Position numbers and translations under genes: made by a program. Shown one piece after another: positions 1-64,000 of a DNA stretch of 64,000 nucleotides. Location of the stretch: assembly GCF_012849375.1 (NCBI RefSeq), contig NZ_CP051684.1:124001-188000 (forward strand), written 5' to 3'. This DNA comes from Duganella dendranthematis (GTDB lineage Bacteria; Pseudomonadota; Gammaproteobacteria; Burkholderiales; Burkholderiaceae_D). Every line of letters begins with the position of its first letter. Positions within the stretch are counted from its first letter, which is position 1. Below the pieces are notes generated by a model, which did not search any database, was not told the DNA's origin, and saw only the letters and a list, made by a program, of their open reading frames with translations.

Positions 1-2
1 AC

Positions 3-395
3 AAGGCTTACTTTGAAGACGAGGCGATTGATTTGGGCCGCACGGTCGTAGAACTGCCGCCATGCCTGCACGTCGCCACCGGCTTGTGGGCGTCGTTCAT
101 CAATCCGGGTATGGGCGGCGCGCTGGCCGAAGACCTGGGCCTGGAAATGCCACCAAACGAATTATCGCAGGCGGCCTTTCTGGAAAAGCTGCATTGCATC
201 AGCGACGAAGCATTCGCGCACGCGATGGACACGCTGCAACGCCGTCACACCGCCGTCAAAGCCGCGCCAGCGCCTGTGCCGTCAGCCGCCACGCCACAAA
301 GCCTGCTGCTGAAAGACGCCACGCTGGAAGACATCGTCAAACACCTGCATGCGCTGGGCATCGAGCCCACCTTCCGCCACGTACTGAAAAACTAG
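3..395 (+). CDS. 3' end of an unrecognised protein gene
   Basis: An open frame runs in from the left edge and ends at a TAG at 393-395; about 130 residues are visible. The first codons in frame (Lys-Ala-Tyr-Phe-Glu) continue upstream without a stop, so the true start lies outside the window. The visible part has a Gly-rich stretch followed by helical, Ala-rich sequence and an Ala/Pro linker before a final small helical segment. I do not recognise the family. It is convergent with the amidase gene, and the two stop codons overlap by a few bases. Confidence 0.6.
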   Translation, partial: KAYFEDEAIDLGRTVVELPPCLHVATGLWASFINPGMGGALAEDLGLEMPPNELSQAAFLEKLHCISDEAFAHAMDTLQRRHTAVKAAPAPVPSAATPQSLLLKDATLEDIVKHLHALGIEPTFRHVLKN

Positions 396-1975
396 CGCAC
401 CGCCAGCGATACGCTCGGCGGGAACTGCGGCGCGCGCCGGTGCAGCGTCGCCTGTTCATAGGCATACGCCATGCGGATCAAGGCGGCCTCGCTGTAGGCC
501 GCGCCGACAAACGACAGGCCCACCGGCAGTCCATGTATATGCCCGGCCGGCACCGTGATGTGCGGATAACCCGCCACCGCCGCCGGCGACGAGAAGCCGC
601 CGACAAAATGGTCGCCGTTGATGAAGTCCGTCAGCCACGCCGGGCCGCCGGTCGGCGCCACCAGTGCGTCGAGCTGGTGCTGCTTCATCACCTGGTCGAT
701 GCCTTCCGCGCGCGCGTAGCGGCGGTTGTTGGCCAGCGCCTCCTTGTAGGCCGGCGTTTCCAGATTGCCCTTGGCCTGCGCCTGCTCCAGGTACTCCTGC
801 CCGAAGTAAGGCATCTCCTGCTGCCGATGCTTCTGGTTGAAGGCAATCACGTCGGCCATATTGGACACCGGCGCGTTCGGCGCATACTCCTTCAGATACG
901 CCTCCAGATCGGTCTTGAATTCATACAGCAGCACCTCGGTTTCGCTGTCGCCATACTTGCCGACATTGGGCACTTCGGTATCGACCAGCACCGCGCCTTG
1001 CGCCTTCAGGTCCAGCAACGCTTTTTCGATGACCGCATCCAGTTCCGGGAGATGGCCGAAGAAATTACGCGCCACGCCGATGCGCGCGCCCTTCAAGCCG
1101 CCTTTGTCCAGCGCCGCGCGGTAGTCGCCAGCCTTGCCGACGCTTTCCGACGTCACCGGATCCTTCGGGTCCACGCCTGCCATCGCCGACAGCATCAAGG
1201 CCGCATCGGCGACGCTGCGCGCCATCGGGCCGGCGGTGTCCTGCGAATGCGCGATCGGGATAATGCCGCTACGGCTGACCAGCCCCAGTGTCGGCTTGAT
1301 GCCCACCAGCCCGCAAATCGACGCCGGCGACACGATCGAACCATCGGTCTCGGTGCCCACCGCCAGCGTCGCCAGGCCGGCCGCAATCGCCGCGCCGGAG
1401 CCGGAACTGGACCCGCTGCAATTGCGGTCCAGCGCATAGGGATTCAAGGTTAAGCCACCGCGCCCGCTCCAGCCGCTGATGGAATTGGTGGAGCGCATAT
1501 TGGCCCACTCGCTCAAATTGGTCTTGCCGATGATGACCGCGCCGGCCGCCCGCAGCTGTGCCGTCACATGCGCATCGCGCGCGGCGCGCACGCCGGCCAG
1601 CGCCAGCGAACCGGCGGTGGTGCTCATGCGGTCGCCGGTGGCGATATTGTCTTTCAGTAGAACGGGGATGCCGTGCAGCGGGCCGCGTACGCGCTTGAGG
1701 TTGCGCTCGCGGTCCATGTCCAGCGCGATTTTCAGCGCTTCCGGATTGATTTCAATGATGGCGTTGAGCCGCGGGCCCGCCTTGTCGATAGTCTTGATGC
1801 GCGCCAGATACTGCGACGTCAACGAATGCGAGGTCAGCTTGCCGGCCTCCATCATCTGCTGCTGCTCCCAGACGCCGGCGTCCAGGATGCCGCCGGTGCC
1901 CAGCGTCTTGGCCACTGCGCCACCCGCGACAGCGCCTGCCGCCAGCCCAATTTTTACGAAATCCCTGCGGTCCAT
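392..1975 (-). CDS. Tat-exported amidase (amidase signature family)
   Basis: This is an amidase-signature hydrolase that cleaves an amide bond; the substrate cannot be told from sequence. About 527 residues. The N-terminus (MDRRDFVK followed by a Gly/Ala-rich hydrophobic stretch) is a twin-arginine signal, suggesting a folded periplasmic enzyme. The Ser-cisSer-Lys machinery is visible: Lys near residue 108 (LLKDN), the CSGSSSGSG cluster near 187-193, and the nucleophile Ser near 213 (ETDGSIVSPAS). I chose the ATG at 1975 rather than 1999 because a GAGGA ribosome site sits just before it and it puts the RR motif at the very N-terminus. The 3' end abuts the convergent unknown gene. Family certain, substrate unknown. 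Confidence 0.9.
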   Translation of the reverse strand: MDRRDFVKIGLAAGAVAGGAVAKTLGTGGILDAGVWEQQQMMEAGKLTSHSLTSQYLARIKTIDKAGPRLNAIIEINPEALKIALDMDRERNLKRVRGPLHGIPVLLKDNIATGDRMSTTAGSLALAGVRAARDAHVTAQLRAAGAVIIGKTNLSEWANMRSTNSISGWSGRGGLTLNPYALDRNCSGSSSGSGAAIAAGLATLAVGTETDGSIVSPASICGLVGIKPTLGLVSRSGIIPIAHSQDTAGPMARSVADAALMLSAMAGVDPKDPVTSESVGKAGDYRAALDKGGLKGARIGVARNFFGHLPELDAVIEKALLDLKAQGAVLVDTEVPNVGKYGDSETEVLLYEFKTDLEAYLKEYAPNAPVSNMADVIAFNQKHRQQEMPYFGQEYLEQAQAKGNLETPAYKEALANNRRYARAEGIDQVMKQHQLDALVAPTGGPAWLTDFINGDHFVGGFSSPAAVAGYPHITVPAGHIHGLPVGLSFVGAAYSEAALIRMAYAYEQATLHRRAPQFPPSVSLAVR

Positions 1976-2055
1976 GCCATCCTCGTGGTTGAATTGCATT
2001 TGTTGCGTTGCATTAATATATCAGCAGGTTGCAACTTCCACCACAAAAATTGATG

Positions 2056-2096
2056 AAAAAAAAAGCACACCGGCTTGCGCGGGTGTGCCTTTTTTG
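2056..2096 (-). terminator. Terminator downstream of efp
   Basis: A hairpin with a 7-bp stem (gcacacc at 2065-2071 pairing with ggtgtgc at 2082-2088) is flanked by an A-run on the left and a T-run on the right. It can therefore act in both directions, and on the minus strand it follows the efp stop codon. Confidence 0.85.
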
Positions 2097-2109
2097 CAAA
2101 AACGTCGTA

Positions 2110-2685
2110 TTAGTTGCGTACGACCTTCTTGAATTCGTTAGTGCGGGTGTCGATTTCGATCAGGTCGTCTTGCGAAACGAACAGTGGCACCTGGATCGAG
2201 AACTGCTTCGATTCGATGGCGTTTTCGATTTTCGCTTCTTTGGTCACGTTGCCCGAAGTGTTGCCTTTAACTGCAGGCTCCGAGTACACGATCTGACGCT
2301 GGATGGTGGTTGGCAGTTCGACCGAGATGGCTTTGCCATCGTAGAACACGGCTTCACATTCCATGCCGTCTTTCAGGTAGTTCAGCGACTCACCCAGATT
2401 TTCTTCTTCGATTTCGTACTGTTCGTAGTCAGCGTCCATGAACACGTACAGTGGATCGGCGAAGTACGAGTAGGTCACTGGCTTTTTGTCCAGAACCACG
2501 ACGTCGAACTTGTCGTCACCGCGGAAGACGTTTTCCAGCGGTGCGTTGGTCAGCAGGTTCTTCATCTTCCACTTGTAGGTGAAGCCCGTGCGGCTCGAAC
2601 CATTGACATCGGAGCGCAGCACGATGAATGGCTTAGCGTCAACCATAATGATATTGCCAACACGAATTTCTTTTGCAGGTTTCAT
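2110..2685 (-). CDS. efp: Elongation factor P, arginine type
   Basis: EF-P binds between the P and E sites of the ribosome and relieves stalling at polyproline stretches. The protein has 191 residues in the three beta-barrel layout. The modified residue at the domain I loop tip is Arg32 (GSSRTG), not the Lys of E. coli. Arg32 is the form known to be rhamnosylated by EarP, whose gene lies immediately upstream. The reading frame stays open upstream to 3603, but the conserved [11 protein letters not shown] start at 2685 is clear. A strong terminator follows at 2056-2096. The gene is slightly less GC-rich than its neighbours, as is common for highly expressed genes. Confidence 0.97.
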
Positions 2686-2807
2686 AGTAATTCTACTTAA
2701 TAAGGTGGTTGCGTAAAGATCATCGTCGCCACGCAGGCTTACGTTTGATCGGGTAAAAAATGCGTCAGAGATTAACCCGGCATTGTACCTTGTTTTTCCG
2801 GCAGCGC

Positions 2808-3926
2808 CTATCTCAGCGTGGCTGCAAACGACAGCATATTGCTGGCCAGATCGCCGTGCGCCAGCATTTTCTGCCGCCATTCGGCGGCGCGGACGGTGGC
2901 AACGGCGCGCTCCCCTCCCAGCGCGCCCCATAGGGCGGACCAGTCGTCGCCATTCGCGGCGGCGCCGTTCCAGGCCAGCGAGAACGCGGCCAGGCCAGGC
3001 AGCTCGCCGGCGTAGCGTTGCAGGAAGGCGCGCAGCTTCTTGTGATGCAGGTTTTCGTCCTGCGGGTAGATATGCCAGATGAACGGCTTGCCTGCCCACT
3101 GCGCGCGCACGAAGGAATCCTCGCCGCGCACGAAATTCAAATCGCAAGCCCACAGCAGCTTGTCGTAATCCGGCTGCGGCACGAAGGGCAGCACGCGCAG
3201 CGTCAGCGCGCCATGCCTGGCAACCTCGCCCGCCTTGCCCTCGCCGCCGGTGAAGGCGCGCACGGCGTCGGCCGCCACGCCTTCCGGCACCAGGCAGGCG
3301 ACCGGCGCAGCGCCTTGCTGCCAGACCTCGAACAACGCCGCCACCGGCGCATGCGGATAGCAGAACAGTGACACCTTGGTGGCCGCGATCTCGTCCGGCG
3401 TCAGGCCCAGTTGCTGGAGGAACGGCGCCGGCGCGAATTGCAGGCGTTCTTGTTCCAGCGCCGCCTCGCGCAGCAGGCCGCCGGTTTTTTCGGTAAAGCC
3501 CGGGAAGAAGAAATGCTTGACCAGCGACTGCGGCTGCGACGACGGCAGGCGGTGGCAGCCCTCCACCCACTCCTCGGCCGTCAGCCCTTCCAGGTTGAAC
3601 CACACGGGACGCGGCTGGCGCTGCGCCATGGCGTTAATGTAGCCCGGCGGCAGATCGACCGCGAAAAATTCGACCACAATGTCCGCCACCTCGTCCGGCG
3701 TGTAGACATCGTCCTGGCTGCGCCAGTGACGCACGGTGACGCCCTCCACTTGCTGCTGTTCGACGGCCGCGTCCACCGGCGGGCAGATGCGCTGGAAGCT
3801 GACCAGGTCGTCGACATACAGCGTCACCGCCAACTGATGCTCACGCACAAGCTGTTTGGCGAGACGCCAGCAGATGCCGATGTCGCCGTAATTGTCGACC
3901 ACGCGGCAGAACAGGTCCAGTTTCAT
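2808..3926 (-). CDS. earP: EF-P arginine rhamnosyltransferase
   Basis: EarP transfers rhamnose from dTDP-L-rhamnose to Arg32 of EF-P, an inverting GT-B reaction in the cytoplasm. The protein has 372 residues. The N-terminal VVDNYGDIG motif holds the two Asp residues (D11 and D15) that correspond to the catalytic region in characterised EarP proteins. A C-terminal [16 protein letters not shown] stretch is the expected nucleotide-sugar site. It lies 122 bases upstream of efp on the same strand, the standard earP-efp order, which supports the call. The gap may hold a separate efp promoter, but I could not identify one firmly. Confidence 0.95.
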
Positions 3927-4077
3927 ATGTGTGCAGGCAGAAAAAATCGAGGCTGGATGATACCTGATTACCGCGCAACGGCCACCAAGAATACCAAAAC
4001 TTCATGCATCGCGCCCAGTCCAATCCTTCCAGCGTGGCCCCCTGGCCCGCTGCAGTCACCAACAACAAGGAGATGTC

Positions 4078-5214
4078 ATGAACGAGTTTCAACAATACTA
4101 TGGACAACAAATCGCACCACAGCAATACGGCGAGCTCGCCCCGCAAGGTTTCTTCGGTGGTCTGATCGGCGCCCCGCTGGGCGGCCTGATTGGTCGCGGC
4201 ATCGGCGGCCTGTTCGGCAATGCCAACCTGGGCCGCCAGATCGGCTCGGCCGCCGGCGGCATTGGCGGCGGGCTGCTGCCGTTCGGCGTCGATCCGGTTG
4301 CTGCCGCCTATGCGCAGCAAGCACAACAACAGCAACTGCTGCAACAAGCCCAGCTGGCGCAACAAGGCCTGGCCCCGCAAGGCTGGTTCGGCAACATCAT
4401 CAAGAGCGTGGCGCAGCCGCTGGGCGGCGCGATTGGCGGCGCGTTTGGTAACGCCGGCCTGGGCAACACCATCGGCGGCATCGCCGGCCAGCTGGGCGGC
4501 ATGCTGCCGTTTGCCGCCGATCCGGTGACGCAAGCCTATGCGCAGCAAGCACAACTACAACAGCTGCAACAACAAGGCCTGGCGCCGCAAGGCTGGTTCG
4601 GCAACATCATCAAGAGCGTCGGCCGTCCACTGGGCGGCATGATCGGCGGCGCACTGGGCAATGCGGGCCTGGGCAATACTATCGGCGGCATTGCCGGCCA
4701 TCTGGGCGGCATGCTTCCCTTCGCCGCCGATCCGGTCGCGCAGGCCTACGCGCAGCAGGAAGCACTGATGCAGCAGCAAGGCATCGCCCCGCAAGGCTGG
4801 CTGGGCGACCTGATGCGCAAATACCGTCCATATACCGGCATCATCAGCCCCACCGTGCCGGTGCCGCCGCAATCGACCATGCTGCCGTTCAGCGCCGACC
4901 CCGTCACCCAGGCCTACGCGCAGGGCCAGCAGGACGTACTGGCGCAACAAGGCCTGGCGCCGCAAGGCTGGTTCGGCAACATCATCAAGAGCGTGGCGCA
5001 GCCGCTGGGCGGCGCGATCGGCGGCGCCTTCGGTAACGCCGGCCTGGGCAACACCATCGGCGGCATCGCCGGCCAACTGGGCGGCATGCTGCCGTTCGGC
5101 GTCGATCCGGTGACGGCCGCCTACGCACAACAAGCACAACAGGCACAGCTGGCGCAACTGGCGGCGGCACAGCAAGGCAACAGCGCGCTGTACGGCCAGC
5201 AAACCCTGCATTGA
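4078..5214 (+). CDS. Glycine-zipper repeat protein, possible polyprotein
   Basis: I recognise no named family. The 378-residue protein has no signal peptide or obvious membrane anchor. It consists of about five repeat units starting near residues 20, 97, 167, 235 and 292. Each begins (G)LAPQGWFG(N), runs through a basic IIKSV patch and a chain of overlapping GxxxG motifs (PLGGAIGGAFGNAGLG), then ends LPF..DPV..AYAQ followed by a Gln/Ala linker. Unit 4 has lost the glycine zipper. Units 2 and 5 differ at only about six bases over roughly 145, mostly synonymous, which points to recent duplication or conversion. An AAGGAG ribosome site precedes the start. It is followed by a prodomain-like protein and a subtilase on the same strand, so it may be their substrate; that is inference. 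Confidence 0.85.
   Translation: MNEFQQYYGQQIAPQQYGELAPQGFFGGLIGAPLGGLIGRGIGGLFGNANLGRQIGSAAGGIGGGLLPFGVDPVAAAYAQQAQQQQLLQQAQLAQQGLAPQGWFGNIIKSVAQPLGGAIGGAFGNAGLGNTIGGIAGQLGGMLPFAADPVTQAYAQQAQLQQLQQQGLAPQGWFGNIIKSVGRPLGGMIGGALGNAGLGNTIGGIAGHLGGMLPFAADPVAQAYAQQEALMQQQGIAPQGWLGDLMRKYRPYTGIISPTVPVPPQSTMLPFSADPVTQAYAQGQQDVLAQQGLAPQGWFGNIIKSVAQPLGGAIGGAFGNAGLGNTIGGIAGQLGGMLPFGVDPVTAAYAQQAQQAQLAQLAAAQQGNSALYGQQTLH
4366..5097 (+). repeat. In-gene repeat units 2-5 of the glycine-zipper protein
   Basis: Units begin at 4366, 4576, 4780 and 4951, with spacings of 210, 204 and 171 bases. All keep the reading frame. Units 2 and 5 are almost identical, unit 3 is slightly diverged and unit 4 is degenerate in its middle. 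A more diverged unit 1 begins near 4135. Confidence 0.85.
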
Positions 5215-5250
5215 TCACGGCAGCGCCCGGACGCGGGCGCGCGCCAATTT

Positions 5251-5279
5251 GCCCTCCGGCGGCCCGGCTGCCGGAGGGC
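5251..5279 (+). promoter_or_regulatory. Strong hairpin between cassette genes
   Basis: A perfect 10-bp stem (gccctccggc at 5251-5260 with gccggagggc at 5270-5279) and a 9-base loop lie between the repeat-protein gene and the next gene. There is no T-run after it, so it is not a typical intrinsic terminator. It may stabilise the upstream transcript end or lower read-through, giving unequal expression of the first gene and the later ones. Confidence 0.5.
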
Positions 5280-5303
5280 GCTGTGCTTTAAGGAGAATTC
5301 CTC

Positions 5304-5606
5304 ATGCCCGAAACCTCAAGCGCCACGCAAGCGATGCCGGACAAGGCCCGCTTCCTGGTTCATGCCGCGCGTGGCGCGCCGCTCAACGACTTCCTGGCGG
5401 TGGCGTCCACCGATCCCGAGATCGCCGTGGTCGACGTCATCGGCCCGCGCGACCAGCCGCACACGGCGGTCGTGGAAATCACTCAGGACAAGGCGCGCCT
5501 GCTCGATCAGCACTTCCGCCGCACCGGCACGCCGTCGCACCAATTGACCATAGAACCGGACCGCCCGCTCTCCATGTTCGACGGCGGCGCAGTCGATCCC
5601 TTTTGA
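5304..5606 (+). CDS. Stand-alone protease-prodomain-like protein
   Basis: A 100-residue protein without a signal peptide. Residues about 40-93 match residues about 120-178 of the subtilase encoded next door: both have I-VVD--GPR, then a T-x2-KA-x2-L strand-helix pattern, an L-IE/VE-D core and an MFD/LMD ending. The same arrangement resembles the small I9-type inhibitor/prodomain fold of subtilisin propeptides. The likely role is a free inhibitor, chaperone or immunity partner of the neighbouring protease; this is inferred from the shared domain. An AAGGAG ribosome site precedes the start, and the subtilase starts 10 bases after the stop. Confidence 0.8.
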   Translation: MPETSSATQAMPDKARFLVHAARGAPLNDFLAVASTDPEIAVVDVIGPRDQPHTAVVEITQDKARLLDQHFRRTGTPSHQLTIEPDRPLSMFDGGAVDPF

Positions 5607-5616
5607 AAGGAACATC

Positions 5617-7659
5617 ATGCCTAAAAATCCCAATGGCGGCAGCACACCGCCGTCAGACCTTCCCTCCACCAGCGATGGCGACAGCGCCTCGCCGGTGGAA
5701 AGCAGCAATCCCGGCAGCCGCCGCTCTGGCTTCAGCGCCAGCAGCAGCAGCAGCAGCAGCGACACGCGCGCTGCCGACACGGTGGCCATTGGCGCCGACG
5801 GCGAGTCTGCGCCGCACAGCAACGGCCACGCCGGCGGCACCGGCCACGCCATCGGCGCGCGCAAAAAACAATTCGTCATCGCCCCGCGCCACCAGACCGA
5901 AGCCTTGCAGACACTGGGCTTCCAGCCTTTGCAGTTCGACGCGCTGGAACAGGCGCTACGCAACAGCAACGATATCGAGGTGGTCGATAAGGTCGGTCCG
6001 CGCTCGGTGCTGAGCGCGCTATCCGACGGCAGCGGCTCGTCGCAAGGCGTGCTGGTGGCGCGCATGACGGAGCAGAAAGCCGCCGCGCTGCATCAGCAAG
6101 GCCAGGGCCGCCTGCTGGTCGAGCGCGACCAGCATCTGGCGCTGATGGACCCGTCGCTGCGCCTGCCCGCCATGGTCACCGGCGTGACGCCGACCAATGG
6201 CGGCGGACCGGTGCTCAACGCCGTCATCAGCGTGGTCGGCAAGGATGGCACGCCGCAGGCCAACGCCGAAGTGTCGCTGTTCGGCAGCATGCTGCCCGCC
6301 AGCGGCGTGACCGACGCCAACGGCCGCGTGACCTTGTCGCTGTTCGGCGAAACGCCCGACACCGTGCGCGGCCTGTACGTCAAGCCCAAGGCCGACTATT
6401 GGAGCTTCTACCAAAGCGATCCCGACATCAGCAGCGACGAGCCGAACGTGGTGGCGCTGCGTGCGCTGTCCGATTGGCCGGCGCTGTCTGGCTTCCCGCG
6501 CCAGCGCTGCTACGGCTGGGGCCAGAAGGCCATGCGGCTCGATCAACTGCCCGGCAACTATCGCGGCCAGGGCGTGAAGATCGCCATCATTGATTCCGGC
6601 GCCGCCACCTCGCACGACAACCTGCACGGCATCCACGCCGGCTTCGATGTGCTCAACAAGCAAAGCAACCCGGACGGCTGGGACCAGGACACGCTGGGCC
6701 ACGGCACCCACTGCGCCGGCGTGATCGCGGCGGCCGACATCGCGTCCGGCATTCGCGGCTTCGCGCCGGATGCGGAAGTGCACGCCTGCAAACTGTTCCC
6801 CGGCGGCCAGGTCAGCCAGCTGATCGACGCACTGGAATACTGCATCGACAAGCAGATCGACGTGGTCAACCTGTCACTGGGCGGCGCCGACGTCTCGGAG
6901 GCGCTGGAGCAGCAGATCATCCGCGCCAAGCGCGCCGGCGTGGCGTGCATTGTCGCGGCCGGCAATTCGGGCGGACCGGTGCAGTACCCGGCCTCGTCGC
7001 CCAACGTGCTGGCGGTGTCGGCCATCGGCAAGCTGGACGAATTCCCGGCCGACAGCTACCACGCGCAGACGCTGGACAGCAATGTCGACGCCAACGGCTA
7101 CTTTACGGCCAAGTTCAGCTGCTTCGGACCGCAGGTGGGCGTGTGTGCGCCGGGCGTAGCGATTACCTCGTGCGTGCCGCCGAATAACTTCGCCGCCTGG
7201 GACGGCACCTCGATGGCCACGCCGCACGTGACCGGACTGGCGGCGCTGACGGTGGCACATCATCCCGACTTCCAGACCGCGCAGTATCAGGCGCGCGGAC
7301 CGGAGCGGGTCGAGCGGCTGTTCCAGATCATCCGCGCCAGCGCGCACCGCGTCAGCTTGGGCGACCAGAGCCGCACCGGGTTCGGTTTGCCGGATGTGTT
7401 GTTGGCGGTGGGATTGCAAACGCCGGCCGCGCGGCCGGCGATGCAGCCGCAGCAGATGATGGGACCGATGGTTGCGCCACTCGTCGCACCGATGATTGCA
7501 CCACTGATGGCGGCGCCGCTGATGGCGCAGGCGCCGGTGTACGATCCGTTCGCGTTCGACGTCGCGCGTACGCACTTGGGCAACTTCGGCATGCAGTGGC
7601 CGCAGCTGCACGTGGGCCAGTTCCCGATCCCGAAACCGTACAACCCGATCATGTGGTGA
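5617..7659 (+). CDS. Subtilisin-like serine protease (S8) with unusual termini
   Basis: 680 residues. Order: disordered Ser/Gly-rich region (1-82, including a seven-Ser run), a prodomain-like region (about 84-180) shared with the preceding 100-residue protein, an Ig/carboxypeptidase-regulatory-like segment (about 186-255), the S8 catalytic domain (about 300-600), and a Met/Pro/Ala-rich tail with repeated xAPLMA motifs ending in MW. The catalytic triad is D326 (IIDSG), H362 (GHGTHCAG) and S532 (DGTSMATPH), with oxyanion N450 (AAGNSGG), so the enzyme should be active. There is no signal peptide, so it is cytoplasmic or leaves by an unidentified route. The repeat protein upstream is a plausible substrate. 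A bidirectional terminator follows. Confidence 0.93.
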   Translation: MPKNPNGGSTPPSDLPSTSDGDSASPVESSNPGSRRSGFSASSSSSSSDTRAADTVAIGADGESAPHSNGHAGGTGHAIGARKKQFVIAPRHQTEALQTLGFQPLQFDALEQALRNSNDIEVVDKVGPRSVLSALSDGSGSSQGVLVARMTEQKAAALHQQGQGRLLVERDQHLALMDPSLRLPAMVTGVTPTNGGGPVLNAVISVVGKDGTPQANAEVSLFGSMLPASGVTDANGRVTLSLFGETPDTVRGLYVKPKADYWSFYQSDPDISSDEPNVVALRALSDWPALSGFPRQRCYGWGQKAMRLDQLPGNYRGQGVKIAIIDSGAATSHDNLHGIHAGFDVLNKQSNPDGWDQDTLGHGTHCAGVIAAADIASGIRGFAPDAEVHACKLFPGGQVSQLIDALEYCIDKQIDVVNLSLGGADVSEALEQQIIRAKRAGVACIVAAGNSGGPVQYPASSPNVLAVSAIGKLDEFPADSYHAQTLDSNVDANGYFTAKFSCFGPQVGVCAPGVAITSCVPPNNFAAWDGTSMATPHVTGLAALTVAHHPDFQTAQYQARGPERVERLFQIIRASAHRVSLGDQSRTGFGLPDVLLAVGLQTPAARPAMQPQQMMGPMVAPLVAPMIAPLMAAPLMAQAPVYDPFAFDVARTHLGNFGMQWPQLHVGQFPIPKPYNPIMW

Positions 7660-7668
7660 GCCCGGAAA

Positions 7669-7699
7669 TGCAAAAAGCCGCACAAGGCGGCTTTTTGCA
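7669..7699. terminator. Bidirectional terminator between the subtilase and tRNA-Glu genes
   Basis: A perfect inverted repeat (tgcaaaaagccgc at 7669-7681 and gcggctttttgca at 7687-7699) gives a G/C stem with A- and T-runs on either side. It can end both the plus-strand protease transcript and the minus-strand tRNA-Glu transcript. Confidence 0.9.
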
Positions 7700-7704
7700 T
7701 GATT

Positions 7705-7779
7705 TGGCGTCCCCAGGGGATTCGAACCCCCGTACTCACCGTGAAAGGGTGATGTCCTAGGCCTCTAGACGATGGGGAC
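7705..7779 (-). tRNA. tRNA-Glu (TTC), variant copy with one base missing
   Basis: Cloverleaf with anticodon TTC in the loop CCCTTTCACGG, and CCA encoded at 7705-7707. Compared with the four other tRNA-Glu genes in the window it lacks one C on the 3' side of the T-stem: four Gs at 7716-7719 on the plus strand instead of five. It can fold with a G-U pair closing the T-stem and a 6-bp acceptor stem, or with a 4-bp T-stem, so it may be non-functional. It is the last gene before the terminator at 7669-7699. Confidence 0.85.
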
Positions 7780-7816
7780 AGAAACTGTCCGTACTGGCCG
7801 CTTGGAAATGTCGCGT

Positions 7817-7892
7817 TGGCGTCCCCAGGGGGATTCGAACCCCCGTACTCACCGTGAAAGGGTGATGTCCTAGGCCTCTAGACGATGGGGAC
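7817..7892 (-). tRNA. tRNA-Glu (TTC)
   Basis: A 76-base cloverleaf with encoded CCA, identical to the copies at 12828, 13058 and 13287. It has its own sigma-70-like promoter at 7908-7936 and is followed by the variant copy at 7705-7779. It borders the insert that separates it from the rest of the tRNA array. Confidence 0.97.
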
Positions 7893-7907
7893 ATTTCCAA
7901 GGCGCGA

Positions 7908-7936
7908 ATCATAGCAGCAGCCTACCGCGAACGCAA
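7908..7936 (-). promoter_or_regulatory. Promoter of the two-gene tRNA-Glu unit
   Basis: Reading the minus strand: -35 TTGCGT (7931-7936), a 17-base spacer and -10 TATGAT (7908-7913), starting 15 bases before the tRNA-Glu gene. Good match to the sigma-70 consensus. Confidence 0.75.
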
Positions 7937-7994
7937 TAGCCAAGCCGGTTTTTGCTGAAAAAACACAGCAAGATTGGCATCGCCGCAACGTTGC

Positions 7995-8711
7995 CTATTC
8001 AGCGGTGCTGGGACTCCAGAATGCCTGGCGCACGAAAGGCAGCGCCTGCAGCTGCGCGACCAGCAGATCCAGGTCATCGCCGTCCACCGACGTGCTGGCC
8101 AGCGTTGCCTCGATCTCCACTTCGTCATTGCCAAAGGGATGCAGATTAAGCGCGCGGGTCGGATAGTTGCCGCGCTCCAGCGCCTGCTCCAGCTGCGCCA
8201 TCACGGTTTTCTGATGCGGCCTTTCCGCGATGACGTAGACGATATTGGTTACCTCAACCGATTCGACATCAATCGGCTTGCGGTTGATCTGATTGACTAT
8301 CGGTCGCAGCAGCGTATTGGCGGCCAGCACAAACAGCGCGGCCAGCACCGCTTCGAGGATCAGATCGGCGCCTGCGGCAGCACCGACGCAGGCCGAACCC
8401 CACAGCGTCGCCGCCGTATTCAGCCCGCGGACGTTGCCGTCTTCCCGCATGATCGCGCCGGCGCCGAGAAAACCGATACCCGATACCACGTAGGCAATCA
8501 CATGCACCGCGCCCTCATGCCCTTGCAGGCGATTAGCCATATCGACAAACATCGCCGCACCGACCGCGACCAGCACATTGGTCCGCAGGCCAGCAGTGCG
8601 CTGCCGATACTGCCGCTCCAGCCCAATCACGCCGCCCAGCACAAACGCCACGCCGAGCGACACCAGCGTATCGAGCAACGAATCCAGATTGATATTGGCG
8701 ACCATCTGCAT
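7995..8711 (-). CDS. MgtC/SapB-family inner-membrane protein
   Basis: 238 residues. The N-terminal half has four to five hydrophobic helices and the conserved [19 protein letters not shown] signature of the MgtC family. The C-terminal part (about 145-238) is a soluble ACT-like domain, as in full-length MgtC. In pathogens MgtC limits F-type ATPase activity and aids growth at low magnesium; the role here is unknown. The gene sits next to the tRNA-Glu copy, at the left end of the AT-richer insert, but its own composition is closer to the core genome than that of the genes to its right. Confidence 0.88.
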
Positions 8712-9362
8712 GATGAAGACTCTACGCCGACTAAGAGCCGACAGCGAAAAGAATCCACATTACTTTGCCAAGATGACGGGAACATGACGTCGCTGAATTG
8801 GCCGTTCTACGGAGTTCCCAGTTTAATGGGAGCGCAATATTTCGCAACCACAGCATCAAGGCATAGAAGCGCATCTGGCCCACGTAGAGAAATATTCTTT
8901 AACCTAATGGTCACGACCGGCCGCTTACGCCCCATTGCGGACACTTGCTGAGAGGTGTGTTCATGCCATGCCGGACGGACTTATTCCAAGCGCGCGCCCC
9001 AAATTTGGCGAGCCTAAAATATTAGTTAGGATACCAAAGGATTTCGAATTATCGGAAAATAGGCCCCGTGCATGACGCCGATGATGCCCATGGGGCGCAG
9101 GCGCGATCCCCCGAGGCCGGATCTTGGCGCGGCTTGCGCGACTTCGGCGCCCAGCGCCGCAAAGTCCACATGGGCTCCAGCAGTCGCAGTACATCGCCAA
9201 AGCTTGTTCAGCTTCGCTTCGCGCTCCTGGTCTGCAAACAAGCTGGTTTTGATCATCGGAAGGTCACCTCGAAAACCCTACTTCAACAGATTGACGTTGT
9301 ACCTTATTGATTCCTATAGTTCCCAATTTGCGGAAATGAGGTTATTCGAGGTCCCCAGAGTA
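8712..9362. other. Gene-poor stretch in the tRNA-flanked insert
   Basis: About 650 bases without a convincing intact gene. The only recognisable content is the decayed transposase N-terminus at about 9110-9256. The short frames here are not supported by ribosome sites or family resemblance. Base composition is mixed and falls towards the right, where the HEPN gene begins. Confidence 0.6.
9110..9256 (-). pseudogene. Remnant of an IS5-family transposase N-terminus
   Basis: Reading from 9256, the sequence MIKTSLFADQEREAKLNKL and, further on, HVDFAALGAEVAQAAPR match the usual start of IS5-type transposases. The nine codons between them only make sense in another frame (GDVLRLLEP), so a one-base insertion and a one-base deletion flank them. 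Nothing resembling the rest of the transposase follows, and no terminal repeats were found. It marks an old insertion event in this region. Confidence 0.6.
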
Positions 9363-10199
9363 CTACTTTTCAACAGCCTCCACCTTTGGTTCGTTTGCCT
9401 CAGGAATACACAAAGTTACCTCATACACAGTGGCTAATTCGGCCATAGATCGGGACAAAACCCGAAGGAAACTAATGTACTCCCGCAGTGATTCCACGGA
9501 CGGCCAATCGAATTCGCCGGAAGGATGAGCGATTCGATTTCGCAAATCCATAAGATCATTGAGTTTGCGCTTTGCATTGGCTTCAACCTTCGCTGAGTCA
9601 GCCTCTTGAAAAAAGGCTTTTAGGGCAACTTGCGCTGAAACCTGTGCCCATATATTTGAGGCACCAATTCTTCCAAACAAGTCTGCCAACACATCCGCAC
9701 GCATGTTCGACTCTGTCACGGAAAGACATTCATGATTTATTCGCTCGACTGCTGCATTAACAGCAAGATTGGAGGCAAGTGTAGTTACAAAAGTCCGGAC
9801 GCCATTTTCGGCATGTCCGTACTTGCGCGGCTCAGAGATAACTTTCGCGGTGAATAGAGGAAGGTTCTCGCGCATTTTCTTAGGAAGACGAGCAAAACGT
9901 CCGGCTTTTGCTACTAGTCGCTGACAAAGATCTTCAAAAAGTACGCGAGTCATAGACTCAAAACGGCCACAGGCATAAAGGATTAAAGTTCCGCTGGCTA
10001 AAGGTAAGTTTCCATGAATCCGTTTGGCACCTTCATGAACCATTTTGGCCTCTATCCCAAATGGTTCAGTTAATAATGGATCATCTTCGCTAGGTAAATA
10101 GGCTGTAAACTTTCGAATTACTTCGATGAAATCTAGCTGCGCGGATACTTTATCTAAGTCACCTTCGAAGTCTTTAATGATTGGATCCATAGCGTTCAT
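9363..10199 (-). CDS. HEPN-domain protein (MAE_28990/MAE_18760-like), putative RNase
   Basis: 278 residues, all-helical, no signal peptide. The C-terminal part carries the HEPN signature R-x4-H: R220 to H225 in LRNRIAHPSGEFDW, the motif that forms the RNase site in HEPN toxins and effectors. The N-terminal half matches my recollection of the MAE_28990/MAE_18760 HEPN type, which is often encoded beside DUF262 proteins. Its start overlaps the stop of the DUF262 gene by four bases (ATGA), so the two are translationally coupled. Clearly AT-richer than the flanking core genes, which suggests horizontal acquisition. Probable role: effector of a two-gene defence or toxin-like module (inference). Confidence 0.8.
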   Translation of the reverse strand: MNAMDPIIKDFEGDLDKVSAQLDFIEVIRKFTAYLPSEDDPLLTEPFGIEAKMVHEGAKRIHGNLPLASGTLILYACGRFESMTRVLFEDLCQRLVAKAGRFARLPKKMRENLPLFTAKVISEPRKYGHAENGVRTFVTTLASNLAVNAAVERINHECLSVTESNMRADVLADLFGRIGASNIWAQVSAQVALKAFFQEADSAKVEANAKRKLNDLMDLRNRIAHPSGEFDWPSVESLREYISFLRVLSRSMAELATVYEVTLCIPEANEPKVEAVEK

Positions 10200-11383
10200 C
10201 CGACCAAGATAGTTGTAGCGAGTGCGACGCGCTCTTTAATGGCCTCCAAAGTGTTACCTCGCCCGACGAGTATTTCATATTTCTCTGGCTCTGCGAGTGC
10301 GGCGGCTAGCCGTTCCTTAATCGCAACAGAATCGATATCGAGATCTATCATTGGGTTAGCGTTGGCAGCAACCAAAATCGCATCATACAGCGGACGGCTG
10401 GGCCGGCCATCTGGGAGTAGATGGAAGTGAGAACTAAGAGCACGCGTTATCCGCAGAAGTGTGCCAAGGAAGTCTGACTTTAACAGATCAACTTGGCTCA
10501 CCGTTAAGGTGCTGTACCGTTCCATTGTCCGATCAAAAATCTGTCGTAGTGAACCCTTTGTCTTTCCTGCGACAGCATCCCTAATGCCAAAGAAACGCAG
10601 AACTAATTCACAGTCCATCATTGATCGATATAAGGTATTTCGCAGTAACTCTGTCGCTGGTTGCTCGTCTTCTTTCGGAGTACGCTTGGGAATTTTCCAC
10701 AGGTCGCAGAAAAGCTCTTCTCGCGACAACTCATGAAGCGCGGTATTAAATATTCCGGGGTATAGTGCATTCCGTAGCTCTTGGGGATTCAGTTTAATAC
10801 CACCAGTATTCAATCGTCGAAATAGGACAAGTCGAATATCTACAGAGTCTTCGGATCGTGACGTTTCAGCGAGTAAAACAACTGCATTTAACGTACGTCG
10901 AAGTAATCCGCGTTGGACTGTCCCGGGTAGATCAGTAAAACGTTTGCCTTGAAGCTCTGGCCAGAACTCAAGCCCGGTTAGCGGGTATTTATTGTCCAAA
11001 AATTCCGAAATGGCCTCTAATCGTTGGCGTCCATCCATTATCTCGTACTGGTTGTAATCCTTCTCAAACAGAAATAATGGAGGAACTGGAATATTCATCA
11101 AAAATGATTCAATAAGCAGAGATTTTTTTCGTCTATCCCACCGAGCGCGCCGCTGGTAACCTGGGGCAATATTAATGTACGATTTGTCTTTAATCGATGC
11201 AACAAGTGTATGGAGAGTAAAATCGAGACTAGTTCGAACAATGCGGATTTGTGTATCTGCATATTTTTGAGAAAGCTCTTCGTCGCTAAGAACAGCTTCT
11301 GGCCCGTCAGCCTCCTCAGCCTCAAACCAATCCTCAATATCGTTATCGGAAAGTGAATTAACAGTCAGCTCGCTTTGGGTCAT
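10196..11383 (-). CDS. DUF262 (ParB/GmrS-like) protein
   Basis: 395 residues from the ATG at 11383, which has AAGG upstream; an in-frame ATG at 11443 is less likely. The N-terminal DUF262 domain (about 50-250) contains GYQRRARWDRRKKSLLIES and the DGRQR motif at about 117-121, equivalent to the DGQQR nucleotide-binding/hydrolysis motif of GmrS- and ParB/sulfiredoxin-like proteins. The C-terminal part is helical and lacks a recognisable HNH (DUF1524) domain, so the nuclease function may be supplied by the coupled HEPN protein downstream. AT-rich relative to the core. Likely the sensor or NTPase half of a phage-defence module (inference from related families). Confidence 0.85.
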   Translation of the reverse strand: MTQSELTVNSLSDNDIEDWFEAEEADGPEAVLSDEELSQKYADTQIRIVRTSLDFTLHTLVASIKDKSYINIAPGYQRRARWDRRKKSLLIESFLMNIPVPPLFLFEKDYNQYEIMDGRQRLEAISEFLDNKYPLTGLEFWPELQGKRFTDLPGTVQRGLLRRTLNAVVLLAETSRSEDSVDIRLVLFRRLNTGGIKLNPQELRNALYPGIFNTALHELSREELFCDLWKIPKRTPKEDEQPATELLRNTLYRSMMDCELVLRFFGIRDAVAGKTKGSLRQIFDRTMERYSTLTVSQVDLLKSDFLGTLLRITRALSSHFHLLPDGRPSRPLYDAILVAANANPMIDLDIDSVAIKERLAAALAEPEKYEILVGRGNTLEAIKERVALATTILVG

Positions 11384-11621
11384 TCTATACCTTGGATTTT
11401 TAAATGTAAGTGGCGCCAAGTGGCGTAAATTAGGACAATTCAAATTTAAAATGCGTTATTTTATTGATGACACGCTAAAGCATTGAGTAAATGGGCAAAG
11501 GAGTACCACCAGGGCGTCTACGGTCCAGCCACTTGTACTTGGTCGCTCAACCATATAGTCAAACTTAAGGTATCTGGCTGCTCCTGGCCGATTTCGGTTG
11601 CTGCCTTGCAGCCTTCCTGGT

Positions 11622-11912
11622 TCAACAATCGAGTCCTTTGCACTTGCCGACCAACCCAACATCAAGAACAGCACCTGCATCTTGGACAGCACCCATGGTC
11701 ATTTCAACCTGCTTGTATGGAACATCTTTCTCTAGCACCAAATGAATAGTTGCGCCCCTCTTCGATACCAGGGCCGCTGCGAGGTCTGTTCTGGAAGTAT
11801 AAGTATTGCCTTCGAAATTAGCCCCTGACTTGGAAATAGAGATGTCAGCCACGTTGCCTTGGGTGGCACAACCAGAAATCACCAGCGATAAAAGTAAAAT
11901 GAGATTTTTCAT
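11622..11912 (-). CDS. Small lipoprotein with an ExbD/TolR-like domain
   Basis: 96 residues from the ATG at 11912. The N-terminus MKNLILLLSLVISGC is a lipoprotein signal with the lipobox ISGC. The rest resembles the periplasmic domain of ExbD/TolR: a strand, then IHLVLEKDVPYKQV-x10-DAGA-x4-VGLVGK, matching the VPYxxV...AGxxxVGLV pattern of that family. It lacks the ExbD transmembrane helix and its Asp; the lipid anchor would hold it to a membrane instead. No exbB or tonB gene lies nearby. Lies in the tRNA-flanked insert, downstream of the YunG-like gene on the same strand. Confidence 0.7.
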   Translation of the reverse strand: MKNLILLLSLVISGCATQGNVADISISKSGANFEGNTYTSRTDLAAALVSKRGATIHLVLEKDVPYKQVEMTMGAVQDAGAVLDVGLVGKCKGLDC

Positions 11913-11934
11913 CCTGTACCTTGCCGATTGAGAC

Positions 11935-12330
11935 CTAAGCTTGCAGGTAGTCATCAACCCGCTTTAACAGCAATGCACAGCGCAATCGGGTCGCTTCACT
12001 ATCATTCAATTCTTGACGCTCGAGGACTGCGAATTCTCGAACGATGGAACCAGCCGGAAACTGCTGCCAGCTTAGATCAATGTGATACCAATCGTCGCCA
12101 ACGCGGAGCCCATTCCAGAAATGGACCTCTAGCGATTTTCCAGTCCACACCTTTCCCTTGATGATTTCTGTCTCGGGATAGTAATGCTGCACGGTCCACG
12201 ACGTTGGATAGCATTGGCCGAGGGCCGGATTTCCTATTTCTGCCACTCCCAGATAAGCGGTTTGCCTATCCCAGGAAGCAGCGAGTGCATCCCGAAGGCG
12301 AAGCATGAAGTCGTGGGGGCGGCGCTCCAT
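11935..12330 (-). CDS. YunG-family protein
   Basis: About 131 residues if started at the ATG at 12330; an upstream ATG at 12354 would overlap the preceding gene. The pattern ASWDRQTAY...NPALGQCYPTSWTVQHYYPETEI and the later HFWNGL...D(L)SWQQF is that of the YunG family, small cytoplasmic proteins of unknown function with a conserved Cys-Gln pair (GQC) and a conserved His-x-Trp-Asn. No catalytic role has been established to my knowledge. It follows the small membrane protein gene directly (five bases or less) and is likely cotranscribed with it. Confidence 0.75.
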   Translation of the reverse strand: MERRPHDFMLRLRDALAASWDRQTAYLGVAEIGNPALGQCYPTSWTVQHYYPETEIIKGKVWTGKSLEVHFWNGLRVGDDWYHIDLSWQQFPAGSIVREFAVLERQELNDSEATRLRCALLLKRVDDYLQA

Positions 12331-12334
12331 TGTT

Positions 12335-12694
12335 CTACGCGATGAAGGCGCCAATCAGGCCACCAATAACACATGCAACAAAGAGGAGGCAGAAATAACC
12401 AAGCACACGCCCCACTGCACGCATGCGGAATCCAGATTCATTGCTTTGCACTACGTACAGCGGAATTGCCAACGGGGCGATGGCGATCACGCCTACGCTT
12501 AACCAAAATGTGCGCTTGAATCCTTTTTGGATACTGTCTATCCGATACCAACTGAATATGACGATGCTGGCAATCAGTCCTGAAACCAAAGGCCACCACG
12601 AAGGCTCCGGCGTATGACGAGCAGCAAAAATTCCACTCACCACACCTAAAAAAACAAACCACACAAGCAGGGAAATTTCGATTTTTCTTTTCAT
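12335..12694 (-). CDS. Small four-helix membrane protein
   Basis: 119 residues. Four hydrophobic segments at about 8-24, 33-50, 63-82 and 98-118, with a positively charged N-terminus (MKRK), indicate an inner-membrane protein. I recognise no family. It is the first gene of the insert on the array side and overlaps or abuts the YunG-like gene. AT-richer than core genes. Confidence 0.65.
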   Translation of the reverse strand: MKRKIEISLLVWFVFLGVVSGIFAARHTPEPSWWPLVSGLIASIVIFSWYRIDSIQKGFKRTFWLSVGVIAIAPLAIPLYVVQSNESGFRMRAVGRVLGYFCLLFVACVIGGLIGAFIA

Positions 12695-12793
12695 GGCAAC
12701 AGCCTACCATGTTGCAATCAAGAAAAAATGCACAAATTGTCACACAGATGGCGACAAGCAAGCAGAAGGAAGGATGTTTGGTGGGCCTAGAAA

Positions 12794-12825
12794 ACAAAAA
12801 AGCCGCTCTAAGCGGCTTCATCATT
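12794..12825 (-). terminator. Terminator of the tRNA Ala/Glu array
   Basis: On the minus strand, GCCGCT TAG AGCGGC followed by TTTTTTG directly after the tRNA-Glu gene at 12828. It ends the transcript of the six-gene tRNA array. Confidence 0.85.
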
Positions 12826-12827
12826 TT

Positions 12828-12903
12828 TGGCGTCCCCAGGGGGATTCGAACCCCCGTACTCACCGTGAAAGGGTGATGTCCTAGGCCTCTAGACGATGGG
12901 GAC
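12828..12903 (-). tRNA. tRNA-Glu (TTC)
   Basis: 76-base cloverleaf with encoded CCA, anticodon TTC. It is the last gene of the alternating array and is followed by the terminator at 12794-12825. Together with the identical copy at 7817-7892 it brackets the insert. Confidence 0.97.
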
Positions 12904-12937
12904 CTTGGAACTACGGCTTACTATCATCTCCGTGCGT

Positions 12938-13013
<76 letters not shown>

Positions 13014-13057
13014 TGGCACAGAAACTATTGACTACTACCGACCAGCCTTGGCGAAGC

Positions 13058-13133
13058 TGGCGTCCCCAGGGGGATTCGAACCCCCGTACTCACCGTGAAA
13101 GGGTGATGTCCTAGGCCTCTAGACGATGGGGAC
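13058..13133 (-). tRNA. tRNA-Glu (TTC)
   Basis: Identical to the copies at 12828 and 13287. The spacer on its 3' side contains the short inverted repeat CCAGC...GCTGG that is also found beside the next copy. Confidence 0.97.
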
Positions 13134-13169
13134 CTCGGAACTACGGCACTACGATCATCCTCTGTGCGG

Positions 13170-13245
<76 letters not shown>

Positions 13246-13286
13246 TCTGGCACAGATTATTTACTACTCACCAGCCTTGGCGAAGC

Positions 13287-13362
13287 TGGCGTCCCCAGGG
13301 GGATTCGAACCCCCGTACTCACCGTGAAAGGGTGATGTCCTAGGCCTCTAGACGATGGGGAC
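13287..13362 (-). tRNA. tRNA-Glu (TTC)
   Basis: Third tRNA-Glu of the alternating array, identical to its neighbours, encoded CCA. Confidence 0.97.
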
Positions 13363-13397
13363 CTTGGCACTACTACGGTACTACAACCTCTGCAAAC

Positions 13398-13473
<76 letters not shown>

Positions 13474-13491
13474 GTTTGCGCGAGAGACAAG

Positions 13492-13519
13492 AGTATAGCA
13501 GAGGCGCCGTATTATGCAA
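13492..13519 (-). promoter_or_regulatory. Promoter of the tRNA array
   Basis: On the minus strand: -35 TTGCAT (13514-13519), a 16-base spacer and -10 TATACT (13492-13497), about 18 bases upstream of the first tRNA-Ala. It lies between the gltX stop and the array, so the tRNAs need not depend on gltX transcription. Confidence 0.7.
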
Positions 13520-13558
13520 ATACCCTTTTGCAACTTTGCCCCTGCTTCAATGAATTAA

Positions 13559-14968
13559 TTAAATGAACTTTGCCAGGCGCGCGACAACCGCATCGCGGCC
13601 GAAGATTTCCAGTACCGCGTCAATCGCCGGCGTCTGCAACTGGCCGGTAATAAAGAGGCGCAACGGCATCGCGATCTGCGGCATCTTCAAACCATGCGCA
13701 GCCAGCACTTCCTTGATCATCGCGGCGATCGCCGCCTTGTTCCACTCGACCGTTTTGCAACGTTCGGCGAAGTCGGCCAGCGCTGGTTTGATGGCGTCGG
13801 TGACGTGCTGAGTCAGCAGCGCAGCGTCCGGCTGCGGCTCGCGGTAGAACAGCATGGCGGCGTCGGCCAGTTCGTTGACGGTATTGGTGCGCTCCTTCAG
13901 CAGCCCCAGCACCACGGCCAGCGACGGCGCGCCTTCCAGCACGGCGCCGTTGGCCAGCATGCGCGGCTTGGCCAGCTCGGCCAGACGCTCGTTGTCGGCC
14001 TGCTTAATATAGTGGTTGTTCAGCCAGTTCAGTTTTTCGATGTTGAACTGCGCCGCCGAGTTGGACAGGTGCGAACCGTCGAACCAGCCGCACACCTGCT
14101 CCATCGAGAACACTTCCTCGTCGCCGTGGCTCCAGCCCAGGCGCGCCAGGTAGTTCAGGATGGCTTCCGGCAGATAGCCTTCGGCCGGGTATTGCATGAC
14201 GTTGACCGCGTCTTTGCGCTTGGACATCTTGGCGCCGTCCGAACCCAGAATCATCGGCAGGTGGCCGTACTCCGGCAGCGGCGCACCGATGGCGCGCAGG
14301 ATGTTGATCTGGCGTGGCGTGTTGTTGACGTGGTCGTCGCCGCGCAGCACGTGGCTAATTTCCATATCCAGGTCGTCGATGGCGACGCAGAAGTTATAGG
14401 TCGGCGTGCCGTCGGTGCGGGCAATGACCAGATCGTCCAGCTCTTTATTGCCGATGGTGATGGTACCTTTGACGAAATCGTTCCAGGTCACTTCGCCGTC
14501 CAGCGGGTTCTTGAAGCGGACCACCGGTTTGCGGCCTTCCGGAATCGCCGGCAGGGTCTTGCCCGGCTCTGGACGCCAGGTGCCGTCGTAGCGCGGCTTC
14601 TGGCCAGCGGCGGTGGCGCGGTCGCGCATCGCCTGCACTTCTTCCGGCGACGAGTAGCAGTGGTAGGCGGTGCCGGCTTCCAGCATCTGGCCCACCACTT
14701 CGCGGTAGCGGTCCATGCGCTGCATCTGGTAGAACGGACCTTCGTCGTGATTCAGACCCAGCCACGCCATGCCTTCGATAATCGCTTGCACGGCTTCCGG
14801 GGTCGAGCGTTCCAGATCGGTGTCTTCGATACGCAGCACGAAGGTGCCGCCGAAGTGACGGGCGAAGGCCCACGAATACAGCGCCGTGCGGGCGCCGCCG
14901 AGGTGGAGGTAGCCGGTCGGGCTGGGTGCGAAACGGGTACGGACTGGCTTGGCTGGTGCGTTGGTCAT
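13559..14968 (-). CDS. gltX: Glutamate--tRNA ligase
   Basis: Charges tRNA-Glu with glutamate using ATP. 469 residues, normal for a bacterial discriminating-type GluRS. The class I signatures are present: HLGG at 22-25 (HIGH equivalent) and KMSKR at 247-251, with the [18 protein letters not shown] region and a C-terminal helical anticodon-binding domain. The gene points into the array of its own substrate tRNAs, which start about 85 bases downstream with their own promoter. Function certain. Confidence 0.98.
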
Positions 14969-14998
14969 CGGAGTGAAAGCTGAGATATATAAAGAATG

Positions 14999-15406
14999 CT
15001 ATTTTACCGCGTCGGCGAGGGCTTGGCGCTCAAAGCTGGCGCGGTACTTCTCGTGGGCGTCGGCACGGGTGTTCATTTCGAACAGCAGGCCGCCGGGCGC
15101 CTCGCAGAAGAAGCGTGAGCCGCGCTCGTGCTGAAACATCCCGGTCTTCATCGTGACGCCCTGCGCCAGCAAGTGCTGGTACAGCTCGCTGACCGCGTCC
15201 ACCGACGGCAGCTCGAAGCCGAGGTGGAAGTTGTGCGGCCACACCACGGTATGGTCTTTGGCCTCGATAACGATGTCGAAACCGGCGCGCTTGAGCATTG
15301 CCGCCGCCGGGCTGATGAATTCCAGCGAGCAGCCGAGGTGCTGCACAAAGAAGTTGGCGGTGGCTTTAACGTCGCTGGATGGAAAGCTGAGGTGATTGAA
15401 TTTCAT
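14999..15406 (-). CDS. VOC-family (glyoxalase-like) protein
   Basis: 135 residues forming the paired beta-alpha-beta-beta-beta units of the vicinal-oxygen-chelate fold. MKFNHLSFPSSDVKATANFF and FCEAPGGLLFEMN are typical first and last strands, with His5 and the final Glu as likely metal ligands. The substrate could be a glyoxalase-type thiohemiacetal or another small molecule; sequence alone does not decide. It lies 30 bases upstream of gltX on the same strand. Confidence 0.85.
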   Translation of the reverse strand: MKFNHLSFPSSDVKATANFFVQHLGCSLEFISPAAAMLKRAGFDIVIEAKDHTVVWPHNFHLGFELPSVDAVSELYQHLLAQGVTMKTGMFQHERGSRFFCEAPGGLLFEMNTRADAHEKYRASFERQALADAVK

Positions 15407-15532
15407 GGTCTGACTCCTGTTGGTGAAGCCATCAGAATACGACCCGGACGTCCTGCCCTCAACTCGCTTTCCGCTCGCAGAAAAGGCTTTTCCGTCAACG
15501 ACTTAACGCCGCCGCAAACGAATTACTCGCTT

Positions 15533-16648
15533 TTACCAGCCGCTGAAGCGCGGCCACACCGGCCAATCGCCGCCGTCTTGTGGAATAACGTGGTACTGCC
15601 CATGCTGCGCGCCGGTGGCGCAAGCGTGATTCGGCAGCACGCGCAGGCTGCTGCCAACCGGGAAGCGCTGGACGATGTCCACGCCCGCTTCGCCGCGCCA
15701 TTGCAGTACGCCGTGCTCCTGGTTGGCCTTGCCGAAGCCGAGGTCAGGAAGCGGCTGGCCCTCGGCATCGCACACCACGCCGTAGCCGTGCTCCTGATGG
15801 CCAAGGTCGCGGCTCATCGCCATCCAGCCACCATCGGTGATGACCCAGCCCTGCGCCGGCTGGTGACCAATCACGGTGCACAGCACGCTGATGGCGATCT
15901 CGTCCTGCGTGCACACACCCACGTCGGCCATCACCATATCGAAGAACACGTAGACGCCGGCGCGCACTTCCGTCACGCCCTCCAAATGGCGCGCGCTCAG
16001 GGCGGTAGGCGTGGAGCCGACGCTGACCACTTCGCACGTATGGCCAGCGCCGCGCAGCAGCATGGCGGCCGCCACGCAACGCGAACGTTCCTGCTCCGCT
16101 ATCGCTTCCAGCGCTTCCGGCGTGTTCAGGTCGTAGGAGGCGCCAGCATGCGTCATCACGCCCTTGAGGCGGGCGCCGCCATGCAATGCGGCGGCGATGT
16201 CCAGCAGTACCGGATCGGCAGGCTTGACGCCGGAGCGGTGGCCGTCGGTATCGATTTCAATCAGCACCTCATAGCTCAGCCCGTGTTCGGCGCCGTGGCG
16301 GGCCACCTGCTGCGCCATCGCAACCGATTCCACCAGCAGCATCAGGCGCAGCCCGGCGCGGATCAGCCTCAGCGCGTGGTCCAGCTTGTTTGGCACGATG
16401 CCGACTGCATACAGAATATCCTCCACACCCGCGCGGAAGAACTCTTCCGCCTCCTTCAAGGTCGAAACGGTGATGCCATGCGCGCCGGCGGCGATCTGGC
16501 GGCGCACCACTTCCAGGCATTTGCTGGTCTTCACATGCGGGCGGAAAGACACGCCCAGCAGGTCCATGCGATTCTGCATGCGTTCGATATTGTTCTGCAT
16601 GCGGCGCTCGTCCAACAACAGGACTGGGGTTTCCAGGATGTTTTGCAT
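15533..16648 (-). CDS. PLP enzyme of the D-threonine aldolase / D-serine dehydratase-like family
   Basis: 371 residues from the ATG at 16648, which has AAGGAG seven bases upstream; the frame opens at 16726 but overlaps the divergent gene. An N-terminal alanine-racemase-type barrel carries the PLP lysine K40 (RPHVKTSKC). A C-terminal beta domain has the metal-ligand motif PNHAC (H341, C343). The family includes D-threonine aldolase, 3-hydroxyaspartate dehydratase/aldolase (BhcC-type) and eukaryotic-type D-serine dehydratase, so the product is a D- or beta-hydroxy-amino-acid lyase. It is divergent from an ornithine-cyclodeaminase-family gene, with 60 bases between the starts, suggesting a shared pathway. 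Confidence 0.85.
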   Translation of the reverse strand: MQNILETPVLLLDERRMQNNIERMQNRMDLLGVSFRPHVKTSKCLEVVRRQIAAGAHGITVSTLKEAEEFFRAGVEDILYAVGIVPNKLDHALRLIRAGLRLMLLVESVAMAQQVARHGAEHGLSYEVLIEIDTDGHRSGVKPADPVLLDIAAALHGGARLKGVMTHAGASYDLNTPEALEAIAEQERSRCVAAAMLLRGAGHTCEVVSVGSTPTALSARHLEGVTEVRAGVYVFFDMVMADVGVCTQDEIAISVLCTVIGHQPAQGWVITDGGWMAMSRDLGHQEHGYGVVCDAEGQPLPDLGFGKANQEHGVLQWRGEAGVDIVQRFPVGSSLRVLPNHACATGAQHGQYHVIPQDGGDWPVWPRFSGW

Positions 16649-16708
16649 GACCAACTCCTTATTTGCGATAAAATACATTCTATCCAATTTTAGACAAATT
16701 AGCCAATC

Positions 16709-17680
16709 ATGCGCAACCAAGCCCAACTTTTGCTTCTGGACCGCGATACCATTAACGACCTGCTCACGCCGGACATGGCGCTCACAGCGGTGAGCACTGC
16801 ATTCACACTGCAGGGGTCACAGCAGGGACGGATCTTCCCTGTCGTGCGCGAGGCGCTGGCGACCGGCGGCGTGTTTGGCATCAAATCGGGTGATATCGCC
16901 AGCCAGGACGTGCTGGGTTTCAAGGCTGCCGGTTTCTGGCCCGCCAACCGCGCACTTGGCGGCGAGCCGCACCAGGCCACAGTGATGCTATTCGACCCGG
17001 CCACCGGGCGGCCGCGCTGCATTATGGACGGCAATGCGATCACCACCGCGCGCACTGCGGCGGCGGGCGAACTCGGCTTGCGCATGCTGGCGCGGCAGGA
17101 TAGCGAAACGCTGTGCGTCTTCGGCACCGGCGTGCAGGCGGTAGCCCAAACAGCGGCAGCGTTGCGCGCCTTGCCTTCGCTGAAAGAGATTCGCTATGTG
17201 TCGCACAGCGGCGCGCCGGATGCCGGTTTTGAAGCGAAATTTGCTGCATGGGGCCAGCCCGAACATGCTGCCGATGCCGATGCAGCGGTCGCCGCCAGCG
17301 ACATCGTCATCACGGCGACGCCGGGCCGAGGGCCGCTGTTCAGCGCAGGCGCGGTGCAGCCGGGGACACACATCAACTGCGTCGGCGCCGATACGCGCGG
17401 TAAGCGCGAGCTGCCGGAAGGCTTGCTGCAACAGGCGCGCATCGTCGTGGACGACCAGGCCCAAGCAAGCGCGCTGGGTGAAATGCAATGGGCGACAGGA
17501 CTGGCATGCGTGCAGATGGGCGACCTGCTGGCTGGCCACGCATCGTTCACGCGCGAACCATCGGATATCACGATCTTCGATATGACCGGCCTGGCCTTGC
17601 AGGATCTGGTGCTGGGAGAGTATCTATATAAAGCTGCACAAGGGAATGGCGCGGGCCTGAACGTGGCTTGGCCGTGGTAG
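16709..17680 (+). CDS. Ornithine cyclodeaminase / mu-crystallin family protein
   Basis: 323 residues. The N-terminal substrate region is followed by a Rossmann fold with GTGVQA at about 137-142 and the family motif GADTRGKRELP. Members are NAD(P)-dependent: ornithine cyclodeaminase, alanine dehydrogenase, pyrroline-2-carboxylate reductase or iminosuccinate reductase (BhcD). The active-site lysine region (FGIKSGD) is present. With the divergent PLP lyase it looks like part of hydroxy-amino-acid or imino-acid metabolism. The specific reaction is undetermined. Confidence 0.85.
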   Translation: MRNQAQLLLLDRDTINDLLTPDMALTAVSTAFTLQGSQQGRIFPVVREALATGGVFGIKSGDIASQDVLGFKAAGFWPANRALGGEPHQATVMLFDPATGRPRCIMDGNAITTARTAAAGELGLRMLARQDSETLCVFGTGVQAVAQTAAALRALPSLKEIRYVSHSGAPDAGFEAKFAAWGQPEHAADADAAVAASDIVITATPGRGPLFSAGAVQPGTHINCVGADTRGKRELPEGLLQQARIVVDDQAQASALGEMQWATGLACVQMGDLLAGHASFTREPSDITIFDMTGLALQDLVLGEYLYKAAQGNGAGLNVAWPW

Positions 17681-17684
17681 CTAG

Positions 17685-18296
17685 CTAGCCGCCCAGCACG
17701 CCAAAGGCTGCCGCGCGCACACGGCGGGCCAGATCCTCCACATCGCGCTCGCCGCGCTGGCCGGCGGCGTCCACCAGACCACGGATGATCACGAACAGAT
17801 CGGCGGCAGCGACACTGCGGCGCGCATCATCCTGTAAATGCGTCGGCGTGTCGGGCTTGTCGAGCACGATAAGCAGCAGGTCATGAAAGCTGTGCTGCCC
17901 TTCCATCGCCGCGCGAATCTCCGGGCGCCCCTCTTCCTGATCCAGCAACCGCGCCAGATTGGGCCGCGTCAGCTGCTGCGCCACGCCGACGTCGATAAAG
18001 GCCGTCAACGCCTCGCGCCACGATGGCAGCGCGGCGGCCGCAGCGGCGGCGGCGTGCGCCTTGGCTTCCTCGCGCATCAGCAGCGCCAGGGTCAACGCAT
18101 CTTTACTAGGGAAATATTGGTACAGCGTGCCGATGCTGGCGCCGGCGCGACGCGCCACGGCATTGGTATTGAATCCTGCCAGCCCCGCCTCTTCCAGCAC
18201 CAGCGCTGCCGCTTCCAGTATGGCGTCCACCGTGTAGGCGGCGCGGCGCTGGCGTGGGGCTTTGCGCAGGCTCAGTGCGGCGGGCTGCGCGGGCAT
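17685..18296 (-). CDS. TetR-family transcriptional regulator
   Basis: 203 residues. The N-terminal helix-turn-helix (about 20-65) has the TetR signature FNTNAVARRAGASIGTLYQYFPSKDAL; the rest is a helical ligand-binding domain. Its start codon shares one base with the stop codon of the DUF4399 gene upstream, so the two form an operon. It is convergent with the ornithine-cyclodeaminase-family gene, ending four bases after it. Target genes unknown. Confidence 0.92.
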   Translation of the reverse strand: MPAQPAALSLRKAPRQRRAAYTVDAILEAAALVLEEAGLAGFNTNAVARRAGASIGTLYQYFPSKDALTLALLMREEAKAHAAAAAAAALPSWREALTAFIDVGVAQQLTRPNLARLLDQEEGRPEIRAAMEGQHSFHDLLLIVLDKPDTPTHLQDDARRSVAAADLFVIIRGLVDAAGQRGERDVEDLARRVRAAAFGVLGG

Positions 18297-18685
18297 TACT
18301 TGACGGTGACTTTGATTTCCTTGTTCATGCCGGGGCCGTAAGCCTGGTGCAGGCCGTTGGCAAACTGCATGGTCAAGGTGTAATTCCCCGGCGGCAGCGT
18401 CAGTTCGGTTTCAGTCTGCCCCTTGCCGAAGTGGATGTGCTTGTCATCCATGGGAATCACTTCGCCGGCCTTGATGGCCGCGGCGTTGATCAGCAAATGA
18501 TGATGTCCGGTATTGGCGGTCATGTCGCCGGCCGGCTTGACGTCCATGCCGGCCACCGCAAACTTGACCTTGAACGGGCTGCTCACGGTCGCGCCATTGG
18601 CCGGTTCGACAAACGACACCGACTGCTGCGCAAACGCCGCAGCGCTGAGCGCCAGCAAGCCCGCCGCCAATACCAATTTCATCAT
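18296..18685 (-). CDS. Exported DUF4399 protein
   Basis: 129 residues with a cleavable signal peptide (MMKLVLAAGLLALSAAAFA) and a periplasmic beta-sandwich. The HHHLLIN stretch and the MDDKHIHFGKGQTE region are typical of DUF4399, a His-rich domain of unknown function. Translation is coupled to the TetR gene by a one-base stop/start overlap. Confidence 0.85.
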   Translation of the reverse strand: MMKLVLAAGLLALSAAAFAQQSVSFVEPANGATVSSPFKVKFAVAGMDVKPAGDMTANTGHHHLLINAAAIKAGEVIPMDDKHIHFGKGQTETELTLPPGNYTLTMQFANGLHQAYGPGMNKEIKVTVK

Positions 18686-18699
18686 GATAACGCTCCTGT

Positions 18700-19788
18700 T
18701 TAGTCGTTTTTGACGACGATGGTCGGGAACTTGCTGGTCATGTCCTTGGCTTTGTCCGACACCTGGATCGCTACCTTGCGGGCAATCGCCTTATAGATAG
18801 CAGCGACCTGGCCGTCAGGATCGGCCACCACGGTCGGCTTGCCGGCGTCAGCCTGCTCGCGGATCGCCATGGTCAGCGGCAGCGCGCCGAGGAAGTCGAC
18901 GTGGAAGTCCTTGCACATCTTCTCGCCGCCGCCGTGACCGAAGATTTCTTCCGCATGGCCGCAGTTGGTGCAGATGTGCACGCTCATGTTTTCCACGATG
19001 CCCAGGATCGGGATGCCGACCTTCTCGAACATCTTCAGGCCCTTGCGCGCATCCAGCAACGCGATGTCCTGCGGCGTGGTGACGATAATCGCGCCGGTGA
19101 CCGGCACTTTTTGCGACAGGGTCAGCTGGATGTCGCCGGTGCCTGGCGGCATGTCGACGATCAGGTAATCCAGGTCGCGCCAGTTGGTCTGTTCCAGCAG
19201 CTGTTGCAGCGCCTGGGTGACCATCGGACCGCGCCATACCATCGGCTCGTCCGGATCGATCAGGAAGCCGATCGACGACACTTGCACGCCGTAGTTCTCC
19301 AGCGGCTCCATCGATTTGCCGTCCTTGGTTTCCGGACGACCTTTCACGCCCAGCATCATCGGCTGCGATGGGCCGTAGATATCGGCATCCAGCAGGCCCA
19401 CCGACGCGCCTTCGGCGGCCAGCGCCAGCGCCAGGTTGACGGCGGTGGTCGATTTACCGACGCCGCCCTTGCCCGAGGCCACGGCAATGATGTTTTTGAC
19501 ATTGACCATCGGCTTCAGGCCGCGCTGCACCGTGTGCGCGAGGATCTTGGTGTACACGCTGACACTGATGTTGCCCACGCCCGGCAAGCTCTTCAGGCCG
19601 GCGATGATGCTGGCGCGGATGCCGTCGATCTGGCTTTTGGCTGGGTAGCCCAGTTCGATATCGAGCGAAATATCGCTGCCATCGACCTTTAAATTCTTGA
19701 CGGCTTTACCCGTAATGAAGTCCTTCGTTGTGTTTGGATCAACAATTTTGGACAGGGCGGCCTTGACGTCTTCTACTGCAATGGTCAT
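18700..19788 (-). CDS. apbC: Iron-sulfur cluster carrier ATPase
   Basis: Mrp/ApbC scaffold that binds and transfers 4Fe-4S clusters. 362 residues from the ATG at 19788. A MIP18-like (DUF59) domain (about 5-80) is followed by a P-loop ATPase domain with Walker A GKGGVGKS at 106-113 and the CTNC cluster-binding motif. The frame opens further upstream at 19914, but that would overlap metG; the MTIAVED start is standard. Divergent from metG with about 100 bases between, the usual Burkholderiales arrangement. Confidence 0.95.
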   Translation of the reverse strand: MTIAVEDVKAALSKIVDPNTTKDFITGKAVKNLKVDGSDISLDIELGYPAKSQIDGIRASIIAGLKSLPGVGNISVSVYTKILAHTVQRGLKPMVNVKNIIAVASGKGGVGKSTTAVNLALALAAEGASVGLLDADIYGPSQPMMLGVKGRPETKDGKSMEPLENYGVQVSSIGFLIDPDEPMVWRGPMVTQALQQLLEQTNWRDLDYLIVDMPPGTGDIQLTLSQKVPVTGAIIVTTPQDIALLDARKGLKMFEKVGIPILGIVENMSVHICTNCGHAEEIFGHGGGEKMCKDFHVDFLGALPLTMAIREQADAGKPTVVADPDGQVAAIYKAIARKVAIQVSDKAKDMTSKFPTIVVKND

Positions 19789-19888
19789 GTAACTCTCCGT
19801 TAAATATGCCGCCATTCTAGCGCAACCTGCGCAAGTGCCGCATCCGCTGTTAAAATGATCCCTTTCCATCCACAAAGTGCAACAAACC

Positions 19889-22054
19889 ATGACCCGCAAG
19901 CTGTTCGTCACCACTGCCCTGCCCTACGCTAACGCCGCTTTCCATATTGGCCACATGATGGAGTACATCCAGGCCGACATTTGGGTACGCTTCCAGCGAA
20001 TGCAGCGCGACAACGGTGTGGCGCGCGAGGTGCATTTTGTGGGCGCCGATGACACCCACGGCACGCCGATCATGATCGCCGCCGAGAAGGAAGGCATCAC
20101 GCCGCAGCAGTTCGTGGCCAAGATCGCCGCCGGCCGCGCCCAGTACCTGGACGGTTTCCACATCGCCTTCGATAACTGGTACTCGACCGATTCGCCGGAA
20201 AACGTCGAACTGTCGCAAGGCATCTACCGCAAGTTGCGCGATGCCGGCCTGATCCAGACCAAAATCGTGCCGCGCTTCTACGACCCGGTTAAGGGCATGT
20301 TCCTGGCCGACCGTAACATCAAGGGCGAGTGCCCGGTGTGCCACGCCAAGGATCAGTACGGCGACAACTGCGAAGTCTGCGGCGCCGCCTATCAGCCAAC
20401 CGAACTGATCAACCCGTTCTCGGTGTTCACCAACGCCACGCCGGTGCTGAAGGATTCGGAACAGTATTTCTTTAAGCTGTCCGACCCGCGCTGCTACGAG
20501 TTCCTCAAGGCCTGGCTGAACACGCCTGGCCGTTTGCAGCCAGAAATGGTCAACAAGGTCTCCGAATGGCTGGGCGAAGCCGGCGAAAAGCTGGCCGACT
20601 GGGATATCTCGCGTGACGCGCCGTACTTCGGCATCCCGATCCCTGACGCGCCGGGCAAATACTTCTACGTCTGGCTGGACGCGCCGGTCGGGTACTTGGC
20701 CTCGCTGAAAAATTACTTCGACAAGAAGGGCCTGGACTACGAGGCGTTCCTGCGCGATTCGAATACCGAGCAGATCCACTTCATCGGCAAGGACATCGTC
20801 TCCTTCCACCTGCTGTTCTGGCCGGCGATGCTGAAGTTTTCGGGCCTGCCGACGGTCGAGCGCATGCGCGTGGCGGTGCACGGCCACCTGACCGTCAACA
20901 ACGAAAAAATGTCCAAGTCGCGCGGCACCGGCATCTCGCCGCTGCGCTACCTGAACCTGGGCATGAATCCGGAATGGCTGCGTTACTACATCGCCTTCAA
21001 GCTGAATTCCAAGGTAGAAGACCTGGACTTCACCGGCGACGATTTCGTGGCCCGCGTCAACTCGGATCTGATCGGCAAATACGTCAACATCGCCTCGCGC
21101 TGCGCCGGCTTCATCGCCAAGAAATTTGACGGCAAACTGGCCGACAGCCTGTCCGCCAATGCGCAGGAATGGATCAAGCGCGCACTGGTGACGCCGGAAG
21201 GCGTGGAACGCCAGGCCAACATCGCCGCCAATTTCGAGGCGCGCGAGTTCGGCAAGGCGCTGCGCGAAATCATGGAAATCGCCGACATCACCAACCAGTA
21301 CGTGGACGAGAACAAGCCATGGATTCTGGCCAAGGACGAGACCAAGCTGGCCGAGCTGCACGACGTCTGCACCACCGCGCTGATCCTGTTCCGCCAGCTG
21401 ACCTTGCTGCTGTCGCCGGTGCTGCCGGGCGTCGCCGCCAATGTCGCCAAGTTCCTCAACGACGAGCAACTGGTGTGGGCCGATACCGATGTCGCCAGCG
21501 GCGTCGTGTCGAGCGCGCTGCTGGGCCGCACCATCGGCGCCTACGCGCACCTGATGACCCGCGTTGACGCCACGATGATCGAAGAGCTGTTCGACGCGCC
21601 GCAGGGCGCCGCCGCGCAAGCCGCCGCTCCTGCCGTCAAGGCCGAGAAGCCAGCCAAGGCCAAGGCAGCGCCAGCAGTCGCCGTGACCGAGACCGGCATC
21701 GAAGTGATCGCGCCGGAAATCTCGGTGGACGACTTCTTCAAGGTCGACTTGCGCATCGCCAAAATCGTCAACTGCGAACACGTGGAAGGCTCCGACAAGC
21801 TGCTGCGCCTGACGCTGGACGCCGGCGAAGGCCGCCTGCGCAACGTGTTCTCCGGCATCAAGTCGATGTACCAGCCGGAAGACCTGATCGGCAAGCTGAC
21901 CGTGCTGGTGGCCAACCTGGCGCCGCGCAAGATGAAGTTTGGCGTGTCGGAAGGCATGGTCATGGCGGCCTCGGCGGTGGATGAGAAAACCAAGCCGGGC
22001 ATCTACATCCTGAATCCGTGGCCGGGCGCCGAGCCGGGCATGCGCATCAGCTAA
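19889..22054 (+). CDS. metG: Methionine--tRNA ligase
   Basis: Attaches methionine to initiator and elongator tRNA-Met. About 721 residues from the ATG at 19889; an in-frame GTG at 19877 would add four residues. HIGH is present (FHIGHMMEY), as are KMSKS ([10 protein letters not shown]) and a zinc knuckle with CPVC and CEVC pairs. The C-terminus carries the Trbp111-like tRNA-binding domain ([13 protein letters not shown]...) after an Ala/Lys-rich linker, so this is the dimeric long form. Confidence 0.98.
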
Positions 22055-22063
22055 GGACTGGGC

Positions 22064-22543
22064 ATGAACCTGCGTGTGCGCGAAGCAACAACGGATGATG
22101 CCAGACTGATCGCCGAGCTCACGCGCGCTGCGTGGGCCGGCAAGGTCAGTGTCACTTCCAGCGGCCACCGCGAAACCGCCGTCATCGTTGCAGAACACCT
22201 GCGCGATGGCGGCGGTTTTGTTTTGGAGGTCGATAACCAGGCGATCGGCTCGGTGCGCTGGCTGCCGCTGGATTCGGAGCAGGACGTGTGGGAAGTGTGC
22301 CGCATGGGCGTGCTGCCCGGGCATCGCGGCACCAATTTGTCGCAGCACCTGCTGGAGGCGGTGATTCATCACGGGCTGACCTCCGGCGTGCAGGAAGTAC
22401 GGCTGGCGGTGCGTGCAGACCAGCCCAAACTGATTGATTTCTACGCCGCCTACGAGTTTGAACTGGCGGAAGAGCTGGAATATTCCCACGCCAATCCGCT
22501 CGAACCGCCGCCGCTGGTCATGCGGCGTCTGCTACGACACTGA
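22064..22543 (+). CDS. GNAT-family N-acetyltransferase
   Basis: 159 residues with the acetyl-CoA-binding core of the GNAT fold: the beta4 strand VWEVCRMGVLPGHRGTNLSQHLLEAV holds the RGTNLSQ pyrophosphate loop (a variant of Q/R-x2-G-x-G/A). Substrate unknown. It begins nine bases after metG and is probably cotranscribed with it. Confidence 0.85.
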   Translation: MNLRVREATTDDARLIAELTRAAWAGKVSVTSSGHRETAVIVAEHLRDGGGFVLEVDNQAIGSVRWLPLDSEQDVWEVCRMGVLPGHRGTNLSQHLLEAVIHHGLTSGVQEVRLAVRADQPKLIDFYAAYEFELAEELEYSHANPLEPPPLVMRRLLRH

Positions 22544-22628
22544 CAGGCATACGGGCGTGTGTCCTACGTGTACACCCCGGCCCGCATGAAAGAATCATTG
22601 CTCACCGAATCGTTTCGAGGAGCAGAAC

Positions 22629-23132
22629 ATGAACAGCAAATTTATCGCCCTGATCGTAGCCGCCGGCTTCAGCTTTGCAGCCACCGCCCAGACCACCCCA
22701 GCCGGCCAAACCGGCCAAACCGGCGCGACCGGTACCACGGGTACGAACGGCGCAACGACGGGTACCGCCGCGCGGCCGACCACCATGCAACCAGCCGGCA
22801 CGCAAAATCCCAACGCCATGCCGTTGAACCAGAGCCGCAGCACGCTCAGCAACCCGCCGAATTCGCTGACCAATCCAAACAGCAACCTCAATAGCAACAA
22901 CCTGAATAACAACAATCCCAACAGCAATCTCAATAGCAACAACCTCAATAATAACAATCTGAACAACACCAATAACAACACCCTCAATCGCAATGGCAGC
23001 ACCGTTAATTGCGTCAACGGAACAAGCAGCGCAACCACCGGCGCACCGCCGCTGACCAATAGCAGCCGCGTGGACACCGCTCCCAACGTTGCCTGTAATA
23101 ACGGCGCCCAGCCCGGCCAGGTGCGACCATGA
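22629..23132 (+). CDS. Secreted Asn-rich low-complexity protein
   Basis: 167 residues with a signal peptide (MNSKFIALIVAAGFSFAATAQ) and a good ribosome site (GAGGAG). The mature part is a Thr/Gly-rich stretch followed by Asn-rich repeats built from NPNSNLNSNNLNNNN-type units at about 80-120, ending with two Cys residues (VNC and ACNN). No known domain. Asn/Gln-rich secreted proteins can form amyloid-like or matrix material, but that is speculation. Its first 40 bases are nearly identical to the start of the gene at 23525, and its stop overlaps the start of the next gene by four bases. Confidence 0.75.
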   Translation: MNSKFIALIVAAGFSFAATAQTTPAGQTGQTGATGTTGTNGATTGTAARPTTMQPAGTQNPNAMPLNQSRSTLSNPPNSLTNPNSNLNSNNLNNNNPNSNLNSNNLNNNNLNNTNNNTLNRNGSTVNCVNGTSSATTGAPPLTNSSRVDTAPNVACNNGAQPGQVRP

Positions 23133-23434
23133 AGCGCGCGCTCGCCTTCTACCTGATGGCGGGTTGCCTCGGTGCACCCGTCTGGGCACATCAGGCCCAG
23201 CCCGATCCAGCCGTGAAAACCGGCGACGGCAAAGCAGCGCCGGCGAAAAAATCCAGCGCGTCCGCCTGTAGCAATATGGCAGGTGGCACCGAGGCCAGCG
23301 GCGGCGAAAACGTCGAGACGCAGGCCAAGACTGGCAAGGCGAAAACCGCTGGCTGCGGCCAGCACAACGGCAAGGCTTCCGCTCCTCACGCCGCGCCGAC
23401 CACACCCAATCCAGACGTTAAAAGCCGGTCCTAG
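23129..23434 (+). CDS. Small secreted Ala/Lys-rich protein
   Basis: 101 residues. Signal peptide MKRALAFYLMAGCLGAPVWA, probably cleaved before the His; the MAGC inside it is a poor lipobox. The mature part is rich in Ala, Lys and Gly with two Cys residues. No known family. Its ATG overlaps the stop of the Asn-rich gene (ATGA), indicating coupled translation. Confidence 0.65.
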   Translation: MKRALAFYLMAGCLGAPVWAHQAQPDPAVKTGDGKAAPAKKSSASACSNMAGGTEASGGENVETQAKTGKAKTAGCGQHNGKASAPHAAPTTPNPDVKSRS

Positions 23435-23524
23435 TCTGACCCCAACACAAGGCCGGCTCCTACGAGCCCGCCAGCCCTAGCGTGGAACAATGAACGCTCT
23501 TGAACCTCATTAATGGAGACCATC

Positions 23525-23842
23525 ATGAATAGCAAATTTATCGCCCTGATCGCAGCCGCATGTCTGAGCACCGCCGCCCTGGCGCAAACCTCCGGCACCA
23601 CCAATACCGGCACGCCAACCGCAGGCCAAAGCTCGGCCACCAGCGGCGAACAGCAAGCCACCACGATGCAAAACAATTCCAACATGCAAAACACCGCGCC
23701 GGCCAAAACCGCCAAGGAGCGCAAGCAGATGCAACGCGATAAAAACAAGGTCGATTGCAACACCGCAGCCACCGACGGCGGCGCAACTGCACCAGCCCAC
23801 GCGCCGTGTGAAGACAAGAACGTGAAGTCGAAACGCGGCTGA
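23525..23842 (+). CDS. Small secreted protein, paralogue of the Asn-rich protein
   Basis: 105 residues from the ATG at 23525 (GGAG upstream). The signal peptide MNSKFIALIAAACLSTAALAQ is nearly the same as that of the gene at 22629. The mature part is Thr/Gln/Asn-rich with a basic patch (KERKQMQRDKNK) and two Cys residues (VDC and PCED) in positions like those of the paralogue. Convergent with the oxidoreductase gene, which ends one base after it. Confidence 0.7.
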   Translation: MNSKFIALIAAACLSTAALAQTSGTTNTGTPTAGQSSATSGEQQATTMQNNSNMQNTAPAKTAKERKQMQRDKNKVDCNTAATDGGATAPAHAPCEDKNVKSKRG

Positions 23843-23843
23843 T

Positions 23844-25853
23844 TTACAGCGCCAGCGTAAGCGCGCCGCTACCGGCGCGCGGCACGACGGAACACAGCAG
23901 CACCTGGCCGGCTTCCGGCTCGGTGCCGCAGCTACGTGTGTAGCTGACGTCGCCGCCAGCCAGCCCTGCCGCACACGAGCCACACAGGCCTGAACGACAC
24001 CCGGATGGCGCCTCCACGCCGCTTGCCTCGGCCAATTCCAGCAAACTGCTGTGCTTGCCGTCCCAGGTCGCATCGACACCAGAGCGCTCGAAGCGTATCT
24101 CTACCGGTCCGCTGGCCGGCTCCGTGACGGCCTGTTTGGCCACCCGGCCCGCATCGCGCCGTAAGCTGGCCGGGCCGAACGCTTCGAAGCGAATGCGTGC
24201 ATCGGCCACATTCAGCTTGCGCAAACCGTCGTACATCGCCTGCATGAAGGCAGCCGGGCCGCATAGGTAAAAGTCATAGTCATCAAATGGCAGTAACTCC
24301 TTCAGCATCACCATGTCGATATGCCCGTCCTGGCTACTGTAGCGCGTGTGCAGATGCAGATTGTTATGGCCCGCCGCCAACGCATCGAGATGCGCGGCAA
24401 ATGCATGTTCACTGCGGCTGCGCGCGCCGTGGACGAACCAGATGGGATGCTTGTGCCGCGTGCGACTGCCGTTCACCAGCAAGCCATTCAGCATGGCGAT
24501 CATCGGCGTGATGCCGATGCCGGCCGACAACATCACCACCGGCCGCTGCGTGCCCTCTTCAAACGTGAACTCACCTCCCGGCCCCATCAGTTCTACCAGC
24601 GCGCCTGGCGCCAGATGCTGGTGCAGCCACGCCGACACCACGCCGTCACGCTTGACGCTGATGCGGTACTGGCGGCCATTCGGCGCGTCGGAAATCGTAT
24701 AGCTGCGGATCTGCGGCGCCACGCCCTCGTCCGCCCACGCCGGCACGCGCAGCGAGATAAACTGGCCCGGCACATGCGGCGCGACGCCGGCGCCGTCCGC
24801 TGGCTCCAGATAGAACGAGCGAACGCCGTCACTCTCCCTCACTACATCGGCCACGGCAAACGAGCGCCAGCCTTTGACCAGCGCGGCAGCGGACTGCACG
24901 CTGTCCGCCTCGGTCCAGTTGCCGGTGCGCGCCACTTGCATGGCAGGTTGCGGTGCAGTCCAGCGAAACGGCAGCGCGCCGACGTTGCGCACCACTTCGC
25001 GTACATGGAAACGCAGCAGTTTTTCAGCGCCGACAAAAGCCTGTAACTGCGGACCGTCCCAGATGATTTCCGCTTCCACCGCCAGGTGCAGCATGTCGCC
25101 ACTTTCAAAGTCGATGAACAGCAGCCCGGCGCGGGGCGAGGTCAGCAAATTGCCCATGGTGTTGAAGAAGTAGTTGCCGACGAACTCAGGCGAGGTCAGC
25201 GTCTGATCGTCGTCCACCCGCACAAAGCCGGGCCGGCCGCCGCGATGCGACACATCTACGCCACGGCCCCGCCCCGCATCGGACGCCATGTTGGCACTGG
25301 CGATGAAGAAAGTATCGGCGCGGGCGATCAGCGCCCGGTCGGCGTCGCTCAGCTTGCCGGCGCGCAGGACTTGCACGGCGTGGCCATCATCCGGCGCCGG
25401 GCTGTGCTGACGGTGCTGGATGTACTGCGGGCAGTTGCCGAAGCTCTGCGTGATGGCGATGCGCAGCACGCCGTTATCCGTCGACACAATCTCGCCATTG
25501 ACGCGGTTACGGCGGCGCGTGGTCGGTTCCAGTCCCAGTCCACCGACGTGCGCGCCGGCATGCAACTGGCCTTGCAGCGGATCGCCTGGCAACATGCCGC
25601 CGTTGAAATCCAGCGTGCGTGCGTCCGGCGACACGATGAAGCCGGCATCGGCCGCCAGCATGGTCGCCCAAGGCTGCCCGGCCGCGTCCAGCGCGCCGAG
25701 GAAGAAGAACGGCAGCGACTGGAAGAACTCGCGATGCTGCGCCGGCATGTGGTCGCGGATGAATGCCGCTGCACCGGCCATTTGTTCGCGCACACCGACG
25801 CGCTCCTGGATCGCCAGTTCACCGGCATGAAATGGAGAGGCAGCGGCGTTCAT
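23844..25853 (-). CDS. Fusion of PNPOx-like, ferredoxin reductase and 2Fe-2S ferredoxin domains
   Basis: 669 residues. Residues about 1-290 form a pyridoxamine-phosphate-oxidase-like flavin split barrel. About 320-560 is a ferredoxin-NADP reductase module with the FAD motif RSYTISDA and the nicotinamide-side motif GIGITPMIAML. The C-terminal 90 residues are a plant-type 2Fe-2S ferredoxin with C-x4-C-x2-C (GCRSGLCGSC) and a later Cys. This can pass electrons from NAD(P)H through FAD and the cluster to a flavin in one chain; the final acceptor is unknown. It lies two bases downstream of a glutathione-transferase gene on the same strand. Confidence 0.9.
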   Translation of the reverse strand: MNAAASPFHAGELAIQERVGVREQMAGAAAFIRDHMPAQHREFFQSLPFFFLGALDAAGQPWATMLAADAGFIVSPDARTLDFNGGMLPGDPLQGQLHAGAHVGGLGLEPTTRRRNRVNGEIVSTDNGVLRIAITQSFGNCPQYIQHRQHSPAPDDGHAVQVLRAGKLSDADRALIARADTFFIASANMASDAGRGRGVDVSHRGGRPGFVRVDDDQTLTSPEFVGNYFFNTMGNLLTSPRAGLLFIDFESGDMLHLAVEAEIIWDGPQLQAFVGAEKLLRFHVREVVRNVGALPFRWTAPQPAMQVARTGNWTEADSVQSAAALVKGWRSFAVADVVRESDGVRSFYLEPADGAGVAPHVPGQFISLRVPAWADEGVAPQIRSYTISDAPNGRQYRISVKRDGVVSAWLHQHLAPGALVELMGPGGEFTFEEGTQRPVVMLSAGIGITPMIAMLNGLLVNGSRTRHKHPIWFVHGARSRSEHAFAAHLDALAAGHNNLHLHTRYSSQDGHIDMVMLKELLPFDDYDFYLCGPAAFMQAMYDGLRKLNVADARIRFEAFGPASLRRDAGRVAKQAVTEPASGPVEIRFERSGVDATWDGKHSSLLELAEASGVEAPSGCRSGLCGSCAAGLAGGDVSYTRSCGTEPEAGQVLLCSVVPRAGSGALTLAL

Positions 25854-25855
25854 GA

Positions 25856-26479
25856 TTACACCTCCTCGGGAGCGAGGCCGGCTTTGGTGGCAGGCATGGC
25901 CACGAAGCCCGGCAGTGCGCGCACATTGTCCAACCAGGCGCGAATATTCGGATATGGTTTGAGCGAGACGCCACCTTCGGGGGCGTGGGCGACGTAGCTG
26001 TAGCCGGCGATATCGGCAATGCTGGCGTGCTCACCCACCAGCCAGCGGCGGCCTTGCAGTTCCTGCTCCATGACGTCGAACAGGCGTGCGGCGATGTCCT
26101 TAGCGACCTCGTGGTCGCGCGGGGCGTTGAACACGGTGACCAGGCGCGCTGCGGCCGGGCCGTAGGCGATCTTGCCGGCAGCGGCCGACAGCCAGCGCTG
26201 CACGTTGGCGGAGGCCAGCGGATCGCGCGGCAGCCAGCGGCCGGTGTCGTCGTATTTGGAGGCCAGGTAGACCAAGATGGCGTTGGAATCGGCCAGCGTC
26301 ACATCGCCGTCCTGCAACACGGGAATTTCGCCGAACGCGTTGAGCGACAGGAAAGGCTGCTGCTTGTGCTCGCCCGCACCGAGGTTGACCGAGACGAATT
26401 CGTGCGGCAGGTTCAGCACGCCCAGGAATAGTTGTGCGCGGTGGGTGTGGCCGGAGAGAGGAATGCCGTACAGTTTCAT
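25856..26479 (-). CDS. Glutathione S-transferase family protein
   Basis: 207 residues from the ATG at 26479 (AAGGA upstream). The N-terminal thioredoxin-like domain (MKLYGIPLSGHTHRAQLFL...) has the cis-Pro motif GEIPVLQDGDVTLADSNAILVYLA, followed by the helical C-terminal domain with the N-capping region EHASIADIAGYSYV. Substrate unknown; probably a detoxification or redox partner of the flavin/ferredoxin fusion just downstream, which starts two bases after its stop. Divergent from a LysR regulator, the likely controller. Confidence 0.92.
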   Translation of the reverse strand: MKLYGIPLSGHTHRAQLFLGVLNLPHEFVSVNLGAGEHKQQPFLSLNAFGEIPVLQDGDVTLADSNAILVYLASKYDDTGRWLPRDPLASANVQRWLSAAAGKIAYGPAAARLVTVFNAPRDHEVAKDIAARLFDVMEQELQGRRWLVGEHASIADIAGYSYVAHAPEGGVSLKPYPNIRAWLDNVRALPGFVAMPATKAGLAPEEV

Positions 26480-26587
26480 GATGCGTCCTTGGTGAGTTGA
26501 TGATGACGCCAGTATAAGGAGCGCGCATCGTGCTGATAAGACGGACAAAATCGGAATCAATGTCCACTAAAAGTGTACAATAAAGCC

Positions 26588-27493
26588 ATGATTGATCTCA
26601 GCACCATTAACCTGAACCGCCTGACCACCTTTGTTGCCGTCGTGGAGGCCGGTTCGTTGACGGCCGCCGCCGAGCGGCTGGGCTTGGCAAAATCCATGGT
26701 CAGCAAGCATATGCAGCTGCTGGAGCAGGAAATCGGCGTCGGCCTGCTGCTGCGCTCAACGCGCAAGCTAAGCCTGACTGAAGCCGGCCGCACGTTTTAC
26801 GAAGCCAGCCGCCAGTTGCTGCAAGCGGCCGAACAAGCCATCGAGCAGGCGCGCAGCGGCCGCGACCAGTTACAAGGGATACTGAGGGTGGCTTCGCCGA
26901 TCGACTATGGGCTGATTGTAGTGTCGCCATTGCTGGCGCAACTGCGTGCGCGCTATCCAGCGCTGAAGATCGACCTTACCTGCGGCGACCACATCATCGA
27001 CCTGATCGCCGAAGGCATCGACGTGACCGTGCGACTCGGCAAGCTCGCCGACTCCGGCCACATGGCGACGCGCGTGGACACGCTGGTGCGCTGGCTGGTG
27101 GCCAGTCCCGACTTTATCGCCCGTCATGGCATGCCGGCCACACCGGAGGATTTGCCGGCGTTGCCGTATGTCTCGCTGTCGGTGCTGGCGCAGCCGACGC
27201 AATTTACGCTGGGTGACGGCGCCGGCAAACAGGCACACGTGCGCATGCTGAACACCGTGTTCTCCTCCAACACCGCCTACGCCACACGCGCGGCCGCACT
27301 GAGCGGCGACGGCGTGTTGCGCGCCACCGTGTTTTCGGTCAAGGACGATGTGGCGGCGGGCCGGCTGGTGCGCGTGCTGCCGGATTGGTCGCTGCAGGAA
27401 AGCGATATCCACGCCGTCTACCCCGCCACCTCGCACGTGCCGCAGAAAGTGCGCGTGTTTATCGACGCGCTGAAGGCTGCAACGGCCGCCTAG
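26588..27493 (+). CDS. LysR-family transcriptional regulator
   Basis: 301 residues from the ATG at 26588. An N-terminal winged helix (about 1-60, LTTFVAVVEAGSLTAAAERLGLAKSMVSKH) is followed by a type 2 periplasmic-binding-like effector domain. Divergent from the GST/oxidoreductase operon with 108 bases between the starts, so it probably regulates that operon and itself. Its 3' end overlaps the convergent gene by 35 bases. Confidence 0.93.
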   Translation: MIDLSTINLNRLTTFVAVVEAGSLTAAAERLGLAKSMVSKHMQLLEQEIGVGLLLRSTRKLSLTEAGRTFYEASRQLLQAAEQAIEQARSGRDQLQGILRVASPIDYGLIVVSPLLAQLRARYPALKIDLTCGDHIIDLIAEGIDVTVRLGKLADSGHMATRVDTLVRWLVASPDFIARHGMPATPEDLPALPYVSLSVLAQPTQFTLGDGAGKQAHVRMLNTVFSSNTAYATRAAALSGDGVLRATVFSVKDDVAAGRLVRVLPDWSLQESDIHAVYPATSHVPQKVRVFIDALKAATAA

Positions 27494-29132
27494 CCGTCTT
27501 GCGGCGGCGGGTGACGATCCACCCGCTCGCCACGAACGCCGTCACCGCAACGCCGCCCCAAACCCAGGTTGCCACGGCTGATGCAGGCCGGCGCTCACGC
27601 GGCGCAGCGGGATCTCTGAAGGTGGCTGGAAACGCGCGCGGTGCAACCGGCACGATCTGCCAGTCCGCGCGGTTGGCCGGCGCGCGCTGCTGGTACTCGC
27701 GCAACGACAACACCGGGTCGCTGCCGAACGCGCGCGACGATGGATATTGCGGCAGGCGCACGAACAGCAGCGCTTCCAGATCGTCAGCCAGTTGCGCCTC
27801 CAGTCCGCTGCGGGCCGGGCCGCTGGTCAGGCGCCGCAGCAAATCATCACCGATGGTGTTGAACGCCACAAACGGCAGCAACTCTGTACGCTCGGTTTTC
27901 AGGTAGTCATAAGCGCTCTGACCGCTTGCCAGACTGACGTCCTTGAGCGCCATATAAGGCAAGGCCATCGCAGCCTTCAGCGGCGCTTCGCCACCCAGAC
28001 GTGGAATCTGCCAACCCAAGGTACGCAACGTCTCGACGTTGATGCCGGCGCAGTTGGTGCTGGCGTGCCTGTAATGAAAATCCTGCCGATAGAAATGACT
28101 GAACACCCGGCTGATCGCCTCCTGATACAAGGCCGGCGCGCGAGCGTCCTTCAGCACCGCCACCAGCATGTACGACGGGCGATACCAGGACTGGCCGCTG
28201 TTCAGGTCGCCCATATACGCATCCATGGGCAGTGTGGCGGCGATGATGCCTTTCTCGCTGACCGAAGCCAGGCTGTAGAAATTATTCACCAGCCAGTCAT
28301 CCCACTCGCCGGCGCCGCCAAAGCGGCCGGTCGCCACGGCAAAATGGCCGCCGTAAGACTCATCGTCATCGCCTTGCGCGCCGTTCAGAACAAAGCCCAG
28401 CGCCGGCTTGCCGGCCAGCGGCATCGGCTGCGCACCACCGTCACGGCGCCACAGCGTGCGCACGGCAAAATCGGCTTGGGCACCGCCGTGGTCTGCGCGC
28501 ACCAGGCTTTCGATGGTTTCGCCGCGCGCCAACGGCTGGCTGGCGGCCGCGGCATCAATGGCATAGCGTTTGGGCCACAGCGTGCGGATCACAAAATGCT
28601 CGTCGCGCAGCACGCCGCGCGCCTTGATATCGCCATCGGCGAAAAAGGCGACGCTGCTGTCGTCCACGTAAGCGCGGTTGCTCGACAGGCGCGGCGTCAG
28701 TGTCACGGCCAGCGGCGCGGCATTGCCGGCGCGTGACAGTTGCCCGCCCGGCTGCCAGCGTCCTTCCGCCACATGCGGCGAGCCGATCCACAGCAAGGAT
28801 GGCGGCTGGTCTCCGGGCCTGCCTTTGCCGTTGGCGAGCCACGCCTGCACATCTTCCTGCGCACGCAGGCGCGGATCGTAGCCGACGGCATCAGCCTTGG
28901 CCACGGCGATCATGTCATCGTTGAAGTACCACAGCGCTTGCTCCGGGGCGAGGCAGTCCCGGCAGCGGCCAGTGGACAGCTTGAAGCGGTCGGTGGCATA
29001 CAGTCCCAGCAAGCCGGGTGCGAGGGCGTCGCGAACGCTGGTGTCTGGTGGCGGGGCAGCGTGCGATGACATGGCGGCCGTGTAGTACAGGGCTGCCGCT
29101 GCCAGCACAGCGAGAACGGGACGGGGCGGCAT
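27459..29132 (-). CDS. Exported protein with a probable permuted papain-like fold
   Basis: 557 residues. An N-terminal signal segment is followed by a large periplasmic part; a hydrophobic helix near the C-terminus (about 510-530) precedes a basic Arg/Lys tail, so it is probably anchored in the inner membrane. I do not recognise a named family. The GGHFAVATGRFG...WLVNNFYS segment and the later HASTNCAGINVETLRTLGW look like the His and Cys parts of permuted NlpC/P60-like (YiiX/DUF4105-type) hydrolases, which would make it an amidase or lipase-like cysteine enzyme; tentative. Its 3' end overlaps the LysR gene on the other strand. Confidence 0.75.
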   Translation of the reverse strand: MPPRPVLAVLAAAALYYTAAMSSHAAPPPDTSVRDALAPGLLGLYATDRFKLSTGRCRDCLAPEQALWYFNDDMIAVAKADAVGYDPRLRAQEDVQAWLANGKGRPGDQPPSLLWIGSPHVAEGRWQPGGQLSRAGNAAPLAVTLTPRLSSNRAYVDDSSVAFFADGDIKARGVLRDEHFVIRTLWPKRYAIDAAAASQPLARGETIESLVRADHGGAQADFAVRTLWRRDGGAQPMPLAGKPALGFVLNGAQGDDDESYGGHFAVATGRFGGAGEWDDWLVNNFYSLASVSEKGIIAATLPMDAYMGDLNSGQSWYRPSYMLVAVLKDARAPALYQEAISRVFSHFYRQDFHYRHASTNCAGINVETLRTLGWQIPRLGGEAPLKAAMALPYMALKDVSLASGQSAYDYLKTERTELLPFVAFNTIGDDLLRRLTSGPARSGLEAQLADDLEALLFVRLPQYPSSRAFGSDPVLSLREYQQRAPANRADWQIVPVAPRAFPATFRDPAAPRERRPASAVATWVWGGVAVTAFVASGWIVTRRRKTARRPLQPSARR

Positions 29133-29208
29133 GCTGTCACTCCGGAAATTGACGGAGTTGCAGTGTAGAACGGGGCTAACCGGAGCTTGTTACGCTCCGT
29201 CAAGCTTT

Positions 29209-30111
29209 CTAGCCGCGACGGGCGGAAACCACGATGCCGCCAACAATCAGCGCAAACGCGGCGGCATGGTAGCCGTGCGGCGCTTCGCCGAGGAAGGCCG
29301 CCGACAGCACGGCCGCAAACAACGGCGTCAGGTTGACGAAGAAGCTGCCCACCGACGGCCCCGCCTCTCGCACGTCCGCGCCCCAGCAGCCGAAGGCGAT
29401 AATGGCCGGGCCGGTCGAGACGTACAACAGCGCCGCCGCCAGGGCCCGGCTCCACTGCACCGGAATCGCGCCCAGCGCCTGTTCGCCCAGCGCGAAACCG
29501 CCTGACCACAGCACGCCAAACGCCACCTGCGCCAGCAGGAAACCGGCCCAGTCGGCACGGATGCCAGCCGGCTCAGTGGTGCGCGTCAGCAGCCAACTGT
29601 AGAACGACCAGGCGATGGTGGCCAGGATCATGAACAGATCGCCCGGCACCAGCCGCAATTCCAGCACATGCCGCCATTCGCCGCGCGCCAGCACCAGCAG
29701 CACGCCGGCGATCGACAGCACGGCGCCGGCCACTTGCCGCCGGTTAACCGGCACGCCGAAGAACAGCCAGCCGGTCAGCATCATCCACACCGGCATACCG
29801 GACGCCACCAGCGTGACGTTGATCGGCGTCGAGCTTTGCAGCGCCATGTATTGCAGCGCGTTGTACATGCCGATGCCGAGCAGGCCAAGCATGGCGTAGC
29901 GTTTCCAATGTTTCCACAGGCCGGCATCACGGCGGAATACGGGGCCGGCCAGCGGTAGCAGCAGGAAGAAAGCGATGCCCCAGCGCAGGAAATTCAGCAG
30001 CACCGGTGGCAACTGGTCGTGCACCAGCCGGCCGACGATGGCGTTGCCGGCCCACAGCAAGGGCGGCAAGGTCAGCAGGAAGATGGTTTTGGACGTCAGG
30101 CGCGTGGTCAT
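29209..30111 (-). CDS. EamA-family (DMT) transporter
   Basis: 300 residues, ten predicted transmembrane helices arranged as two EamA repeats (about 10-145 and 155-295), each with the usual N-terminal helix pattern. Members export amino acids or other metabolites; the substrate is unknown. It lies 76 bases downstream (minus strand sense reversed) of the papain-like gene's start and is transcribed separately from the scpA operon, whose divergent promoter region lies at 30112-30236. Confidence 0.88.
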   Translation of the reverse strand: MTTRLTSKTIFLLTLPPLLWAGNAIVGRLVHDQLPPVLLNFLRWGIAFFLLLPLAGPVFRRDAGLWKHWKRYAMLGLLGIGMYNALQYMALQSSTPINVTLVASGMPVWMMLTGWLFFGVPVNRRQVAGAVLSIAGVLLVLARGEWRHVLELRLVPGDLFMILATIAWSFYSWLLTRTTEPAGIRADWAGFLLAQVAFGVLWSGGFALGEQALGAIPVQWSRALAAALLYVSTGPAIIAFGCWGADVREAGPSVGSFFVNLTPLFAAVLSAAFLGEAPHGYHAAAFALIVGGIVVSARRG

Positions 30112-30236
30112 TTTTATGTTTACACAACATTATTTTCAGGAGCATACCCGATCCGGCCCGCCACAAGCGATAGAAATAGCTTTGCAACGCCGGGGCGCGG
30201 TAAAATAGCCGTTGCTGATCCACCCACTTAGATAAT

Positions 30237-30446
30237 ATGAAACTTTCTAAACAACATTCGATGTACGAATCCGAGCACACCTTGTTCATCAAGGCGTTGA
30301 AGGAAAAGAACCCAGGTATTGAGGCAGGCCAGCAACTGGGCCGCGCGCTGCTGTGGGATCGTCCACCGGTTTCGCTGGATGAGCAACAGCGTCAGCTGGA
30401 ATCGGCCGTCAAGCAACAAGCTTACGTCTACCAGAACAAACTCTAA
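30237..30446 (+). CDS. DUF3460 protein
   Basis: 69 residues matching DUF3460, a short betaproteobacterial family that starts MYESEHTxFIKxLKEKNP. Function unknown. It is the first gene ahead of scpA and panC, the usual context for this family. Cytoplasmic, helical. Confidence 0.9.
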   Translation: MKLSKQHSMYESEHTLFIKALKEKNPGIEAGQQLGRALLWDRPPVSLDEQQRQLESAVKQQAYVYQNKL

Positions 30447-30466
30447 GCACACGCGGGGCGGCAAGG

Positions 30467-31327
30467 ATGTTGCCAGATCAGACGGCTGAGGTGCAGCCGC
30501 CGGAACAGGACGCTGCGGTTGCCGACGCGGTTGCCGTCACAGCCGAAGTTTCCGCCCTCGCCCGCCTGTACGGTGAGCCGCTGCTCAAGCTGCCCACCGA
30601 CCTGTACATCCCGCCGGACGCGCTGGAAATTTTCCTCGATGCGTTTGAAGGTCCGCTGGACCTGCTGCTCTACCTGATCCGCAAGCAGAACTTCAACATC
30701 CTCGATATCCCGATGGCGCAGCTGACGCTGCAATACCTGAAGTATGTCGACCAGATCCGCCTGTCCAACCTGGAGCTGGCGGCCGAGTATCTGCTGATGG
30801 CGGCCATGCTAATCGAGATCAAATCGCGCATGCTGCTGCCGCAGCGCCAGGTCGACCTGGACGTGGAAGCGGACGATCCGCGTGCCGAGCTGGTGCGCCG
30901 ACTGCTGGAATACGAACAGATCAAGCTGGCCGCGTACGACCTCAACGCCATCCCGCAGCTCGACCGCGATTTCACCCGCACCGAAATCTTCATCGAGCAG
31001 AGCCTGGTGCCGACCTGGCCCGAGGTGGTGGCCAGCGACCTGCAACAAGCGTGGCTGGATGTGATGAAGCGGGCCAAGCTGACCCAGCATCACAAGATCA
31101 GCCGCGAAGAGCTGTCGGTGCGCGAGCACATGACCGGCATCCTGCGGCGGCTGCAATCGGCCCGCTTTGTCGAGTTTGCCGATTTGTTTGACGTGGCCGG
31201 CGGCGTGCCGGTGGTGGTGGTCAACTTTGTCGCGCTGCTGGAGCTGGCCAAGGAAACCCTGATTGAAATTACCCAGGCCGAACCGTTCGCACCGATTTAT
31301 GTGCGGCTGGCCTACTCGCCGGCGTGA
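30467..31327 (+). CDS. scpA: Segregation and condensation protein A
   Basis: Kleisin subunit of the SMC-ScpAB complex, needed for chromosome condensation and partition. 286 residues with the kleisin core FEGPLDLLLYLIRKQNFNILDIPMAQ at about 65-90 and a C-terminal winged helix. The first 55 residues are an extra, Ala/Val-rich leader. Starts 20 bases after the DUF3460 gene. Confidence 0.93.
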   Translation: MLPDQTAEVQPPEQDAAVADAVAVTAEVSALARLYGEPLLKLPTDLYIPPDALEIFLDAFEGPLDLLLYLIRKQNFNILDIPMAQLTLQYLKYVDQIRLSNLELAAEYLLMAAMLIEIKSRMLLPQRQVDLDVEADDPRAELVRRLLEYEQIKLAAYDLNAIPQLDRDFTRTEIFIEQSLVPTWPEVVASDLQQAWLDVMKRAKLTQHHKISREELSVREHMTGILRRLQSARFVEFADLFDVAGGVPVVVVNFVALLELAKETLIEITQAEPFAPIYVRLAYSPA

Positions 31328-31343
31328 GCCGGCATACGAATGA

Positions 31344-32596
<1,253 letters not shown>

Positions 32597-32662
32597 GATG
32601 GAGCCATCATGCGCCGCGCAATCGGGGGCGTCAACGGCTGCGCGTGCGGTGTTTGAGGCAGA

Positions 32663-33874
32663 TCAGGCGGCGACGTTTTGGGCCCAGGCCAGGGCTGACA
32701 GATGCGCCTTGTTGACATCCAACGGGCTCAGCTTGAGGGTCGCGGCCAGCGAGGCTACCAGGTCCGAATTCAGTTCGCAGGCCTCGGCCAGCGCCAGATA
32801 AGGCCCGTACTTGCCGCCGCGCGTCAGCAGCGCCGCCACCACGTCGTCGGACAGCTGGATGTTGGCCAGCACTTCCTGCATCGGAATCCCCAATAGCCGG
32901 TCCAGCAGCGAGAACATGCCCGCCACGAAGACATTTTCCGCTTCGCTCTTGCCCAGCGCAGACTGCGCCAGCAGCTCGGCCAGACGGCCGCGCACCACCG
33001 CCGTTTCCAGCAGCACCGGCGAATAGCCCGAGGTACTGGCGGTTGCCAGCAGCAAGGTCAGCCAGCGGTACAGCGGCTGGTAACCCAGCAAGGTCAGCGC
33101 CTGGCGCAGCGACTGCACTTCCCTGCCCGCGCCGAAGCCGGCCGAGTTGATGAAGCGCAGCAGCTTGTACGACAGCGTTGCATCGCGCTTCAGCACCGCC
33201 TCCAGTTGGGCGATATCGGCGTTCTGGCGCACCATCTGCATCAGCTGCATGATGATGGTCTGGGCCGGATTCAGGCCTTTGCTGTCGGTCGAGGGACGCG
33301 GCGTCAGGTGGAGTTTGCCAACGAAGGCGTTCAGGCCCAGCGCGGCGCAGGCGTCGAAGTCGGCCCAGTTGCTGACCGGGCGGGCGATCATGCCCACGCT
33401 GGTTTGCTTCAGGCCGGCATAGGTGCGGGCCTGGGTGGCCACATCGGCGCCGGTGAAGCGCATTTCAACATAGGATGCAATGCTCGGCAGACGACTGCCG
33501 ATGCGCGCCAGGTCGGCCTCCCGCAGCAGCACGCCGACGTCGCCGGCGCGCAAGCCCTGTACCGCCGCCAGCGTATCCGGATTGGCCAGCTCGGCAGCCT
33601 TGATCGACAACACCGTGCGTTCCGGCGGCAGCGCGTACAGCGCATCGGTCGACAGCATGGCCGGCACGGCTTCGAGGAACAGGGTCTTGTCGCGCAGCAG
33701 CCAGCCGTCATCCTCATCGACCACCTGGCCGGCGACGAAGCCGACCAGCGACTCTAGCGCCTCCAGCGTGGACGCCGCGCCGCTGCTGGACTGTTGCCAG
33801 CACAGCTCGTAGCCGACCACGCGCTGCTTGGGGTCGAGCAAAGGTTCACGGACGATGAAGTTAGTCTGGTGCAT
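32663..33874 (-). CDS. EAL-like/HDOD signalling protein
   Basis: 403 residues. The N-terminal half (about 5-190) is an EAL-type fold with the catalytic motifs missing (no EAL or DDFG), so it is not an active c-di-GMP phosphodiesterase. The C-terminal half (about 200-395) is an HDOD domain, recognised from LKRDATLSYKLLRFINSAGFG and SLRQALTLLGYQPLYRWLTLL. YuxH/CmdA-like proteins of this layout act in motility and surface behaviour. Lies immediately downstream of the chemotaxis cluster on the same strand. Confidence 0.88.
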   Translation of the reverse strand: MHQTNFIVREPLLDPKQRVVGYELCWQQSSSGAASTLEALESLVGFVAGQVVDEDDGWLLRDKTLFLEAVPAMLSTDALYALPPERTVLSIKAAELANPDTLAAVQGLRAGDVGVLLREADLARIGSRLPSIASYVEMRFTGADVATQARTYAGLKQTSVGMIARPVSNWADFDACAALGLNAFVGKLHLTPRPSTDSKGLNPAQTIIMQLMQMVRQNADIAQLEAVLKRDATLSYKLLRFINSAGFGAGREVQSLRQALTLLGYQPLYRWLTLLLATASTSGYSPVLLETAVVRGRLAELLAQSALGKSEAENVFVAGMFSLLDRLLGIPMQEVLANIQLSDDVVAALLTRGGKYGPYLALAEACELNSDLVASLAATLKLSPLDVNKAHLSALAWAQNVAA

Positions 33875-33898
33875 GATTCACAATACCCCAAAACGAAA

Positions 33899-33926
33899 GG
33901 GTCTGACCCCGTACGAGGTCAGACCC
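33899..33926. repeat. Palindromic intergenic repeat
   Basis: A nearly perfect palindrome, GGGTCTGACCCC then GTACGAGGTCAGACCC, between the HDOD gene and cheY. A perfect copy of the same element lies at 46956-46985. Such palindromes resemble interspersed REP-like elements. Confidence 0.8.
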
Positions 33927-33984
33927 TGGCCGCAGCGGTGTGCGGGGGTGCACGGGTGCCGCTGACAGCCGCGTAACACTTAGA

Positions 33985-34374
33985 TCAAGCGCCGAGTTTC
34001 TCGAAGATCTTGTTCAGTTTTTCGTCCAGCGTAGCGGCGGTGAATGGTTTCACCACGTAGCCATTGGCGCCGGCCTGGGCCGCCGCAATGATGTTTTCCT
34101 TTTTCGCCTCGGCGGTCACCATCAGTACTGGCAGTTTGGCCAGTGCTGGATCGGCACGAATGTTTTGCAACATCGTCAGGCCGTCCATGTTCGGCATGTT
34201 CCAGTCGGACACGACGAAGTCGAACGATTCGGCGCGCAGTTTGGCCAGCGCCATCACGCCATCTTCTGCCTCGTCGACATTGGCATAACCCAGTTCTTTT
34301 AACAGATTCCGGACGATGCGGCGCATCGTCGAAAAATCGTCAACAACTAAAAATTTCATCTTTGGATCAGCCAT
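33985..34374 (-). CDS. cheY: Chemotaxis response regulator CheY (second copy)
   Basis: 129-residue single receiver domain. Phosphoacceptor D57 (VVSDWNMP), acid pair D12/D13, T87 and K109 are all present, so it can be phosphorylated by CheA and bind FliM to reverse flagellar rotation. It is the last gene of the chemotaxis cluster, 136 bases downstream of cheB. The other cheY, next to cheA, is at 41803. Confidence 0.95.
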
Positions 34375-34509
34375 GAATTGCTCCGTTGTTTCTCTACGCG
34401 GTTGTTAATATTGCCTACTAATCGTGCCCACATCGGCATTAAGTTGTAGGATAGCATTTTCGTTGCCTGAAGGCGAACAAAGTAGCAGTAAAACGTCACA
34501 GTTGCACGA

Positions 34510-35586
34510 TTAAACACGCAAGGCGCGCATCCCATGCTGTGCCAGGTGTCCAAGAACCATGCCCGGCAGTGCCTGGAGTGCCCCAACTTCGTGCGCCGCG
34601 CCGACCGCAATCGCCTCGCGCGGCATGCCGAACACCACGCAACTCGCCTCGTCCTGGGCAAAATTATACGCTCCGGCGTTGCGCATCTCCAGCATCCCCG
34701 CCGCGCCATCCTTGCCCATGCCAGTCAGGATAACACCGACCGCGTTCTTACCGGCGGCTTGTGCAGCAGAACGGAACAAAACATCGACCGAGGGCCGGTG
34801 CCGGTTGACCGGCTCGGCCTGGTCGATGCGGGTCATGTAGTTGGCGCCGCTACGGGTCAGGTACAGGTGCGAGTGACCGGGCGCGATGTAGGCATGGCCC
34901 GGCAGCACGCGCTCATTGCCCTGCGCTTCCTGCACCGAGATCTTGCACAGCGAATCGAGGCGCTTGGCGAACGAGCGGGTAAAGCCTTCCGGCATGTGCT
35001 GAGTGATCAGGATGCCGGGACAGTCGGACGGCATCTGCATCAGGAATTCGCGGATGGCCTCGGTGCCGCCGGTGGAGGCGCCGATGATGATCAGTTTTTC
35101 CGACGACAGCAGCGGATTGCGCAAGGCCGACAGCGGCGATGCGGCATGGCCGTCCGCGCCCGGCTGCGGCAGGCGACGCGCCTGCACGCGCGCCTTGGAA
35201 GCGGCGCGGATCTTGTCGGTAATCAGTTCGGTGTACTCGCGCATGCCGGCCTGGATCGAGATCTTCGGCTTGGTGACGAAATCGACCGCGCCCAGCTCCA
35301 GCGCGCGCATGGTGATTTCCGAGCCGCGCTCGGTCAGCGACGACACCATCAATACCGGCATCGGTCGCAAGCGCATCAGTTTTTCCAGGAAGTCGAGGCC
35401 GTCCATCTTCGGCATCTCGACATCCAGCGTCAGCACGTCGGGGTTGGTTTGCTTGATCAGTTCGCGCGCCACCAGCGGATCGGGCGCCACGCCCACCACT
35501 TCCATGTCGGGTTGCGAGTTGATGATCTCGCTCATCACGCTGCGTATCAGTGCGGAGTCGTCGCACACCAGGACTTTGATCTTCAT
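34510..35586 (-). CDS. cheB: Chemotaxis protein-glutamate methylesterase
   Basis: Removes methyl groups from receptors and deamidates Gln residues during adaptation. 358 residues: receiver domain with phosphoacceptor D55 (LTLDVEMP), a linker, and the methylesterase domain with the catalytic Ser (GASTGGTEA), His (QHMPEGFT) and Asp (GMGKDGAAG). Follows cheD by 20 bases. Confidence 0.97.
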
Positions 35587-35605
35587 AAAAAGGCTTTCTT
35601 GTTAT

Positions 35606-36202
35606 TTAAAACAGATCGATTTCGCCACCCACCGGCGCCACCTTGAGGCGGCTGGCATATTCGATTTCCCGCTTGACCAACGTATCGTTATGGCTCTGCA
35701 TCAGTTTCTTGACCAACACCTTGCCGGTGCGCGGGAAGAAATACACTTTGCGCGGGTAGATGTCGTTCAGATCTTCCGCCACCACGCGGATTTTTTCCAC
35801 CTTGAGGAAGTTCAGCACGAAGGCGGCGTTGCGTTCGCCGACGTTGATGGCGGTGAAGCCCTTCAGCACCGCGCCGCCACCGAATACCTTGGCTTCCAGG
35901 TTTTCGCGCCGGGCGCCGGCCTTCAGCAAATCATTGATCAGGATTTCCATCGCGTAGGTGCCATAGCGCGCCGAGGCCGATACCGGGCTGCCGTCGCCGC
36001 CGCCGTCCGGCAGCATGAAGTGGTTCATGCCGCCCAGGCCGGTGACACGGTCACGGATGCAGGCCGACACGCACGAACCGAGCACGGTGACGATCAGCAT
36101 GTCCTTGTTGGTGAAGTAATACTCACCGGGCAGAATCTTGGCGGCCTGGCAGTCGAACGTGCGGTCAAAATAGACGTTCGTGGCAAATTGTTCGAGGTCC
36201 AT
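35606..36202 (-). CDS. cheD: Chemoreceptor glutamine deamidase CheD
   Basis: 198 residues. It carries the catalytic Cys in [12 protein letters not shown] and the conserved His in [11 protein letters not shown], the Cys-His pair of the CheD fold. Converts specific receptor glutamines to glutamates. Lies between cheR and cheB, with nine bases after cheR. Confidence 0.95.
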
Positions 36203-36211
36203 GTTTTATTC

Positions 36212-37075
36212 TCATGTGCGTTGCGGTGCTTTACGGGCCGCAGCGGTATCGTCCAATTCGTAGACGGTCTTGCCGCGCAGTTTCAACGACTCCGAGACAT
36301 ACAGGAAATTCTCCGAGTGCCCCGCAAACAGCAGCGCATCCGGCTTCATCAGCGGCACGAAGCGCGACAGAATCTTGCGCTGGGTGGCCTTGTCAAAGTA
36401 AATCATCACGTTGCGGCAGAAAATGGCGTCGAACTGGCCGCTGATCGGCCAGCTGTCCGCCAACAAGTTCAACTGCTTGAACGTTATCATATTCCGCAGT
36501 TCAGGCCGCACGCGTGCCATACCTTCGCGGTCGCCCTTGCCTTTGAGGAAGAAGCGGCGCTGGCGTTCGGGCGACATCTTGTCCAGCCGGTCCATGCCGT
36601 AGACGCCGTTGGCGGCGGTCGCCAGCACATTGGTATCGATATCGGTGGCGACGATCTGCACGTTCGGCGTCAGCGTGTTGAACGCTTCGCACACCGTCAT
36701 GGCGATCGAGTACGGCTCTTCGCCGGTGGAGCTGGCGGAACACCAGATGGTCAGCGGCTCGCGCTTGCCCTTGACGTGGTCGGCCAGCAGCGGGAAGTGA
36801 TGCGCTTCGCGGAAGAACGAGGTCAGGTTGGTGGTCAGGGCGTTGGTGAACGATTCCCACTCTTCGCCCAGGCGGCCGGCTTCCAGGTCGTCCAGGTATT
36901 TGGCGAAGGAATCGATGCCGGTGGCGCGCAGCCGGCGGGCCAGACGGCTGTAAACCATCTCCTGCTTGCTGTCGGCCAGCGAGATGCCGGCGCGTTTGTA
37001 GATCAGTCCGCGTACGCGTTCGAAGTCGCGCGCGTTGAAGTCAAATTCCTTGACCGTGTCTTTGCTTTGCGGCAT
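36212..37075 (-). CDS. cheR: Chemotaxis protein methyltransferase CheR
   Basis: 287 residues. An N-terminal helical receptor-binding domain is followed by a class I SAM-methyltransferase domain with the SSTGEEPYSIAM and VATDIDTNVL motifs. Adds methyl groups to receptor glutamates. The receptor encoded just upstream ends in a CheR-docking-like pentapeptide. Confidence 0.97.
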   Translation of the reverse strand: MPQSKDTVKEFDFNARDFERVRGLIYKRAGISLADSKQEMVYSRLARRLRATGIDSFAKYLDDLEAGRLGEEWESFTNALTTNLTSFFREAHHFPLLADHVKGKREPLTIWCSASSTGEEPYSIAMTVCEAFNTLTPNVQIVATDIDTNVLATAANGVYGMDRLDKMSPERQRRFFLKGKGDREGMARVRPELRNMITFKQLNLLADSWPISGQFDAIFCRNVMIYFDKATQRKILSRFVPLMKPDALLFAGHSENFLYVSESLKLRGKTVYELDDTAAARKAPQRT

Positions 37076-37121
37076 ATGTTAACCCTTCTCTGGTACTGCT
37101 TACTAACAATGCCCGCCGTCA

Positions 37122-37139
37122 TTCCCGCGCAGGCGGGAA
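37122..37139. repeat. Short inverted repeat of the ATTCCCGC type
   Basis: TTCCCGC-GCAG-GCGGGAA, a 7-bp stem with a 4-base loop, between the receptor gene and cheR. It resembles dispersed elements of the ATTCCCGC...GCGGGAAT kind seen in many betaproteobacterial genomes. A second small stem (cccatact...catggg) follows it. Confidence 0.6.
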
Positions 37140-37184
37140 CCCATACTCAGCATGGGCACCCGCATGCGCGAGTGCGACGACCAC

Positions 37185-38933
37185 TTAAAATTCTTCCCAC
37201 TCGTCGGCGCCCGAGGACGCCGCTGTGGTTTTCTTCGGCGCGGCCGGACGCGCGGCAGCGGTCGGTGCTGGCGCTGGCGCCGATGCCGGACGCGATGCGG
37301 CGGCAATGGCTGCGCGTTTCGGCGCGGCGGCCGGCTTGACCACAGCGCGCTGCGGCGCCGGAGTCGGTGCGCGGCGCACCGCCGTGTCATGCGACAGCTT
37401 GAAGATGCTGACCGCCTGCGACAGCAACTCGGCCTGCTCCTGCATGCTTTCCGCTGCCGCAGCCGCCTCTTCCACCAGGGCCGCATTCTGCTGCGTCATC
37501 TCGTCCATCTGCGAAATCGCCTGATTGACTTCCTCGATGCCATTGCTCTGTTCCTGGGTGGCGGCGGTAATCTCGCCCATGATGTCGGCCACCTGGCGAA
37601 TCGACGTCACGATCAGGTCCATGGTCTGACCGGCTTCGTCCACCAGCTTGCTACCGGCATCGACCTTGTCCACCGAGTCGGTGATCAGTTCCTTGATTTC
37701 CTTGGCCGCACCGGCCGAGCGCTGCGCCAGGTTGCGCACTTCCGACGCCACCACGGCGAAGCCACGGCCCTGCTCACCAGCACGGGCCGCTTCCACCGCC
37801 GCATTCAGCGCCAGGATGTTGGTCTGGAAAGCGATACCGTCAATCACCGAAATAATGTCGGCGATCTTGCGTGACGATTCGGTGATCGACCCCATGGTCT
37901 GTACCACCTGCGACACCACGGTGCCGCCCTTCTCCGCAACCGATGACGCCGACACGGCCAGCTGGTTGGCCTGGCGCGCATTGTCGGCATTCTGCTTGAC
38001 GGTCGAGGTCAGTTCTTCCATCGACGACGCCGTTTCTTCCAGCGAACTGGCCTGCGATTCGGTACGGGCCGACAGGTCGGCATTGCCGGAAGCGATTTCC
38101 TGCGACGCCGTCGAAATCAATTCAGTACCGGTGCGCACATCGCCCACCGTCTTGGCCAGGCTTTCGTTCATATCCTTCAGCGCCTGCAACAGTTCGCTGG
38201 TTTCATCCTGGCCGGTGACCTGCACGTCGGAGGTCAACTCGCCGCTGGCCACTTTCTGCGCCACTTCCACCGCGCCCGACAACGGCACCGTGATCGAACG
38301 GGTGATGATCGTCGCGCACACCACGCCCAGCGCCACCGCCACGCCGCCCAGCACGAACAGCACCACCATCAGGCCGCGGTCCGAGGTGACCGAGCTGTCC
38401 ATCACTTCCTCGGCGTTGGCGCGCTGCATGGCGACCAGCTTGTTGATCTGCACCAGCGTCTGCGTATTGAGCGGATCGATGCGGCCGGAAATCACCTTGG
38501 CGCCGCCCTCGCTGTTAAATGCCAGAATCTGGCCGATGGCTTCCTTGAAGGCGGTGTTGGTGTCGGCGTCCAGCACGCTGATGTCGGCCAGCACTTTCTT
38601 CTCGTTGTCGTTCAGGCCCAGCGCCTTGAGGTCGGCCAGCGCTTTCTCGTAGCGGGCGCGCTGGTCTTTCACTTTCTGCTCTTCCTTCTGCATCAGACTG
38701 ACGTCCGATTGCAGGCCGATGTTACGCATGGCGATGCCGGTTTCCAGCATCGCGCTCTTCATCACGTCGGCCTGCAGGTTCTTGGCCGTCGCGGTTTCCA
38801 ACCCGCTGGTCAGCTTGCTCTTGTTGCTGTAATTCAGGTAGTTGGTCATCAGCACGATGGCCACCAGGATCAGCAAAATAATGCCGAAACCGATGCGCAG
38901 CCGTGCGCCGATCTTGAAGTCGCGTAAGTTCAT
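37185..38933 (-). CDS. Methyl-accepting chemotaxis protein
   Basis: 582 residues, classic transmembrane receptor. First transmembrane helix at about 10-32, a periplasmic four-helix-bundle sensor, second helix at about 190-212, HAMP, then the cytoplasmic coiled-coil domain with the signalling hairpin around residue 380 ([20 protein letters not shown]). The C-terminus is an Ala/Pro linker ending DEWEEF, like the NWETF docking site for CheR. The ligand is unknown. It is embedded in the chemotaxis operon between cheW and cheR. Confidence 0.95.
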
Positions 38934-39067
38934 GTGGTACTCCCCTCTGTCTGTGCTCTATCGTCGTGTGGCGGCGCGTCCTTCTTTTTGGGACACGTCC
39001 GTGTACTGCAAGGTGCCGGCGCGGGGTTGAGGCGCCGGCGGGGCGGGCTAGGCTAAGTGTTGGTCAC

Positions 39068-39565
39068 TCAAGCGGCCGCCAGCTGGTCCATCAAGCCCAT
39101 TTCCGGGCTGGACATCAGCTTGTCGATGTTAACCAGGATCAGCATGCGCTCGTCGATGGTGCCGAGGCCGATCATATAGTCGGTGCTGAAGGCGGTGCCC
39201 ATTTCCGGCGCCGGCTTCACTTGTTCCGGGGTCAGCGTGGTCACGTCCGACACCGAGTCCACCACCATGCCGACGATGCGGCCGTTGATGTTGAGGATGA
39301 TGACCACGGTGAACTGGTCATACACCGGATCGCCGAGGTGGAACTTGATGCGCATGTCCACCACCGGAATGATGATGCCGCGCAGATTGATCACGCCCTT
39401 GATGAATTCAGGCGCGTTGGCGATGCGGGTCACCGCTTCGTAGCCGCGGATTTCCTGCACCTTCAGGATGTCGATGCCGTACTCTTCCGTACCAAGCTTG
39501 AAGGCCAGGTATTCGTGGCCGGCGATTTCGTTGGCCTGTGCGACGTTGGATTGGATCTCTGCCAT
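39068..39565 (-). CDS. cheW: Chemotaxis coupling protein CheW
   Basis: 165 residues, SH3-like two-subdomain fold. It has [25 protein letters not shown] near the start and [17 protein letters not shown] in the middle. Links the receptor to CheA. It starts ten bases after cheA. Confidence 0.96.
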
Positions 39566-39574
39566 GATGGCCCC

Positions 39575-41761
39575 CTATGAAGAAAAAATCGATTCGTCGG
39601 CCAACTGGCGCGACGAGCGTATCAGCGCGGCTACATCCAGGATCAGCGATACGCCGCCGTCACCCAGGATGGTTGCGCCGGAAATGCCGGCTACTTTGCG
39701 GTAATTGGATTCCAGGTTCTTGACCACCACCTGCTGCTGGCCGACCAGGTCGTCGACGAACAGGCCAGCCTTGCGGCCGTCGGTCTCGACGATGATGACG
39801 ATGCCTTGGCACGGGTCGGTAAAGCGCGGCGCGATGTCGAACATCTGGTGCAGCGGCACCAGCGGCAGGTACTCGCCGCGCACCTTGATGACGCGGCCCT
39901 TGCCACTGATTTCCTTGACGTCTTCCGGCACCGGCTGCAGCGATTCGATCACGAAGCCCAGCGGCAAGATGTAAATCTCGTCGCCGACGCGGATCGACAT
40001 GCCATCCAGAATCGCCAGCGTCAACGGCAGCGAAATCGAGATGGTGGTGCCGAAGCCCTTGGCCGAGCGGATGTCGACCACGCCGCCCATGGCGGTGATA
40101 TTACGCTTGACCACGTCCATGCCGACGCCGCGTCCCGACACGTCGGTGACCACGTCGGCGGTCGAGAAGCCCGGCGCGAAGATCAGCTGCCAGACTTCGG
40201 CGTCGCTCATGTTTTCCGTTACCGGCAGGCCGTTCTGTTCGGCCTTGGCCAGGATGCGCTCGCGGTTCAAGCCGCCGCCATCATCCGATACTTCGATGAT
40301 GATGTTGCCGCCCTGGTGAGAAGCCGACAGGAACAGCCGGCCGGCATCGCTCTTGCCGCCGGCGCGCCGCACTTCCGGCATTTCGATGCCGTGGTCGATC
40401 GAGTTGCGCACCAGGTGCGTCAGCGGATCGACGATGCGCTCGATCAGGCCCTTGTCCAGTTCGGTGGCGGCGCCGTTGGTGATGAAATCGACCTTCTTGC
40501 CCAGCTTGTGCGCCAGGTCGCGCACCATGCGCGGGAAGCGCGAGAACACGAAGTCCATCGGCATCATGCGGATCGACATCACCGCTTCCTGCAGGTCGCG
40601 GGTATTGCGGGTCAGCTGGCCGACGCTGTTGAGCAGGCGCTCGTGCACCATCGGGTCGAGCGTATCGACGCGCTGTTCGATCATCGCCTGCGTGATGACC
40701 AGTTCGCCAACCAGATTGATCAGCTGGTCGACCTTCTCGATCGAGACGCGGATCGAGGCCGACTCGGCGCCGGCGTGGGCAGGTGCCTTCTCTTTTTCCT
40801 TCTCTTCCTTCTTGACGACTTTCTTCTCTTCTTCCGGCGGCGTTTCGATCACGATGCCGGCGGCGGCGCGGATCTGTTCGACCGGCTGGAAGAAGCCGTA
40901 ACCTTGTGCGTCTTCGCTGCCGGCGGCGGCGTTGGCGCGGATTTCGTCCAGCGGCTGGAAGAAGCCATAGCCCTCGCCGGCGGCGGCGGGCTTGAGTTCG
41001 GTAGTGTCGAAGAAACCGTAGCCGAGGTCAGCCTCGACCTGATTGCGCGCGGCCCGTTCCTTTGCCGCCTGCGCGTCGTCCAGCGCCGGCAGTTCGGTGA
41101 CGATCATGTCGTCCGGATTGAGCACGAAGGAGCAGATGGCGATCACGTCGTCCAGGCTCTCATGCGTGGTGACCAGCATGGCGTTGCGGTCCTTGTCCAG
41201 CGGCGTGATCGAGACGTGGCCCATCAGGCCCAGTTCCTCGCCCAGCGCCTGCACCTCGCGGTGCGGCATGGCCGGCAGTTCCAGGCGGTAGCGGCGGCCG
41301 CCGCTGTGATCGACCACCTTGGTTTCGACCGCATTGTAGGCCGGCGCGACCGGCGCCAGCGCCACCACCGGCACGTCCTGCGCCAGCGATTGCAGCATCA
41401 TGCGCACATTGCCGACCGCGTCCTGATCGACCGCGCTGCCGAGACGGTGACCGTCCAGCTGCATTTTGAGGATGTCCTTGGCGGCCAGGAAGGCGTCCAC
41501 GTGTTCGCCGGTCAACGCCATCTCGCCTTTGCGGATGCGGTCCAGCAGGGTTTCCAGCACGTGCGTGATTTCGCTCATGTCGGTCACGCCAAACGTGGAG
41601 GCGCCGCCCTTGACCGAGTGGGCGGTGCGGAAGATCGCGTTCAGATCCTCGGCATCGGGGGCGTCCAGATCGACGGCCAGCAGCAGCCGCTCCATTTCAG
41701 CCAGCAGCTCCTCGGCCTCATCGAAAAAGACCTGATAAAACTGGCTTATATCGATGGTCAT
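39575..41761 (-). CDS. cheA: Chemotaxis histidine kinase CheA
   Basis: 728 residues. Order: HPt domain with phosphorylated H48 (RTAHSVKGGAS), a linker and P2-like region, a dimerisation helix pair, the ATP-binding HATPase domain with DDGGGL, and a C-terminal CheW-like domain. The region before the dimerisation domain carries three copies of a GYGFF motif (around 40890, 40958 and 41010) followed by a very acidic/basic EEEKKVVKKEEKEKEK stretch. It phosphorylates CheY and CheB. Confidence 0.97.
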   Translation of the reverse strand: MTIDISQFYQVFFDEAEELLAEMERLLLAVDLDAPDAEDLNAIFRTAHSVKGGASTFGVTDMSEITHVLETLLDRIRKGEMALTGEHVDAFLAAKDILKMQLDGHRLGSAVDQDAVGNVRMMLQSLAQDVPVVALAPVAPAYNAVETKVVDHSGGRRYRLELPAMPHREVQALGEELGLMGHVSITPLDKDRNAMLVTTHESLDDVIAICSFVLNPDDMIVTELPALDDAQAAKERAARNQVEADLGYGFFDTTELKPAAAGEGYGFFQPLDEIRANAAAGSEDAQGYGFFQPVEQIRAAAGIVIETPPEEEKKVVKKEEKEKEKAPAHAGAESASIRVSIEKVDQLINLVGELVITQAMIEQRVDTLDPMVHERLLNSVGQLTRNTRDLQEAVMSIRMMPMDFVFSRFPRMVRDLAHKLGKKVDFITNGAATELDKGLIERIVDPLTHLVRNSIDHGIEMPEVRRAGGKSDAGRLFLSASHQGGNIIIEVSDDGGGLNRERILAKAEQNGLPVTENMSDAEVWQLIFAPGFSTADVVTDVSGRGVGMDVVKRNITAMGGVVDIRSAKGFGTTISISLPLTLAILDGMSIRVGDEIYILPLGFVIESLQPVPEDVKEISGKGRVIKVRGEYLPLVPLHQMFDIAPRFTDPCQGIVIIVETDGRKAGLFVDDLVGQQQVVVKNLESNYRKVAGISGATILGDGGVSLILDVAALIRSSRQLADESIFSS

Positions 41762-41802
41762 GGGGATACTCCGTTACGTTCGCTTCGCATCATGACGCCT
41801 TA

Positions 41803-42168
41803 TCAGCCGATGACCTTTTTGACGACTTCGATCAGCCGCTGCGGATCGAAAGGTTTGACCAGCCAGCCATTGGCGCCGGCGGCGCGGCCCTTGGCCTTCA
41901 TCTCGTCGGACGATTCGGTGGTCAGCATCAGGATGGGAGTCTTGGCGTAGCTCGGCAGCTCGCGCAGCAGCTTGATCAGTTGCAGGCCGTCCATGCGCGG
42001 CATATTCTGGTCGGTCAGCACCAGGTCGACGTTCTGCAGCTTGGCTTTTTCCAGGCCTTCCTGGCCGTCCACCGCCTCCACCACCTGGTAGCCGGCCGCC
42101 TTCAGGCTGAACGCCACCATCTGGCGCAGGGAGCTGGAATCATCAACTGCAAGTATAGTCTTGGCCAT
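41803..42168 (-). CDS. cheY: Chemotaxis response regulator CheY (first copy)
   Basis: 121-residue receiver. Acid pair in VDDSSSLRQM, phosphoacceptor Asp in LVLTDQNMPRMDG, and Lys in GWLVKPF. It lies directly upstream of cheA. It is clearly different in sequence from the cheY at 33985, so the two may have different partners. Confidence 0.94.
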   Translation of the reverse strand: MAKTILAVDDSSSLRQMVAFSLKAAGYQVVEAVDGQEGLEKAKLQNVDLVLTDQNMPRMDGLQLIKLLRELPSYAKTPILMLTTESSDEMKAKGRAAGANGWLVKPFDPQRLIEVVKKVIG

Positions 42169-42202
42169 CTTTATCTCTCTTGTAAATCACGTTATATAGT
42201 TG

Positions 42203-42751
42203 TTAGAACAGCTCGATGTCGCCGCTCTCCAGGTGTTGCTGACTGACTGCTTTGCGCAACACGCTGCGCAATTCCAAACTCTGTATCGCCAGCGCCATGC
42301 TGACCTTGCCCAGCAGCTCGACGATCTGTTCGTTGTCGCTCTCGGGCAGCATCTCGTCGCCATGGGCGCCCAGCGTGCCGAGGAACTCGCGCAAGCCGGT
42401 CACGCGTTTCAGCGTGCGGTCCAGCAACTGGCTGGTCATGTCCTGGAATTGCAGGCTGGTGATGGCGGCGTTCACATAGCCGCCGACCTGGCCTTGCAGC
42501 GCCTCCAGCTGGGCGCGCTGCTCGGGGGTCGCGGTGCCGCCTTGCAGCAGCAGCTGGATGGTGGCCTGCTCGGCCTCCACCGTCTTATGGATCGCCATGA
42601 AGTTGAAGGACAGCTTTTCAATCGCTTCCTCCAGCAGCAGGCCGGTCTGGATCAGGTCGGTCTCGACTTCGGTCAGATGCCGGCGACCGTGGTCAGCCAC
42701 GCCGGACAGCAGGCGCTTGACGTGGGACCCCAGAATTTTTTTTCTCGTCAT
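42203..42751 (-). CDS. CheZ-like chemotaxis phosphatase
   Basis: 182 residues, mostly helical. FQDMTSQLLDRTLKRV at about 102-117 matches the CheZ active-site helix FQDLTGQVIKR; the D-x3-Q pair (D104 and Q108) corresponds to the Asp143/Gln147 that promote CheY-P dephosphorylation. The C-terminus ends in an acidic ESGDIELF, comparable to the CheY-binding tail of CheZ. It is shorter than E. coli CheZ (about 214). Between motB and cheY, it fills the expected cheZ slot, but it could also be a paralogue with another role. Confidence 0.75.
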   Translation of the reverse strand: MTRKKILGSHVKRLLSGVADHGRRHLTEVETDLIQTGLLLEEAIEKLSFNFMAIHKTVEAEQATIQLLLQGGTATPEQRAQLEALQGQVGGYVNAAITSLQFQDMTSQLLDRTLKRVTGLREFLGTLGAHGDEMLPESDNEQIVELLGKVSMALAIQSLELRSVLRKAVSQQHLESGDIELF

Positions 42752-42786
42752 AACAGTCTCGTTTACTTCTGTTTACTTCTACTGGC

Positions 42787-43743
42787 TTATTTGCGCACCG
42801 GCGGGCCGGACGGCTTACCCTGGGCCGCCGCTGCGGGGGCGATCTCGGCAGCATCCTCGGCGTCGCCGACCTCGATCTTGCGGCCGTCGCGCAGCACATT
42901 GTCTTCGGCCTTGCGGTTCATGACGACGATGCTGATGCGGCGGTTGATCGGATTGAACGGGTCGGCCTTGTCGAGGTTGATGGCCGAGGCCAGCCCGACC
43001 ACGCGCAAGACCTTGGCATCCTGCATGCCGCCGACGATCAGCTCGCGGCGCGAAGCGTTGGCGCGGTCGGCCGACAATTCCCAATTGCTGTAGCCGGCGT
43101 CGCTCATATACGGCGTCGAATCGGTGTGGCCGGACAGGCTGATGCGATTCGGCACGTCATTCAGCACGAAGCCGATCTCGTGCAGGATGTCCTTGGTGTA
43201 CGGTTGCAGCTCAGCCTTGGCCAGCGCGAACATCGGCCGGTTCTGCTCGTCGACGATCTGGATCCGCAGCCCCTCGCTGGTGATGTCGAGCAGCAGCTGG
43301 TCCTTGTATTTCTTCAGCAGCGGGTTGGCCTCGATCTTGTTCTCGATGCGTTCCTTGAGCGCTTTCAGGCGCTGGTTTTCTTCCGCTTCCATGGCGGCCT
43401 TGGCGGCCGTCAGGTTATAGGTCTTCTTGACCTGCGGGTCGTCGCTGGCCTTGACCTGGCCGTCGGTACGGGTCAAGTCCTTGCCGCCGCCCTTGATCAC
43501 CGACGAGCTGTCGCCGCTGCCGGAACCGCCCGCCATCGCCACCTTCAGCGGCGTCTTGAAGTATTCGGAAATGCCGTTGAGGTCGCCCTTGGTGGTCGAA
43601 CCCAGCAGCCACATCAGCAGGAAGAACGCCATCATCGCCGTCACGAAGTCGGCATACGCGATCTTCCAGGCGCCGCCGTGGTGACCGCCGCCGCCCTTCT
43701 TGATGCGCTTGACGATAATCGGCCGCAAGCCCTCTTCAGCCAT
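42787..43743 (-). CDS. motB: Flagellar stator protein MotB
   Basis: 318 residues. One transmembrane helix with the proton-relay D32 (YADFVTAMMAFFLLMWLLG), a plug region, and an OmpA-like peptidoglycan-binding domain (ISLSGHTDSTPY). Anchors the stator and carries the proton path. 38 bases after motA. Confidence 0.97.
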   Translation of the reverse strand: MAEEGLRPIIVKRIKKGGGGHHGGAWKIAYADFVTAMMAFFLLMWLLGSTTKGDLNGISEYFKTPLKVAMAGGSGSGDSSSVIKGGGKDLTRTDGQVKASDDPQVKKTYNLTAAKAAMEAEENQRLKALKERIENKIEANPLLKKYKDQLLLDITSEGLRIQIVDEQNRPMFALAKAELQPYTKDILHEIGFVLNDVPNRISLSGHTDSTPYMSDAGYSNWELSADRANASRRELIVGGMQDAKVLRVVGLASAINLDKADPFNPINRRISIVVMNRKAEDNVLRDGRKIEVGDAEDAAEIAPAAAAQGKPSGPPVRK

Positions 43744-43780
43744 GATTCATCCTTAAACTAGTGAAATTGCGCGGCATGGC

Positions 43781-44641
43781 TTACTTCGACTTGGATTTCT
43801 TGATGTGGTCTTCCAGCTCGTTGAAGGTCGGGCGCTCGGTCGAGTACAGCACCTTGCGGCCGAATTCCACCGCCAGCGCCGGCGCGTAGCCGTTCAAGCT
43901 GGCCAACAGCGTGACTTTCACGCACTGGTACATTTTGGTCGACTCTTCCAGCTTCTGTTCCAGCAGGCTCGACAGCGGACCGACGAAGCCGTAGGCCAGC
44001 AGAATACCGAGGAAGGTACCGACCAGCGCGTGGGCGATCAGGATACCCAGCTCGGCCGGCGGCAAGCCTACCGATTCCATGGTGTGCACCACGCCCATCA
44101 CCGCCGCCACGATACCGAAGGCCGGCATGCCGTCGCCCAGCTTGGCGATGGCGTGGGCCGGCGCGGCGCCCTCGTGGTGGTGGGTCTCGATCTCCATGTC
44201 CATCAGGTTCTCGATCTGGAACGCATCCATATTCCCCGACACCATCAGGCGCAGGTAATCGGTCATGAATTCGACGATGTGATGGTCTTCCAGCACGCTC
44301 GGGTACTTGCTGAACAGCGGGCTTTGCTCCGGGCTGTCGATATCGCCTTCGATCGACATCAGGCCTTCCTTGCGGACCTTGGACAGCACGTCGAACAGCA
44401 GCGACATTAGCTCCATGTACAGGTCTTTGGTGTAGCGCGAGCCCTTGAACAGGGTCGGAATCGCACCCAGTGTAGCTTTCAGGGTCTTGCCGTTGTTACC
44501 GACCAGGAAGGCGCCGACAGCGCCGCCGCCGATCATGACCAGCTCCAGCGGCTGAATCAGCACGGCCATGTGCCCGCCGCTGGCGGCATAGCCGCCGAAC
44601 ACGCCAAGCAGGACCACTACATATCCGATGATGACTAACAA
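43781..44641 (-). CDS. motA: Flagellar stator protein MotA
   Basis: 286 residues with four transmembrane helices (two near the N-terminus, two near 165-225) and the large cytoplasmic loop between helices 2 and 3. PPAELGILIAHALVGTFLGILLAYGFVGP is the conserved third-fourth helix region. Partner of MotB. The 130 bases before it, behind the methyltransferase gene, probably hold a class II flagellar promoter. Confidence 0.97.
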   Translation of the reverse strand: MLVIIGYVVVLLGVFGGYAASGGHMAVLIQPLELVMIGGGAVGAFLVGNNGKTLKATLGAIPTLFKGSRYTKDLYMELMSLLFDVLSKVRKEGLMSIEGDIDSPEQSPLFSKYPSVLEDHHIVEFMTDYLRLMVSGNMDAFQIENLMDMEIETHHHEGAAPAHAIAKLGDGMPAFGIVAAVMGVVHTMESVGLPPAELGILIAHALVGTFLGILLAYGFVGPLSSLLEQKLEESTKMYQCVKVTLLASLNGYAPALAVEFGRKVLYSTERPTFNELEDHIKKSKSK

Positions 44642-44771
44642 GTGTTCTGACTCCCCAGAGCGAAAACCGGCCGAATTGTGACGAAGTGGGCCGGTTTTTC
44701 AAGAATTTACATATAGAACTACAATAGCCTGACTAAGGGGGGGCGGGCAAGTGAATAACGTCAAATGATGC

Positions 44772-45551
44772 TTAAAAGTACCATATATAGAGGGGAATTT
44801 CGCGCTCTGTGGCTCTAATGATGCTATCTGGTGTTCTTTCCTCAATGACAAATTCATAGCTCACAAGCATCGAACCAGGACACATTTCAGCAGCCGCCTT
44901 GTGCCACAATCCGGACATGGCGGCCGGTGACAGATAAGCAAATACCATGTCGAACTGGCTAAAGTCCAGGCTTTCGTAGTCGCCCCGCAGGAAGCGGGCA
45001 CGGCTGCCGCCGAGCCTGGCGCGCAGCCAGCTAACCAGCCACGGCAGCGGCGCCAGTTCAATGCCGACGACGTCGGCGTCCGGCCGCACCCGCGCCAGGT
45101 ACAGGGTCAGGCCACCGAGGCCGCTGCCGATGTCGATCACACGTGGCGCAGCGCCCTGGCGGGCCGGCAGCAGCTGGCGTACCGCATCCCACACGGCCGG
45201 ACCGGACGGGTAATACGGCACCTGAGTGCGGAACGTCGACCAATACCAGCCCAGCAGCAGCAAAAACACCGCGCCGAACAGCCACGACGGCAGGCTCAGC
45301 GCCAGCGCGGCCAGCACCGCCAGCGGAAACAACAACTGGATCGCGCGCCACCAGGCCGCCAGCGCCAGCTTCCAGGTGAGCGCGGCCGCCAGCAGGCCCT
45401 GCACCACGGCCACGGTCAGATAATCGACGGGGAAACGAAAACTGGCCATCACATAAATGATGGCCAGCGTGAGCGGCATGGCGCCGCACTGGATCAGCAT
45501 GGCCTGTACAGCGGGTGCGCGGGCGATGCGTTGCAAGGAAGGTAAGTTCAC
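44772..45551 (-). CDS. Membrane-anchored class I SAM-dependent methyltransferase
   Basis: About 259 residues if started at the GTG at 45551, 29 bases after flhC. Three to four N-terminal hydrophobic helices (about 20-125) precede a Rossmann-type methyltransferase domain with motif [18 protein letters not shown] and GIEL. Substrate unknown. Inserted between flhC and motA, so probably coregulated with motility, but no known flagellar role. Confidence 0.8.
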
Positions 45552-45580
45552 GCGGCGTATTATGCCCGCGATTGCACGAC

Positions 45581-46129
45581 TTAGGCGGCCAGCGCCTCGA
45601 CTTCGCGTGATTTTTTGGTCTTGCCGGCGCGCGACGGCATGTGGCACAGGCCGCAAACGTAGCTGCCATGCAGGTCCATGGCGTTGACCACGAATTTGCC
45701 TTGGCATTTGCCGCACGGGGCGGTTTCCAGCATTTTGCTGCTGAAGAAGCGCACCAGGGTCCAGGCACGGGTCAGCGACAGCAGCGGCTCTTCGCCCGGT
45801 TCCGGCGGCATTTGTTCGAGGTACAGCTTGTAAGCCTTCATCACCGCTTCCACGCCCGTCGCGCCGGCGTGGGTCACCAGGAAGCTATGGATGTTGATGA
45901 ACAGCGAGGAATGAATATTCGGTTGCCAGGTCAGGAACCAGTCGGTCGAGAACGGCAACATGCCTTTTGGCGGCGACACGCCCTTCAGCTCTTTGTACAG
46001 CTTGAGCAGGCGTTCGCGCGACAGCGACACTTCCGACTCCAGCAGTTGCAGGCGGGCGCCCAACTGGATCAGTTCGATGGCCAGCTGGATTTCCTGGGCT
46101 TCCGTTACAACGCTTTTCTTGGCGGCCAT
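45581..46129 (-). CDS. flhC: Flagellar master regulator subunit FlhC
   Basis: 182 residues. The zinc-binding C-x2-C pairs (CGKCQGKF...CGLCHMP) lie near the C-terminus, after the conserved [13 protein letters not shown] region. FlhC pairs with FlhD as FlhD4C2 to activate class II flagellar genes. Starts 19 bases after flhD. Confidence 0.97.
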
Positions 46130-46147
46130 GATCTGAGCTCCTGACGA

Positions 46148-46465
46148 TTAAACGATTTCTTCGACCGGCTGGCCGGCCATCAGGATGGCGGCGTGCGACT
46201 GGGCCAGCACGCGGTCCTTGTTGTAGTTCGTCAGCATCGACAGGATGGCGCTGTCGTCGAAGCGGAAGCGGGCCAGCATCATGTTGCCGCCTGCCAGTTT
46301 GAGAATCTGCGCGTTGCTCATGCCTTCGATCAGGTCGGCGATTTCAGCAGCGATGCCGAGACGGAAGATTGCGGTGACTTTGTCGGCGCGGATCATCTGC
46401 TGAGCCAGCATCAGGTAGCTCAGGTTGGCGTCGCGAATTTCGGCCATCATATCGTTTGCAGTCAT
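46148..46465 (-). CDS. flhD: Flagellar master regulator subunit FlhD
   Basis: 105 residues from the ATG at 46465, which has AGGAG upstream; the frame extends further to 46525 but without a good site. MTANDMMAEIRDANLSYLMLAQQMIRADK is the conserved FlhD start. First gene of the motility run, followed by flhC. Confidence 0.95.
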   Translation of the reverse strand: MTANDMMAEIRDANLSYLMLAQQMIRADKVTAIFRLGIAAEIADLIEGMSNAQILKLAGGNMMLARFRFDDSAILSMLTNYNKDRVLAQSHAAILMAGQPVEEIV

Positions 46466-46545
46466 TTTCCCACTCCTAGCGTTTTTCTCTCGTTGGAACA
46501 CGTTTGCGTTTCCATTGAGATACATTCTGCTTGAGCAACAAAAAG

Positions 46546-46566
46546 CGGAGAAGAGGTGACTCTCCG
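46546..46566 (-). promoter_or_regulatory. Terminator-like hairpin in the flhD leader
   Basis: On the minus strand CGGAGA-(9 bases)-TCTCCG followed by CTTTTTG. Located about 80-100 bases before the flhD start; it could attenuate transcription into flhDC. Confidence 0.45.
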
Positions 46567-46740
46567 TATTTTAGGTCGGAAAATAGCGGGTGCGACCTGT
46601 CGGTGTTTGTCTTACAAACACGCGCAGATCGGTTGCCACGCCCTTGCGGCGGGGGTTTCTTGCGGGATACAAGTTTTCAAAACATCCCTTTTTAAATCGA
46701 AAAATAAAGCAGCAAAGCGACTCTTTTTTGCGACATCTAA

Positions 46741-46884
46741 ACCGGTAACGGCAGCCTTTTGAGGAACTTTAGGGTCTTTGCGAAATATTTTTAAAATTTT
46801 TCGCCCCTACCGCCGGGTTAGCGATGCACGGTTTTCTGCGCATCTTGAAACTGGTAACGGCAGCGGTTGAGGGAACTTTAGGGT
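46741..46884. repeat. Pair of 35-base direct repeats upstream of flhDC
   Basis: Two 35-base units at 46741-46775 and 46850-46884 begin acYggtaacggcagc and end gaactttagggt; 29 of 35 positions match, and each is followed by an AT-rich run. Not in any coding frame. Confidence 0.7.
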
Positions 46885-46955
46885 TTTTTTGAAAAAAATC
46901 GAAAATAATTTAAAAAAGCCCCGAGAACGAGGATTCATGCGGGTTTGCCGCGCAT

Positions 46956-46985
46956 GGGGTCTGACCCCGTACGGGGTCAGACCCC
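46956..46985. repeat. Perfect 30-bp palindrome (REP-like)
   Basis: GGGGTCTGACCCCGT followed by its exact reverse complement. A slightly degenerate copy lies at 33899-33926. Positioned between the flhD leader and kynU. Confidence 0.85.
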
Positions 46986-47030
46986 GGCTTTCCGGGTTAA
47001 ACTATTGCTTTACACCTCAAACACTCACCC

Positions 47031-48272
47031 ATGACAACCCGCACCCACTGCCTGGAACGCGACGCACAAGACGCCCTGGCCCCGCTCCGCGATCAGTTCG
47101 ACCTACCTGCCGGCGTTATTTATCTGGATGGCAACTCTCTCGGCGCCCGCCCTAAGACCGCCCTCGTCCGCGCCCAGCACGTCATCGCCCAGGAATGGGG
47201 CTACGACCTGATCCGCAGCTGGAACAGCGCCGGCTGGTTCGACCTGCCCAAACGTCTCGGCGACCGCCTGGCCCCGCTGATTGGCGGCCTCGACGGTGAA
47301 GTAGTGGTCACTGATACCACTTCCGTCAACCTGTTCAAGGCGCTGGCCGCCGCCCTGCACATGCAGTCGGTCGAGACCGGCCGCCGCGTCATCGTCACCG
47401 AGCGCGCCAACTTCCCGACCGATATCTATATGGCCGAAGGCCTGACCAAGTGGCTGGATCGGGGTTACAGCATCAAACTGATCGACAGCCCGGACGAACT
47501 GCCGGCCGTCATCGGCGCCGACACCGCCGTCGTCATGCTGACCCACGTCAACTACCGCACCGGTTATCAATACGACATGCAGGCCACCAGCGCCCTTGCC
47601 CACGCCGCCGGCGCGCTGATCGTATGGGATCTGGCGCACTCGGCCGGCGCGGTGCCGGTCGACCTGAACGCCGACGGCGCCGACTTGGCCGTGGGCTGCA
47701 CCTATAAATACCTGAACGGCGGCCCCGGCGCGCCAGCCTTCATCTGGGTGCCGAAAAAACACCAGGCCGCCTTCCAGCAGCCGCTGTCCGGCTGGTGGGG
47801 CCACGCCGCGCCGTTCGCCATGGCGCCGCACTATACGCCGACCGACGGCATCGGCCGCGCGCTATGCGGCACCCAGCCCATCGTCTCGCTGGCGATGGTC
47901 GAATGCGGCCTCGACGTGCACCACCAGACCAGCATGGCCGCCATCCGCGCCAAGTCGCTGGCGCTGACCGACCTGTTCATCGAACTGGTGGAGGCCCGCT
48001 GCGCCAGTCATCCGCTGGCGCTGGTAACGCCGCGCGAGCATGCGCGCCGTGGCAGCCAGGTCAGCTTCACCCACCCGCACGGCTATGCGGTGATGGCGGC
48101 GCTGATCGCGCGCGGCGTCATCGGCGACTACCGTGAACCGGCCATCATGCGCTTCGGCTTCACGCCGCTGTACACCAGCTACGCCGACGTGTGGGATGCG
48201 GTCGAGATCCTGCGCGACATCCTGGACCGCCAGGACTACAACGTCGACGCCAAGCGCGACGCCGTCACCTGA
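47031..48272 (+). CDS. kynU: Kynureninase
   Basis: Cleaves kynurenine to anthranilate and alanine with PLP. 413 residues. The PLP lysine sits in [17 protein letters not shown] and the domain is a fold-type I aminotransferase. [23 protein letters not shown] matches the family start. Followed 15 bases later by kynA; kynB, the formamidase, is not in this window. Confidence 0.96.
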
Positions 48273-48287
48273 AACGAGATCAATCAT

Positions 48288-49163
48288 ATGAGCGAAAACA
48301 AACCCGCCAGCGGCTGCCCGATGCACGCGACCGCGCCAGCCGGCGACGCCGAGTGGCATGGCGCGCAAATGGACTTCAGTAACAAAATGAGCTACGGCGA
48401 CTACCTGGGCCTGGAGAAAATCCTGCACGCCCAGCACCCGCTGTCACCCAACCATAACGAGATGCTGTTCATCGTCCAGCACCAGACCAGCGAACTGTGG
48501 ATGAAGCTGATGCTGCACGAGATGCGCGCCGTGCGCGTCCACCTGCGCGCCGGCGACCTGCCGCCGGCCTTCAAGATGCTGGCCCGCGTGGCCCGCATCA
48601 TGGACCAGCTGGTGCACGCCTGGGACGTGCTGGCCACCATGACGCCGCCTGAGTACACCGCCATTCGCCCCTACCTGGGCGCCTCGTCCGGCTTCCAGTC
48701 CTACCAGTACCGCGAAATTGAATTCATCCTCGGGAACAAGAACGCCGCGCTGCTCAACGTCCACGCCGGCACGCCCGAATTCCCGCTGCTGGAAGAGTCG
48801 CTGAATAAGCCGTCGCTGTACGACGAAGCGATCCATCTGCTGGCCCGTCACGGCCTGCCGATTTCCGCCGAACGCCTGAACGCCGATCCGACCCTGCCGA
48901 CCGTGGCCGACGCCTCCGTGCAGCAGGCCTGGCTGCAAGTCTACGGAGACACCACGCGCTACTGGGCGCTGTATGAGCTGGCTGAAAAACTGGTGGACAT
49001 GGAAACCGCGTTCCGCTTCTGGCGCTTCCGCCACGTCAGCACGGTCGAGCGCATCATCGGCTTCAAGACCGGTACCGGCGGCACGGCTGGCGTCAGCTAT
49101 CTGCGCAAGATGCTGGACGTGGTGCTGTTCCCGGAACTGTTCGCGCTGCGCACCGAACTCTGA
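48288..49163 (+). CDS. kynA: Tryptophan 2,3-dioxygenase
   Basis: Haem enzyme that opens the indole ring of tryptophan to N-formylkynurenine. 291 residues, with the [11 protein letters not shown] and [20 protein letters not shown] regions; the distal-site His and the [19 protein letters not shown] region are present. Coupled to kynU, consistent with catabolism to anthranilate. Confidence 0.97.
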
Positions 49164-49223
49164 CGACGGAACTTGCGCGCGGGGGTGCGCTCTAAGATTG
49201 TTCCAGCATTCAGGAGGGATATC

Positions 49224-49820
49224 ATGAGACGACACATCCGCGCCGCCTTCGGCGCGTTCAGCGCAGTGGTATTGCTGTGCGCTGCCAGTGCAGCCAGCGC
49301 CGCCAGCTATACCAGCTACACCAGCATCCTCACCGGCCAGCAGTCAGCGCCGGCCAACAACTCACCCGGCATCGGCGCGGCCATCATCGACTTCAACGCC
49401 GACAGCCATGTGCTGCATGTCGGCGCCGCCTTCAGCGCGCTGCAGGGGCTGAGCACCGGCGCCAATATCCAGTGGAGCGGCAGCGGTGACACACTGGCGA
49501 GCCTGCTCGCCTTCCCGCTGGGCGTCAGCACCGGCGCCTACAGCCATAACTTCAACACCAGCCTGGACACCACCTGGAATCCCGTCTTCCTGAGCGCCAA
49601 CGGCGGCAACGCGGCCGGTGCGGAAGCCGCTTTTGCGGCAGGCCTGGCCACCGGCACCGCCTATCTCAACATCAACAGCACCGCCTATCCGACCGGTGAG
49701 ATCCGCGGCGCCCTCAATCTGGTGCCAACGGCGGCGGTACCGGAACCGGCCAGCCTGGCGATGCTGGGACTGGGCGCCCCCGCCATGCTGCTGCTGGCGC
49801 GCCGCCGTCGCAAGGGCTAG
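49224..49820 (+). CDS. CHRD-domain PEP-CTERM surface protein
   Basis: 198 residues from the ATG at 49224 with a strong AGGAGG site. Signal peptide, then a CHRD domain (about 30-165) with YTSILTGQQSAP and the closing PTGEIRGALNL. C-terminal PEP-CTERM sorting signal: VPEPASLAMLGLGAPAML followed by RRRRK, for exosortase processing. Likely an exported, surface-associated protein. Its stop abuts the convergent hydrolase gene. Confidence 0.9.
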   Translation: MRRHIRAAFGAFSAVVLLCAASAASAASYTSYTSILTGQQSAPANNSPGIGAAIIDFNADSHVLHVGAAFSALQGLSTGANIQWSGSGDTLASLLAFPLGVSTGAYSHNFNTSLDTTWNPVFLSANGGNAAGAEAAFAAGLATGTAYLNINSTAYPTGEIRGALNLVPTAAVPEPASLAMLGLGAPAMLLLARRRRKG

Positions 49821-51803
49821 TTACTTGACGCTGGCGCCTACCAGCGGCAGCTCGATAAAGCTGTCGTGGTAGATGCGCTGCGTCGCCTTCTTGTAATCCG
49901 CCGGCTTCGCGTAGAAGATATTCGGCACGAAGGTCTGCGGGTTACGGTCGTACAGCGGGAACCAGCTAGACTGGATCTGCACCATGATGCGGTGTCCCGG
50001 CAGGAATACGTGGTTGGCCGTCGGCAGCGCAAATTTGTAAGGCAGCGCCTTATCGGCGGCAATCGGCTTGGCCGTCACTAGGCTCTCGCGATAGCGGCCT
50101 CGGAAGATATCGGCCGAAATCATCAGCTGATAGCCGCCCATCTCCGGCTGCGCCGCCACCTGGTCCGGATAAACGTCGATCAGCTTGACCACCCAGTCGG
50201 CATCCGTGCCACTGGTGGCGGCCAGCAGGTGCGCAACTGGTTCGCCGCTGATCTTCACCGGCGCCGTCAGCACGCCGGTGGTGTAGGTCAGCACATCGGT
50301 GCGGCCGGAGGCTTCACGCTGATCGTCCACCAGCCAGCGCGGCCAGGTCTGGCCCTTGGCTTCGTCGTAGCCATACGGCGGAATCGGCCGCTGGCGGTAC
50401 GGCACCGGCTTGGCCGGATCGGCCACATATTCGTCGTAATCATTGCGGTGGGCCGGCTTGGACAGCGTGACCGGCGCGGTATTGGTCAGCGTTGCCTTGC
50501 CGTCCGCCGACAACTTCAGCGTGGCAGGCGCTATAAAGCAGCCGCTGACGCAGCCAGCTGGCCAGCTATTCAGCGCGCGCCACTTATTGGTGCCGGTCTC
50601 AAACGCCGTCACCGGCGCGATGCTGGCCGCCAGCGCTTCCGGCGACGGCTCGTCCTTCAGATAACGCTCGAGGAACGGCATCAGCACCTCTTCACGGAAA
50701 TGCAGGCCGGTGTCGCTGTTGAAGCGGATCGGTCCCAGCTTGCTGCCGTCGCCATCCTGGCCGCCGTGGTTCCACGGCCCCATGGCCAGGAAAACCTTGT
50801 TGTCCTTGTCGTTCGGCTTGATCGCCTTGTAGACCGCGATAGCGCCGTAGATGTCTTCCGCGTCCCACAGGCTGTGCACCAGCAGCGTCGGCACTGTCAC
50901 CGGCTGCTTGGCCAGCAGGGTATCGACGGCCTGGCTTTGCCAGAATTCGTCATACGCAGGATGGGCCGCCAGCTTGCGCCAGAAACCACTCTGCTCGACG
51001 CCGCGCTGGCGTGCCAGTTCTCCGGCCGAGCCGGCGCGCATGAAGGTATCGTAATCGTCGTAATGGCTGGTGAACCAGTGCGCGTCGTTGCGGCGCGTGA
51101 CCACCTGCTCCATGATGTAGGACAGGTTAATCTGGCGGAACGCGCCGTTGTGGAACCAGTCGTCGCCGCGCCAGCCGTCCACCATGGGATTCATCGGCAC
51201 CGCCACCTTCAGCGCCGGATGCGGATGGACCAGCGCGATCAGCGGCAGATAGCCGTCATACGACCCGCCGATGATGCCCACCTTGCCGTTCGACTCCGGC
51301 ACATTCTTGCTGAGCCATTCGAGCGTGTCCCAGGTATCGGTGGAATGATCGACCGGGGTTGGATTGAACTGGGTACCGGCCATCGGCCGGTTCATCACGT
51401 AGTCACCCTCGGAGCCGTATTTGCCGCGCACGTCCTGCACCACGCGGATATAGCCGCCCTTGACGATCACGTCCGGCATATTGTCGTAGCCCAGCAGGAC
51501 CGATTCCATCTGCGAGCTTTCCGCGTGCGCGGTCATGTCGGCGGCGTTGTACGGCGTGCGCGTCAACAGCATCGGCGCATGATTGGCCTTGCGCGGGATC
51601 AGCAGCACGGTATTGAGTTTGACGCCGTCGCGCATCGGTATCATCACCGTGCGGCGGACGAAGTCGAAACTATCGACCGGCGCCTTGAATTCCTCCGGCG
51701 TTTCGCTCGGCAGCGCGGGATAGAGCGGCGCCTGTTGCGCCATGCTGGCGTGGATGGAAAAAACGCCGGCCACCAGGGCCAGCGTCAATGCGGATTTCTT
51801 CAT
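49821..51803 (-). CDS. CocE/NonD-type alpha/beta hydrolase, exported
   Basis: 660 residues from the ATG at 51803; signal peptide MKKSALTLALVAGVFSIHASMA. Alpha/beta hydrolase with the nucleophile elbow GGSYDGY, then an Asp and His region (NHGGQDGDG), and a C-terminal jelly-roll domain. The family includes alpha-amino-acid ester hydrolases, glutaryl-7-ACA acylases and cocaine esterase, so it acts on ester or amide bonds; substrate unknown. Convergent with the PEP-CTERM gene with no gap. Confidence 0.9.
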   Translation of the reverse strand: MKKSALTLALVAGVFSIHASMAQQAPLYPALPSETPEEFKAPVDSFDFVRRTVMIPMRDGVKLNTVLLIPRKANHAPMLLTRTPYNAADMTAHAESSQMESVLLGYDNMPDVIVKGGYIRVVQDVRGKYGSEGDYVMNRPMAGTQFNPTPVDHSTDTWDTLEWLSKNVPESNGKVGIIGGSYDGYLPLIALVHPHPALKVAVPMNPMVDGWRGDDWFHNGAFRQINLSYIMEQVVTRRNDAHWFTSHYDDYDTFMRAGSAGELARQRGVEQSGFWRKLAAHPAYDEFWQSQAVDTLLAKQPVTVPTLLVHSLWDAEDIYGAIAVYKAIKPNDKDNKVFLAMGPWNHGGQDGDGSKLGPIRFNSDTGLHFREEVLMPFLERYLKDEPSPEALAASIAPVTAFETGTNKWRALNSWPAGCVSGCFIAPATLKLSADGKATLTNTAPVTLSKPAHRNDYDEYVADPAKPVPYRQRPIPPYGYDEAKGQTWPRWLVDDQREASGRTDVLTYTTGVLTAPVKISGEPVAHLLAATSGTDADWVVKLIDVYPDQVAAQPEMGGYQLMISADIFRGRYRESLVTAKPIAADKALPYKFALPTANHVFLPGHRIMVQIQSSWFPLYDRNPQTFVPNIFYAKPADYKKATQRIYHDSFIELPLVGASVK

Positions 51804-51863
51804 GGACGCCCCGGAATATTGTGAAACCATAAAGTATCACAACAGGCCGAGGCGCGGCAGCGC

Positions 51864-53774
51864 TTATTTTGCCAACAGCAGCTCGTTCAGGCGCTTGACG
51901 AAGGTGGCCGGGTCGCTCAGCGAACCGCCTTCGGCCAGCAAAGCCTGGTCGAACAGGATGTTAGACCAGTCGCTGAACGAGCTGGCCACGTCCTCGTTTT
52001 TCAGGCGCTGCACCAGCGGGTGATCCGGATTGATCTCCAGGATAGGCTTGGATTCCGGCGCGTCCTGACCGGCCGCCTTCAGCATGCGCAGCAGGTTGCC
52101 CGACAGCTCGTGCTCGTCCGCCACCAGGCAGGCTGGCGAATCGGTCAGGCGGAAGGTCACACGCACGTCCTTGGCTTTGTCGGCCAGCGCTTCCTTCATT
52201 TTCCCGACCAGATCCTTGTATGAGGTTTCGGTTTCTTCGTGTTCCTTCTTCTCGGCTTCATCTTCCAGCGCGCCCAGATCCAGGCCGCCTTTGGCCACCG
52301 ACACCAGCTCATTGCCTTCGAACTCGGTCAGGAACGACAGCATCCACTCGTCCACGCGATCGGTCAGCAGCAGCACTTCGACGCCCTTCTTGCGGAAGAT
52401 TTCCAGGTGCGGGCTGTTTTTCGCGGCGATGTAGTTATCGGCGGTGACGTAGTAGATCTTGTCCTGGCCTTCCTTGACGCGCGACAGGTACTGCTCCAGC
52501 GAGGTGATTTGCTGGTCGTTGTCGTTGGCGGTCGAAGCAAAGCGCAGCAGCTTGGCCAGACGGTCCTTGTTGGCCGTATCTTCGCCGATGCCCTCTTTCA
52601 GCACCTGGCCGAATTCGGTCCAGAAGGTCTGATATTTGTCTTTTTTCTCCTGCTCGTCGGCGTTGGCCAGTTCTTCCAGCATGCCGATCACACGCTTGGT
52701 CGAGCCATCGCGGATCACCTTGACGTCGCGCGACTCCTGCAAAATCTCGCGCGAGACGTTCAGCGGCAGGTCGGCCGAGTCGATTACGCCTTTGACGAAG
52801 CGCAGGTAGGTCGGCATCAGCTGCTCGGCGTCGTCCATGATGAACACGCGCTTGACATACAGCTTGATGCCGCCACGCTTGTTGCGGTCCCACAGGTCGA
52901 ACGGCGCCTTGGCCGGGATGTACAGCAGCTGGGTGTATTCGCTGCGGCCTTCCACGCGGTTATGGGTGTGGGTCAGCGGCGCGGCGAAGTCGTGCGACAC
53001 GTGTTTATAGAACTCGTCGTACTGCTCCGGCGTGATGTCGGATTTGCTGCGGGCCCACAGCGCGCTGGCCTGGTTGACGGTTTCCAGTTCGTCCTTGACG
53101 ACGTTTTCGCTCTTCTCGGCGTCCCACTCTTCCTTCTGCATCACGATCGGCAGCGAGATATGGTCCGAGTACTTGCGGATGATGGACTGGACCTTCCAGG
53201 TCGACAGCAGCTCGTCCTCGCCTTCGCGCAGGTGCAGGATGATGTCGGTGCCACGACCGACTTTTTCGATCTGTTCAATCGAGTAGTCGCCCTGGCCTTC
53301 CGACTCCCAGCGCACGCCTTCCGACGCTGGCGCGCCGGCGCGGCGGGTTTCGACGGTGATCTTGTCGGCGACGATGAAGCCCGAGTAGAAACCGACGCCG
53401 AACTGGCCGATCAGGGCGGCGTCCTGCTGCTGGTCACCCGACAGCTTGCCGAAGAATTCCTTGGTGCCCGACTTGGCGATGGTGCCCAGGTGCGAGATGG
53501 CTTCTTCGCGGCTCATGCCGATGCCGTTGTCGGAGATGGTGATGGTGCGCGCGGACTTGTCGAACGAGACCTTGATCTTCAGTTCATGGTCGTTGCCGTA
53601 CAGGGCGTCGTTGTTGATTGCTTCAAAACGCAGCTTGTCGGCGGCGTCGGAGGCATTGGAGATCAGTTCGCGCAGGAAGATCTCTTTGTTCGAGTACAGG
53701 GAGTGAATCATCAGCTGCAGCAGCTGTTTCACTTCGGCCTGGAATCCAAGGGTTTGTTTTTCGGTATTAGCCAT
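51864..53774 (-). CDS. htpG: Molecular chaperone HtpG (Hsp90)
   Basis: 636 residues, normal length. The N-terminal ATP domain has [17 protein letters not shown] and [24 protein letters not shown]; middle and C-terminal dimerisation domains follow. ATP-dependent protein folding chaperone in the cytoplasm. Single gene; its upstream region separates it from the MocR regulator. Confidence 0.98.
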
Positions 53775-53848
53775 TTTGTTTGAATAGTCTTTTGGTTAAG
53801 ATTTCATGAAAGTGGGGATTATAAGAGGCTTTTCAAGGCCCGGGATGG

Positions 53849-55576
53849 TCAACTGAGTTCCCGTTCAAGGAAACGCCACACGGCCGGTTCCTGCATCGCC
53901 GCCACGTTGAGCCGCATGCGGGTCGATGGCAGCTGCTTGGGCGAGAACAGGCTGCCCGGCGCCAGCAGCAGGTTGTGCGCCATTGCCCGCTCGGTCAGCA
54001 CATTGGTGTCGCAGCCGGCATCGGCCCAGACGAACATGCCGGCCGACGGCGAGCCATCCACTTTCAGGCCGACGCGCTCCATCTGGCGCAGCGTCTTGGC
54101 CCGAATGCCGTCCAGCCGCGCGCGCAGGCGGTCGGCATGCTTGCGATAGGAGCCTTCGGACAGCACTTTATATACGACTCGTTCGCCGATGTCGCTGGTG
54201 GTCAGCGTCGACAGCATCTTGCGGTCGGCCAGGCGCTCGGCGCGTTCCGGCGAAGTGGCGATGAAGCCGACCCGCAGGTTGGCGGCCATGGTCTTCGAGA
54301 AGCCGCTCAGATAGATCACCCGCTGCAACTGGTCCAGCGCCGACAGCCGCGTGGCCGGCTGCACCGCGCTGCCGGGATGCAGGTCGCAGTAGATATCGTC
54401 TTCCACGATGATGAAGTCATGCTCTTCGGCCAGCCGCAGCACCTGGAACGCCTTGGCCGCCGACAGCGAGGTGGAACTGGGGTTGTGCAGCACCGAATTG
54501 ATGATGTACAGCTTGGGCTTGTGCAGCGCCGCCAGTTCGGCCAGCCGCGCGATGTCCGGGCCATCGCCCAGGCGCGGGATGCCGACCACCTTGGCGCCCA
54601 GCGCGGCGAAGGAGCCAAACATCAGGAACCAGGCCGGGTCGTCGACGAAGATGGTGTCGCCGGGGCGGCTGAATTCGCGCGCCACCAGGTCCAGCGCCTG
54701 GGTGACGCCGACGGTGGTAATAATCTGCTCGGGCGCGGCGGCGATTTCCAGTTCGGCCAGTTTGTGCTGCAACTGCTGGCGCAGCGGCAGGAAACCTTGC
54801 GGCACGCCGTAGCTTAATAATAGCGTCGGGTTCTGGCGGCTGACGGCGCGCAGGGCGTTGGCGATGGTCGGGCCATCCAGCCAGTCGGGCGGCAGCACGC
54901 CGGAGCCAGGCATCTGCTGGTGCGGCATCTGGCGGAACATATTCCTCACCAGCCAGACCACGTCGATCGGCTTGGCGTCGAAGCCGGATTGCGCGCCGCG
55001 TGATGCGCCGCCCGCGCCAGTAGCACCAAACATACCTCCGCCCATCGTCAGGTCAGCCGCATTGAGCGCCATCGCCGGCCGCTCACGCACGAAAAAGCCG
55101 GCGCCGCGGCGCGATTCAAGGTAGCCGGTGGCCACCAACTTGTCGTAAGCGGCTACCACGGTAAAAGCCGACACGCCGTGCGACCCCGCAAACGCCCGGA
55201 TCGACGGCATGCGCGCACCACCGCGCAGCAAACGGTCATCAATCCGCGCCGCCACCGACCGCACAATCTGGTCGATCAGCGTTTCGCCCGACTCGCGCAA
55301 CAGCAAACCAAGCATCGGGCCCGCCGCACCACGACGTGCGCTGTCGCCCACTGCGGCGGCGACCTCATCGCCCGCAGGCGCGCGGGTGGGCGTGCGCGCG
55401 GCGCCACGGCCGGAGGTGGCCGACACCGGCACCGACGTCACCGCCGGGCCGGGCGCCGGCGCGGCCAAAGCACGCGTCTCGCGGGCCTGTGCGGCAGCCA
55501 GCGCCTCATTGACTGCTTCCGCCGCCGCTGCCGCAGCGGCGCCCAACAGCGAAGTGCGGGGTCGTGTATTGGTCAT
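53849..55576 (-). CDS. MocR-family regulator (GntR HTH + aminotransferase domain)
   Basis: 575 residues from the ATG at 55576. An Ala/Pro-rich, apparently disordered leader of about 87 residues precedes the GntR-type winged helix (GETLIDQIVRSVAARI...GVSAFTVVAAYDKLV) and a fold-type I PLP aminotransferase-like effector domain (FSKTMAANLRVGF contains the PLP lysine region). An alternative start at 55315 would remove the leader. Divergent from an EamA transporter; a pair of TGTACTGG repeats between them is the likely operator. Confidence 0.88.
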   Translation of the reverse strand: MTNTRPRTSLLGAAAAAAAEAVNEALAAAQARETRALAAPAPGPAVTSVPVSATSGRGAARTPTRAPAGDEVAAAVGDSARRGAAGPMLGLLLRESGETLIDQIVRSVAARIDDRLLRGGARMPSIRAFAGSHGVSAFTVVAAYDKLVATGYLESRRGAGFFVRERPAMALNAADLTMGGGMFGATGAGGASRGAQSGFDAKPIDVVWLVRNMFRQMPHQQMPGSGVLPPDWLDGPTIANALRAVSRQNPTLLLSYGVPQGFLPLRQQLQHKLAELEIAAAPEQIITTVGVTQALDLVAREFSRPGDTIFVDDPAWFLMFGSFAALGAKVVGIPRLGDGPDIARLAELAALHKPKLYIINSVLHNPSSTSLSAAKAFQVLRLAEEHDFIIVEDDIYCDLHPGSAVQPATRLSALDQLQRVIYLSGFSKTMAANLRVGFIATSPERAERLADRKMLSTLTTSDIGERVVYKVLSEGSYRKHADRLRARLDGIRAKTLRQMERVGLKVDGSPSAGMFVWADAGCDTNVLTERAMAHNLLLAPGSLFSPKQLPSTRMRLNVAAMQEPAVWRFLERELS

Positions 55577-55611
55577 ATTACCGTCACAGTATAAGAAATT
55601 ATGTTGCGAAG

Positions 55612-55630
55612 TGTACTGGCACTGTACTGG
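55612..55630. promoter_or_regulatory. Likely MocR operator: paired TGTACTGG
   Basis: Two identical 8-base direct repeats at 55612-55619 and 55623-55630, 11 bases apart, in the 76-base divergent gap between the MocR gene and the EamA gene. MocR-type regulators typically bind direct repeats beside their own promoter, so this is the probable binding site. Confidence 0.65.
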
Positions 55631-55652
55631 TTTTGTCACGTAGCATAAACCC

Positions 55653-56612
55653 ATGAATACAAATACACCAGTCCTGACCACTCACCGGCGCCTGAGCGAC
55701 GAAACCACCGGCATGCTGCTCGGCCTGATCGGCGTGGCCATCTTCAGCCTGACGCTGCCCTTTACCCGTCTGGCCGTCAGCGGCGGCATGGGCGGCACCG
55801 GCATGGGCGCTGCCGGTGTCGGCCTGTCGCCGATGTTCGTCGCCCTGGGCCGCGCCCTGACCGCCGCCATCCTGGCCGCCGGCTGGCTGTACTGGAAACG
55901 CGCACCGCTGCCGCCGCGCTCCGCCCTGCCCGCCCTCGCCATGGTGGCCATCGGCTGCGTCATCGGCTTCCCGTGGCTGACGTCAGTTGCCATGCGCACC
56001 CTGCCGGCCGCCCATGGCGCCGTGCTGGTCGGCGTGCTGCCGCTGGCCACCGCCCTGTTCGCAGCCCTGCTAGGCGGCGAAAAGCCGTCCAAGGGTTTCT
56101 GGGTGATGGCCATTTTAGGATCGGTACTGGTGATCGGCTTTGCGCTGCGCCAGAGCGGCGGCACCCTGCACGCGGCCGACCTGGCGATTTTCCTGGCGGT
56201 GCTGCTGGCCGCCATGGGCTACGCCGCCGGCGGCCGCCTGTCGCAAACGCTGGGCGGCCAGCAAACCATTTGCTGGGCGCTGATCCTGGCCGCACCGCCA
56301 CTATTGCCGGTGGTCGGCTGGCTAGCCTGGCAGGACAGCGCGCAACTGGCCCACGCCAGCGCCGCCGCCTGGACCGGCTTCGCCTATGTTTCGGTATTCT
56401 CGATGTTCATCGGCTTTTTCTTCTGGTACCACGGCATGGCGCTGGGCGGCGTGGCGCGGGTGGGACAAGTACAGTTGGTCCAGCCCTTCCTCTCTGTACT
56501 GGGCGCCACGGTGGTGCTGGGCGAGACGCTGGAGTGGCCCACCCTGGTATTTGCAATCGCCGTCATCGCCACCGTGGCCACAGGCCGCAAAATGCAGGTA
56601 AAACGCGGCTGA
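55653..56612 (+). CDS. EamA-family transporter, probable target of the MocR regulator
   Basis: 319 residues with ten transmembrane helices in two EamA repeats. Substrate unknown; paired MocR/EamA genes often handle amino-acid or vitamin-B6-related compounds. The short divergent gap to the MocR gene with the repeats at 55612 supports regulation. Confidence 0.88.
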   Translation: MNTNTPVLTTHRRLSDETTGMLLGLIGVAIFSLTLPFTRLAVSGGMGGTGMGAAGVGLSPMFVALGRALTAAILAAGWLYWKRAPLPPRSALPALAMVAIGCVIGFPWLTSVAMRTLPAAHGAVLVGVLPLATALFAALLGGEKPSKGFWVMAILGSVLVIGFALRQSGGTLHAADLAIFLAVLLAAMGYAAGGRLSQTLGGQQTICWALILAAPPLLPVVGWLAWQDSAQLAHASAAAWTGFAYVSVFSMFIGFFFWYHGMALGGVARVGQVQLVQPFLSVLGATVVLGETLEWPTLVFAIAVIATVATGRKMQVKRG

Positions 56613-56707
56613 CGCCGTACAGTATCTCGATTTCACGGCAACTGGAGAGCCGCAGCGCCGCGAGAGTACAATATCGGTCTCAACACACATAACAACTGGA
56701 TAAGCAC

Positions 56708-57169
56708 ATGTCTGTTTACGAAAAACTCAAAGCGCTGGATATCACCCTGGCTGCGCCAGCCACCCCGGCCGCCGCCTACGTCATGTACGCTCAAACCGGC
56801 AACCTGGTATTCCTGTCGGGCCACATCGCCAAGCGCGCCGATGGCAGCGTCTGGGTCGGCCAGCTGGGCAAGAACATCGACACCGCAGAGGGCAAGGCTG
56901 CCGCGCGGGCAATCGCCATCGACCTGATCGGCACCCTGCAAGCGGCTGTCGGCGGCGACCTGACCCGCGTCAAGCGCATCGTCAAAGTCATGAGCCTGGT
57001 GAACTCCACCTCTGAATTTACTGAACAACACCTGGTCACCAACGGCGCTTCCGAGCTGCTGGGCGAAGTCTTCGGCGATGCCGGCAAACACGCCCGCTCG
57101 GCCTTTGGTGTCGCTCAAATCCCGCTTGGCGCCTGCGTCGAAATCGAACTGATCGCGGAAGTCGCGTAA
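56708..57169 (+). CDS. RidA-family protein
   Basis: 153 residues, YjgF/RidA fold. SGHIAKRADGSVWVGQLG and HARSAFGVAQIPLGACVEIELIAEVA are the characteristic segments, including the Arg that binds imine/enamine substrates. It is slightly longer than E. coli RidA. It removes reactive imines from PLP enzymes; the aminotransferase gene next door is a natural source. Confidence 0.92.
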   Translation: MSVYEKLKALDITLAAPATPAAAYVMYAQTGNLVFLSGHIAKRADGSVWVGQLGKNIDTAEGKAAARAIAIDLIGTLQAAVGGDLTRVKRIVKVMSLVNSTSEFTEQHLVTNGASELLGEVFGDAGKHARSAFGVAQIPLGACVEIELIAEVA

Positions 57170-57253
57170 AGCGGGCGGCAGCTTACCCGCTGCCGTTCCA
57201 TCTATAAAAGCACGCCACAAGCGAGCTTGTTGTTATCCTCTAGTGAGACACGT

Positions 57254-58447
57254 ATGAAAATCGAAAATCCCAATCCGATCCAGTGGCAGTTCGCGGAACG
57301 CGCCGAACAGCTGCAAGCTTCGTTCATCCGCGAGATCCTGAAGATCACGCAACAGCCGGAGATCATCTCCTTCGCCGGCGGCCTGCCATCGCCGCTGACC
57401 TTCCCGGTCGACGAAATGAAGGTCGCCTACGACAAAGTGCTGACCAATAACGGCAAAGTCGCGCTGCAATACGGCCCGACCGACGGCTACACCCCGCTGC
57501 GCCAGTGGATCGCCGATTCGCTGTCGACCGGCGGCGCCAAGATCCTGCCGGAACAAGTGCTGATGACGTCCGGTTCGCAGCAGGCGCTCGACCTGCTGGG
57601 AAAAGTGCTGATCGACGAAGGCAGCCGCGTGCTGGTCGAGACGCCGTCCTACCTCGGCGCACTGCAAGCGTTCTCGGTGTACCTGCCGGAATTCAAATCG
57701 GTGGACACCGACGACCATGGCCTGGTGCCGTCGTCGATCGCCGCCGTCGCGCAAGGCGCGCGCCTGCTGTACTCGCTGCCGAACTTCCAGAACCCGACCG
57801 GCCGCAGCCTGTCGTTCGAGCGCCGCCAGGAACTGGTAGAGACCTGCGCCCGTCTGGGCCTGCCGCTGATCGAGGACGATCCTTATGGTTCGCTGAGCTA
57901 CAAGGGCGAGCCGCTGCCAAAGATGGTGGCGATGAACCCGGACGGCGTGATCTACATGGGCTCCTTCTCCAAGGTGCTGACGCCTGGCATCCGCCTCGGT
58001 TACGTGGTGGCCCCGCTGCCGCTGGCGCGCCGTCTGGAACTGGCCAAGCAGGCGGCCGACCTGCACACTTCGCAGCTGACCCAGATGGTGGTGCACGAAG
58101 TGATCAAGGACGGTTTCCTCGACCAGCACATTCCAAAAATCCGCGCGCTGTACGGCGACCAGTGCCAGGTCATGCTGGACGCGATGGCCCAGCACTTCCC
58201 GGCCGGCGTTGAGTGGACCAAGCCGGAAGGCGGCATGTTCATCTGGGTCACGCTGCCGAAGCACATCGACGCCATGAAACTGCTGGACGAAGCGATCGCA
58301 CAAAAAGTCGCCTTCGTACCAGGTTCGCCGTTCTACGCCAACGAGCCGGCCACCAACACGTTGCGCCTGTCGTTCGTCACCGTGCCGCCGGAACGCATCC
58401 GCCACGGCATCGAAATCCTGGGCAAGCTGATCGCCGCAAAACTGTAA
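57254..58447 (+). CDS. PLP-dependent aminotransferase (2-aminoadipate type)
   Basis: 397 residues from the ATG at 57254. Fold-type I aminotransferase with the PLP lysine in GSFSKVLTPGIRLGYV; FAGGLPSPLTFPV and the NFQNPTGRS core match LysN/2-aminoadipate transaminase-like enzymes. Probably a broad-range amino acid transaminase. Preceded by the RidA gene. Confidence 0.92.
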   Translation: MKIENPNPIQWQFAERAEQLQASFIREILKITQQPEIISFAGGLPSPLTFPVDEMKVAYDKVLTNNGKVALQYGPTDGYTPLRQWIADSLSTGGAKILPEQVLMTSGSQQALDLLGKVLIDEGSRVLVETPSYLGALQAFSVYLPEFKSVDTDDHGLVPSSIAAVAQGARLLYSLPNFQNPTGRSLSFERRQELVETCARLGLPLIEDDPYGSLSYKGEPLPKMVAMNPDGVIYMGSFSKVLTPGIRLGYVVAPLPLARRLELAKQAADLHTSQLTQMVVHEVIKDGFLDQHIPKIRALYGDQCQVMLDAMAQHFPAGVEWTKPEGGMFIWVTLPKHIDAMKLLDEAIAQKVAFVPGSPFYANEPATNTLRLSFVTVPPERIRHGIEILGKLIAAKL

Positions 58448-58814
58448 ACAGCACCATTGCGGGCGGCCGTTGTACGACGACGGCCGTCCGCAAAAATACA
58501 ACACATCGCCGGCGACTTTATCACCAATAGTCACCTAAAACGGCCGATTCCGTAACATCCCACCAACATTACTTACACCATCTGGCGCGAGTCTGCGTGC
58601 GACCTGATGCATCCAATGCAACACCCTCGTTCGCCTGGATTTTTTTTCACCTACAGGCGTTGCAAAGCGGTATGATTTGAACGGATAGTCACTTTCATAT
58701 CAGGCCAGCCTTGTTGAAACGCGCCCTCACCATTTCTGCGTGCCACCGCCGTTGCCGCCCCGCGCAACCGGCCAGCCACGCCTGCGCCCTGCATCAGGTT
58801 AGAGGCGCTCAACA
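58448..58814. other. Intergenic region before the GGDEF gene
   Basis: 367 bases without a gene. It contains a 13-bp inverted repeat (58458-58470 with 58480-58492, loop tgtacgacg), without a T-run on either useful side, and a TATGAT box at 58671-58676 that could be a -10 element for the downstream gene; no good -35 was found. Nothing else is recognisable. Confidence 0.55.
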
Positions 58815-60173
58815 ATGAATTCCGGCAGTTTGAGTTACGCGACGCGGCGCGATGCCGCGATCCTGATCGTGGACGACGCCCCCGAGAATCTGGGTGCACT
58901 GCGCAAGCTGATGGTCGAACAGGGTTACCAGACCTTCGTGGCCACCAGCGGCGAACGCGCGCTGAAAATCGCCCGCCGCGTCCACCCGGACCTGATCCTG
59001 CTCGACATCATGATGGCGGGGATGGATGGCTACGAAACCTGCCGCCAGCTCAAAAGCCACGAGGCCACCCAGCGCATCCCGGTGATCTTCATGAGCGCAC
59101 GCACCGATACGGACGACGTCGTGGCCGGCTTTGACCTCGGCGCGGTCGACTACATCAGCAAGCCACTGCGCATGGCGGAAGTGTGCGCACGTGTGCGCAC
59201 GCAGCTGCAAATCCGCAGCCGCAGCGAGACCCACGAAGAACAGGCCGAACGCCTGCGCACCATCGTCAACAACATGGCCGAGGGCCTGTTGATCATCGAA
59301 GCCAATGGCCGCATCCAGTTCACCAATCCGGCCTGCGACAAATACCTGGGCTACCAAGCCGACGAACTGGCCGGCAGCACCATCGCCGACCTGCTCAATC
59401 CCCTGGTGGCGCAGGAATACCTTGACTACTTCGAGCGCTACGCCGCCGCGCCGCAGACCGCGCACAACCACGGCACGCGCGAAGTCATTATCCGCCACCG
59501 CAATGGCAGTTCGGTGTGCATGGACCTGACGCTGACGCCGATGTACCTGCGCCAGCCGCTGTTTATCGGCCTGCTGCACGACATCACCCACCACAAGCAG
59601 TCGGAAGACACGCTGCTGCGCGCCGCCATGGTCGACCCGCTGACCAAGATCGCCAATCGCCGCCACTTCGACACCTTCCTGGAAAAGGAATGGCAGCGCG
59701 CCATGCGCAGCGGCCAACCCTTGTCGCTGGTGGTGCTGGACGTCGACCACTTCAAGCTGTACAACGACACGCTAGGCCACCCGGCCGGCGACAGCTGTCT
59801 GCAGCAGGTGGCGGCTGCCATCGCCTCGCACGCGCTGCGGCCGACCGACCTGGCGGCACGCTACGGCGGCGAGGAATTCGTGCTGCTGTTCGCCGAGACG
59901 GATGGCGATGCCGCGTATCTGCTGGCGGAAGCGATTCGCAACCACATCGAATCGCTGCAAATTCCGCATCCGCGCTCCACCACCTCGGCATGGCTGACGG
60001 TCAGCATCGGCGTCGCCACCATCCATCCGCACCAGCTGGACAACACCGAATCGCTGTTCGTCGCCGCCGACCGCGCCATGTACGTGGCTAAGGAAGGGGG
60101 CCGCAATCAGGTGCAGGCCACCAAAACCGGCGGCGCCTCGCTGGCCGCCGTCAAAGCACTGGTGATGCGCTGA
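58815..60173 (+). CDS. REC-PAS-GGDEF diguanylate cyclase
   Basis: 452 residues. Receiver domain (about 15-130, phosphoacceptor D64 in LILLDIMM), PAS domain (about 145-260), and GGDEF domain with active-site GGEEF at 351-355 and an RxxD inhibitory site (R342 to D345) five residues before it. Should synthesise c-di-GMP under phosphorylation and product-inhibition control. No partner kinase is adjacent. Overlaps the convergent MFS gene by 23 bases. Confidence 0.95.
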   Translation: MNSGSLSYATRRDAAILIVDDAPENLGALRKLMVEQGYQTFVATSGERALKIARRVHPDLILLDIMMAGMDGYETCRQLKSHEATQRIPVIFMSARTDTDDVVAGFDLGAVDYISKPLRMAEVCARVRTQLQIRSRSETHEEQAERLRTIVNNMAEGLLIIEANGRIQFTNPACDKYLGYQADELAGSTIADLLNPLVAQEYLDYFERYAAAPQTAHNHGTREVIIRHRNGSSVCMDLTLTPMYLRQPLFIGLLHDITHHKQSEDTLLRAAMVDPLTKIANRRHFDTFLEKEWQRAMRSGQPLSLVVLDVDHFKLYNDTLGHPAGDSCLQQVAAAIASHALRPTDLAARYGGEEFVLLFAETDGDAAYLLAEAIRNHIESLQIPHPRSTTSAWLTVSIGVATIHPHQLDNTESLFVAADRAMYVAKEGGRNQVQATKTGGASLAAVKALVMR

Positions 60174-61287
60174 CATTTGGCGTGCCGCGCAAGGCCTTGA
60201 GGCCGAGCGGCACGCTGCCCGCCAGCGCCAGCAGCGCAAACACGATCACGCCCATGCCGCCGGCATCCTGGAACAACTCGCCCGCGCCCACTGTGCCCAG
60301 TGCCACCGCCGCAAACGTCACCACCACGGAACGGGAGAGCAGGGTGCCATCGCGGTCCTGCGCCGAGATGAAACTGTTCAGCACCGCCATGATGGTATAG
60401 AAGGCCGCGTTCAGCATCAACTGGCCGACGAAGAACAGCAGCGCGTCATGCGCGGTGAAGAAGCACGCCACCGACGCAAACATCACCGCCAGCGCGCCGA
60501 TCACCGTCAGCCCGCGCCGCGCCGCCAGCGCCGGTATCGCTGGCACCACCGCGCCGAAGAATCCCAGCAGCGACGACACCGACAGCAGCACGCCGATCTG
60601 CGGCAGCGTCAGGCCAATCCGCTCACCCTGCAAGGCCGACACCGCCCAGACGCCGGCCTGCACGCTATACACGCCGACAAACACACCCCATGCCAGCCAG
60701 ATCTCTGCCATGCCGCGCTGCCGTCCCACCGCGACGCCAGCCGGCCGCTCCGGCATCAGCGATGGCACGCGCAACGCCACCACGCCCAATACCGCCGTCA
60801 TCAGCGCCAGCCCTTGCCACACCGCCGCGCCGCTGGCCGCATCGGGAAAAAGCGTCAACAGCGTGAACACGCCGGCCACCGCCAGGCCGGAAAGCAGCAG
60901 CACCAGTCCCCACAAACGCTCCGCATCGCGATGACAGGCCAGGCAGATGCCGACCATGACGATCATCTGCGCCTCGCACAAACCGGCCACCAGCCGCAGC
61001 ACGCTGAATACAGCCACGGGCAGCACCAGCATGCACGCAGCCTGGCATAGCGCCAGCAATAGCAAGGCTCCGGCGGTCAGCGCCGTCGGCGCGCGCCGCG
61101 CCAGCGCCGGCAGCACGATGCAGCCCACCAGCATGCCGATCATCTCGGCGCCGGTCAGCATGGTCGCCTGCCCTTCGTCCAGATGCAGGCGCGCCATCGC
61201 ATTGGTCACCAGCAGCGGCATCATGGTGGTGCCGCCGATGCCCAGCGCCCAGGTGCAGGACAGGATGAAGGTCGGAGGTTGCGTCAT
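60151..61287 (-). CDS. Major facilitator superfamily transporter
   Basis: 378 residues from the ATG at 61287; the frame extends upstream to 61473 without support. Eleven to twelve transmembrane helices in two halves, with a basic loop in the middle. No specific motif for the substrate. Divergent from an AraC regulator with 175 bases between, the likely controller. Confidence 0.87.
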   Translation of the reverse strand: MTQPPTFILSCTWALGIGGTTMMPLLVTNAMARLHLDEGQATMLTGAEMIGMLVGCIVLPALARRAPTALTAGALLLLALCQAACMLVLPVAVFSVLRLVAGLCEAQMIVMVGICLACHRDAERLWGLVLLLSGLAVAGVFTLLTLFPDAASGAAVWQGLALMTAVLGVVALRVPSLMPERPAGVAVGRQRGMAEIWLAWGVFVGVYSVQAGVWAVSALQGERIGLTLPQIGVLLSVSSLLGFFGAVVPAIPALAARRGLTVIGALAVMFASVACFFTAHDALLFFVGQLMLNAAFYTIMAVLNSFISAQDRDGTLLSRSVVVTFAAVALGTVGAGELFQDAGGMGVIVFALLALAGSVPLGLKALRGTPNVSASPVL

Positions 61288-61462
61288 GTCGTGTCCCCAG
61301 TTGTTGGCGGCCTTGCCGCTTTTTTCCAAGCTTACGATGGCGGCGCCACGTAACGGGTCTAAAATGGCCAAACAAGGCACCGAAACGGCCACTGCGACCA
61401 TGCGTGATCCAGCTGCCACAAACCATACTATGCTAACCGCAAAGTTCACCCAAGGAGCGCCC

Positions 61463-62563
61463 ATGCCGGTCAAACCGCATCATCCCGACGCCGAAGCCGC
61501 AGCCGATGTGCCGCCGCATGTAATTCGCCAGGTGCTGCAACTGGTGGCCAGCAGGGGCCACTCGGCGGAACGCCTGTGCAAGGGGCTGGGCTTCACGCCG
61601 GAGAACCTGTGCGACGCCAACTTCCGCGTCTCTTACCGTCAAACCAGCTTGCTGGTACGGCGCGCCATGCAGCGCTGGGGCGATCCGGCCATCGGCATCG
61701 CTACCGGCGCGCGCCAGACGGTGGTGTGTTTCGGCCTGCCGGGCCTCGGCATGCTGACCTGCGCTACGCTGGGAGAAGCCTTCCAGTACCTGATCAAATA
61801 CCAGCGTGCGGCCGGGGCGCTGACCACCAACGAAATGAGCATCCTCGACGAGCACCACTTCGTCACGGAGGTGAATACGCGCTTTCACGATCCGGAGCTG
61901 GAGCCGTTCTTCATCGAAGAGATTTTCGTCAGCGGCGTGGAAGTCTCGCGCGCGATGGTCGGATCACACTTCCGCCCGGCGCGGCTGGAACTGCGCTATC
62001 CGCGCCCCGAGTATGCGGCGGCCTACAGCGAATACTTCCGCTGCCCTGTCGTCTTCAACGCCCCAATGAATCGGCTGATCTGCGACATGGCCTGGTACCA
62101 CTGCCCCCTGCCCACGCACGACCGCTATATGCAGGACAGCCTGCAAGCGCAGATCGACGAACTGCTGGAACAGGAAACGCCGCGCAACGATCTGGTGGAA
62201 TCGATCATGAACGAACTACGCGGCTCCATCGACGAAGTGCCGGCGCTGGCGCGCATCGGCGAAGCGCTCAACCTGAGCGAACGCACGCTGCGCCGCCGGC
62301 TGGCGGAACTGGACACCTCCTACCAGCGGCTGGTGGACCAGGTGCGCTACGAATGCGCGCTGGATCTGCTGAAGCGCAGCGACATGCCGCTGATCGATAT
62401 CGCCATGGCCACCGGCTTTACCGACGCCCGCAACTTCCGCCGCGCCTTCAAGCGCTGGTGCGGCATGCTGCCCAACCAGATCCGCCAAGGTGCGCCCGCT
62501 CCGCGTTTGATTCCCATGGAGCGGGCCGGCAGCAACAGCAACGCCGCGCAAGCCGCCGTCTAA
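61463..62563 (+). CDS. AraC-family transcriptional regulator
   Basis: 366 residues from the ATG at 61463 (AAGGAG upstream). The N-terminal half is the AraC-type ligand-binding region found in OruR/GadX-like regulators (YRQTSLLVRRAMQRWGDPAIGI); the C-terminal double HTH is at about 265-350 (LNLSERTLRRRLAE and GFTDARNFRRAFKRW). Divergent from the MFS gene and convergent with the SDR gene; it may control either. Confidence 0.93.
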   Translation: MPVKPHHPDAEAAADVPPHVIRQVLQLVASRGHSAERLCKGLGFTPENLCDANFRVSYRQTSLLVRRAMQRWGDPAIGIATGARQTVVCFGLPGLGMLTCATLGEAFQYLIKYQRAAGALTTNEMSILDEHHFVTEVNTRFHDPELEPFFIEEIFVSGVEVSRAMVGSHFRPARLELRYPRPEYAAAYSEYFRCPVVFNAPMNRLICDMAWYHCPLPTHDRYMQDSLQAQIDELLEQETPRNDLVESIMNELRGSIDEVPALARIGEALNLSERTLRRRLAELDTSYQRLVDQVRYECALDLLKRSDMPLIDIAMATGFTDARNFRRAFKRWCGMLPNQIRQGAPAPRLIPMERAGSNSNAAQAAV

Positions 62564-63423
62564 GACAGTTCCCACTTGCCGGCGCGGACCTGCACCAGTC
62601 CGCGCCGCCGCAGCGACTCCAGATAGCGCGCATGCCCGCGCAAGCCCTTCTTGCGGAACAGCGGTATCAGCTTGGGCAGCATGTTCGGCACCAGCATCGC
62701 CAGCCGCACCGTCCACGATTCGCTGACGCGCGGATAGCGCTCCAGGCACGGACTATCCAGCATCCGCATCACCTGCTTCGCCACGTCTTCCGGCTGCTGC
62801 GGCGGGTCCATGAATTGCAGCGTGTTGCCGCCTTCGATCGCCTCGCGCATCAGCATCGGCGTCTCGGTCGCCGATGGCATGACGTTGCCGATCTTGACGC
62901 CATGCCGCTCCGTGTCCATGCCGAGGCACAGCATGGCGCCGCGCAGTCCGAACTTGGTGGCCGAATAGATGCCCGTCTCCGGCAGCGGGAAAATCCCGCC
63001 CAGCGACACTGTGTTGATCACCCGGCCATCGCCTGAGCGCTGCAAGGCCGGAAAGGCCAGCCGCGTCAGCACAATCGGCGACAGCAGGTTGATATTCAGC
63101 TCGCCGAGAATATTCTCGACCGAGCGCTCCTCGAAATGGCCGGTGCCGGTAATGGCGGCGTTATTGACCAGGATATCCAGCCGCCCGTAGTGCTCCTGTA
63201 TCAGCGCCAGCAGCTCCGGCAATTTATTGAAGTCGCGCAGATCGATTTGTACGCCGGTCGCCGCCGGTCCCAGTTCAGCCACGGCGAGATCCAGCGAGGC
63301 CTGGTTGTAATCCGCCAGCACGCACTGGATGCCGCGCTCAATGAGGCCGCGGCAGATGGCGCGGCCGATGCCGCCGGCGCCGCCGGTAATCAAGGCTACA
63401 CGGCCCGGTGCTGTCGTCAGCAT
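62560..63423 (-). CDS. Short-chain dehydrogenase/reductase
   Basis: 287 residues. Classical SDR: TGGAGGIG cofactor motif near 14-21, NNAAIT, and catalytic Ser-Tyr-Lys (YSATK). NAD(P)-dependent oxidation or reduction of an alcohol/ketone; substrate unknown. Downstream of an aldehyde dehydrogenase with a seven-base overlap, so both act probably in one pathway. A C-terminal extension of about 60 residues ends the protein beyond the core fold. Confidence 0.93.
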   Translation of the reverse strand: MLTTAPGRVALITGGAGGIGRAICRGLIERGIQCVLADYNQASLDLAVAELGPAATGVQIDLRDFNKLPELLALIQEHYGRLDILVNNAAITGTGHFEERSVENILGELNINLLSPIVLTRLAFPALQRSGDGRVINTVSLGGIFPLPETGIYSATKFGLRGAMLCLGMDTERHGVKIGNVMPSATETPMLMREAIEGGNTLQFMDPPQQPEDVAKQVMRMLDSPCLERYPRVSESWTVRLAMLVPNMLPKLIPLFRKKGLRGHARYLESLRRRGLVQVRAGKWELS

Positions 63424-64000
63424 GGCGCGCCCCTTCCCAGTTGCATCCAGATCGTCTTGGTCTGCGTGTACTGGTCATGCGCCAGAAGCGACTTCTCGCG
63501 GCCACCGAAGCCTGACTCCTTGTAGCCGCCGAACGGCACGCCGGTATCGCCTTCCGAAAAACAGTTGACCGACACCGTGCCGGCGCGAATCTGCCGCGCC
63601 ACGCCGTGCGCTGCATCCAGGCTGCTGGTATAGACCGACGACGCCAACCCGTAGCTGGTGTCGTTGGCGATGGCCACGCCCTGCGCCAGATCGTCAAACG
63701 CCATCACCGACAGCACCGGGCCGAAAATCTCTTCGCGGGCGATGGTCATCTCCGCGCGCACGCCATCAAAAATGGTCGGCTCGACGAAGCTGCCGCCGCT
63801 CTCCTGCCGCAATTGACGGCCGCCGTACACCAGCTGCGCACCTTGCGCCTTGCCGCCTTCAATGTAACCCAGCACCCGCCGCATATGCTGCGGCTCAATC
63901 ATCGCCCCCACCCGCGTGGAAGGATCGAGCGGATCGCCGACGCGCCACTGGTCGAAGGCACGCTTGACCTCTTCCAGCAGCTCGTCCTTGCGCGAGCGGT
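63417..64000 (-). CDS. Aldehyde dehydrogenase, C-terminal part (cut by window end)
   Basis: About 194 codons to the right edge. Visible: REEIFGPVLSV, IANDTSYGLASSVYTSSL and PFGGYKESGFGGREKSL, which are the C-terminal catalytic/cofactor segments of the ALDH superfamily, near the PuuC group. The catalytic Cys and N-terminal half lie outside the window. Its stop overlaps the SDR start by seven bases. Confidence 0.93.
   Translation of the reverse strand, partial: RSRKDELLEEVKRAFDQWRVGDPLDPSTRVGAMIEPQHMRRVLGYIEGGKAQGAQLVYGGRQLRQESGGSFVEPTIFDGVRAEMTIAREEIFGPVLSVMAFDDLAQGVAIANDTSYGLASSVYTSSLDAAHGVARQIRAGTVSVNCFSEGDTGVPFGGYKESGFGGREKSLLAHDQYTQTKTIWMQLGRGAPC

What the first reader, a model, noticed from the sequence alone, without database searches (positions are those of the whole stretch)
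4078..7659. Three-gene cassette: glycine-zipper polyprotein, free prodomain-like protein, and subtilase
Seen: the 378-residue protein carries about five units, each with a WFG-NIIKSV basic start and a run of overlapping GxxxG motifs, then LPF..DPV and a Gln-rich linker. Two units are almost identical at DNA level. A 100-residue protein and a subtilase with an intact triad follow on the same strand, and none of the three has a signal peptide. Known: GxxxG-rich, basic, 40-45-residue peptides occur in two-peptide bacteriocins, and subtilases process precursor peptides. Inference: the first gene may encode a multi-peptide precursor cut by the protease at the repeated linkers. Alternatives are a self-assembling structural protein, or a storage or scaffold role.
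Basis: partly seen in the sequence, partly recalled or inferred. Interest (0 to 1): 0.82.

Follow-up and report, generated by a model that had tools for sequence, protein, structure and literature searches.

The report
Cargo-swapping polyprotein with dedicated subtilase cassette
A bacterium carries a three-gene unit whose first protein looks like a string of peptides separated by cut sites, followed by a likely inhibitor and the matching protease; relatives keep the cut sites but swap the peptides, which points to an undescribed bacterial peptide-release system.

Summary
The three genes are real (4078-5214, 5304-5606, 5617-7659, + strand), under purifying selection, and inherited as a unit. 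In 18 of 36 genus genomes all three occur together. Of 62 named loci found by one repeat motif, 59 reach past the repeat gene, and all 59 have the subtilase behind it. Of 40 loci fetched by the subtilase alone, 34 have all three by HMM; three are cut by contig ends, one has a decayed repeat protein, two have a PQG-type protein with other contents.
The small protein is homologous to the subtilase's own N-terminal domain and shows the published propeptide spacing (Glu, +2 Asp, +5 P4, +8 P1): P4 Leu in 53 of 53, P1 Phe in 49 of 53. The repeat units end in the same kind of sequence (hydrophobic-Leu-Pro-Phe); in the window protein no other Phe has it.
New here: unit contents are exchanged between lineages (glycine zipper; cationic FWSVLKKIG; LPGLLMGLLS type) while the PQG start, the Phe boundary and often a C-terminal His stay. 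Best reading: a multi-peptide precursor cut by its partner protease.

The parts
4078..5214 (+). 378-aa PQG/LPF repeat polyprotein (class A cargo: glycine zipper)
   Evidence: best library hits are weak: Pfam Gly-zipper_OmpA E 0.33, NCBIfam none, PHROGs E 0.013, PADLOC E 0.092
4138..4284 (+). unit 1, N-terminal zipper variant, aa 21-69, ends LLPF
4372..4512 (+). unit 2, zipper, aa 99-145, ends MLPF
4582..4722 (+). unit 3, zipper, aa 169-215, ends MLPF
4786..4890 (+). unit 4, no zipper, Pro-rich GIISP type, keeps APQGW and MLPF, followed by SADPVTQAYAQ
4957..5097 (+). unit 5, zipper, aa 294-340, protein identical to unit 2
5203..5211 (+). C-terminal Thr-Leu-His, common in classes A and C, only in some class B proteins
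5251..5279 (+). inverted repeat GCCCTCCGGC/GCCGGAGGGC between polyprotein and small gene; possible attenuator or 3'-end stabiliser
   Evidence: z -3.6 for the whole gap here; 36 of 62 loci below -2
5304..5606 (+). 100-aa free propeptide-like protein, presumed inhibitor
5550..5579 (+). tail IEPDRPLSMF: Glu/Asp caps and P4-P1 residues L-S-M-F by register
5617..7659 (+). 680-aa subtilase (S8)
5860..6147 (+). attached propeptide-like domain of the subtilase, tail VERDQHLALM
6565..7293 (+). catalytic domain (Peptidase_S8, aa 317-559)
7405..7656 (+). low-complexity C-terminal tail ending in Trp

Best explanation
The cassette is a self-contained peptide-release unit. Gene 1 makes an inert polyprotein: repeated blocks of PQG + hydrophobic or amphipathic cargo + a cut site (hydrophobic-x-x-Phe) + a short linker with Pro, usually closed by a C-terminal His. 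Gene 3 makes a subtilisin-like protease that cuts after the boundary Phe and frees peptides (69, 76, 70, 56, 69 and 38 residues here if every LPF is cut). Gene 2 is a free copy of the protease's propeptide domain whose tail fills the S4-S1 pockets and holds the protease back until needed. The freed zipper or amphipathic peptides then act on membranes or assemble. Shown: constant linkage, homology of gene 2 to the protease N-domain, tail register, boundary motif, exchange of cargo, purifying selection. Inferred: cleavage, inhibition, trigger, export and activity.
For: Linkage from both sides: 18 of 36 genus genomes have all three genes, none of 24 genomes outside the family; 59 of 59 loci that reach past the repeat gene (of 62) have the subtilase behind it; in samples of 398 Pseudomonadota genomes four have the unit and the same four the subtilase; of 40 subtilase-first loci 34 have all three by HMM and three more have an upstream PQG protein. 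Gene 2: its profile hits 73 of 82 subtilase ORFs (two of them through the fused small domain itself; genomes held twice count twice) and no ORF outside subtilases and small proteins among 14,601; HHalign against the N-domain 98.4%, E 7e-15; fused in frame to the subtilase in L096 and L101. Register E/+2/+5/+8 as published: E 53/53, D 49 + N 4, P4 L 53/53, P1 F 49/53. Units: 410 of 426 end xxPF, with a hydrophobic P4 in all 410; in the window protein 5 of 14 Phe fit, all five at boundaries; in 120 class A proteins 497 of 510 fitting sites are followed by Pro within 2-6 residues as boundaries are. Cargo swap with kept frame.
Against: No cleavage data. Gene 2 does not match Inhibitor_I9 significantly (HHalign E 0.03; no such hit for 53 members in Pfam, or by profile in the PDB). 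Of four small proteins without Phe at P1, three could be compared (L102, L109, L136) and their unit ends are unchanged, so no covariation. The protease's own N-domain does not keep Phe at its P1 position (M, L, H, Q, C, A or G). The small proteins of the class C loci were not found by the gene-2 profile in L285 and have altered tails (IDPNAPLRF, one residue short, in L219; VDPNAGLQQL in L285). L269, L286 and the paralogue L048 have no separate small protein that I could find. Most class B proteins do not end in His. The boundary rule was framed after seeing the data.
Confidence: 0.6

Rival explanations
1. Self-assembling structural protein: the zipper blocks form a fibre, gel or surface layer; the protease trims or dissolves it and the inhibitor guards its timing. 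The products are building blocks, not effectors.
For: Glycine zippers occur in aggregating proteins (Caulobacter CdzC, PMC5380434 passages); 1-11 HMM-scored units per repeat ORF; near-identical tandem units; zipper-like segments and DP motifs also in protease tails.
Against: Classes B and C mostly lack the zipper yet keep the boundary frame; a lattice would be expected to keep its repeat rather than its boundaries.
Confidence: 0.23
2. Intracellular death switch: the precursor waits in the cytoplasm; a signal (for example phage) removes the inhibitor, the protease frees membrane-active peptides and the cell dies. Logic like bacterial gasdermins.
For: No signal peptide seen by eye; presumed inhibitor encoded just before the protease; no peptide exporter or immunity family among the 27 flanking proteins scanned; amphipathic class A and B cargo.
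Against: Beside EarP in 33 of 62 loci, so a conserved chromosomal site in part of the family rather than shifting defence islands; PADLOC gives only a generic subtilase model and a weak IetS match.
Confidence: 0.12
3. Protease-centred unit: the polyprotein is a multivalent decoy or scaffold that binds or anchors the protease and is not a product precursor.
For: Unit ends resemble the inhibitor tail, as a decoy's would.
Against: Cargo between the sites is conserved within classes and exchanged between them, which a decoy does not need.
Confidence: 0.05

Closest known systems
Cyanobactin precursors (PatE) with S8 proteases PatA/PatG
   Same: precursor peptide with recognition sequences cut by subtilisin-family proteases (PMC10885120, passages); several cores per precursor (recalled)
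   Different: no modifying or cyclising enzyme seen; longer unmodified cargo; protease comes with a free propeptide-like protein
Caulobacter Cdz glycine-zipper bacteriocin
   Same: glycine-zipper proteins (PMC5380434, passages)
   Different: [quoted passage not shown] none of these seen beside this cassette in what was scanned
Plasmodium SUB1-ProM; fungal POIA1
   Same: stand-alone subtilase propeptide-like inhibitor; SUB1-ProM has Glu/Asn caps and a P4 Val tail (PMC6993865, abstract and section 18; POIA1 named in passages of PMC10580911)
   Different: no polyprotein substrate encoded with them is mentioned in what I saw
Fungal Kex2-processed repeat proteins
   Same: repeat precursor processed into peptides (PMC7329392, search listing with start of abstract only)
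   Different: eukaryotic, secretory pathway, dibasic sites (recalled)
Bacterial gasdermin operons
   Same: membrane-active protein freed by a protease (search listings only; details recalled)
   Different: different protein; no tandem cargo (recalled)

Membership tests
Peptidase S8 (subtilases) | catalytic domain and D/H/S triad | tested here: met
   Pfam E 2e-42; motifs for D, H, N and S in 62 of 63 family members, the other has AATGN for AAGN
Inhibitor I9 / propeptide family | profile match to PF05922 | tested here: not met
   no I9 match among 53 members; HHalign E 0.03 against 22 I9 domains
Inhibitor I9 / propeptide family | E-x-D caps and P4-P1 tail at +5 and +8 | tested here: met
   weaker in class C
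Inhibitor I9 / propeptide family | propeptide fold; inhibits the cognate subtilase | not testable with these tools
Class IIb / Cdz bacteriocins | dedicated exporter and immunity gene in the cluster | tested here: not met
   none among 27 flanking proteins scanned from the window and eight loci; a LysE-type translocator (L098), an ABC/FecCD pair (L103) and an L-lactate permease (L110) were seen; other loci and the rest of the genome not scanned
Class IIb / Cdz bacteriocins | GxxxG peptides that kill other bacteria | not testable with these tools
   GxxxG zipper in class A cargo; activity untested
Cyanobactin-like RiPPs | cyanobactin-type protease and modifying/cyclising enzyme beside the precursor | tested here: not met
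   PatA/PatG model 31.5 bits against cut-off 421.05; no such enzyme among the flanking proteins scanned
Known anti-phage systems (PADLOC) | specific system model match | tested here: not met
   generic 'subtilase' E 1.5e-23 and IetS E 5e-9 for gene 3; E 0.092 at best for gene 1; none for gene 2

The most novel reading that the evidence does not exclude
An undescribed bacterial system in which a dormant tandem polyprotein carries exchangeable membrane-active peptides between fixed protease sites, armed by a partner subtilase and held by a free copy of its propeptide: a programmable peptide magazine used for killing rivals or for altruistic suicide.
Probability: 0.35. Interest if true: 0.92.

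Novelty: new variant of a known kind. Interest (0 to 1): 0.8.

Why it matters
If right, bacteria have an analogue of Kex2-type repeat precursors: one protein, many peptides, one dedicated protease and its inhibitor, with no modifying enzyme seen. Because the cut-site frame stays while the cargo changes, mining genomes with the protease would expose families of membrane-active peptides that searches by peptide similarity miss. It also gives a clean test of how a subtilase without a signal peptide is controlled by a free propeptide.

Tried and rejected
Considered and rejected: chance neighbours; non-coding or decaying ORF (dN/dS); phage or plasmid gene: no plasmid match to the repeat protein, 34 viral stretches with the motif but none encoding a relative, 60 phage records with a subtilase match, all under 60% identity, none covering 80% of the query, the 20 listed lying at about residues 245-600; cleavage at AYAQ (no likeness to the inhibitor tail). 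Led nowhere: PDB search with the unit (none) and with the small protein (five hits at E 0.5-0.7, a nuclear export factor); Pfam on 53 small proteins; unit HMM on the protease ORFs (no hit), although their tails often hold a hydrophobic-DP motif (48 of 63 against 7.7 in shuffles, which ignore relatedness); the distant G015 subtilase (38%) has no PQG...PF ORF in its 12-kb stretch. Literature: no held paper has both 'glycine zipper' and 'subtilase'; some searches listed analogues or unrelated papers; nothing I saw describes this cassette, but the library lacks most subscription papers.
Full report
1. What is there. The window holds three genes on the + strand: a 378-aa repeat protein (4078-5214), a 100-aa protein (5304-5606) and a 680-aa subtilase (5617-7659). 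Upstream on the other strand lie EarP, EF-P and an amidase; downstream come two tRNA-Glu genes and an MgtC-family gene. Pfam sees the subtilase domain (E 2e-42) and only a sub-threshold glycine-zipper match in the repeat protein; NCBIfam, PHROGs and PADLOC give no specific family for genes 1 and 2. All three genes evolve under purifying selection (dN/dS 0.065-0.267 against five relatives).

2. Anatomy of the repeat protein. Five units run from PQG to LPF. Four contain a glycine zipper; one does not but keeps both ends (APQGW ... MLPF-SADPVTQAYAQ). Units 2 and 5 are identical in protein and differ at 6 of 141 bases. Among 306 length-47 units of relatives the PQG start and LPF end are 99-100%, but that search required PQ and PF, so these letters are there by construction. 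A looser count that fixed only the start found xxPF in 410 of 426 units; of the 16 misses 12 were printed, ten ending FLPL and two MLAF.

3. The genes travel together. In 60 genomes (own, 35 of the genus, 24 of the order) the repeat protein is in 18, all in the genus; the small protein is in the same 18; the subtilase at E <= 1e-60 is in the same 18, with a distant homologue (38%) in G015 and a second copy (42%) in G001. A scan of named genomes for APQG[FW]FGN gave 62 loci: Duganella, Rugamonas, Massilia, Noviherbaspirillum, Lacisediminimonas, Herbaspirillum, Pseudoduganella, Oxalobacteraceae and Burkholderiales MAGs, four Bradyrhizobium and an alphaproteobacterial MAG among them. Three end inside the repeat gene (L142, L150, L154). 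In the other 59 the subtilase follows on the same strand; in 57 the small protein is a separate ORF, in two (L096, L101) it is fused in frame to the subtilase. In L105, L111 and L130 an ORF of the cassette is interrupted. Many of these species are also in the genus survey, so the counts are not independent.

4. The reverse test. A subtilase profile (A8) at E <= 1e-100 found 4 of 398 Pseudomonadota genomes, the same four that the unit profile had found; 3 of 61 in the family of G391 and 1 of 385 in its class, G391 itself counted; and 69 of 294 in the own family, 11 of 44 genera. The first look scored only a few candidates per genome in the large samples, so these are lower bounds. Of the 71 matched places I fetched 40: 34 have small protein and unit protein by HMM; L251, L264 and L268 are cut by contig ends; L269 has a decayed PQG protein ending QTLH and no small protein that I could find; L285 and L286 have upstream PQG proteins with other contents, L285 with a small ORF that the profile did not find, L286 without room for one. 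Some of these are the same loci as in paragraph 3.

5. Site and history. EarP lies within the fetched stretch in 33 of the 62 loci. Genus members without the cassette show what the site looks like empty: in G007, G018 and G035 (no cassette) and in G474 (not in that survey) a tRNA-Glu starts 80-164 bases from EarP. I looked at 14 such stretches: six had the repeat gene, these four were empty, G032 had tRNA-Glu 833 bases off, G011 no tRNA, and G466 and G457 were read on the wrong side. So at this site the unit is present or absent as a whole. Elsewhere the flanks differ: 20 flanking proteins from eight loci are, among others, a LysE translocator, an FecCD/ABC pair with a TonB receptor, an L-lactate permease, an Na/H exchanger, glycogen phosphorylase and flagellin; no peptide exporter or immunity family.

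6. The small protein. A profile of 53 free small proteins hits 73 of 82 subtilase ORFs (best stretch E up to 0.024; two through the fused small domain itself) and no ORF outside subtilases and small proteins among 14,601; HHalign against the N-domain gives 98.4%, E 7e-15. It does not match Pfam Inhibitor_I9 significantly. But the tail has the published register: propeptide Glu and Asp two apart cap catalytic-domain helices (BPN' Glu69/Asp71; PfSUB1 Glu209/Asp211), with P4 at Val214 and the last residue Asp217, that is +5 and +8 (PMC6993865 section 18). Here: Glu84, Asp86, Leu89, Phe92; across 53 proteins Glu 53, Asp 49 and Asn 4, Leu 53, Phe 49. Five proteins end at or just before that position. 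Propeptide tails bind the cleft in a product-like manner, and Suc-AAPF-pNA, with Pro-Phe at P2-P1, is the assay substrate used there (PMC10580911 passages).

7. Likeness of inhibitor and unit ends. The inhibitor tail is L-S-[L/M/P]-F; zipper units end [M/L/F/I/V/Y]-L-P-F. In the window protein 5 of 14 Phe have a hydrophobic P4 and a P2 in LIVMPAF; all five are unit ends, while most other Phe have Gly, Gln or Pro at P4. In 120 class A proteins 497 of 510 such sites are followed by Pro within 2-6 residues, in class B 27 of 30, in class C 67 of 72. The rule was framed after seeing the data. Against it: in three of the four small proteins without Phe at P1 (L102, L109, L136; L111 could not be compared) the units are unchanged.

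8. Cargo exchange. In L159 and L160 (G391, G418) the first unit is a zipper but the rest are seven and six copies of DMELQSFWSVLKKIGQGVQTGVNIGHQLGVF-SAGQP, with a small protein and a subtilase of the same families. Eight related proteins were found, two named (a Gemmatimonadota MAG, Methylobacterium frigidaeris); the seven checked have ends of the type [LIV]G[VIL][FL]-xA or LP[FL]-xAG, with exceptions such as FADQPG. In L219 (G521) and L285 (G894) the units are PQG ... LPGLL[MI]GLLS ... [LI]S[ML]F-xxxP; one search lists 26 such proteins, the query's own record included, among them Paracraurococcus and Rhizobium leguminosarum. A class C end such as LSMF is identical to class A inhibitor tails. 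The last residue is His in 23 of 26 class C proteins and in the large majority of 120 class A proteins (83 TLH, 12 TVH, 4 TIH, and a few others); in class B it is His in L159, L160, P0124 and P0125 but not in P0121-P0123, P0126 and P0128. Class A and B segments are more amphipathic than shuffles (9, 1 and 6 of 2000 reach the value); the two class C segments are not (239 and 82 of 2000).

9. Regulation. A hairpin lies between genes 1 and 2 in the window; over 62 loci the mean folding z of that gap is -2.5 and 36 are below -2 (mononucleotide shuffles). This fits more precursor than protease but was not tested.

10. Verdict. The cassette is real, and its parts fit a precursor-protease-inhibitor unit. 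What the peptides do, and where, is open. I rank a peptide-release system first, a self-assembling material second, a suicide switch third.

Noticed in passing
window 9366-11443 (-): HEPN RiboL-PSP gene beside a GmrSD_N (DUF262) gene, in a stretch between two groups of tRNA genes (7706-7892 and 12828-13473): a small defence-like islet.
   Followed up: no
L048 (G001:C66): Second, diverged cassette in one genus member: repeat protein with HLIPF ends and a 42%-identical subtilase, no separate small protein.
   Followed up: partly
L218 (G486:C5): Diverged subtilase whose GTSMA stretch reads RTSAAAA, behind an upstream PQG protein without clear tandem units.
   Followed up: no
L122 10912-11634, L159 8148-8969: Regulators next to alphaproteobacterial cassettes: a LuxR-family response regulator in L122 and a BTAD/SARP-type activator in L159; an ORF after the subtilase in L218 also reads like a LuxR-type regulator (by eye). 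They may point to the trigger.
   Followed up: no
subtilase C-tails, window 7405-7656: Low-complexity tail ends in Trp in 54 of 63 family members and often holds a hydrophobic-DP motif like the repeat linker; meaning unknown.
   Followed up: partly
L220 (G015:C20) 5892-7568: Distant subtilase (38%) with a propeptide-like domain tail IEEDQPLTLL, in a neighbourhood of large synthase-type ORFs.
   Followed up: no
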